Positions 1-32,910 of a DNA stretch of 32,910 bases are shown in pieces. This DNA is from an uncultured Bacilli bacterium. GTDB taxonomy: Bacteria; Bacillota_I; Bacilli_A; RF39; UBA660. A model generated the notes under the pieces. That model had not been told where the DNA came from. It saw nothing but the letters and a program-made list of their open reading frames with translations, and ran no database searches. Position 1 is the stretch's first letter. Each line of letters opens with the position of its first letter. Both the position numbers and the translations under genes were made by a program. Location of the stretch: positions 1-32,910 of the forward strand of contig CALVKI010000048.1 in assembly GCA_944332635.1 (NCBI GenBank), given 5' to 3'.

Positions 1-412
1 AGACTGTGTTGTCATGTATTTAGTAAGATTAATAGATAAGCATGGCTTTGATATACTTAGAAAAGATAAAAATAAATATTATACTCCATATCAAAAAGAA
101 CAAATTATTAATAGAGTTTTGATTGGAGGTGAAAGCATTTCTTCAGTTTCAGTTGATGAAGGATTATCAAGTTATGGAATGTTACAAAATTGGATTAAAA
201 AATATAAAGAAAACGGTTATAATATAGTTGAACGAAAGCGAGGACGGTCAGCTATGCCTAAAGTAACAAAGAAAAAAGAAAATGAAACAGATAAAGAAAA
301 AATCAAAAGATTAGAAGAAGAAAACTTATATTTAAAAGCTGAGTTAGAATACACAAAAAAATTGAGAGCCGTTGTTCAAGCAAGGAAGAATCAACAACAG
401 AAGAAAAAGTAA
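1..412 (+). CDS. IS3-family transposase OrfA (5'-partial)
   Basis: This is the DNA-binding subunit of the IS3 transposase. The frame is open to the left edge, so the ATG at 14 is probably internal. IS150-type OrfA proteins normally carry two helix-turn-helix domains. Here only the tail of the first is visible (VRLIDKHGFDILR), followed by a complete second one (about residues 24-70 counted from base 14). A lysine/glutamate-rich coiled coil (about residues 90-120) follows, as expected for the leucine-zipper region that dimerises OrfA and OrfAB. The frame ends AAG AAA AAG TAA. The run G AAA AAG at 403-409 is a plausible -1 slippage site feeding into orfB, which is open in the -1 frame from 343. 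No lesions are visible. Confidence 0.88.
   Translation, partial: DCVVMYLVRLIDKHGFDILRKDKNKYYTPYQKEQIINRVLIGGESISSVSVDEGLSSYGMLQNWIKKYKENGYNIVERKRGRSAMPKVTKKKENETDKEKIKRLEEENLYLKAELEYTKKLRAVVQARKNQQQKKK
403..409 (+). promoter_or_regulatory. Candidate -1 ribosomal frameshift site joining orfA and orfB
   Basis: The heptamer G AAA AAG is read in the orfA frame just before the orfA stop. Shifting back one base continues into the orfB frame as GAA AAA GTA. IS3 elements commonly use A6G or A3G slip sites here. The first base is G rather than A, so pairing after slippage is imperfect in the P site but good for the AAG codon. Confidence 0.5.
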
Positions 413-447
413 ATGTTGTAAATGAACTTCGGCTAAAATACCCATTA

Positions 448-1260
448 ATGATTCTTCTAAAAGTATCAGACTTGGCTAAATCAGTTTATTATTATAATTT
501 ATCTAAAACTGATAAAGATGATAAAAACAAAGAAATAATAGACAAAATAAAAGAAATATTTTTTAATAATAAAGAAAGGTATGGCTATCGTAGAATAACA
601 TTAGAACTAAGAAATGAAGGCTATAATGTTAATCATAAGAAAGTATATAGAATAATGGTTAAATTAGGATTAAAACCTTTAAAAAGAAATAAAAGAAAAT
701 ATTCATCATATAAAGGTACAGTTGGAAAAGTTGCAGACAATCTTATTAATAGGGATTTTGAAGCAGAACATCCAAACGAAAAATGGTATACTGATGTTAC
801 AGAATTTAATCTTCGTGGAGAAAAATGTTATTTATCGCCAATACTAGATGGATATAATGGTGAAGTAATATCCTATAATACTTCTAAATCACCCAATCTA
901 GAACAAATAAACGATATGCTTAATAAAGCGTTTGATAAAAATAATAATCTTGAAGGATTAATACTTCATTCTGATCAAGGATGGCAATACCAACATAAAT
1001 CTTACCAACAAAAATTAAAAAATAAAGGAATAAAACAAAGTATGTCTAGAAAAGGAAATAGTATGGATAATGGTATGATGGAGAACTTCTTTGGTATACT
1101 TAAAACAGAAATGTTTTATGACCAAGAAAGTAATTACAAAACATTAGATGATTTGATAAAAGCAATTGATGATTATATTTATTATTATAATTATGATAGA
1201 ATTAAAGTAAAATTAAAAGAACTGTCTCCTGTAAATTACAGGTTACAATCCTCTAATTAG
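448..1260 (+). CDS. IS3-family transposase OrfB (DDE integrase)
   Basis: This is the catalytic part of the IS3 transposase, with an rve/DDE fold of 270 residues from the first ATG. An HTH_21-like region comes first (YGYRRITLEL, near residue 46). The catalytic residues are visible in WYTDVTEF (first Asp), LHSDQGWQY (second Asp) and MENFFGILK (Glu), with the C-terminal YYNYDRIKVKL signature after them. The frame is open upstream of the ATG to 343, so the natural product is probably an OrfAB fusion made by -1 frameshifting near 403-409. The fused segment reads EEKVNVVNELRLKYP, matching the family join. The length is normal and no disruption is seen. An inverted repeat, CCTGTAAATTACAGG, lies at 1228-1242 near the 3' end. 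Confidence 0.93.
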   Translation: MILLKVSDLAKSVYYYNLSKTDKDDKNKEIIDKIKEIFFNNKERYGYRRITLELRNEGYNVNHKKVYRIMVKLGLKPLKRNKRKYSSYKGTVGKVADNLINRDFEAEHPNEKWYTDVTEFNLRGEKCYLSPILDGYNGEVISYNTSKSPNLEQINDMLNKAFDKNNNLEGLILHSDQGWQYQHKSYQQKLKNKGIKQSMSRKGNSMDNGMMENFFGILKTEMFYDQESNYKTLDDLIKAIDDYIYYYNYDRIKVKLKELSPVNYRLQSSN

Positions 1261-1275
1261 AAACTATTAATAAAC

Positions 1276-1300
1276 TGTCCAACTTTTGGGGTTCAGTTCA
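1276..1300 (+). repeat. Right terminal inverted repeat of the IS3 element
   Basis: The 25-base terminus reads, from outside in on the minus strand, TGAACTGAACCCCAAAAGTT, typical of IS150-group ends beginning TG(A/T)ACTG. The matching left repeat is outside the window, so the pairing cannot be verified here. Confidence 0.75.
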
Positions 1301-1306
1301 TAATGT

Positions 1307-3058
1307 TTACTTTAAAATACCATTATACATATCTTGGAAAATACCAGGTGTTTCAATCAATTCTTTATATTTTCCTTGTTCAACAATTTTTCCTTTATCA
1401 AAGACTAAAATATTATCACAATTTTCTAATGTTGATAATCTATGGGCTATTGATAATATTGTTGTTTGATTTTCTTTCTGTAGTCTTTCAATTGCTTTTT
1501 GGATATGTTTTTCTGTAGTATTATCTAAAGCAGATGTTGCCTCATCTAAAATTAAAACAGATGGTTTTCTCAAGAAAATTCTAGCGATTGCTATTCTTTG
1601 ACGTTGTCCTCCTGATAAATTTCCTCCCCCTTCTGATACCATAGTATCATATTTGTCAGGTAAATTTTCAATAAAGTCATCAATAAAGGCTTTTTTACAA
1701 GCCTCTTTTATTTCTTCCATTGATACTTCACGGTTGATACCATAACAGATATTTTCTTTTATAGTAGCAGAAATTAAGAATGGTGATTGTGGAACCATTG
1801 CAATTTCTTTGGCGATATCTTTTCGTGTTAAACTATTGATATCGATTCCGGCTAGTTTAACATTTCCTGTTGCTTGCTCTAATTTACTAATTACTTTTAT
1901 TAGAGATGATTTACCACAGCCACTAGGTCCAGCTATACCAATAAATTCACCTTTATTTATATCTAAATTTAGGTCCTTAATAGTATAATTCTTGGCATTT
2001 TTATATTTGAAATTTAAGTTTTTAATAGATATCATTGGTAATTTTTTATTTGCTTTTGTTGCATTTTCTGTAATTTCATATGAAAAATCTTTTGGTAGTT
2101 CTGTTATTTTGAAGTATTCTTCAGCTAATACTGTAGATTCTGATAATTCATCAAATATTCTATGTAATTCTCTTAATGGTGTTGTTAATTGTGTGAATGA
2201 TAAGTATGCTGTTAAAACTGTACCTACTGTAATAATCCCTTCTCCTGCCAGATATGCAGAAATACCTATAACTAGTACTGTAAATACTGCTTCATTAACG
2301 AACTTTAAGCAATCATAGAAAGCCATAGCTTTATGATGTTTCATTTCTTTTTTTCTTAGATATTCTGATGTATTATCAAAACGAGTTGCTTCTGTCTCAG
2401 CATTATCTACGATACGAATAACTTCAATACCGTTGATTAATTCTACCATGGTTCCGTCCATATTAGATTTTTCATTCATCAATTCTACTCTTATACCACG
2501 TTGAGTAGTAATTTGTCTGAAGACAATAATAACCCCTATTGGAATAACTAATAGCATCATTAATGCTAATGACAGTGGTAATTTTGAGAAGATAACTACA
2601 ATGGCTGCTATACCATTAAATACTGCTGGTGCAAAATCCATAAACATTAGCTTTAATAGTTTTGTTGTGCCCTCTAAACTACGATTTAATTTACCATGAA
2701 TATTTCCTGTCATGTTTTCTTTGAAATAACTTAATGGTGCATGTAATAGTGAAGATATTGCTTTTGTACGAGCTTCTTTTTCAAATCTAGTTGATGTATC
2801 TTCTACTAATAATCTTCTTACTACTTTAATGATTTCATTAGTAACGGTAACTACTAAAATAAAACCTAAAAATGGTAATACACTTACAAATGATAAATTA
2901 TCCCTACTTAAAACATCATCCGTTAAGCTACCAATTGATAATGGCAATAATTGCGTTAATAATGCTGATACTATCATAATTACTATGATAATAATAAAGT
3001 TCATTTTTTGTTTCTTAGTTAACATTTTAAATATTTTGTTGTAAATGCTTTTTTTCAT
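1307..3058 (-). CDS. ABC exporter, fused membrane and ATPase domains (ABCB/MsbA type)
   Basis: This is a 583-residue half-transporter predicted to homodimerise or pair in the membrane and export an unknown substrate with ATP. Residues about 1-310 hold the six-helix exporter domain. The C-terminal ATPase has Walker A GPSGCGKSS, signature LSGGQRQR, Walker B VLILDEATSALD and the switch histidine in SIAHRLS. I chose the ATG at 3058 over an in-frame start 13 codons upstream, because AAAGGGG sits just before it. A TATAAT -10 lies at 3086-3091. No partner gene is adjacent, so its substrate cannot be inferred. The IS3 element begins six bases past the stop and does not obviously truncate the protein, since the ATPase domain is complete. 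Confidence 0.93.
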   Translation of the reverse strand: MKKSIYNKIFKMLTKKQKMNFIIIIVIMIVSALLTQLLPLSIGSLTDDVLSRDNLSFVSVLPFLGFILVVTVTNEIIKVVRRLLVEDTSTRFEKEARTKAISSLLHAPLSYFKENMTGNIHGKLNRSLEGTTKLLKLMFMDFAPAVFNGIAAIVVIFSKLPLSLALMMLLVIPIGVIIVFRQITTQRGIRVELMNEKSNMDGTMVELINGIEVIRIVDNAETEATRFDNTSEYLRKKEMKHHKAMAFYDCLKFVNEAVFTVLVIGISAYLAGEGIITVGTVLTAYLSFTQLTTPLRELHRIFDELSESTVLAEEYFKITELPKDFSYEITENATKANKKLPMISIKNLNFKYKNAKNYTIKDLNLDINKGEFIGIAGPSGCGKSSLIKVISKLEQATGNVKLAGIDINSLTRKDIAKEIAMVPQSPFLISATIKENICYGINREVSMEEIKEACKKAFIDDFIENLPDKYDTMVSEGGGNLSGGQRQRIAIARIFLRKPSVLILDEATSALDNTTEKHIQKAIERLQKENQTTILSIAHRLSTLENCDNILVFDKGKIVEQGKYKELIETPGIFQDMYNGILK

Positions 3059-3085
3059 ATTTTTTCCCCTTTTTTCATTGTGCCT

Positions 3086-3114
3086 ATTATAACACAAATT
3101 TTAATTTTTTTCCA
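3086..3114 (-). promoter_or_regulatory. Promoter of the ABC exporter gene
   Basis: The minus strand has a perfect TATAAT at 3091-3086 and TGGAAA at 3114-3109 as a four-of-six -35 match with a 17-bp spacer. The transcription start would fall just upstream of the chosen ATG. Confidence 0.5.
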
Positions 3115-3157
3115 CTATTAATTTAACGTTTATGTTTTGGATAAAATAAAAAAGAGA

Positions 3158-3335
3158 ATGACTATGTCAGTTTGACAAATTAACTAGAAAAGAAGTAGAA
3201 GAAGAAATAAAAAAAATACGTTCATTGGTATAATAACGAACGTATTCAAAAGAAATTGGGATACTTGTCTCCTGTGCAGTATATTTAAATTAAATAATCT
3301 TTTTATTTAGTGAGTACTTGACAGGTACTAGTATC
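3158..3335 (+). pseudogene. Decayed right end of an IS3-family element (transposase C-terminus)
   Basis: Read on the plus strand, two frames joined by one indel give TRKEVEEEIKK and then YVHWYNNERIQKKLGYLSPV followed by QYI and a stop at 3286-3288. This is the conserved C-terminus of IS3 OrfB. The frameshift lies in the A8 run at 3209-3216. Downstream, TTTAGTGAGTACTTGACAGG (from 3306) looks like the element's terminus. The same coding tail plus the same terminus recurs, inverted, at 27322-27450. It differs from the intact element at 1-1300, so it belongs to another IS3 subgroup. The upstream body has been lost. Confidence 0.78.
3209..3246 (-). terminator. Hairpin terminator inside the IS3 remnant, antisense to the transposase
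   Basis: On the minus strand AATACGTTC, a 14-base loop and GAACGTATT form a perfect 9-bp stem followed directly by a run of Ts (the A8 run of the plus strand). It lies about 100 bases past the stop of the ferritin-like gene, with no other terminator between, so it probably ends that transcript. Confidence 0.7.
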
Positions 3336-3348
3336 AAACTCTTTCTTT

Positions 3349-3837
3349 TTATTTTGCTGTTGCTATTAAAAAGTTATATTTATTTGCATGTCTTAATTCA
3401 TCTGTTAATATTGACATTAATAATGTATAACTATTCCCACTTGGCATAGCCCCTAAAATTTTTCTGTATCTTACTACTGCGTTAAGTTCACCAAATAATG
3501 CTTTTTCTAAATTCTCTTTATAATTTTGTGAATTTATTTTTCTTGGAATTGGTGTTATTGGTAGTTGTTGACCTGTAAATTGATAATATAGATTTCGTAA
3601 TATCTGATTATGTTTTATCTCATCTTCTTTGATGTTTTGTATGATTTTTTTTGCTTTATCGGTAGGTGCTTGTAATATTAGATCATTATAGAATATTTCA
3701 TCTTCTTGTTCATCTGCCACTGATTTTTTTATTAGTTCAATTGCTTGATATAAAGTAATTATTTCATTATTTCCTATCGAATTTCTAATATCAATTGCAT
3801 TAGCAAATTGATTATACATATTATATTCTGAGTACAT
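3349..3837 (-). CDS. Ferritin-like di-iron protein (rubrerythrin-type)
   Basis: This is a 162-residue four-helix protein with a complete set of likely di-iron ligands: Glu43, Glu73-x-x-His76, Glu117 and Glu147-x-x-His150. The repeated ExxH pattern defines the ferritin-like/rubrerythrin superfamily. The C-terminal rubredoxin domain of classical rubrerythrins is absent. Such proteins handle iron or peroxide, and spore-formers often have similar short ones (for example YhjR of Bacillus), so a role in oxidative stress or sporulation is an inference only. TAAGGAGG stands at ideal distance before the ATG. The gene follows the deoxyribosyltransferase-like gene by 15 bases and probably shares its transcript. 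Its terminator appears to be borrowed from an IS3 remnant. Confidence 0.85.
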   Translation of the reverse strand: MYSEYNMYNQFANAIDIRNSIGNNEIITLYQAIELIKKSVADEQEDEIFYNDLILQAPTDKAKKIIQNIKEDEIKHNQILRNLYYQFTGQQLPITPIPRKINSQNYKENLEKALFGELNAVVRYRKILGAMPSGNSYTLLMSILTDELRHANKYNFLIATAK

Positions 3838-3844
3838 AAAAACC

Positions 3845-3874
3845 TCCTTACATCATTTTATGTAAGAAGTTTTT
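3845..3874 (-). promoter_or_regulatory. Intergenic hairpin ending at the Shine-Dalgarno of the ferritin-like gene
   Basis: On the minus strand CTTACAT, a six-base loop and ATGTAAG form a 7-bp stem that contains the upstream gene's TGA stop and runs straight into GGAGG. Ribosomes finishing the upstream gene would open it, so translation of the two genes may be coupled. On the plus strand the hairpin is followed by T8 and would look like a terminator, but no plus-strand gene precedes it. Confidence 0.4.
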
Positions 3875-4173
3875 TTTATATCCTGATAATAAATTATTTT
3901 TTTATTTAATGGTTTTGCATATTCTATTTCGCTAGCAGTACTTTTGCCAATGTAATTATTTACATTTACTACTACAATACAATCAGAAATTTTTATTTTT
4001 TGTTTGTGTATTTTACCAAGTTTTTGGACTTCTTCTTTAGTTAGATTTATGTCCTCATCATTATATGGAAAAATTGGCGTTAGTACTATGTTTCTGTCAA
4101 TTGATAACTTTAATGCCACTTTTATTATTTCAACTTTGGCCTTTAAACTTCCACATATTGTTATTATCTTCAA
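3853..4173 (-). CDS. Nucleoside 2-deoxyribosyltransferase-like protein
   Basis: This is a small 106-residue Rossmann-like protein. It has an N-terminal CGSLK nucleotide-binding turn (residues 7-11), a hydrophobic strand CIVVVNVNNYIGKS (65-78) and STASEIEYA (78-86). The spacing of the Gly, Ser and Glu82/Glu84 resembles the catalytic Glu region of nucleoside 2-deoxyribosyltransferases and their SLOG-fold relatives. It is shorter than characterised transferases (about 150 residues), so it may bind nucleotides rather than move bases. The start is TTG at 4173, overlapping the TGA of the NUDIX gene (TTGA), which implies translational coupling. Together the two suggest nucleotide-pool cleaning or nucleotide-signal handling, but the substrate is unknown. 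Confidence 0.7.
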   Translation of the reverse strand: MKIITICGSLKAKVEIIKVALKLSIDRNIVLTPIFPYNDEDINLTKEEVQKLGKIHKQKIKISDCIVVVNVNNYIGKSTASEIEYAKPLNKKIIYYQDIKKTSYIK

Positions 4174-4754
4174 TTTCTATCTAAACCTTTACTTTTTAAG
4201 ATATAAGTTAATAAGATAGCTGTAGTTCTTTCTTCCTGTATCTTTTTGTTAATACACATATCTATAATCTCATCAAAACTTTTCCAAACATACCCTTCAA
4301 TTACTTCATCTTCTTCTAGTTTTGGTCCAGTACTATCTACTTCATACTCTGTTATTTCATAATAGTATAAATCCCATTCTACACCAGCACCTGCTTTGGA
4401 AATTTTTAAAAGATGAGGATTTTTAACTATTAATCCTACTTCTTCCTCAACTTCTTTTGGAACTGTTTTTTCTACTTGTTTTAATACCTTATCTTCTTTT
4501 AATGCTTGTTTATAGTCTTCTAAATTTTCAAATACTTTACCACCTGGTAGACGGTAATCCCAGTTTTCTAGTTCATAACGATATTCTTTTGATAATAGAA
4601 TTTTATTATCTTTTTTATTTACTATCAATGCTCTAATTCCTGGTGGACGTCTTACAATATTTCTTTTTATAATTTTTTTATTTTCATCAATTATATATTC
4701 TTTTTCACTTTCAATAAACTCAAAGAAACCATTGTTAAATATGCTTTTTTCCAT
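4170..4754 (-). CDS. NUDIX hydrolase with an enlarged NUDIX box
   Basis: This is a 194-residue NUDIX-fold pyrophosphohydrolase. The box starts with LPGGKVFENLED (residues 69-80) and ends with KEVEEEVGL (100-108), which supplies the metal-binding glutamates. The usual Arg of REuxEExGu is Lys here, and about a dozen extra residues (ALKEDKVLKQVEK) sit between the glycine and glutamate parts. The N-terminal half (VRRPPGIRALIV, KEYRYELENWDYRLPGG) resembles ADP-ribose-type pyrophosphatases that use a leading beta domain. The start is ATG 4754, eight bases after AGGAG; a GTG at 4763 is too close to that site. The next gene overlaps its stop by four bases. The substrate cannot be read from the sequence. 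Confidence 0.83.
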   Translation of the reverse strand: MEKSIFNNGFFEFIESEKEYIIDENKKIIKRNIVRRPPGIRALIVNKKDNKILLSKEYRYELENWDYRLPGGKVFENLEDYKQALKEDKVLKQVEKTVPKEVEEEVGLIVKNPHLLKISKAGAGVEWDLYYYEITEYEVDSTGPKLEEDEVIEGYVWKSFDEIIDMCINKKIQEERTTAILLTYILKSKGLDRN

Positions 4755-4770
4755 TTTCGTCACTCCTTTT

Positions 4771-5460
4771 TTAAGTATTCAATGCTATATCATCCCAATC
4801 AGTTAATTTTGATATTAACCATTCTAAACCTTTTCTTCTTTCCATTACAACTTCTGGATTAAGATTTCCAATACTAGTATCAGGGTTAATTCTTTTTTCT
4901 TCACAAGCCCAATGATAACGATAATATAAATCTAACATATCTAAAACTTCTTCAATACTTCTTAATTTACATTTATTTTTAAATTCTTCATAGTCATAGC
5001 AATCTCCAACTAATGTTATTGCTTTCATGCAGTCGCAAATCTCGCTAGCATCTTTTATATCATCAATTAATCCTAATGCCCAGACTAATGACCAGTATGC
5101 TTCGTAATTCCATGTAACATCTATGGCATCTTGCTTACTATAGGTGTGATTAAACAATCTTTTTTCCTTAGCAAGCAATTGATTTTCAACCTTATATTCT
5201 TTTAATAATCCTAAAAATAATTCTTTTGATTCTTCATAATTATTATTTAATTGGATGTCTGAAGCTAATTGAATAGCTAGTAAACTAGCTATTGCTCTTT
5301 GACATATGGTATCTAAATCTTTTAATTCCACAGCAAGACTAGTTTCAACTAGAGGTAAAGTTTCTAAATATGCAATACCTTTTTGTTTGATATATTCTTC
5401 ATTTTTTCTTTTTCTTTCTTCTGGAGAAACGAATTTATTATTACCTATTTTTTCCATCAT
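4771..5460 (-). CDS. DUF4272 family protein
   Basis: This is a 229-residue soluble protein that matches the DUF4272 pattern. It has a charged N-terminal segment with RKRKNEEYIKQKGI. The centre is aromatic (DVTWNYEAYWSLVWALGLID, about residues 115-134) and is followed by CDCMK. The C-terminus is MERRKGLEWLI...WDDIALNT, the usual last motif of the family. Its function is not established. It has no signal peptide or membrane segment. Two adjacent ATGs (5460 and 5457) follow GGAGG; the second has the better spacing. It lies 17 bases after the 162-residue gene and is almost certainly co-transcribed with it. A pairing with secreted-toxin immunity loci has been noted for some DUF4272 genes, but no toxin gene is visible here. 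Confidence 0.75.
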   Translation of the reverse strand: MMEKIGNNKFVSPEERKRKNEEYIKQKGIAYLETLPLVETSLAVELKDLDTICQRAIASLLAIQLASDIQLNNNYEESKELFLGLLKEYKVENQLLAKEKRLFNHTYSKQDAIDVTWNYEAYWSLVWALGLIDDIKDASEICDCMKAITLVGDCYDYEEFKNKCKLRSIEEVLDMLDLYYRYHWACEEKRINPDTSIGNLNPEVVMERRKGLEWLISKLTDWDDIALNT

Positions 5461-5477
5461 AAGTCCTCCACTGTTTT

Positions 5478-5966
5478 TTATTTCTTTTTTGCAAATGTTT
5501 GCATAAAAAATTCTGTAAATTCAGCTACTTCTTTTTCTTGAGAAACATATATATATAAAGATTCATCATCAAGCCAATCGTAAATATTAATTCCAACATA
5601 CCCTTTTTTATCTGGATAAATAATAAATGCATCTGTTGGATATTTATTTCTATAGGCTTTTAATATTTCATCATGTTGGTAAAAAGTAGGTTCTCCACAA
5701 TCTGAAAGATTTGGAACAGTTGGAACGACAACAATTGTGTTACTTTCTTCATTCCAACCAACAATCAAATTACCAATTTTAGTTTTACTACCATGAACAA
5801 AGCCATAATTGTAACGACTTACATCTTCTGTATAACCAAAGACCAATTTATAATTGTCTCCATTTTCGACAACTTGATTAAATAATTGTCTCATTTTTTT
5901 AGCATTAGCATTACTTTTTTCCATGTCTACTTCTGGTCCCTTAAATAATTTAGAAAATAAACCCAT
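5478..5966 (-). CDS. Conserved hypothetical protein, 162 residues
   Basis: I do not recognise a family with certainty. From the ATG at 5966, placed eight bases after AGGAGG, the protein begins MGLFSKLFKGPEVD, a short amphipathic or basic start. A mostly beta-stranded soluble domain of about 140 residues follows, rich in aromatic residues (NYGFVHGSKTKIGNLIVGWN, DAFIIYPDKKGYVGINIYDW) and with two cysteines or fewer. A start 7 codons upstream is possible but poorly spaced. It is the first gene of a two-gene unit with the DUF4272 protein, and has its own promoter at 6000-6028. It may be a partner or a related regulatory protein of that gene. Confidence 0.6.
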   Translation of the reverse strand: MGLFSKLFKGPEVDMEKSNANAKKMRQLFNQVVENGDNYKLVFGYTEDVSRYNYGFVHGSKTKIGNLIVGWNEESNTIVVVPTVPNLSDCGEPTFYQHDEILKAYRNKYPTDAFIIYPDKKGYVGINIYDWLDDESLYIYVSQEKEVAEFTEFFMQTFAKKK

Positions 5967-5999
5967 ACAAAATCCTCCTAATATCATTAATATAATTTT

Positions 6000-6028
6000 A
6001 TTGTATAATACTGTTATAACATTTACAA
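6000..6028 (-). promoter_or_regulatory. Promoter for the 162-residue/DUF4272 unit
   Basis: Minus-strand TTGTAA (6028-6023), a 17-bp spacer and TACAAT (6005-6000) match the housekeeping sigma consensus at 4-5 of 6 positions each. It lies about 35 bases upstream of the start codon. Confidence 0.5.
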
Positions 6029-6134
6029 TATAATTTTTTATCTTTCATTAATATAATAAACCGACATTATTATATGAATAGTAAAGATAAGTATTTTATA
6101 TTAATCATTTTAAAACTAAAAAGTGAAGTCAATT

Positions 6135-6941
6135 TTACCATTGATAATACTTTATAGTAAATGTAGTTCCTTTACCTTCTTTAGATTCTACTGTGATAGT
6201 ACCATTGTTTTTCTCAATTATAGTCTTTGCAAGAGAAAGACCAATTCCAACACTATCAGATGAGGAATTTAGCCCTTTATAAAACCGTTCAAATATATGT
6301 GGTAAATCCTTTTTAGCAATTCCTTTTCCATTATCTATAATAGAAATAGATGAATATACTTTATTTGTATCCAGTTTTATTAAAATCCTAGATTTCTCCT
6401 TGGAGTGTTCTATGCAATTTTTTAAAATATTGGTAATTGCTTCTACTTGCCATTTTAAATCTCCTTCAATTTTACCATCTTTAGAATACTCTATTTTAAT
6501 TTCTATATTCTTAATTTCTGCCATCATTTCTATATTTAAGATAGCTAGCCTTATCAGTTCTTTTAATGATACTTCTTTTTTCTCCATAGTTACCACATTT
6601 ACATCAAACTTCGATAATTTTAATAAATCTCCTACTAAAGAAGTCATATTGGTAATTTCTCGCTTAATGTTTATGACAAATTTTTCCTTCGTATCAGTGT
6701 CCATTTCTTTATCTTCTAAAATATTATCTAGCATAATATTAATAGAGGTAAGAGGTGTTTTTAACTGATGAGAGATATCAGAGAGAGACTTTTTTAATTT
6801 TAACTTATCTTTTTTAGAGTTACTTGCGACTTCTTTTAGCATAATCATAGTTTTATAAATTTCGTTTTTTAATATTGATAACTCATCTTCTGAATTTTCA
6901 TCAATAGCAATAGCATAATTTTTCTTATTAATCTCTTCCAT
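6135..6941 (-). pseudogene. Histidine kinase, catalytic part, separated from its sensor by a frameshift
   Basis: This frame carries the kinase core of a HisKA/HATPase sensor kinase. The phosphorylated His58 lies in SLSDISHQLKTPL. The N box is NILKNCIEHS, G1 is DNGKGI, the F box is IFERFYKG, and G2 is GIGLSLAK. All ATP-site motifs are intact. In-frame reading upstream of the first ATG gives HDKKQDKEIKKLVLC, the usual linker that follows a second membrane helix. That helix sits in a different frame in the preceding fragment (6979-7356). If translated from the ATG at 6941 the product would be a soluble kinase without a sensor. No Shine-Dalgarno precedes this ATG, so independent translation is doubtful. 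The kinase belongs with the response regulator upstream. Confidence 0.85.
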
Positions 6942-6978
6942 ACAAAGAACTAATTTTTTTATTTCTTTATCTTGTTTT

Positions 6979-7356
6979 TTATCGTGATATATAAAGAAAT
7001 ATTAGACTAAACGCAATAGCAAACAATAATACATTATAAATTATACAAAACAAAATAAATTTCTGATTATTTTCTAAAATAAAGGATTCTTTGTTAATAT
7101 CGATTCCATAGTCAGAAAAAATATTTTTTATATCTATATCTTTACTGTTTAAAATTGAAATTAAATCTTCTTCTTTGACCTTAGGATATTCTTTCTTGAC
7201 TAAAGTAATAATCATACCTAGTTTATGATTGTAGTTTTTTGTATAAGTTCTATATTGATAGAAAAAGAATAAATTACCAACAACTGTAAAAATTAATAGA
7301 ATTAGAAAAGATAAATATAAATATCTCTTTAAATGTATTTTATTTTCTAACATCAT
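6979..7356 (-). pseudogene. Histidine kinase, N-terminal sensor fragment (frameshifted)
   Basis: This fragment holds the membrane part of the kinase. TM1 is at about residues 12-31 (LYLSFLILLIFTVVGNLFFF), followed by about 70 extracytoplasmic residues. TM2 (FILFCIIYNVLLFAIAFSLI) ends in FLYIS before a premature TAA. The loss of frame falls in or near the TATATAT tract at 6986-6992. Adding one TA, or removing one base, restores FLY-I-Y-HDKKQDKEIKK and joins it to the kinase core. The start is one of two ATGs (7356 or 7353) overlapping the end of the response-regulator gene, which indicates coupled translation. The 70-residue outer loop is larger than in BceS-type intramembrane sensors, so direct ligand sensing is possible. 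Confidence 0.8.
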
Positions 7357-8002
7357 CAATCCTATACCCTATACCCTTTATTGTAATAATGATATCCGTT
7401 TTTAACTTTTCTCTAATTCTTTTCATATAGACTGTGACAGTATTATCATTAATATCATTTCCTGTCCATTCCCAGATTTTTTCTATAATATAATCTCTTC
7501 TAACAACCCGTCCTAAATTAGTAAATAATAAATATAAAATTTTTATTTCTAGTCTTGTTAAGGAAATTACTTGGTGTTTTTTAGTCACTTCCATTTTATC
7601 AAGATCAAAACTAATATCTTGAATGGTAATGATAGTGTTATTTTGTTTTTTCATAATATTTCTTTTAATACGTGCCAATAATTCTCTTGGAGAAAATGGT
7701 TTTGTCATATAATCTTCTGCGCCGAGTTCTAATCCTTTGATAATATCATCTTCGCTATCTCTTGCAGTTAAAAAGATACTGGGAATATTTTTATCTTTGA
7801 TATATTTTTGATATAAATCAAATCCGTTTCCGTCTGGCAAAGACACATCTATAATAGAGAAATCTATTAATTTATTTTCTTCTAAACATTTGATAGTATC
7901 TGCTACATTCTTGCAAACTAGGATATGATATTTTTCTTTTTCTAAAGAATATATTAATCCATTGCTAATATTTTCATTATCTTCAATAAGTAAAATATTC
8001 AT
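7340..8002 (-). CDS. OmpR/PhoB-family response regulator
   Basis: This is a 220-residue two-domain transcription regulator. The receiver domain (about 1-118) has the acidic pair Glu7/Asp8, phospho-acceptor Asp52 (SIIDVSLPDGNG), Thr79 and Lys101 (MTKPFSPREL). The winged-helix DNA-binding domain (about 125-215) has the recognition region NDNTVTVYMKRIREKLKT. AAAGGAG precedes the ATG, and TATAAT (8032-8027) lies just after the terminator of the permease gene. It overlaps the broken kinase gene by about 17 bases. Its probable target is the ABC operon upstream, whose promoter carries tandem 11-bp repeats of the kind OmpR-type regulators bind. With the kinase frameshifted, its phosphorylation in this strain is uncertain. 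Confidence 0.92.
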   Translation of the reverse strand: MNILLIEDNENISNGLIYSLEKEKYHILVCKNVADTIKCLEENKLIDFSIIDVSLPDGNGFDLYQKYIKDKNIPSIFLTARDSEDDIIKGLELGAEDYMTKPFSPRELLARIKRNIMKKQNNTIITIQDISFDLDKMEVTKKHQVISLTRLEIKILYLLFTNLGRVVRRDYIIEKIWEWTGNDINDNTVTVYMKRIREKLKTDIIITIKGIGYRIDDVRK

Positions 8003-8026
8003 ACTAACTCCTTTCTAACTATTCTT

Positions 8027-8032
8027 ATTATA
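8027..8032 (-). promoter_or_regulatory. -10 element of the response-regulator gene
   Basis: A perfect TATAAT on the minus strand lies 25 bases before the ATG and directly behind the permease terminator. The 17-bp position for -35 (8055-8050) reads AGGGAT and is poor, so the promoter may be weak or activated. Confidence 0.4.
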
Positions 8033-8034
8033 GC

Positions 8035-8057
8035 AAAAAAGGGAAATAAATCCCTTT
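8035..8057 (-). terminator. Terminator of the ABC ATPase/permease operon
   Basis: On the minus strand AAAGGGA, a six-base loop and TCCCTTT form a 7-bp stem followed by further Ts. The stem begins inside the TAA stop of the permease gene. Confidence 0.7.
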
Positions 8058-10638
8058 AAATATTATCTTTTCTAATTGTTTCTATAATATTTTGTTTATT
8101 AATCTTATTGATAGAATACTTCATTATAATAAATACTAAGATAAATACCGAAACAATAGCAATAATCGTTGCAGATAATGGGAAATGGTATCCATAATCC
8201 ATCTTTTTCGCATAAGCATAATATACTAAATAGGAGCCAATCATTCCAAAAACAATTCCAAATAATAATGATTTACAACTATAAAATAAAGTTTCTAAAT
8301 TAATCATCTTATTAAATTCATTTTTTGTCATTCCAATACTTTTTAGCATTGCAAATTCTTTTTGTCTTAATTCTAAATTAGATGTAATCGTATTAAAAAT
8401 ATTTGTTATACCAATTAAAGTAATGACTGTAATAAATCCATATAAGAATACGGAAGTAAGTAATGATATTGCTCTTTGACTTTGTACACTCTCTTCAATA
8501 TTTGTAACATTTACTTCAGGAATCTCATTTTGAATATTTAAGACAACTTCACTAGGATTTTTTGTATTTATAGTTAAAATATATGGAGTAAATCCTATAG
8601 CATGAAAATCTTTTTCTGAGATAATTAAAAATCCAGCAGAACTATAGAAATCTTCTAATCCATCAGGTCGAATATCGGTTACAAAAGCAACATCAAACTC
8701 TAAAGGTTTATTATTATAAGTACCTTTTATCGTATCATTTTCTTTATAATTATAAATATTTTTTTCCATTGTTGTTCCATCTGCTGCAACTGTCTTATAG
8801 TTATTATTTAATATTCCTTTATTTTTTATGTTCTTTTCACTTAAGCCTAATTTTTTTGCATATTCTTTAAACGCTGCATCATTCATTGCGATAATATTCA
8901 TTCTAGTAATTTCTCTACAATATTGTGAATTTTTTATTTCAATATCATCAGAATAACAACCATAATTTTTTAATTGTTCTTTCAAAATATTTTTACCATA
9001 ACTAGTTAATTTAGATAAATCATTAATTTCTAGATAAGCGTTTTCTGAAGTTAAATTACTTTGATATAACATGGTATAGTCATCTATTCCAGCTAGTTTC
9101 AAAACATCTTCTATCTTTTTTGAATTTTCAAAAGAAGAGGTTACGATTATATTATAATCTAAATCCTGATAATAAGTATTTGAAGTTTTAAAAGTATAAT
9201 ATAAGAAAGAATTAATACTAACAAAAACAAAGATACTTATGGTTAAAGAAATAACTGTAGTTCTATATTTCTTCTTGCTTCTTTTTAAATTTTTATAAGC
9301 AATTGTTCCTCCCATATGAAATATTTTTTTTATCCAGAATGGAGTTTTTAATTTTTCCTTATTTATTTTAATATCTTCTTCATTTCTTATCAAATCAATA
9401 GGACTAATGCGACTTGCTTTTTTGGCAGCACTAATACTTGATAAATAAATAGTGATAAATCCTAAAACAATAGATAAAATTACTGGTAATAAGAATACCG
9501 GGAATTTAAAAGTTATTTCATTGTTAACATAATCTCCAATTAGTGAATTTACTAGTCCTACTAAGATAAACACTGCAAAATAACCAAATAGAATACCTAA
9601 AGGAATTCCTATAATTCCTAACATAAAGCCTTCCATAACCACACTTTTTTTTATCTGTTTCTTAGTAGCTCCTGCGCTTGCTAACATACCATAACTTCTT
9701 TTTTTCTCAGTAACTGAAATATCAAATGAATTTTTAATGCAAAATATGCTAGTACCTACAATGATTGTTAAAACAACAAATATTACTGAACAAAGCATAG
9801 AGATAGTACGTGAATTGAATCTTAATGCTTGCCATCTTAATAATTCTGTATTAAGAGAGTATTTTTCTGTTTGATTTTTAGAATTACTATTAAATGTTTT
9901 TCCTAAAATTTCAGAAAATGTTCTTTCATAGTCTGTAGGATTTTGAATGCGAATATAAAAAGTACTATCTTGATTCTCACTTTTTTTGTTATCATACCCT
10001 ACTGTAAGAGCACTAATTCCAGGATCTCCATATGGGTCTAATTCATAATCTCTTGCCATAATCCCTGTAATTACAAATGTCACATTTTGAGAATTAGTAA
10101 TTATCTCTTCTTCTACATAAGGGTTTTCCTTTGTCATAATATAATTATCTAAAGTCTTTCTTTGTCCTATATCTAATGTAATTGTATTGCCTATAGCGTA
10201 TTTATCCTTATTGGTAAGATACAATTCTTCGCTAATAAGGAGTTCATTCTTATCTTTAGGATATGCTCCATCTACCAATTTGATAGCTAAGTTAGAAAAA
10301 GATTTTATGTCTTGATAAGAATATAAGTGAATATAAGGTCGGTCTTCTGTTTCATCCTCAAAATTAGAATATCCTATATCATATAAAATATCAATTTGTG
10401 CAATATCGCGGTTGTTTTTTAGTGCTTTTAATTTTTCTTCTGATTCGTTATATAAGGCAATGTGATAATTTCCTCTACTAGCAATTGTTGATTCTATCAA
10501 AGCAGTTCGAAAACTAATAAATAGCCCTATCGTTGCACAAACTAGAGCAACAGATAAAATAATTCCAATGAGTGTACCAATACTTCTTTTTTTGTTTAAT
10601 AATAGATCTTTTTTAGATAGCTTGTTAAGTATTTTCAT
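8056..10638 (-). CDS. FtsX/MacB-type ABC transporter permease, 860 residues
   Basis: This is a large two-lobed permease of the MacB-PCD/FtsX class. TM1 lies at about 18-42 and is followed by an extracytoplasmic region of about 240 residues. Three helices come next (about 283-305, 335-360 and 378-405; the segment YGMLASAGATKKQIKKSV is the typical cytosolic coupling region). A second lobe repeats the plan, with a TM at about 458-480, about 250 outer residues, then three helices with FAMLKSIGMTKNEFNKMI as its coupling motif. This duplicated layout fits Firmicute transporters that resist or sense antimicrobial peptides and export lipoproteins or peptides. The cargo is unknown. It lies two bases after the ATPase gene and is followed by a terminator and the response-regulator gene, suggesting a signal-linked resistance module. 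Confidence 0.9.
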   Translation of the reverse strand: MKILNKLSKKDLLLNKKRSIGTLIGIILSVALVCATIGLFISFRTALIESTIASRGNYHIALYNESEEKLKALKNNRDIAQIDILYDIGYSNFEDETEDRPYIHLYSYQDIKSFSNLAIKLVDGAYPKDKNELLISEELYLTNKDKYAIGNTITLDIGQRKTLDNYIMTKENPYVEEEIITNSQNVTFVITGIMARDYELDPYGDPGISALTVGYDNKKSENQDSTFYIRIQNPTDYERTFSEILGKTFNSNSKNQTEKYSLNTELLRWQALRFNSRTISMLCSVIFVVLTIIVGTSIFCIKNSFDISVTEKKRSYGMLASAGATKKQIKKSVVMEGFMLGIIGIPLGILFGYFAVFILVGLVNSLIGDYVNNEITFKFPVFLLPVILSIVLGFITIYLSSISAAKKASRISPIDLIRNEEDIKINKEKLKTPFWIKKIFHMGGTIAYKNLKRSKKKYRTTVISLTISIFVFVSINSFLYYTFKTSNTYYQDLDYNIIVTSSFENSKKIEDVLKLAGIDDYTMLYQSNLTSENAYLEINDLSKLTSYGKNILKEQLKNYGCYSDDIEIKNSQYCREITRMNIIAMNDAAFKEYAKKLGLSEKNIKNKGILNNNYKTVAADGTTMEKNIYNYKENDTIKGTYNNKPLEFDVAFVTDIRPDGLEDFYSSAGFLIISEKDFHAIGFTPYILTINTKNPSEVVLNIQNEIPEVNVTNIEESVQSQRAISLLTSVFLYGFITVITLIGITNIFNTITSNLELRQKEFAMLKSIGMTKNEFNKMINLETLFYSCKSLLFGIVFGMIGSYLVYYAYAKKMDYGYHFPLSATIIAIVSVFILVFIIMKYSINKINKQNIIETIRKDNI

Positions 10639-10640
10639 AA

Positions 10641-11312
10641 CTAATCCTCCTTAACAATCTTTCCATCTTCTATCTTAATAATTCTATCTGCAACACTCGC
10701 CACTTCCATATCGTGAGTAATCATAATAATGGTTTGCTTATAATCTTTATTAGACTTTTTTAATAAAGCAACAATCTCATCACTAGCCTTAGAATCTAGG
10801 TTACCTGTTGGTTCATCTGCTAGAAGAATGGACGGGTTCGTAATTAAAGCTCTTCCAATAGATGCTCTTTGTTGTTGACCACCCGATAATTCGTTTGGTA
10901 AGTGATTTTTCCTGTTTTCTAACCCTAATAATTTTAATAAATTTTCTAAGTTTTCTCTATCCACTTCTCGATTATCTAATTCTAATGGTAAAGTGATATT
11001 TTCTTCGACGTTTAATATTGGTATTAAATTATAAAATTGATAAACCAATCCTATTTGTCTTCTTCTAAAAATGGCTAATTTATCATCATTTAACTGATAA
11101 ATATTTTTACCAGCAATAAATACTTCTCCTTTTGTTGGTCTATCTACTCCACCAATTAAATGAAGCAAAGTAGATTTTCCAGAACCACTTGCTCCAACAA
11201 TTGCAACAAACTCTCCTTTTTCTACTGAAAAAGAAACATCATCTAAAGCAACTACTTTGTTTTCTCCTTTTCCATAAATTTTGGAAAGATGTTCTATTTT
11301 TAATATTTCCAT
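10641..11312 (-). CDS. ABC transporter ATP-binding protein (LolD/MacB type)
   Basis: This 223-residue ATPase is the motor for the 860-residue permease downstream. Walker A is GASGSGKST (residues 40-48), the Q loop is YQFYN, the signature is LSGGQQQR (near 142), Walker B is ILLADEPTGNLD, and the H loop is ITHDMEVA. The sequence is typical of the MacB/LolD class that drives FtsX-like permeases by mechanotransmission rather than by direct channel transport. AAGGAAG precedes the ATG. The promoter region carries tandem copies of GTAAGTGAC spaced by 11 bp, which are candidate binding sites for the neighbouring response regulator. The length is normal and no anomaly is visible. Confidence 0.94.
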   Translation of the reverse strand: MEILKIEHLSKIYGKGENKVVALDDVSFSVEKGEFVAIVGASGSGKSTLLHLIGGVDRPTKGEVFIAGKNIYQLNDDKLAIFRRRQIGLVYQFYNLIPILNVEENITLPLELDNREVDRENLENLLKLLGLENRKNHLPNELSGGQQQRASIGRALITNPSILLADEPTGNLDSKASDEIVALLKKSNKDYKQTIIMITHDMEVASVADRIIKIEDGKIVKED

Positions 11313-11329
11313 ACTCTTCTTCCTTTCTT

Positions 11330-11370
11330 AGTGATAAGTATATGGTAATGTAAGTGACAAGTAAGTGACT
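11330..11370 (-). promoter_or_regulatory. Tandem-repeat operator and -10 upstream of the ABC operon
   Basis: The plus strand shows GTAAGTGAC at 11350-11358 and again at 11361-11369, exactly 11 bp apart. A related AGTGATAAGTA at 11330-11340 matches AGTGACAAGTA at 11353-11363. On the minus strand TATACT (11342-11337) can serve as -10, and no good -35 stands 17 bp above it. Direct repeats on one helical face replacing a weak -35 are typical of promoters activated by OmpR-family regulators, and such a regulator is encoded in this module. Confidence 0.55.
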
Positions 11371-11394
11371 TTTTATATTTTTTTAGTATAGTGA

Positions 11395-11799
11395 TTAAAT
11401 TATATTATCTTTTATATCGATAATATCATCTATATATATTTTTATCTGATTCATAAGAATAATATATCTATCTATTTCATCTATTTTTTTAATATTATCT
11501 GTAATCTTTTGATAACTTCCTCCACTCTTTTTCTTATCTGCTACAAAATACGTAATAGTCACTTTGGGATTTTGTCTTATGTTTTTCTTTAACCATTCCA
11601 GTTTAACATTTAATTTTAATTTTTCATCTTCTGCTAACTCTAGTTTGCAATGAGTTATTCTTGCTATTTCTTTTATCTTTTCATCATACCCTGTTAAAGC
11701 ACTAAATGGTGCAAACTGCGCAGAACGATTATTCAGAGACATAGAGGGATATTTTGATTTAGGTCTAGATAAATTAATAATATCTTTATATTTATTCAT
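11395..11799 (-). CDS. YolD-like protein
   Basis: This small protein (134 residues from the ATG at 11799) has the YolD-family core NNRSAQFAPFSALTGYDEKI at about residues 23-42, followed by a helical region. YolD-like genes sit beside Y-family polymerase genes (uvrX, yqjW) in Bacilli and are thought to regulate or assist the UmuD-less polymerase V analogue, by analogy with UmuD. The start overlaps the polymerase stop by eight bases (ATGAATAA), after TTGGAGGG. A TTG four codons earlier is part of that ribosome site and is unlikely to be used. Both genes are under the LexA-box promoter at 13295-13323. No terminator is obvious before the next operon. Confidence 0.85.
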   Translation of the reverse strand: MNKYKDIINLSRPKSKYPSMSLNNRSAQFAPFSALTGYDEKIKEIARITHCKLELAEDEKLKLNVKLEWLKKNIRQNPKVTITYFVADKKKSGGSYQKITDNIKKIDEIDRYIILMNQIKIYIDDIIDIKDNII

Positions 11800-13279
11800 G
11801 ATGCCCTCCAATTTGTTTGTTTCTTACTATCGTAGTAGCACCCTCTTCTAAATTCATTCCTCGAAGGATGGCATTCTTCCCATACTTTTCCTTTATATTT
11901 AATACTACCTGTTGTAATGAGTTTTCTTCTCTTTCTTTTTGTTTCCTTTTTCTCTCCTCTATATGTAATGTATCAGGATTTGTAAATATATCTAACTGTT
12001 CATATTTTAAAACCAGCTTCTCTTTTTCTACTGATGTTAACCCAGTTGCACTAATGTTTATTTTTTTCACGAATAAATTTTGATCTATAATTTCTTCAAA
12101 TAATTTAGTTACTGCTTCCATTATTTGTTTAGAAGAAGAAGTTTTTTCTCCTAAATGAATATTACCATGAGAGTGTTTAGGTATTTTTCTTCCATAAAAG
12201 TCTTCTTTTACTTCTCCATGGTAATCCTCGGTAATATTTGAAATATCATATCCTATTGTTAAAACTAATTGGTCAGTTATTAAATGTTTATCTGTTAAAT
12301 TTAGGGCTAGTAGTTCAGCCATTTCTCGAATAATTAGTTTTGCTTTTGAATATGGATATGGATATGGTAAAACTTGACCTGTACTGATACTTTTTGCTAA
12401 TGGTTTATAAGATTTTATTGATTCTATCGTACAGGGTTCTACTCCCCAAGCATGATCAATTAATAACTCGGCATTCACACCAAATAATTTATATAATAAT
12501 TCTTCATTTTCTATAGAACACTTGGCAATATCTCCTAAAGTATAAATATGATATTGTTCCAACCTACTCGCAATTCCTTTTCCAATTCTCCAAATATCTG
12601 TAATTGGTTTATAATCCCAGAGCTTTTCTTTAAAATTTTTCTCGTCTAACCTAGCAATTCTTACTCCGTACTCATCTGCTTTTGCGTGTTTAGCAACAAC
12701 ATCCATTGCTACTTTTGCTAGAAAAAGATTACTACCAATTCCTGCTGTTGCGGTAATTCCTGTTTCTTTTACCACTTCTTTTAATATTTCTGTTACAAAC
12801 TCTTTTGGTGTAGTATGATTATATTTTAAATATTTAGTAATATCTGCAAATACTTCATCGATAGAATATACAAAAATATCTTCTTTGGCAATATACTTTA
12901 AATAAATATTATATATCTTAGCAGAAAAATTAATATAATGTGACATTCTAGGAGGAGCAATAATCAAATCTAATTCCTTTGTTTTATCATTTTTTAATTC
13001 ATCATCATTAATAGATTTTCCTGTAAACTTTCTAAACTTATTTTCTTCTTTTCGTTTTCGATTGACCTCTTTTACTAATTGTAATAATTCAAATAGTCTG
13101 GCTCTTCCTCCAATACCATATTGTTTTAGGGAAGGACCAATAGCTAGACAGATTGTTTTTTCTGTTCTAGTAGTATCAGCAACTGCTAAATTAGTTTTTA
13201 ATGGATCTAATCTTCTTTCTACACATTCTACAGATGCGTAAAAACTCTTTAAATCAATACAGATATAAACTTTTTCCAT
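11792..13279 (-). CDS. Y-family DNA polymerase, UvrX/YqjW type (SOS translesion polymerase)
   Basis: This 495-residue polymerase has the Y-family active site: Asp9 in ICIDLKSFYASVE, and Asp141-Glu142 in VYSIDEVFADI. A helix-hairpin-helix region (DIWRIGKGIASRL) and a little-finger domain follow. Residues 428-432 (QLDIF) form a beta-clamp binding motif. The C-terminus (NIKEKYGKNAILRG) is shared by the UvrX/YqjW group of Bacilli, which is longer than DinB/PolIV. It copies past lesions at the cost of mutations. A LexA-type box, CGAACATTTGTTCT, lies between the -35 and -10 of its promoter. The coupled downstream gene is yolD-like, as in Bacillus. Relatives are found both on prophages/ICEs and on chromosomes. 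Confidence 0.93.
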   Translation of the reverse strand: MEKVYICIDLKSFYASVECVERRLDPLKTNLAVADTTRTEKTICLAIGPSLKQYGIGGRARLFELLQLVKEVNRKRKEENKFRKFTGKSINDDELKNDKTKELDLIIAPPRMSHYINFSAKIYNIYLKYIAKEDIFVYSIDEVFADITKYLKYNHTTPKEFVTEILKEVVKETGITATAGIGSNLFLAKVAMDVVAKHAKADEYGVRIARLDEKNFKEKLWDYKPITDIWRIGKGIASRLEQYHIYTLGDIAKCSIENEELLYKLFGVNAELLIDHAWGVEPCTIESIKSYKPLAKSISTGQVLPYPYPYSKAKLIIREMAELLALNLTDKHLITDQLVLTIGYDISNITEDYHGEVKEDFYGRKIPKHSHGNIHLGEKTSSSKQIMEAVTKLFEEIIDQNLFVKKINISATGLTSVEKEKLVLKYEQLDIFTNPDTLHIEERKRKQKEREENSLQQVVLNIKEKYGKNAILRGMNLEEGATTIVRNKQIGGHHE

Positions 13280-13294
13280 CTCATCACCATTTAT

Positions 13295-13323
13295 ATTTTA
13301 TCACGAACATTTGTTCTTGTTAA
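13295..13323 (-). promoter_or_regulatory. SOS promoter of the polymerase-yolD operon with LexA box
   Basis: Minus-strand -35 TTAACA (13323-13318) and -10 TAAAAT (13300-13295) are 17 bp apart. The LexA/DinR-type box CGAACATTTGTTCT occupies 13304-13317, entirely within the spacer. The Bacillota consensus is CGAACRNRYGTTCG. The half-sites CGAAC and GTTC match, with deviations at the central R and the last base. Repressor bound there would block polymerase. Confidence 0.8.
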
Positions 13324-13338
13324 GTGGAAATTTTTATA

Positions 13339-13358
13339 AAAAAAGATAAATCTTTTTT
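13339..13358 (-). terminator. Terminator after the DUF3592-like gene
   Basis: The A-run/T-run hairpin AAAAAAGA-TAAA-TCTTTTTT is a self-complementary, potentially bidirectional terminator. It lies 40 bases past the stop of the 13399 gene and just upstream of the SOS promoter, which it would insulate. Confidence 0.6.
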
Positions 13359-13398
13359 GACTTATCTACTAATGTTTTTATTAAGCAATTATAAACTA

Positions 13399-13929
13399 TT
13401 AATTATTCTTTTTATAAAAAATGGCTTGATAAATACTAAATACTATAAAATATAATCCTACAAGAATTAACACTGTCAAAATTAATCCTGGAATCAAAAA
13501 ATTAAGTCTATAAATATTAAATATTTTGATTGAAGAAAATGTACCTGTCATCATATATAGAATTCCAAAACACAATGAACAGAAAAATATGCCCATACCA
13601 AATGTAAAAAAATTAAATCTATGTACTTTTTCCTTTTTATTTTTCTTGTTAAATGTTTCAATCAAGAATAGTATAGATATTACTGTAAACATTCCTCCTA
13701 CTAACCATAATAGAACAAAACTCTCTCCACCAACTAACATTGCTTCTTCGGGATAATTTGGATTGTATTTTATTACTCTTGTACTGTCTTGCTTTGGAAT
13801 CACGCCCGATCCGAAGGATGTACTAATTTCATATTTTTGTCCATTTACAATATAATAATAAACTAAATAATAAGTAGTACCATCTTCATCTTGATGATAA
13901 ATTTTTGCATCTGTAAAATGACCTATCAC
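13399..13929 (-). CDS. DUF3592-like membrane protein
   Basis: This is a 176-residue protein with an N-terminal extracytoplasmic-type beta domain (about 1-72). Its pattern, YYLVYYYIVNGQKYEISTSF then VIKYNPNYPEEAML, matches DUF3592 proteins. Three hydrophobic segments follow at about 70-92, 104-124 and 145-168. Its function is unknown. The start is GTG at 13929, preceded by AAAGG ten bases upstream; no ATG is available between the in-frame stop and the domain. The gene begins 13 bases after the stop of the preceding membrane-protein gene, so it is the last gene of the cluster that runs from 16809, and it ends before a terminator. Confidence 0.65.
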   Translation of the reverse strand: MIGHFTDAKIYHQDEDGTTYYLVYYYIVNGQKYEISTSFGSGVIPKQDSTRVIKYNPNYPEEAMLVGGESFVLLWLVGGMFTVISILFLIETFNKKNKKEKVHRFNFFTFGMGIFFCSLCFGILYMMTGTFSSIKIFNIYRLNFLIPGLILTVLILVGLYFIVFSIYQAIFYKKNN

Positions 13930-13942
13930 TTCTTTATAACCT

Positions 13943-14485
13943 TTAGTTTTTTTCCGTTAATTGTAAATAATTATAAACACCAAACCCTAATAGCATTATT
14001 CCTATAATTAAAACAACAATAAAAACTGCTGGTCTTGTCAATTTTTTTAATTTTATTCTTAAATGTTGTCTCTTTGAGGACTGTTCCTTTGACATTGGTT
14101 GTTTACTACTTTTTTTCTTTTTAAAGAATAAATGACGAATAATAAGTATTATGATTCCCCAACCGATTAACGCTATTGCTATCAACTGATGTTCATGACT
14201 TTTTATAGCAAAATAACAAAATGCTATTAAAAATCCTATAATATAAGATAAGAAACTAATAACATAGATTGTATTACAATACCGAGCTAATTTGACTTTC
14301 TCTAGTAATATAAAACTACTTCTTAATACAGTTGCAATACTACATATTATAAAAGGTAACAAAATCAGTTTAGTTATTAAATTGCCATGAAAAAATATAA
14401 TAATTAGAAATATTGTTATTGGTACTGTTGTTATTAATGTGGATAATGATACAAATTTATTTTGTATTATCTGTTCTCCTTCCAA
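13943..14485 (-). CDS. Hypothetical multi-pass membrane protein, 180 residues
   Basis: I do not recognise a family. Hydrophobic segments lie at about residues 15-33, 37-58, 68-92, 98-114 and 150-172, separated by a basic loop FKKKKSSKQPMSKEQSSKRQ near 118-140. The only canonical in-frame start is TTG at 14485, and it has no ribosome site before it. A strong AAGGAG lies just after it, five to eight bases ahead of two ATA codons. A short ATG frame (MNHKQYWKENR) overlaps the same site. The true start is therefore open. It follows the 66-residue membrane gene and precedes the DUF3592-like gene. Confidence 0.6.
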   Translation of the reverse strand: MEGEQIIQNKFVSLSTLITTVPITIFLIIIFFHGNLITKLILLPFIICSIATVLRSSFILLEKVKLARYCNTIYVISFLSYIIGFLIAFCYFAIKSHEHQLIAIALIGWGIIILIIRHLFFKKKKSSKQPMSKEQSSKRQHLRIKLKKLTRPAVFIVVLIIGIMLLGFGVYNYLQLTEKN

Positions 14486-14512
14486 TATTGTTTGTGATTC
14501 ATAATACTAATT

Positions 14513-14713
14513 TTATCTATTTTTATCATAGTTAATAATACATATCAATAATAAAATAACACCTATTATTTCCATTCCTACTGAAAGTCCCAATAATATA
14601 CCAGAGGTAAATTTTGAAAAATTAGTAGCACCTTCCGTTAGATATATTCTAGTTAATGATAATGCTTCTGCAATTACAATTAATATTGTAGCAGATATTA
14701 ACTTCTTTGCCAT
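14513..14713 (-). CDS. Small membrane protein, 66 residues
   Basis: This is a short protein with two predicted membrane helices (about residues 4-20 and 38-60) and a basic C-terminus. No family is recognised. GTAGGTG stands seven bases before the ATG, and the gene sits seven bases after the stop of the 168-residue membrane gene, which supports real coding and co-transcription. It may be a small subunit or an immunity-like peptide, but nothing in the sequence decides that. Confidence 0.55.
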   Translation of the reverse strand: MAKKLISATILIVIAEALSLTRIYLTEGATNFSKFTSGILLGLSVGMEIIGVILLLICIINYDKNR

Positions 14714-14720
14714 ACTACAC

Positions 14721-15227
14721 CTACTTCAAATTTTGATTGTTTCTTATAAAAAATAAAATAATTGATCTAAAAAAACCCAATGTAAATACATTTATTATTG
14801 TTAAAATATCAGCTAGCTTGGGATATACCTTTTTAATAATACTATGAGTTAAAATTAAGTTAAAAATAAAACTTAATATTAATAATAAAATAATTATAAA
14901 AAATATTATTGTATTTATTGTACTAGGAAATATTTTAATTGTATAAGAAATAATAATTAATATTACTGTGATTGCATCTATAATACCTAGAGAAATTCCT
15001 AATTTTCTTTTTTCTGATACTTTTCCTAAAATACATTTATTATAAAATGGTATGAAAGAAAAACTTGAGTATTTATAATTTTTTCTTTTTAGAATGGTAT
15101 GTAAAAAAATACTTTCAAAAATATAATTTATTAAAATATAAATTGTAATTGCCATTACAACTATAAAAAATATAAAAAACATAGACATTAAAATACTTAA
15201 TAATATAAAAATACTCAATCCTCCCAT
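14721..15227 (-). CDS. Hypothetical membrane protein with FIPFYNKCILGK motif
   Basis: This 168-residue protein has five or so membrane helices (about 5-40, 78-95, 104-128 and 145-160). The loop SFSFIPFYNKCILGKV (about residues 55-70) after the first helices recalls a group of uncharacterised Firmicute membrane proteins with an aromatic-Pro-Phe-x-Asn-x-x-x-Leu-Gly-Lys motif. I cannot assign a function. AAAGGAAG precedes the ATG with good spacing. It is the third gene of the cluster and is followed closely by the 66-residue gene. Confidence 0.6.
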   Translation of the reverse strand: MGGLSIFILLSILMSMFFIFFIVVMAITIYILINYIFESIFLHTILKRKNYKYSSFSFIPFYNKCILGKVSEKRKLGISLGIIDAITVILIIISYTIKIFPSTINTIIFFIIILLLILSFIFNLILTHSIIKKVYPKLADILTIINVFTLGFFRSIILFFIRNNQNLK

Positions 15228-15278
15228 ATAATCACTTCCTTTTCTAACTTTTAATTTTCGTAATCTTATTACTATTTT

Positions 15279-16364
15279 TTAGGATTTATCATCATTCTTA
15301 CAAAAATTATCATTATATCTCATATTTTTATTACCTACATAGATATCTTTGTTCCCGTCTAAAGTTTGGCATAAAATAATCGCTATATTTTCATCTGGAT
15401 TTACATAAATTGCAGTACCTCCATCCCATAGTACTTCTTTTTTAGTTAATTTTTCTTTAATTTTATTTCGTGTCAACTTTTTATTTTCTAAAGCATCTTG
15501 AATAGGAAGTTGATAAAAATCATCTGTCTCATAAATGACATCTACACAATTTAAATATAAGTTATAACCATTCATTTCTATTTTTTCTAAATTAACACAA
15601 GAACTTTTTTCTGCTACATAAAACGTTTGAATAAGTTCCTGTTTGATAGTCAACATCTTTACTAACATAATTATATCAACTAAAACAATAAAAATAAAAG
15701 CAATAATCCATATTATAATTCTAACTAATTTAGGTATATTGAAATCTTGATAAAAGATTTTTTTCAACTGATCTATTTGCTTGGTTTTCTTTAATAAAAA
15801 GACAAATAGTAATGAACCACCAATATTTAAAATAAAATCATCAATATCAAATCTACCTGTAGAAGTAATTAGTTGTAATGTTTCAATCGTTAAAACTACA
15901 ATTCCTAAATAAATAAATTGATTCTTCAATTTATAATATTTCTTATCTTTTAATATTAATAAAAATGAAAACGGAATAAATGCTACAGCATTTCCTAAAA
16001 TATTCATTACTTTGATATTTATATTAATTGGACCTACTAAATATCTAATAATACTTTTAAATGGAATTATGTTAATTGAGTTTAATAATTTGAAAGAAAA
16101 AAAGCTAATTCTTGGTCTATTAATAAACATTGTTAATGATAATAATAAAATAAAATATAAGATGATGTATTTTGTTATATTTTTTTTGTAGAATTGTCTT
16201 TTATTTATAATAGTACCAGTAACAAAAGTAAGGATTGCCAATAATAAAATAAAAATTAGAATCATAGAATATGAAAAACTATAAGAATTTAGAAAAATAG
16301 ATATTATAAATAATAGAATAGATGTTATTAATAAGATATCATACAATTTTTTTATTTGTTTCAT
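15279..16364 (-). CDS. VanZ-domain membrane protein with extra C-terminal domain
   Basis: This 361-residue protein has two N-terminal helices (about 8-27 and 33-52) and a VanZ-like four-helix region at about 63-192. The region ends in the diagnostic motif TSTGRFDIDDFILNIGG (169-183). Another helix follows at about 214-238, then a soluble region of about 120 residues on the far side (240-361). VanZ of enterococci raises teicoplanin resistance by an unknown mechanism, and VanZ-like domains are widespread in Bacilli. The C-terminal domain is not part of ordinary VanZ and contains DFYQLPIQDALENKKLT and VLWDGGTAIYVNPDENIAI. GAGG precedes the ATG, one base after the stop of the 147-residue gene. 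Confidence 0.8.
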   Translation of the reverse strand: MKQIKKLYDILLITSILLFIISIFLNSYSFSYSMILIFILLLAILTFVTGTIINKRQFYKKNITKYIILYFILLLSLTMFINRPRISFFSFKLLNSINIIPFKSIIRYLVGPININIKVMNILGNAVAFIPFSFLLILKDKKYYKLKNQFIYLGIVVLTIETLQLITSTGRFDIDDFILNIGGSLLFVFLLKKTKQIDQLKKIFYQDFNIPKLVRIIIWIIAFIFIVLVDIIMLVKMLTIKQELIQTFYVAEKSSCVNLEKIEMNGYNLYLNCVDVIYETDDFYQLPIQDALENKKLTRNKIKEKLTKKEVLWDGGTAIYVNPDENIAIILCQTLDGNKDIYVGNKNMRYNDNFCKNDDKS

Positions 16365-16365
16365 T

Positions 16366-16809
16366 TTATTTTTCCTCTTTTAAAAATGTTTTAGATTTTG
16401 GATATAGATTGTGGAAAGCATCAGCAATTTCATCATCTTTAGAAATTATTTGTACAAAAGTTGAATCATAGGCAATAATTTCTATATCAGCGAAAGGATG
16501 TTGTGGTTTAATCACTACTTTATCGATATTTTCTGTATCAGGTAAGTTATAATTTAAAATTTCTTCTTTAGAGTATTTTTTAGGGATTGCTGAAAAAACT
16601 CCCCAAATCCATTGAATCTGTTTCGTTTCTAATTTATTTAATAATTCATCATTACTAAGAATTATATAATTATCATAAAAATAATCCCCAGTATTTGTTT
16701 CTATTTCAGTAATTAACCAATTATAATTTAAGTTTTTACCGCCTAGAGTGTTAATAATCTTTAACATATTTGTATAAGAATCTTCCCCTTGGGATACATA
16801 TCTTTTCAT
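16366..16809 (-). CDS. Hypothetical soluble protein, 147 residues
   Basis: I do not recognise the family. The protein is soluble, acidic and aromatic, with a central IQWIWGVFSAIPKKY (about residues 66-80) and a final segment DDEIADAFHNLYPKSKTFL. The Trp-rich centre and size resemble small immunity-type or DUF proteins of Bacillus, but this is only an impression. AAGGAG precedes the ATG at good spacing. It is the first gene of the membrane-protein cluster, and its TAA is one base from the VanZ-protein ATG. The 230 bases upstream hold a possible -10 (TATACT near 16990), which would give a long leader. Confidence 0.55.
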   Translation of the reverse strand: MKRYVSQGEDSYTNMLKIINTLGGKNLNYNWLITEIETNTGDYFYDNYIILSNDELLNKLETKQIQWIWGVFSAIPKKYSKEEILNYNLPDTENIDKVVIKPQHPFADIEIIAYDSTFVQIISKDDEIADAFHNLYPKSKTFLKEEK

Positions 16810-17041
16810 TTTTTTCTCCTTTTATTCTACCCTATTAATTATGTTTTTTTCTATTCTAGACTATAAATTATTAAATATTATTCACTTTTTTGTTCTAAGT
16901 ATCTCATTAATTTCTACCATATGCAAAATAACAATTATCTTGAATAATATTTTATTTATTATTAGTCATAAATATCTTGTTTTTATAGTATAATCTTTTC
17001 GGTTAGAGAATACTAGATATTATTTGGTCTCGTTGTATTAT

Positions 17042-17254
17042 CTATTTTTCTTCTATAATTACAGCTTCTTTTATTTTCTTATGGTTTCTTTTAATCGTTT
17101 TAAACTTTACATTTTTCTTAATAATAAAATATATAGTCAATATCAATAATATTATAGCTATAACTGGTAAGACAATGAAAAAGAAGAACCATAAAATAGT
17201 CAAAATGATTATTCCCCCTAAAAGCATGAATAATATTTTTTTTATTTTGTTCAT
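17042..17254 (-). CDS. Small membrane protein, 70 residues
   Basis: This is a short protein with two closely spaced hydrophobic segments (about residues 6-22 and 24-45) and a long basic tail of about 25 residues ending in EEK. TAAGGAGG stands five bases before the ATG, which strongly supports translation. It begins nine bases after the stop of the ABC-F gene, so the two are co-transcribed. No family is recognised. It may be an accessory membrane peptide, and its link to the ABC-F protein is by position only. Confidence 0.6.
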   Translation of the reverse strand: MNKIKKILFMLLGGIIILTILWFFFFIVLPVIAIILLILTIYFIIKKNVKFKTIKRNHKKIKEAVIIEEK

Positions 17255-17263
17255 TTTTCCTCC

Positions 17264-18886
17264 TTATACTAATTCTGTATTTAAGTAATAGTAATAATGC
17301 AATAGTTCTTTACTATACTCCATAATTTTTCCTTCTGGTAAGACTAACATTCTTGTTACTCCTATTTGTTCTACAAATGAAGGATTGTGACTTACCATAA
17401 TTATAGTTCCTGTATAGTTTTTGAAATTTTCTCCAATAACTGCTTGTGTTTCTGGATCAAAGTGGTTAGTTGGTTCATCTAATATGATTATATTAGTTCT
17501 TTGGATTAGTATTTTACATAGTGCCACTCTTGCTTTTTCTCCAGGGGATAACACTTTTACTTTTTTAAAAACATCGTCTTTTGAAAATAAAAAGTTTCCT
17601 AAGACTGTTCTTAGTTCCTGATCGTTGTAGTTTAGGTTATCAATATTTTCTAAAATACTTTTATCATCATCTAATATTTCTAATTCTTGAGCATAGTAAG
17701 CAATGCTTGCATGATAGCCATATTCTACTTTCCCTTGAATTGGCTTTAATTGCCCCATGATTAATTTTAATAGAGTTGTTTTTCCTATTCCATTTTCTCC
17801 TACAATTAAAAACTTTTCTCCTCTAGACATTTGAAAAGATAGGTTTTTATACAGATCTTTTTTATTGGGATAATGAAAAGTTAGATTCTCTACTTCTAGA
17901 GGAATCTTACCACTTTTTTCTAGTGGATCTACTTTCATGGTTACTGTTTTATATTTTTCCTCTCTAGTTTCTAACTCATCTAATTTTTTTTCTAGTAGTT
18001 TTTTTCGTGACTGCCCCATTTTCTTTAATTTGTGATTTGTTGCAGATGCTTGTTCTGCTTTTCTTACTACTTCTTCCAGTTTTTTTATTTCTCTTTCTTG
18101 GGCTTGTATTCTTAATTCTTTCTCCAACATTTCGTTGGCATAAAGTCTTTTAAATTCATGATAGTTTCCTTTGTAAACTTTTATTTTATGAGTTACTTTA
18201 TTGATAAACATTGTTTTGCTAATTACTTCATTTAGAAAATCAATATCATGACTTATAACTAATACCATACCATGATAATTCTTCAAATAATTAGTAACAA
18301 AGTCTTTTGTTTTCATATCTAAGTGGTTAGTTGGTTCATCTAATAATAAAATATCAGAATTAGAAAAAAGGAGTCTTGCAAAAGCAACCTTTGATTTTTG
18401 ACCTCCAGATAACTCTCCTACTTTCATCTCTAGTAATTCACTGTCTATTTTCATACTTTCTATTAAAGATAAAAGTTCGTCTTCTGCAGTATATTGGTGT
18501 AGACTATCTAATTCATTCTGAATTTGTTCTGCTCTTTTTAATAATTTCGTTTGTAATTTTTCTTCTTCATTTGGTAACTTTTCATATATATTATTTAATT
18601 CTTTTTCTAACTTTTCTATTGGCCTTGCACTATAAAGGTAATCAAGGACATTCATTTCTTTATCTTGAAAACTAATTTCTTGAGGTAAATAACCTATTTT
18701 TTTGTTATTAATGGTTACTTTGCCACCATCTAGTCGTTCTTCTTTTAAAACAATTTTAAATAATGTAGTTTTACCTGCACCATTTACTCCAACGACTCCT
18801 ACTTTATCTTTTTCTTCAATGTTAAATTCGGCATCGTCATAAATTATTTCACTACCAAAAGTAAGATACATATTTTGTCCTTGCAT
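17264..18886 (-). CDS. ABC-F family ATPase (ribosome-associated)
   Basis: This is a soluble protein of about 540 residues with two ATP-binding cassettes and no membrane segment. The first cassette has GVNGAGKTT, LSGGQKSKVAFA and ILLLDEPTNHLD. The charged linker (about 240-315) is long enough to be the P-site tRNA-interaction motif. The second cassette has GENGIGKTT, LSPGEKARVAL and IIILDEPTNHFD. ABC-F proteins bind the ribosomal E site and either rescue stalled ribosomes or protect them from antibiotics. Which of the two applies here cannot be read from the sequence. The start is the ATG at 18886 after TTGGTGA; a GTG at 18910 overlaps the stop of the decayed gene upstream and is less likely. 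Confidence 0.9.
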   Translation of the reverse strand: MQGQNMYLTFGSEIIYDDAEFNIEEKDKVGVVGVNGAGKTTLFKIVLKEERLDGGKVTINNKKIGYLPQEISFQDKEMNVLDYLYSARPIEKLEKELNNIYEKLPNEEEKLQTKLLKRAEQIQNELDSLHQYTAEDELLSLIESMKIDSELLEMKVGELSGGQKSKVAFARLLFSNSDILLLDEPTNHLDMKTKDFVTNYLKNYHGMVLVISHDIDFLNEVISKTMFINKVTHKIKVYKGNYHEFKRLYANEMLEKELRIQAQEREIKKLEEVVRKAEQASATNHKLKKMGQSRKKLLEKKLDELETREEKYKTVTMKVDPLEKSGKIPLEVENLTFHYPNKKDLYKNLSFQMSRGEKFLIVGENGIGKTTLLKLIMGQLKPIQGKVEYGYHASIAYYAQELEILDDDKSILENIDNLNYNDQELRTVLGNFLFSKDDVFKKVKVLSPGEKARVALCKILIQRTNIIILDEPTNHFDPETQAVIGENFKNYTGTIIMVSHNPSFVEQIGVTRMLVLPEGKIMEYSKELLHYYYYLNTELV

Positions 18887-18906
18887 GATGTCACCAACTT
18901 TCTTTA

Positions 18907-19258
18907 TCACCTTATTTTATCTTTATAAAAATCATTTTCTTTTAACATCTCTTTTAAACTTTTAAATCTCGTCTCTGCTAATTCTTCACATAATTTTAGT
19001 ACTTCATCATTTTGATAATTCTTTACAATATATTTTTTATTCCTTTATCCAAATGAAATAGAAATACAACCTCATTTTCTTTTAAATATTCATTCCAATA
19101 ACCTCATTGTAAGTTTTTAGCAATATATTCCTCCCAAATTTGTTCTTTTTCTTTAGGAAAAGACACTTTGTAACTTTCGCCTGTTTTTTGGATTTAAAAC
19201 CTTTTTGTTCTAATTCTTTAATAGAGTCACTAACTCCCATTGCATAGCTATAATTCAT
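18907..19258 (-). pseudogene. Decayed gene with at least three lesions
   Basis: AAGGAG and an ATG at 19258 open a reading frame, MNYSYAMGVSDSIKELEQKG. After about 30 codons the sense text moves to another frame, VSFPKEKEQIWEEYIAKNLQ. It then meets a TGA, resumes as GYWNEYLKENEVVFLFHLDK, and shifts again to NDEVLKLCEELAETRFKSLK. It ends in KDKIR and a TGA at 18907. Joined, the pieces make one protein-like sequence of about 117 residues, of unknown family, disrupted by two frameshifts and one nonsense codon. The stop overlaps the leader of the ABC-F gene. An apparent open frame running to 19082 is a by-product of the first frameshift. Confidence 0.6.
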
Positions 19259-19375
19259 GTTATCTCCTTCTTTACTTAATATTTCTAAGTTTTGCGTTCC
19301 TCTCTCCATTTTAATATTTATTTAACACATCTGTATAAACACTTTGTTCTGGATTTGCTATTTTATTTTCTAGAT

Positions 19376-19960
19376 TTATTTCCATATATACTCTAATAAT
19401 TTCTTTTTAGCCCGTGGAAGATTACTATCGGCTGCTAATTCTAAATAATATTTTGCTTTGTTCCAATCTTTTTCAGCACCGATTCCATTATAATAAAAAT
19501 TAGCCCCTAAATCATAGATTGCAGCAATATGTCCTTTTTCTGCAGCAGAAGTAATTAATTCAAAGGCTTTGGTTTTGTCTTCTGAGATATTTCCAAAACC
19601 AAAATAATAATAAGCGCCTAAGCAAAAAATAGTATACGCTTGTCGTTGTGGAATATCCTGTTCTTCTGTTATTAGTTCTTTTAATTTTGGATAAGCTTTG
19701 ATAAATAATTGATGGGCTTTTGTTTTATTTTCTTCTACCCCATCGCCAAAGTAATAGCAAGCTCCTAATCCATAAATTGCTCTTGGATCACCTAGAATGG
19801 CCCCTTTTTGATACCAATAAACAGCTTTTGTTAAATCTTGATCTACTCCGTTTTCGGCACTATCATAACTTCTTCCTAGTATATAGTTAGCTAGTCCATC
19901 GGTTAATGCTTGTTGTTCTAATTGCTTTATATTATAAGTTAAAGGTATTATTTGTTTCAT
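19376..19960 (-). CDS. Sel1-like repeat protein
   Basis: This 194-residue soluble protein is built of about four Sel1-like (TPR-related) repeats: LTKAVYWYQKGAILGDPRAI, YGLGACYYFGDGVEENKTKA, FCLGAYYYFGFGNISEDKTK and YDLGANFYYNGIGAEKDWNK, each with the A-x-x-x-LG-x-x-Y-x-x-G-x-G pattern. Such proteins act as scaffolds for protein-protein contacts. No signal peptide is present, so it is probably cytoplasmic. AAAGGAGG precedes the ATG, which overlaps the tag stop codon by four bases (ATGA), so the two genes are translationally coupled. Its partner is unknown. Confidence 0.85.
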   Translation of the reverse strand: MKQIIPLTYNIKQLEQQALTDGLANYILGRSYDSAENGVDQDLTKAVYWYQKGAILGDPRAIYGLGACYYFGDGVEENKTKAHQLFIKAYPKLKELITEEQDIPQRQAYTIFCLGAYYYFGFGNISEDKTKAFELITSAAEKGHIAAIYDLGANFYYNGIGAEKDWNKAKYYLELAADSNLPRAKKKLLEYIWK

Positions 19961-20502
19961 GTGTCCTCCTTTTGTAAAAAGCAGTTTGGTTCATGAGAAT
20001 TAATCACTCCTATTGCTTGTAAATAAGAATAGATAATCGTACTTCCTACAAATCTCATTCCTCGGTTATATAAATCTTTTGATATTTTGTCTGATAACGA
20101 CGAAGTTATTTTATCATATTCATATATTACATTTCCTTCTGTAAAATGCCATATATAATTAGAAAAAGTATTATATTCTTTTTGAATATTCATAAATATT
20201 TTAGCATTTGTTATAGTTGCAGTTATTTTTCGTTTGTTTCTTATAATATTTTTATTTTTTATTAACTCATTTACTTTATTCTCTTCATATTTGCTTATCT
20301 TTTGATAATCAAAATTATCAAAAGCTTTTTTAAAGTCCTCTCTTTTGTTCAAAATGCATTCCCAAGAAAGTCCTGCTTGAAAAGATTCTAGCAGCAGCAT
20401 TTCAAATAATTTCTCATCATCATAGATAGGAATTCCCCATTCTTTATCATGATAATTTATGTATAAAGGATTGTTTAAATTTACCCAATTACATCTATTC
20501 AT
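19957..20502 (-). CDS. tag: DNA-3-methyladenine glycosylase I
   Basis: This 181-residue base-excision repair enzyme removes 3-methyladenine from alkylated DNA. All four zinc ligands expected from E. coli Tag are present: Cys4, His18, His170 and Cys174. The catalytic-pocket glutamate lies in LLESFQAGLSWECIL (Glu39). The N-terminus (RCNWVN...YHDKEWGIP) is diagnostic. AGAGG precedes the ATG. The downstream Sel1-repeat gene overlaps its stop. The length is normal for the family and no key residue is missing. Confidence 0.95.
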   Translation of the reverse strand: MNRCNWVNLNNPLYINYHDKEWGIPIYDDEKLFEMLLLESFQAGLSWECILNKREDFKKAFDNFDYQKISKYEENKVNELIKNKNIIRNKRKITATITNAKIFMNIQKEYNTFSNYIWHFTEGNVIYEYDKITSSLSDKISKDLYNRGMRFVGSTIIYSYLQAIGVINSHEPNCFLQKEDT

Positions 20503-20867
20503 TAGTCTACCTCTTTATAGAATAGTTCTCTATGTCCAAATTTCTGTTTTTCTGCTTATTGGAAATATGTGTATTTTTTTCAGAAAACTCCTGTATCGTA
20601 TCTGTCCATAAATATACTTTATTACTTTTTCTTACATTATTTTTATCTCATATTCTTGATAATAATATTCTTTAAAAATCATAGTACTAATACAAAGGTT
20701 TATTTCTATTTTTTCAATGTGCCAAATCTAGTTAAAAATCTTTATCATATTATTTATAATCAATAGGTAATTTTTTAGCTGCATATAGTTTTTTATTATA
20801 AAGTTAAAATATTTGTTATATGTACAATGATTATTTACAATATCATCTGATTATTAATTACGAAATA
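20503..20867. other. AT-rich gap, possibly decayed coding sequence
   Basis: No intact gene is seen on either strand. On the minus strand, stretches such as KLYAAKKLPIDYK and KNRNKPLY share one frame but are interrupted by several stops. Nearer to tag, a frame of about 47 codons (ending NLDIENYSIKR before 20520) has no start codon. It may be the remains of one or two genes, but no family is recognisable. The leader of tag occupies the last 20 bases. Confidence 0.3.
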
Positions 20868-21131
20868 TTACTCTTCTTTACATTTATCTGTCACACTTTC
20901 TATTTTTTTTAATTCAAAACGATATTTTTGTTTTACATTTGGATATTTTTCATGATCTATTTCCTCTAAAAAGTCAATTAATGGTCTTACCCAACAGGTA
21001 CCATCGTCATATAATTTTCTATATACAACCATATCTTCCAAAGTTTCACTATTTCTTACTATTTCTTCTACTAAGTAGTAATTTCCCTTAAAATGCTTAT
21101 ATATTCCATGTATTTTAATGTTATTCATCAT
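20868..21131 (-). CDS. DUF1653 domain protein
   Basis: This is an 87-residue protein matching DUF1653 almost over its full length: IHGIYKHFKGNYYLVEEIVR, then SETLEDMVVYRKLYDDGTCW and VRPLIDFLEEI. The family is a small beta-barrel-like domain of unknown function, found in bacteria and phages. AGAGG precedes two adjacent ATGs (21131 and 21128). A TATAAT at 21160-21155 and AAGACA at 21183-21178, 17 bp apart, make its likely promoter, and the -35 lies inside the tgt terminator. The gene is therefore transcribed separately from tgt. Confidence 0.85.
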   Translation of the reverse strand: MMNNIKIHGIYKHFKGNYYLVEEIVRNSETLEDMVVYRKLYDDGTCWVRPLIDFLEEIDHEKYPNVKQKYRFELKKIESVTDKCKEE

Positions 21132-21162
21132 CTAACCTCTTCTCTTTTATGTAAATTATAAC

Positions 21163-22322
<1,160 letters not shown>

Positions 22323-22334
22323 TTATGTTTCTAC

Positions 22335-22340
22335 ATTATA
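22335..22340 (-). promoter_or_regulatory. -10 element of tgt
   Basis: A perfect TATAAT on the minus strand lies about 25 bases before the tgt ATG. CTTGTC or ACTTGT, 16-17 bp above, is a weak -35. The segment just upstream (22341-22380) is an A-run/T-run inverted repeat that may end the preceding gene's transcript. Confidence 0.45.
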
Positions 22341-22401
22341 GTGAAAAAGAAAAATAGACAAGTGGACTTTTCTTTTTTCAAAATTTATTTAATGGCGTGT
22401 C

Positions 22402-22938
22402 TTATAATGTTTTTTGATAGTTTCTTCCCAAATTTTTTATTTTTATTATTCCCGCTTTAATTTCTCTTTGTGACTGTCTATCAATATCTAGTTTGCCATC
22501 ATAAGTTAATTGCTTCATTCTACAACCAAACTCATTACTAAGTGTCTCATAACTACGCTTACATAATGCTAGTGTTTCATCTTGTTCAATTAGTTGATAC
22601 AAATTACTTGGTGTTTTATTTTCGGAAGTGATAGAAATACCTTTTAGTATATTTTTATGAGCATTACACATATCTTTTCTTCTATTACATAATGTCTCTA
22701 TGGCCTCTGAAGCGCCTTTCATTCCCGACATTCTAGCTACACATCCACCAACTCTAGCTTTTATTAAATTTAACCTTGTTATTCTCTTTTTTTCTTCTTG
22801 TATTCCTCTTTCATGGGATAAATAACACAATTTTAAATATTCATTGACTACTAATTGCGTAACAAAAGTCCCTGGTTTTGCACCATTTTTAATAAAAGAA
22901 GCTAATTTTTTTTTCTGAAGTTCTTCTTGATTATTCAT
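22402..22938 (-). CDS. Hypothetical protein, 178 residues
   Basis: I do not recognise this family. The protein is soluble, basic and mostly helical, with many cysteines for its size. One is in YLKLCYLSHERG, and others are in ARVGGCVARMSG, IETLCNRRKDMCNAHKN, LALCKRSYE and NEFGCRMKQL. No regular CxxC zinc motif is visible. The ending DGKLDIDRQSQREIKAGIIK is compact. AAAGGTGATAAAAA precedes the ATG. It lies between the 261-residue membrane-anchored gene and tgt, with about 90-200 bases on each side, and may be monocistronic. Confidence 0.6.
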   Translation of the reverse strand: MNNQEELQKKKLASFIKNGAKPGTFVTQLVVNEYLKLCYLSHERGIQEEKKRITRLNLIKARVGGCVARMSGMKGASEAIETLCNRRKDMCNAHKNILKGISITSENKTPSNLYQLIEQDETLALCKRSYETLSNEFGCRMKQLTYDGKLDIDRQSQREIKAGIIKIKNLGRNYQKTL

Positions 22939-23141
22939 TTTTTATCACCTTTTTTACTTTCCTTTTGTTGTTTTTTAAGTATATTTCGTATATTTTCCTA
23001 TTAGAACATAATTATTTCTATTGCATCTAAACAGCATTCATATACTTATGTCTTTCCTATTTTTCATATATTAATATACTGGTAAATTTATTATACTCTA
23101 TTTTTCCTAATAAGCAAGAAAAATATAATTTTTATTGTTGA

Positions 23142-23927
23142 TTATATTAGTACTGTCATTAATCCATAATTATTATCATTATCTTTTTTTAATGTAAATG
23201 TTACTGTAGGCAAACTTGTTTTTATCATATCATATTCTTCATCGGTAATAGTGTGAGGGTCTTCATATGGTCCTAAGATGGGATTTTGACTATTCATACT
23301 GTCTTCTTTTGTTTTATAATAACTAAGTGTAGGGCCACATACTCCTCCACAATAATCACCATATAAAATATGAACGTTTACTATATATTTATCGTCCTCC
23401 ACCATTCCATTTATATAATATATTTCTGCAGAATAGGTTCCTTGACCTCCGTGTCCATGTGTATCTTGAAAAATGTATTCTCTTTTTGCACTGTTATATT
23501 TATATAAGATACCATCTCCTGCAAAACAGTTTATATCTTCATGTTTATATGAATGGTTCTTACCAAAGTATGTCTGTAAGATTTTTTCAATTTCACTTTC
23601 CATGATATTATTTCTTAATGTGCCTATTTTTACTAGAGCAAAATTTAGTGCCTCTTGATTTGTTATTGGATGTTGTTCATCAATTGGATATGATTTCACC
23701 AATGCTGTTGCATAATCTTTAATTTGAATTAAAATTTGTTGTTGTTCTATATTTGTTAATGCACGTGATTCTACTTTTGATTGATGTTCTGATTTTAACT
23801 TTTCTGCCTCTTCTTTTTGTTCAATTTTTGTTTCATTTAATACTTTTTTATAAATAATATAAGAGAGACTTCCCAATAAACATATTATTAAAATAATGGT
23901 TATTATGACTAAATTTCTATTTTTCAT
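23142..23927 (-). CDS. Membrane-anchored hypothetical protein, 261 residues
   Basis: A single N-terminal helix (about residues 5-27) with a basic start and no lipobox cysteine anchors a soluble domain outside the cell. A charged coiled segment (30-60) comes next. The C-terminal domain (about 100-261) is beta-rich and contains FQDTHGHGGQGTYSAEIYY and ILYGDYCGGVCGPTLSYYKT. The paired CGGVC cysteines could form a disulfide or bind metal. I do not recognise the family. AAAGGAG precedes the ATG. No partner gene is obvious; it is separated from the trmD operon by about 50 bases. Confidence 0.6.
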   Translation of the reverse strand: MKNRNLVIITIILIICLLGSLSYIIYKKVLNETKIEQKEEAEKLKSEHQSKVESRALTNIEQQQILIQIKDYATALVKSYPIDEQHPITNQEALNFALVKIGTLRNNIMESEIEKILQTYFGKNHSYKHEDINCFAGDGILYKYNSAKREYIFQDTHGHGGQGTYSAEIYYINGMVEDDKYIVNVHILYGDYCGGVCGPTLSYYKTKEDSMNSQNPILGPYEDPHTITDEEYDMIKTSLPTVTFTLKKDNDNNYGLMTVLI

Positions 23928-23980
23928 TTTAACTCCTTTTTATGTCATGAACTTAAAAAATTTTTTTGCGATTATTAAAA

Positions 23981-24424
23981 CTATTTTCCTTTTCCTTGTT
24001 GTAAACTCATTTCATACCATGCAGTTTGTAATTCTATAAAGCGCATATTAGCTTCTCTTTGAAATGCTTTTAGTTGACTAGACATTTCTTCTAGTTCTTT
24101 TTGTTTTAGGAAATGACGATATTTATTTTTTATTTCTTGACGGAATTTCTCTATTCTGTTTAGTGCTTCTTTAAAGCATTCTCCACTGTCATCATCACTC
24201 GTTAATAATTCCATTAAGGTAGCAACTAATTTTTGATATTCCTTTGATACCTTCTTTGATATTAAAGGATGAGCTAATTTAGTATTAATAATTATAATGT
24301 TTTTTACTTTGTATTTTCCAATAGTAAAAATTTTTTTAGAACTAGCCATGGGAAAGCCATATATCTTATCACTAAATGTTACTTCTTTGGATTCATATTT
24401 TTTATTTGCTACCTGATACATCAT
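23981..24424 (-). CDS. Hypothetical protein at the end of the trmD operon
   Basis: This is a 147-residue soluble protein. The first half is a small beta domain (IYGFPMASSKKIFTIGKYKV). The second half, from about residue 60, is helical and coiled-coil-like, with EALNRIEKFRQEIKNKYRHF and QREANMRFIELQTAWYEM. The family is not recognised. It starts five bases after the trmD stop with GGTGGT before ATG ATG, so it is coupled to trmD. Its position suggests co-expression with RNA modification and ribosome-maturation genes but gives no function. Confidence 0.6.
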   Translation of the reverse strand: MMYQVANKKYESKEVTFSDKIYGFPMASSKKIFTIGKYKVKNIIIINTKLAHPLISKKVSKEYQKLVATLMELLTSDDDSGECFKEALNRIEKFRQEIKNKYRHFLKQKELEEMSSQLKAFQREANMRFIELQTAWYEMSLQQGKGK

Positions 24425-24429
24425 ACCAC

Positions 24430-25095
24430 CTACTTTTCTAATAAATCTGGTCTTCTACTTTGAGTTTTCTTTATACTTTCTAGTCTTCTATACTCTTCTA
24501 TCTTCTTATGATCTCCAGATAATAATACTTCTGGCACTTCCATTCCTCGAAAGTTTCTTGGTTTTGTATATGTTGGATAATCTAATAAATTATTATTAAA
24601 AGAGTCATTTTTATGAGATTCTTCTTCTATTACTCCAGGTAATAGTCTTACAATAGAATCTGTTATTACCATACTTGCAAATTCCCCACCAGTCAGTATA
24701 TAATCTCCTATACTTAATTGTAAATCGCAAAGAGAACGTATTCTTTCATCAAATCCTTCATAATGGCCACATATAAAAATTAGATGTTTTTCTTTAGACA
24801 GATTATAAGCTATTTCTTGTTTATATGGAATTCCGTCTGGCGTTAATAATATTACTTTGCTATCTTTGGTTTTTAAACTTTCTACACAATCAAAGATTGG
24901 CTGACAGGTTAATACCATACCAGCTCCCCCTCCATATGGTGTATCATCTACTTTATGGTGTAAATCTATAGAATAATCTCTAAAGTTATGAATCTTTATT
25001 TTTACTTTTTTTTGGTTGATTGCTCGTTTTATGATAGATGAAGAAAAGACATTTTCAAACATCTCAGGAAAGAGTGTTAAAATATCAATTTTCAT
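24430..25095 (-). CDS. trmD: tRNA (guanine-N1)-methyltransferase
   Basis: This enzyme makes m1G37 in tRNAs with a G at position 36, using S-adenosylmethionine in a trefoil-knot fold. [10 protein letters not shown] begins the protein. [26 protein letters not shown] and [11 protein letters not shown] form the cofactor knot. [11 protein letters not shown] and [10 protein letters not shown] belong to the tRNA-binding part, and it ends RRPDLLEK. At 221 residues it is a little shorter than the E. coli enzyme but complete. GTAGGTGAT precedes the ATG, eight bases after rimM. The rpsP and rplS genes that flank rimM-trmD in many Bacillota are absent here. Confidence 0.96.
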
Positions 25096-25103
25096 ATTAT
25101 CAC

Positions 25104-25583
25104 CTACATTTCTAGTATTTTATCTATTATAATTTCTTTTTTATCTACATCTATTTTTACCAAAGGAGAAGCAAATGGAACTAGTATTTCCTTTTCAATT
25201 ACTGCACGTATAATTTTGTTTGTGGGACTTGCGTAAAATATTTCTTTTATTATTCCCTTTTTTCCCGAAGTTGTTACGACTTGATAAGCTAATAAATCCT
25301 CATCTAAAACCTCTTCTTTGGCTAAATTTAATTCTTCTTTTGATATATATACATTCTTTTTTAATAAAAATAGTACTTCGTTTATATCACGATAATTATC
25401 TAGCGTAATCATATCTAAACCCTTATGTACTCTATATGTTTTAATTTCATATTGTTTGTTATCAATAATTAGATGATTACCTATACGAAAAGCTTTTTCC
25501 TTATATGCAAAAGTACTTTTAATCTTTAATTCACCTTTAATTCCATGAGTTGATGTTATCTTTCCTAAAAATATTTTTCCCAT
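25104..25583 (-). CDS. rimM: 16S rRNA processing/maturation factor RimM
   Basis: This 159-residue protein has the RimM N-terminal domain ([19 protein letters not shown], about residues 6-24). The PRC-barrel domain, starting near residue 90 ([18 protein letters not shown]), ends with the typical [20 protein letters not shown]. RimM binds S19 and helps the 30S head mature. Its ATG overlaps the SpoU-methyltransferase TAA (TAATG), and trmD follows after eight bases, so the operon is tightly coupled. Length and domains are normal. Confidence 0.95.
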
Positions 25584-26317
25584 TATTTATTTAACTCATA
25601 TAGAAGAATACTTGTTGCAACAGCAACATTTAAACTTTCTACTCTTTCATTCATTTTAATATATAGTCTTTTATCACATTTTTCTAAGGTAGTAGTTCGT
25701 ACTCCATTGCCTTCATTTCCTACAATTAAGGCATATTTCTCACGATCTTTTTTATTTAGTTCACATACATCTATACCATAGTCAACAGAACTCCCATATA
25801 CGGGTATATCTCTATTTTTAATTACGTCTATAATCGAATCTATTTTTCTACTAATTACATTTAAATGAAATAACATTCCTTGTGTTGCTCTGACTACTTT
25901 AGGATTATATAAATCCACTGTATTTTCGGACAATATTACAGTATCAATATTAAAAGCTTTTGCACTTCTAAGTATTGTCCCTAAATTTCCTGGATCTTGC
26001 ACTTCATCTAAAATCAATAATTTATTTCCAATGATATCTCGATTAGGCAACTTTCTGCATAACGCCATAATATCTGTTGGTGTATCTAAATCAGATATTT
26101 TTTCAATTATCTCTTGTGTCACGTAAACATATGGACATGGTAAGGGGATAGCGGAATTTTCTTCCATAATTAGTTCAATTATAATTCCACTTTTGAAAGC
26201 CTCTAACACTAAATGCATTCCTTCAACAATAAATTCTCCATATTCTTCTCTATATTTTCTTTTTTTTAATTTTCTATATTTTTTTATCTTTTCGTTATCT
26301 AAACTTGTTATTACCAT
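25583..26317 (-). CDS. SpoU/TrmH-family RNA 2'-O-methyltransferase
   Basis: This 244-residue protein has an N-terminal substrate-binding domain (SLDNEKIKKYRKLKKRKYRE, then EFIVEGMHLVLEAF) and a C-terminal SPOUT knot with its three signatures. These are LLILDEVQDPGNLGTILRSA, ALIVGNEGNGVRTTTLEKCD and IKMNERVESLNVAVATSILL. It resembles TrmH-family 23S rRNA methyltransferases (RlmB or YsgA-like). I do not assign which nucleotide it modifies. It overlaps the YgjP-type gene upstream and rimM downstream by TAATG junctions. Its neighbours all act on RNA or ribosomes. Confidence 0.92.
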   Translation of the reverse strand: MVITSLDNEKIKKYRKLKKRKYREEYGEFIVEGMHLVLEAFKSGIIIELIMEENSAIPLPCPYVYVTQEIIEKISDLDTPTDIMALCRKLPNRDIIGNKLLILDEVQDPGNLGTILRSAKAFNIDTVILSENTVDLYNPKVVRATQGMLFHLNVISRKIDSIIDVIKNRDIPVYGSSVDYGIDVCELNKKDREKYALIVGNEGNGVRTTTLEKCDKRLYIKMNERVESLNVAVATSILLYELNK

Positions 26318-26955
26318 TAGAACTCTTTCATCTCCTTCCGATATTTTTTATAGTCTTTCATGTTTTCTTCTACTAAACTCCAAAATTTAGTGGAGTGATT
26401 GGCATGAATCAGATGTGCTAATTCGTGTACAATAACATAATCTAAATACTTGGTATCTCTTTTAATTAATTCTAAATTTAGAGTAATTGTTTTAGTTTTT
26501 GTATTACATACTCCCCATCTTGTAGTCATTTTTCTAATTTTTAAGTCTGGGTATGGTATCTTTTTAGAGAACTTATGATAAACTTTATCTAAATGTTCTT
26601 TGAACAGTATTTTTGCTTGGTTTTTGTACCATTTATCTAAATCTAAATTTTTATTTAAAAACACTTTATTTTCTCCTAATCTAATATCACAGTACTCCAC
26701 ATATATAATATCATATTTCTTTCCTAAATAGAAAAATCCAATATTATTTTCATTTTTTTTCTCTTGGTTGATTAACATTTTTCTAATTTTATCAGTATTT
26801 TCTTTAATTAATTTGGTGATCATTTTTTCGCTCGTAAAGAAATTAGTTGTCACTTGGATTTTCATCTCTTTTTTTATCCTTATATAAGTATTTTTATTTG
26901 TTTTTTTTCGTACTATTTCTACTGGATATCGATTATTATCTATTTGTAACTCCAT
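26317..26955 (-). CDS. YgjP-like metallopeptidase-fold protein (DUF45)
   Basis: This 212-residue protein carries the zinc-binding HELAHLIHANHSTKFWSLVE motif (HExxH plus a further His, near residue 180) of the YgjP/WLM-like DUF45 family, and the upstream strand KMTTRWGVCNTKTKTI typical of it. The N-terminal half is a charged beta domain. The activity of this family is not well established; zinc peptidase action is an inference from the motif. TTGGTGATAAA precedes the ATG. It is the first gene of the operon that continues into the SpoU methyltransferase, rimM and trmD, and it is divergent from sspI. Confidence 0.88.
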   Translation of the reverse strand: MELQIDNNRYPVEIVRKKTNKNTYIRIKKEMKIQVTTNFFTSEKMITKLIKENTDKIRKMLINQEKKNENNIGFFYLGKKYDIIYVEYCDIRLGENKVFLNKNLDLDKWYKNQAKILFKEHLDKVYHKFSKKIPYPDLKIRKMTTRWGVCNTKTKTITLNLELIKRDTKYLDYVIVHELAHLIHANHSTKFWSLVEENMKDYKKYRKEMKEF

Positions 26956-27035
26956 TTTATCACCAATTTAATTGTACTATAAAATGGAAAGAAAAGATAG
27001 TTTACTTTATCTTCTTCTTTTATTTTATAAATTTA

Positions 27036-27065
27036 GTATAATTTTTTTATCAGTTATTCATAATA
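27036..27065 (+). promoter_or_regulatory. Sigma-G-type promoter of sspI
   Basis: GTATA at 27036-27040 and CATAATA at 27059-27065 match the forespore sigma-G consensus (-35 GHATR, -10 CATNHTA) at every position, with an 18-bp spacer. It lies just upstream of AGGAGGG and the sspI start codon. Confidence 0.75.
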
Positions 27066-27081
27066 AGTTTAGGAGGGATAA

Positions 27082-27321
27082 ATGATGAACTTAAGCATTA
27101 GAGAACATATTATTAATAATTTTAAAGGAGACAACTATGATACTTTGAAAAGAGCAATCGATGAATCCGTTGCTTCACAAGATGAAGTCACTCTACCTGG
27201 GCTTGGAGTGTTTTTAGAAATTATTTGGGAAAATGCAGACCAAGAACTTAAAAATCAATTGATTGATATTATCAAAAAACGAGTTGAAAAAGGACTTGAG
27301 GAAGAAAATAAAGTAGATTAA
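27082..27321 (+). CDS. sspI: Small acid-soluble spore protein I
   Basis: This 79-residue protein is a minor small acid-soluble spore protein, made in the forespore. SIREHIINNFKGDNYDTLKR and the conserved core LPGLGVFLEIIWENADQ (about residues 38-54) match Bacillus SspI. The acidic, helical C-terminus is also typical. Two adjacent ATGs (27082 and 27085) follow AGGAGGG. A consensus sigma-G promoter drives it. This is the only clear sporulation gene of the window and is the main evidence that the organism forms endospores. It is divergent from the YgjP-type operon. Its stop lies about four bases from a decayed IS3 end, whose internal hairpin (27411-27446) probably ends its transcript. Confidence 0.92.
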   Translation: MMNLSIREHIINNFKGDNYDTLKRAIDESVASQDEVTLPGLGVFLEIIWENADQELKNQLIDIIKKRVEKGLEEENKVD

Positions 27322-27450
27322 TCTCTATCTCTTGTCAAACACTCACTAAAAATGAAAATTAGTCATATTAAAACCTATATTGACGAAATAATAAACATTC
27401 AAGTTTTATAAGTACGTTCTTTGTTATAACAATGAGCGTATTTTTTATGT
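27322..27450 (-). pseudogene. Second decayed IS3-family right end (inverted copy)
   Basis: On the minus strand, KYAHCYNKERTYKT followed, after one base, by LNVYYFVNI aligns with KYVHWYNNERIQKKLGYLSP at 3158-3335. Beyond it, TTTTAGTGAGTGTTTGACAAG matches the terminus of that copy (TTTAGTGAGTACTTGACAGG). Farther into the gap (near 27495) LFGKIKS fits the FFGxLKSE motif of OrfB, so more of the transposase may survive, heavily decayed. The orientation is opposite to the copy near 3.2 kb. Confidence 0.7.
27411..27446 (+). terminator. Probable sspI terminator formed by the IS3 remnant
   Basis: AGTACGTTC, a 14-base loop and GAGCGTATT form a 9-bp stem with two G-U pairs, followed by T6. It lies 90 bases past the sspI stop. 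Stem and loop lengths equal those of the hairpin at 3209-3246, because both derive from the same transposase codons. Confidence 0.65.
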
Positions 27451-28301
27451 CTTTTATAGTATTGAAACATAAATTTTGTAAATACTTTTAATTTTGCCAA
27501 ATAAACATATGTCTAAGAAAATAAATTATTCATTTTTATATAATGATAATACCTTTTACATGATTTATTTTAATTAATAACATTGTATTTGATGTAAATA
27601 GTGATACAATCTTTGCATTGTAGAGATGGGTAATAGCAGATAAATATAGAATTTTATCTTTCTATTTAATATAGCTTATATCAGATAAAATTTTGCTTTA
27701 TTTTTTCTTTAAACTGTTAACTTTTTTAGAGATTTTTATAGTTATGATTCTAATATTTTTTATCTTCTAATTATTTTTCCATTTAATATTATTTTTTATT
27801 TCTATATTTATTATTTTGAAGATGATAGTTTTATCTTAGGTTCATACTTGGTTGTGTATTGTGATATTGTTTTAATATTATTTTGTACTGATATCGTTAT
27901 AATTATTAATTGTATTTAATGTTTATGTTTTTATGTCTTCACTAATATTCATTCATATCCATTTCATGTTACTTAGTATGATTTTTTATAGAAAAAGCAT
28001 CAAGTTTTGATATATCCATACTATCCAGTTTTTGATTGTTTTTTTATAATTATTCTTTACAAACTTTCTTTTACATATTCTTTATTTCAATCACTAACAG
28101 TTGTTAAGATTGAAGAAACTTATTCATCATATATGATATAATTGATTCTTATTTATTCTTTTAAAATTTTTTATGGTTGTAGTAGTCCTTTTTTTCCATG
28201 AAAAAACACCTTCAAAACTCATTCTAAATAAATATTAGCATATATTTATATTTTTTATTTAGAGCAAGCTTTAAAGGTATTATAATTTTAGCTTATCTTT
28301 T
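27451..28301. other. Gene desert, probably decayed DNA
   Basis: No intact gene is visible on either strand in about 850 bases. The part next to the IS3 remnant may be its decayed body. The rest is very AT-rich, with scattered short minus-strand frames such as MEKKDYYNHKKF (near 28200). A plus-strand promoter-like pair with a following hairpin at 27583-27710 is treated separately. I see no tRNA, rRNA or known riboswitch. Confidence 0.5.
27583..27710 (+). ncRNA. Candidate short transcript with alternative hairpins (uncertain)
   Basis: TTGTAT (27583-27588), a 16-bp spacer and TGATACAAT (27602-27610, an extended -10) make a good promoter. About 40 bases on, TTTTATCT can pair either with AGATAAA before it (27638-27644) or with AGATAAAAT after it (27683-27691). 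The second hairpin is followed by a T-rich stretch. No downstream gene lies on this strand. In such AT-rich decayed DNA this may be chance. Confidence 0.2.
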
Positions 28302-29126
28302 TTATTGCATTTCTTTAAAGAAGATAGTTTTTTCTACTACCATTTTAATGTCTGTATCATTAAATGGCTTTCTTATCATATCTACTATTGGGTAGGTAAA
28401 TGCTCTATCAATCGTCTCTTTACTTGCATCTCCTGAGATTATTGATACGGGCATTTCTTGTAATAGGTTGTTTTCTTGCATATAATCTAATACTGCAAAA
28501 CCATCTATTTGTGGCATGTTTAAATCTAGTAAAATCGCTTTGATATTATTAAAACCTCTGTTCGCTTCAATAATTTCTAATGCTTCTTTTCCGTCTTTTG
28601 CTACTCCCACTGTATAAGAATCACTGAATATTCTACTAACAAAGTTTCTAACAATATTAGAATCATCTACTACTAAAATTGTTGGTACTGTATATACTTC
28701 TCTAGAAGTTATAATAGTTCTTTTTTCAGTTCCTTGTGTTGCTTTTTCTGATGATGATGCTGGATTCTCTTCTCCTAAATACTGTTTAATCACATGAATT
28801 AAACGATTAACCTCATTTATTAGTTCATCATAAGTTTCATATATATAATAAACGTCTCCTACCTTACTTTTCATTTCATGACTTTCTGCTAATTCTGCTA
28901 ACTTGGTAAAACCAAAATATCTTGCATCACTTTTTAAAGAATGCGCATAAATTGCATAATTATTCATATCTTTACTATTTTTATACTCTTCTAGCTTTGG
29001 TAGCTTAGAAGATGCACCTAGAATAAATTCACCAATCGTATCATTATATGTTTTGATATCCCCAAATAACTCTAAGCTTTTTTCAATGTCAATTCCATTT
29101 TCTTTTAAAAAATCTACATTCATCAT
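28302..29126 (-). CDS. Hpt-receiver protein (phosphotransfer domain fused to a response regulator)
   Basis: The protein has about 274 residues and combines two signalling domains in an unusual order. The N-terminal histidine phosphotransfer domain (about 1-115) has His62 in YAHSLKSDARYFG. A low-complexity linker (120-145, ENPASSSEKATQG) leads to a CheY-like receiver with Asp154-Asp155, phospho-acceptor Asp201 (ILLDLNMPQIDG) and Lys253 (IRKPF). There is no DNA-binding or enzyme output domain and no membrane segment, so it likely relays phosphate. No kinase is adjacent. The ATG at 29126 or 29123 follows GAGG. Its own promoter is at 29163-29191. Confidence 0.88.
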   Translation of the reverse strand: MMNVDFLKENGIDIEKSLELFGDIKTYNDTIGEFILGASSKLPKLEEYKNSKDMNNYAIYAHSLKSDARYFGFTKLAELAESHEMKSKVGDVYYIYETYDELINEVNRLIHVIKQYLGEENPASSSEKATQGTEKRTIITSREVYTVPTILVVDDSNIVRNFVSRIFSDSYTVGVAKDGKEALEIIEANRGFNNIKAILLDLNMPQIDGFAVLDYMQENNLLQEMPVSIISGDASKETIDRAFTYPIVDMIRKPFNDTDIKMVVEKTIFFKEMQ

Positions 29127-29162
29127 AATCCTCAATCCTTTTACTTACTTTATCTTATGTTA

Positions 29163-29191
29163 ATTATAACGCAAATCTTTTTCATCTTCAA
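29163..29191 (-). promoter_or_regulatory. Promoter of the Hpt-receiver gene
   Basis: Minus-strand TTGAAG (29191-29186), a 17-bp spacer and a perfect TATAAT (29168-29163) form a good housekeeping promoter about 37 bases before the start codon. The rest of the gap to 29435 shows no gene. Confidence 0.65.
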
Positions 29192-29435
29192 TCCTCAATT
29201 AGTCTACATTTACAATATAAAAAAGAGGTTTTTATGTTTTCTTTTAAACTAATTATTCTAAATCATGATTAATTTTGATTCATATGACATTTTTTTATTT
29301 TATTTTTTATTAAGAATATTTGCTTTTGAATTTAAAATACCATCATATACACTCAACATATTATAATTTTGATTTAATGATGTTTTTTTAACCTTATAAG
29401 TATGATGACTATTTCAATATGCTTAATTTTTTATA

Positions 29436-29990
29436 CTATCTTTTGATTTTCTGTTTTCCTTCATTAGCTAAATTCTTGCAATTCATATTATTCATTGCTT
29501 CAATTTCAAGTACGAATTGTTGATTGCCTCCTGCTTTATAAGTCTCAAGACTTTCTTTTATGTTATTAAGTTCACCTTTTACATCCTGTCCTAACCAAGC
29601 AGAGAATGCTGCATTCATACTTCGGCATAGTAAATCCTTTTTTCTTTCTTTCATAGTTTCATCTTCTGGTATCTCATATGTACCTAAAATTTGATGCAAT
29701 TTAAATGCACTGTAAAAATCTATTATCTCCTTTTGTAAAAAGAATGGATGATGGGGTGTATCCCATGCTATATCTATCTCTCTTACAGCAATTTGGCATT
29801 CATATACTCTCTCACCAATATGTTCAAACAAATTTTGTTTCATACATTCAGCCATTATTTCTGCGACTTGAACATTACACATCATAATTTGTGCAATATC
29901 AATATTTGGGGCATCGCTTCCAGTAAAGTTTAAATTTTTTATATTTGTAATTACACTGTCTATTTTTTCTAATATCTGTTCTGTATTCAT
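29436..29990 (-). CDS. Hypothetical helical protein, 184 residues
   Basis: The family is not recognised. It is a soluble, mostly helical, acidic protein with no membrane segment. Its features include MCNVQVAEIMAECMKQNLFE (about 37-56), the aromatic segment DIAWDTPHHPFFLQKEIIDF and a lysine-rich end. AGGAAA precedes the ATG with good spacing. It has its own promoter at 30015-30042 inside the end of obgE, and lies upstream of the Hpt-receiver gene but is separated from it by 300 bases and another promoter. No link between the two is shown. Confidence 0.6.
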   Translation of the reverse strand: MNTEQILEKIDSVITNIKNLNFTGSDAPNIDIAQIMMCNVQVAEIMAECMKQNLFEHIGERVYECQIAVREIDIAWDTPHHPFFLQKEIIDFYSAFKLHQILGTYEIPEDETMKERKKDLLCRSMNAAFSAWLGQDVKGELNNIKESLETYKAGGNQQFVLEIEAMNNMNCKNLANEGKQKIKR

Positions 29991-30014
29991 AAAAATTTCC
30001 TTCTTTCCTTGTAT

Positions 30015-30042
30015 ATTATACTATGATCACTACTTAAATCAA
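30015..30042 (-). promoter_or_regulatory. Promoter of the 184-residue gene
   Basis: Minus-strand TTGATT (30042-30037), a 16-bp spacer and a perfect TATAAT (30020-30015) lie 25 bases before the start codon, immediately after the obgE stop. Confidence 0.55.
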
Positions 30043-31323
30043 TTATTTTCTATAATTAAAGTAGAAATCTAATATTCTTACTTGATCGTCTTCTTCTGCA
30101 CCTAGTTCTTCTAATTTCTGATCAATTCCCATCTTAGTTAATTTTTTAGCGAATTTATAAGCAGCTTCATCTGATGAAAATTTGGTCATTTTGAAAATTC
30201 TTTCTATTTCTTTTCCTGAGATTACCCAGGTTCCATCACCATCTTTTGTAATTGTGAATGGTTCTTCTTTCTTAAATTTATATAATACATGACTTTCAAT
30301 TTGACTTTCTTCATATAGTGGACTATTTGGTACTTCATCGACTAAATCAGCTAGGCGGTCAATTACTTTTTGAAGACCCGTATTAGTTGCTGCGGATATT
30401 TCGTATATTTCAATATCTTTTCCTATCTTTTCTTTGAACTTTGTCAATTCCTCTTTTGCGTTTGGTATATCCATTTTATTAGCAATAATAATTTGAGGTT
30501 TTTTTATCAGTTTTTCATTAAAAGCTTCTAGTTCTTTATTAATCAATTGATAATCTTCGTATGGATCCCTTAATTCACTTGCACTCATATCAATGACATG
30601 AGCAATTACTTTTGTTCTTTCAATATGTTTTAAAAATTTATCTCCTAAACCTTCTCCTTGACTAGCCCCTTCTATTAATCCAGGAAGGTCGGCCATTACA
30701 AAGCTTCTTCCATCGCTTGCTTTTACTACTCCTAAATTAGGTGTTAAAGTTGTAAAGTGATAGGCAGCTATTTTGGGTTTTGATCTTGAAACCATAGAAA
30801 TGATGGTACTTTTTCCAACACTTGGAAGTCCTACCAATCCTACATCAGCTAACATTTTGACTTCTACTTTTAAATTCTTCTGTTCTCCTTCTTCACCATT
30901 TTCAGAATAATCCGGAGCTGTATTTGTTTGAGTCTTAAATGCTGTGTTACCTCTTCCACCACGACCACCTTTAGCAATTATCTCTTGGTCATCTTTTTTT
31001 GATAAATCAGCCAATACTAGTCCTGTATCTAAATCTGTTACTACTGTTCCTTGTGGGACCTTAATAATAATCGGATCAGCACCTTTTCCGTGTTGATTTT
31101 TCCCTTTTCCATTTTCACCTTTTTTTCCTTTAATTAATTTTTGATATCTTAAATCTAGAAGAGTATGAAGTCCTTCATCTACTTTAAAAATGATATCTGA
31201 ACCGTGCCCGCCATTTCCACCAAATGGTCCTCCCATAGGAACATATTTTTCACGACGAAATGCTGTACACCCATCTCCACCATTTCCTGCTTCTACTCTT
31301 ATTTCGACTTCATCTACAAACAT
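30043..31323 (-). CDS. obgE: GTPase Obg, ribosome-assembly factor
   Basis: This 426-residue GTPase is needed for 50S assembly and stress control, and in Bacillus also for sporulation onset. The glycine-rich Obg fold (about 1-157) has GNGGDGCTAFRREKYVPMGG. The G domain has GLPSVGKST (G1), DLPGLIEGA (G3) and ANKMD (G4). The C-terminal OCT domain (about 345-426) has FTITKDGDGTWVISGKEIER. AAGGAGGAGAG precedes the ATG, and a TATAAT lies at 31351-31346. It has its own promoter, and the coiled-coil gene upstream ends in a hairpin. Length and domains are normal. Confidence 0.97.
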   Translation of the reverse strand: MFVDEVEIRVEAGNGGDGCTAFRREKYVPMGGPFGGNGGHGSDIIFKVDEGLHTLLDLRYQKLIKGKKGENGKGKNQHGKGADPIIIKVPQGTVVTDLDTGLVLADLSKKDDQEIIAKGGRGGRGNTAFKTQTNTAPDYSENGEEGEQKNLKVEVKMLADVGLVGLPSVGKSTIISMVSRSKPKIAAYHFTTLTPNLGVVKASDGRSFVMADLPGLIEGASQGEGLGDKFLKHIERTKVIAHVIDMSASELRDPYEDYQLINKELEAFNEKLIKKPQIIIANKMDIPNAKEELTKFKEKIGKDIEIYEISAATNTGLQKVIDRLADLVDEVPNSPLYEESQIESHVLYKFKKEEPFTITKDGDGTWVISGKEIERIFKMTKFSSDEAAYKFAKKLTKMGIDQKLEELGAEEDDQVRILDFYFNYRK

Positions 31324-31359
31324 ATACTCTCCTCCTTTTCGCTATATTATATCATTTCA

Positions 31360-31388
31360 AAAAAGAAAAGAAAAGATATTCTTTCCTT
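31360..31388 (-). terminator. Terminator after the coiled-coil gene
   Basis: On the minus strand AAAGGAAAG, a five-base loop and CTTTTCTTT (one G-U pair) form a stem followed by TTCTTTTTT. It lies right at the stop of the coiled-coil gene and 10 bases before the obgE -10. Confidence 0.5.
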
Positions 31389-32296
31389 TATACTGATTTT
31401 GTATAAGCTTCACTTTTATTTGTTGCTAGATTTGCTTTTATACCATCTACAGCTTCTTTTGCAAGAGTTTCAGCTGTAATATTTTTTGGTATTGAAGTTG
31501 GATATATTACTGCTGGTAGCCGTAGAGGTATAGATTCTATTTTTTCTTTATGCCCATTCATCCTTTGACGTAACTTATCTGTATCTTTTTTGTTTATTGT
31601 AGCAACATTTGCTCCTAAAATACGATTTTGTACTCCTTTTTGTTGTAGTTTTTCTAGTTTTTTATTTGCTCTATCTAATCTTTTAGCATAGTACTTTCCT
31701 TTTATATCATAATATACAGATTGAACTTTATTTACTATACTCTCTTCAGGATTCAATAAACTTTGTTTACACTCCGTTTCAGCAACCTTATTTTCATAAT
31801 AATTTACATTTCCTTGTCTTTTAGAAAATTTACCTAATCTATATTTATCCAACATATACTTTGGTATAATAGTTGCTCTTTGGACTGTAGTTACTAATTT
31901 TACATACTTTCTATATCTAAACATCTTTGTTTGTTCCCGAACAATTTTTCGTTCAATGTTACGTCGACCAGCATTAGATTTGGCATTAGCTTTTAATTTG
32001 TTTAGATTTTTGATTTTTTCTTCATAAGAGTTCTCTTTTTGATTAGCTTTTGAAACTCTTCCATCTACAATTTTTTCAACTATTCCTTCTTCTCTAGAAA
32101 AATCTTCTTCGTTTCGTTTTGCTAATTCTCTTTGAAGTTGTGCCTGTTCTATGCGAAGGCGTTCAATTTTTTTCTCTGTTTGTTTTACTATACTAAACAA
32201 ACCATCTTTTTGTTCTTCTAGTAGATTAATTTCATCTGTAATTCTATACAAAGCTTTTTCTAGCATTGTTTTATAAGTGTTTTCTGAATTATTCAT
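31388..32296 (-). CDS. Coiled-coil hypothetical protein, 302 residues
   Basis: This is a highly charged, basic protein of unknown family. Residues about 10-65 and 85-125 form heptad-like helices (RITDEINLLEEQKDGLFSIV, EKKIERLRIEQAQLQRELAK). A further basic helix around 200-240 has YAKRLDRANKKLEKLQQKG. There is no membrane segment or signal peptide. Low hydrophobicity and many lysines suggest nucleic-acid or structural-protein contacts, but this is inference. The ATG overlaps the DUF1292 stop by eight bases (ATGAATAA), which couples the two genes. Confidence 0.65.
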   Translation of the reverse strand: MNNSENTYKTMLEKALYRITDEINLLEEQKDGLFSIVKQTEKKIERLRIEQAQLQRELAKRNEEDFSREEGIVEKIVDGRVSKANQKENSYEEKIKNLNKLKANAKSNAGRRNIERKIVREQTKMFRYRKYVKLVTTVQRATIIPKYMLDKYRLGKFSKRQGNVNYYENKVAETECKQSLLNPEESIVNKVQSVYYDIKGKYYAKRLDRANKKLEKLQQKGVQNRILGANVATINKKDTDKLRQRMNGHKEKIESIPLRLPAVIYPTSIPKNITAETLAKEAVDGIKANLATNKSEAYTKSV

Positions 32297-32573
32297 CTTT
32301 CATATCGTCTCCATACGTAATTTCTTCTTGAATAGCCTTCTCTACTGCGTCCCATTCTTTATCATCAGTAATACTTACTAGTTCAAAGTTATTATCACCC
32401 TTATCATTTAAAATAGATATATATACTTTTTCATTTTCTTCATCTACTTTTTCTCCGAGTGTATACATAATATAATCTTTTCCTTCATAACCCACAACAT
32501 TAAAGATATCTAGAACTTCTACTTCTACTGTCTTATTATCTGGGGTTGTTAATGTTATTTTGTTATCTTCCAT
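32289..32573 (-). CDS. DUF1292 family protein
   Basis: This is a small acidic protein (94 residues) with the DUF1292 pattern: ITLTTPDNKTVEVEVLDIFN, then YEGKDYIMYTLGEK, YISILNDKGDNNFELVSITD and DDKEWDAVEKAI. The family, which includes B. subtilis YrzB, has no known function. The ATG at 32573 follows GAGGTGAT; a GTG nine bases upstream overlaps that site and is unlikely. A promoter with TTATCA and TATAAA, 17 bp apart, lies at 32589-32617. In other Bacilli DUF1292 genes sit next to ruvX and ireB-like genes, which are not seen here. Confidence 0.8.
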   Translation of the reverse strand: MEDNKITLTTPDNKTVEVEVLDIFNVVGYEGKDYIMYTLGEKVDEENEKVYISILNDKGDNNFELVSITDDKEWDAVEKAIQEEITYGDDMKDE

Positions 32574-32588
32574 AAAAATCACCTCTAT

Positions 32589-32617
32589 TTTATATTAGTT
32601 TATCATAAAAGTGATAA
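32589..32617 (-). promoter_or_regulatory. Promoter of the DUF1292 operon
   Basis: Minus-strand TTATCA (32617-32612), a 17-bp spacer and TATAAA (32594-32589) are about 20 bases before the start codon. It is a moderate match to the housekeeping consensus. Confidence 0.45.
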
Positions 32618-32792
32618 TAAACCAATTATTTAATGCTATTTTTCACCGATTTGTTACTATATATTATGGATAGATGCTGATTTAATCATAGAATATTTTC
32701 TTTTTCTGAAAACTTTTTAGATGTTGGGAAATAATTAGGCATATTAAACAAATGATATGTTTTCTATACACTTCCATTTTTTTATAAAAAAA

Positions 32793-32836
32793 GAATGAAA
32801 TAAATTTCATTCGCCAACCTCTTTGAGGTTGTTTTA
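32793..32836 (-). terminator. Tandem hairpins at the right edge
   Basis: GAATGAAA, a four-base loop and TTTCATTC (32793-32812) are followed on the minus strand by T7, so this is a good terminator for minus-strand transcription coming from the right. A second palindrome, CAACCTC-TTT-GAGGTTG (about 32815-32831), stands beside it. No minus-strand gene can be identified between here and the edge. Confidence 0.5.
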
Positions 32837-32910
32837 ATTTGTAATATAATATTATTATGATAATAGATACTTTTAAAACCGAAAAAGAGTTAAGAATTAA
32901 ATATCCTAAA
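32823..32910 (+). CDS. Possible gene start, 3'-partial, perhaps leaderless
   Basis: An ATG at 32857 opens MIIDTFKTEKELRIKYPK up to the edge. It has no ribosome site. TTGAGG (32823-32828), a 16-bp spacer and TATAAT (32845-32850) end seven bases before the ATG, so transcription would start at or next to it, giving a leaderless message. The 18 codons are too few to name a family. Confidence 0.25.

What the first reader, a model, noticed from the sequence alone, without database searches (positions are those of the whole stretch)
3158..3335. IS3 remnant whose antisense strand forms a host terminator
The plus strand encodes the last codons of an IS3 transposase (KKYVHWYNNERIQ). The minus strand of the same codons is a perfect 9-bp hairpin followed by a T run that comes from the Lys codons. 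It lies about 100 bases past the stop of the ferritin-like gene, where no other terminator is seen. A second copy near sspI (27322-27450) has lost much of its coding sense, but its stem stays paired through G-U pairs, with the same 14-base loop. This suggests that conserved transposase codons hold a built-in antisense terminator and that host genes have adopted it.
Basis: partly seen in the sequence, partly recalled or inferred. Interest (0 to 1): 0.72.

Follow-up and report, generated by a model that had tools for sequence, protein, structure and literature searches.

The report
Jumping gene that replaces host terminators
A bacterial jumping gene (IS3 family) lands in the loop of the "stop transcription" hairpins at the ends of host genes and carries its own stop hairpins at both ends, one of them written into its transposase codons, so old decayed copies can go on serving as the stop signal of neighbouring genes.

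Summary
The hairpin is real: on the antisense strand a 13-bp stem with an 8-nt loop and a U-run (z -5.8), inside the transposase codons of a 1.25-kb IS3-family element.

The pairing is conserved beyond the protein. Synonymous recoding rarely matches it (0-11 of 1000), and the stem covaries across 27 variants (0/500 shuffles). Divergent copies in two other families keep it through amino-acid changes.

The element inserts into the loop of host intrinsic terminators, usually beside genes that read into it. The flanks of 16 copies are mutually complementary (0 of 100,000 permutations). It carries a second terminator at its left end: the terminal repeat pairs with the orfA ribosome-binding site, followed by a U-run. 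Both point inward and can replace the terminator that insertion splits.

The sspI copy is a whole decayed element (27320-28287). In 14 of 15 congeners sspI ends in a compact terminator spanning its stop codon; here the element sits exactly there. Though only about 75% of its interior still matches, it forms both hairpins.

"Built-in antisense terminator" is supported; "host adoption" is better read as terminator replacement. Termination itself is predicted, not measured.

The parts
3143..3156 (.). Probable left arm of the original host terminator (AAAATAAAAAAGAG)
   Evidence: Complementary to 3339-3355 across the remnant; modest on its own, 145 of 3000 random 30-mers pair as well
3158..3335 (+). 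IS remnant: last part of orfB, 3' untranslated end and right inverted repeat; left part of the element deleted
   Evidence: 82% identity to the intact copy G000:C54, element positions about 1046-1236 of the query
3214..3247 (-). Antisense intrinsic-terminator hairpin inside the orfB codons KYVHWYNNERI
   Evidence: 13 bp, -13.2 kcal/mol, z -5.8; covariation; synonymous-codon null
3208..3214 (-). U-run of that terminator, from the Lys codons
   Evidence: Sequence
3299..3335 (+). Right inverted repeat, ending GGTACTAGTATC, with TTGACA (-35 like)
   Evidence: Same end in all copies
3339..3355 (.). Probable right arm of the original host terminator (CTCTTTCTTTTTATTTT), overlapping the ferritin-like stop codon
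3349..3837 (-). Ferritin-like (rubrerythrin domain) gene that reads into the right end of the remnant
27082..27321 (+). sspI, small acid-soluble spore protein I; its stop codon abuts the right end of the decayed element
   Evidence: Pfam SSPI; congeners
27320..28287 (-). Whole decayed copy of the same element between sspI and the convergent gene
   Evidence: Collinear blastn blocks from left end to right end
27411..27442 (+). Antisense terminator hairpin of the decayed copy, facing sspI; T-run follows
   Evidence: -13.3 kcal/mol, z -4.0; pairing kept by G.U
28265..28281 (-). 5' arm of the left-end terminator of the decayed copy (in the left inverted repeat)
   Evidence: 17-bp stem, -25.0 kcal/mol
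28200..28220 (-). 3' arm and T-run of the left-end terminator of the decayed copy (former orfA ribosome-binding site, GGAGG now GAAGG)
   Evidence: one T-A to C-G double change
28302..29135 (-). Convergent Hpt/response-regulator gene that reads into the left end of the decayed copy
   Evidence: Pfam Response_reg, Hpt

Best explanation
This is an IS3-family insertion sequence of RF39-type Bacilli and some relatives that inserts into the loop of intrinsic (mostly bidirectional) terminators at gene ends and carries two inward-facing intrinsic terminators. At the right end, antisense transcription coming from the neighbouring gene meets a 13-bp hairpin plus U-run encoded by the last orfB codons. 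At the left end, sense transcription coming from the other neighbour transcribes the inverted repeat, which pairs with the orfA Shine-Dalgarno region and is followed by a U-run; this stops the outside transcript and hides the start site, while a transcript begun at the internal promoter would lack the 5' arm. Insertion splits the host terminator, and the two element terminators take its place, so insertion does little harm and the transposase is shielded from outside transcripts on both strands. After the element dies, one or both hairpins are kept because the neighbours now depend on them: the antisense one at the ferritin-like gene, both at the sspI / response-regulator pair. Shown: anatomy, target sites, covariation, retention in dead copies. 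Inferred: that RNA polymerase stops there, and the selective reason.
For: Target: flanks of 16 copies with both flanks form terminator-like hairpins with each other, mean duplex -11.8 against -8.0 (sd 0.58) for permuted pairs, 0 of 100,000 permutations; 3-4 bp duplications in 9 of 16. L203 is the clearest: AAAAAGACCGCAAT|IS|AATTGCGGTCTTTTTTTT. Nearest ORFs within 60 bp read into the element: 22 of 26 at the left end, 22 of 25 at the right end, stops mostly 12-16 bp away. Empty site: in 14 of 15 congeners sspI ends in a compact terminator spanning its stop codon; in this genome the element sits there. Right hairpin: Tyr TAC is 34% of Tyr codons and Arg CGT 26% of Arg codons in OrfB, but 12/12 and 11/12 at the stem; synonymous recoding reaches the antisense fold in 0-11 of 1000; 27 variants 95% paired, covariation 0/500; compensatory changes in G051/G086, G553, G846 and L116. 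Left hairpin: same fold in 18 of 18 copies, z -3.5 to -7.0, covariation 0/500. Decay: in four dead copies found by whole-element search the hairpin departs at 8 of 157 sites against 33 of 190 in the adjacent 57 nt, Fisher p 0.0004; the sspI copy keeps both stems.
Against: No transcript data: all terminators are predictions. Copies are related, so shuffle counts and codon tests overstate independence. The 27 variants were gathered with a pattern that favours similar sequences, though the protein-based hits were not. Antisense-specific wobble is only weakly favoured (12 against 3 changes, p 0.035, if the apical pair is left out; 12 against 9 with it). Arms at the ferritin locus are degraded. Some copies (C54, G178, G846) have weak flank pairing, and three right-end neighbours point away.
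Confidence: 0.78

Rival explanations
1. The element simply survives only at gene ends, and the hairpins are there to keep outside transcription off the transposase; terminator targeting is an effect of selection after insertion, not of target choice.
For: Convergent intergenic spots are safe sites, and IS3 insertions between convergent genes are over-represented in general (PMC9208149). Protection of transposase genes from outside transcription is known for other elements (own knowledge: IS10, IS50, IS200).
Against: Insertion is not merely intergenic but inside the loop, with complementary arms on both sides and stop codons 12-16 bp away; selection alone would not place it so exactly.
Confidence: 0.15
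2. The orfB hairpin is a DNA or mRNA element of the transposon itself (transposase binding site, sense mRNA structure, or terminator of an IS-encoded antisense sRNA) and neighbour termination is a by-product.
For: The stem also forms, less well, on the sense strand; antisense sRNAs with predicted terminators regulate other elements (ISPpu9, PMC8450116).
Against: The U-run exists only on the antisense strand; most synonymous-codon signals are stronger for the antisense fold; dead copies keep the stem at gene ends.
Confidence: 0.12
3. The hairpin is a chance product of conserved Lys/Tyr/Glu/Arg codons in an AT-rich genome.
For: A generic terminator scan of the window finds 6 sites where shuffles give 3.5.
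Against: Codon choice against usage, covariation with amino-acid changes, and its absence in all relatives below about 47% identity, which use TAT and AGA.
Confidence: 0.03

Closest known systems
IS1397 and ISKpn1 (IS3 family, insert into palindromic units/REP)
   Same: IS3-family elements whose transposase directs insertion into palindromes between genes (PMC1525189)
   Different: Their target is a repeated REP sequence, not terminators of varied sequence; no replacement terminators are described in what I read
IS1272 / TnSha1 (IS1182 family)
   Same: Targets hairpins, several confirmed as gene terminators, without primary sequence specificity (PMC4923244)
   Different: Other transposase family; blunt deletion of part of the stem and no target duplication; here the arms are kept, duplications are 3-4 bp, and the element carries its own terminators
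IS10, IS50, IS200 protection from outside transcription (own knowledge)
   Same: Structure formed only in transcripts from outside that hides the transposase start or ends the transcript
   Different: Here there is also an antisense terminator within transposase codons, and target choice fits the function
ISPpu9 (IS110 family by own knowledge; in REP of Pseudomonas putida)
   Same: 5'-UTR structure and antisense RNA control of transposase, palindrome target (PMC8450116)
   Different: Control by sRNAs; no replacement of host terminators
Group IIC introns (own knowledge)
   Same: Insert next to intrinsic terminators
   Different: Retroelements that recognise RNA-like hairpin DNA and insert after, not in, the loop

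Membership tests
IS3 family | OrfB with retroviral-type integrase core and DD(35)E | tested here: met
   NCBIfam transpos_IS3 188 bits, cut-off 160; Pfam rve, rve_2; D87, D143, E179 invariant
IS3 family | OrfA with helix-turn-helix of the HTH_Tnp_1 type in a second, overlapping frame | tested here: met
   orfA 5068-5334 and orfB open frame of 310 aa in another frame; PF01527; the frameshift itself not tested
IS3 family | Terminal inverted repeats and 3-5 bp target duplication | tested here: met
   IRL GATTATAATACC.., IRR ..GGTACTAGTATC; 3-4 bp duplications in 9 of 16 copies
IS3 family | Circle-junction promoter from -35 in IRR and -10 in IRL | tested here: inconclusive
   TTGACA in IRR and TATAAT in IRL would be 18 bp apart with a 3-nt junction; circles not observed
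IS1272-type terminator-targeting elements (IS1182 family) | IS1182-family transposase and insertion with deletion of the stem, no duplication | tested here: not met
   IS3-family transposase; arms retained and duplications present
Intrinsic (Rho-independent) terminator | Stable hairpin directly followed by a U-run | tested here: met
   Right; left:
Intrinsic (Rho-independent) terminator | Transcripts end there | not testable with these tools
   No transcript data held
Rfam RNA families | Match to a curated family | tested here: not met
   No match in the window at gathering score

The most novel reading that the evidence does not exclude
A lineage of insertion sequences has evolved as a self-insulating terminator replacer: it homes to the loops of bidirectional terminators and brings two inward-facing terminators, one of them under dual selection with transposase codons, so that insertion is nearly neutral and dead copies are kept as the working terminators of host genes.
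Probability: 0.62. Interest if true: 0.82.

Novelty: new variant of a known kind. Interest (0 to 1): 0.74.

Why it matters
It offers a concrete answer to how a mobile element can spread in small, gene-dense genomes without harm: hit a site whose function you can restore. It is a case of one stretch of DNA selected on one strand as protein code and on the other as a regulatory RNA signal, with compensatory amino-acid changes as the footprint. It also gives a route by which dead transposons become host regulatory parts, testable by transcript 3'-end mapping and by a transposition assay.

Tried and rejected
Rfam gave nothing. Plasmid records hold only relatives of about 37% identity or less. Short A-rich matches in G180 and G513 were set aside as low complexity after mapping them to the Lys/Glu-rich stretch before the stem. 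Chance origin of the stem was rejected by the codon and covariation tests. A simple 'remnant adopted by host' reading was rejected as incomplete once the flanks and the left-end terminator were seen. Antisense-only selection from wobble direction was tested and is only weakly supported. The ferritin-like gene has only two congeneric relatives held, and their downstream regions do not align with this site, so no empty site could be shown there. ISfinder was not available, so no subgroup name is given. Ten paper searches found no description of an element with this combination, but the library holds open-access papers only.

Full report
Observation. The hairpin described at 3158-3335 is present. 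On the minus strand it has 13 pairs, an 8-nt loop and a U-run, -13.2 kcal/mol, z -5.8. The second copy at 27411-27442 folds on the sspI strand at -13.3 kcal/mol. Both lie antisense to codons of an IS3-family OrfB.

The element. The genome (1.45 Mb, 112 contigs, 71% complete) holds an intact copy on contig C54 and several contig-end, degenerate and remnant copies. The intact element is 1253 bp, with orfA (HTH_Tnp_1) and orfB (rve core, DD(35)E). Its ends are GATTATAATACC... and ...GGTACTAGTATC. Close relatives occur in RF39-type Bacilli such as Candidatus Pelethosoma merdigallinarum, and more divergent ones in two other families of the class (G553, G846).

Right-end antisense terminator. Every relative of at least about 50% OrfB identity found by protein search, other than decayed fragments, has TAC and CGT (once TGT) in the stem, while relatives below about 47% use other codons, mostly TAT and AGA, and do not form the stem. 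In OrfB as a whole TAC is 34% of Tyr and CGT 26% of Arg. Recoding the same peptide with the element's codon usage reaches the observed antisense energy in 0-11 of 1000 trials for each of 13 copies. Among 27 distinct variants 95.2% of pair cells are standard pairs; covariation exceeds all 500 shuffles, and slid structures drop to 28-52% paired. Double changes include C-G to G-C with His to Glu and Glu to Gln (G086, G051), U-A to G-C with His to Gln and Asn to Thr (L116, G553), and an outer A-U to G-C in G846. Caveats: the sequences are related, and the variant list was gathered with a similarity pattern.

Left-end terminator. In 18 of 18 copies the left inverted repeat AATACCTTTAAAGTTC pairs with GAACTTTGGAGGTATT, directly followed by a U-run before the orfA start: -19 to -30 kcal/mol, z -3.5 to -7.0. 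The 3' arm holds the ribosome-binding site. Covariation exceeds all 500 shuffles. A likely internal promoter lies in the loop, so only transcripts from outside would form the stem; this last point is inference.

Target. Left flanks end in an A-run plus arm, and right flanks begin with an arm plus T-run. For 16 copies with both flanks, true pairs bind at -11.8 on average against -8.0 (sd 0.58) for permuted pairs, 0 of 100,000. G553 shows it best: AAAAAGACCGCAAT|IS|AATTGCGGTCTTTTTTTT. In G051 the contig ends C2 and C11 carry matching arms AAAAAAACGAGTTTA | TTAACTCGTTTTTTTT. Target duplications of 3-4 bp occur in 9 of 16. Neighbouring ORFs within 60 bp read into the element in 22 of 26 left ends and 22 of 25 right ends.

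The sspI locus. The whole interval 27320-28287 is a decayed copy on the minus strand, with collinear blocks from the left end to the right end. In 14 of 15 congeners sspI ends in a compact two-way terminator that spans the stop codon, such as AAAAAAAGGAAAACTAATTTCCTTTTTTTT, directly followed by the convergent gene. In this genome the element starts at that stop codon. About 75% of its interior sites still match intact copies, yet the left terminator is a 17-bp stem at -25.0 kcal/mol, with GGAGG changed to GAAGG and one T-A to C-G double change, and the antisense terminator keeps pairing through G.U.

The ferritin locus. The remnant keeps only the right part. The facing gene is the ferritin-like gene; the next gene downstream, an ABC transporter, runs the same way and has a promoter-like site beyond the hairpin. 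The probable host arms at 3143-3156 and 3339-3355 fit the picture but are only modest evidence alone.

Decay elsewhere. In four dead copies found by whole-element search (C108, C17, G178, G506), hairpin sites depart from any base seen in intact copies at 8 of 157, against 33 of 190 in the adjacent 57 nt (Fisher p 0.0004). One copy (G323) lost its right end and kept the left.

Relation to known systems. It is an IS3-family member by the tested features. Palindrome targeting is known for IS1397 and ISKpn1 (PMC1525189), and terminator targeting for IS1272 (PMC4923244), which differs in transposase, target duplication and stem deletion. Over-representation of IS3 insertions between convergent genes has been reported (PMC9208149). 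I found no account of an element that targets terminator loops and carries replacement terminators, or of one with an antisense terminator in transposase codons; the library is open-access only and ISfinder was not searched.

Verdict. The fuller explanation is a terminator-targeting element with two inward-facing replacement terminators, kept by neighbours after the element dies. Termination in the cell remains to be measured.

Noticed in passing
window 14-1260: A second IS3-family element of another subgroup (34% identity to the C54 OrfB) with intact frames; its matching codons use TAT and AGA and form no stem.
   Followed up: partly
L024 (G000:C64:9128-9165): A symmetrical terminator AAAAAATACGTTCATGGTATAACTATGAACGTATTTTTT right after a gene, very like the element's hairpin but without other element sequence; derived from it or convergent.
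   Followed up: no
L152:1494-1585 (G040), L086:1418-1710 (G178), L122:2423-2763: Internally deleted derivatives of 91, 292 and 340 bp with both ends, in terminator-like flanks; possible non-autonomous forms.
   Followed up: partly
L153-L158 (G051): Several contigs of this 0.8-Mb genome break at a divergent version of the element, so it is multi-copy there.
   Followed up: partly
L209-L223: In congeners the sspI terminator overlaps its own stop codon and last codons and is shared with the convergent gene, leaving almost no spacer.
   Followed up: yes
L204 (G846, single-contig genome of another family): A copy with GGATAC..GTATCC outer pairs and one in-frame TGA; the design reaches beyond the RF39-type lineage.
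   Followed up: partly
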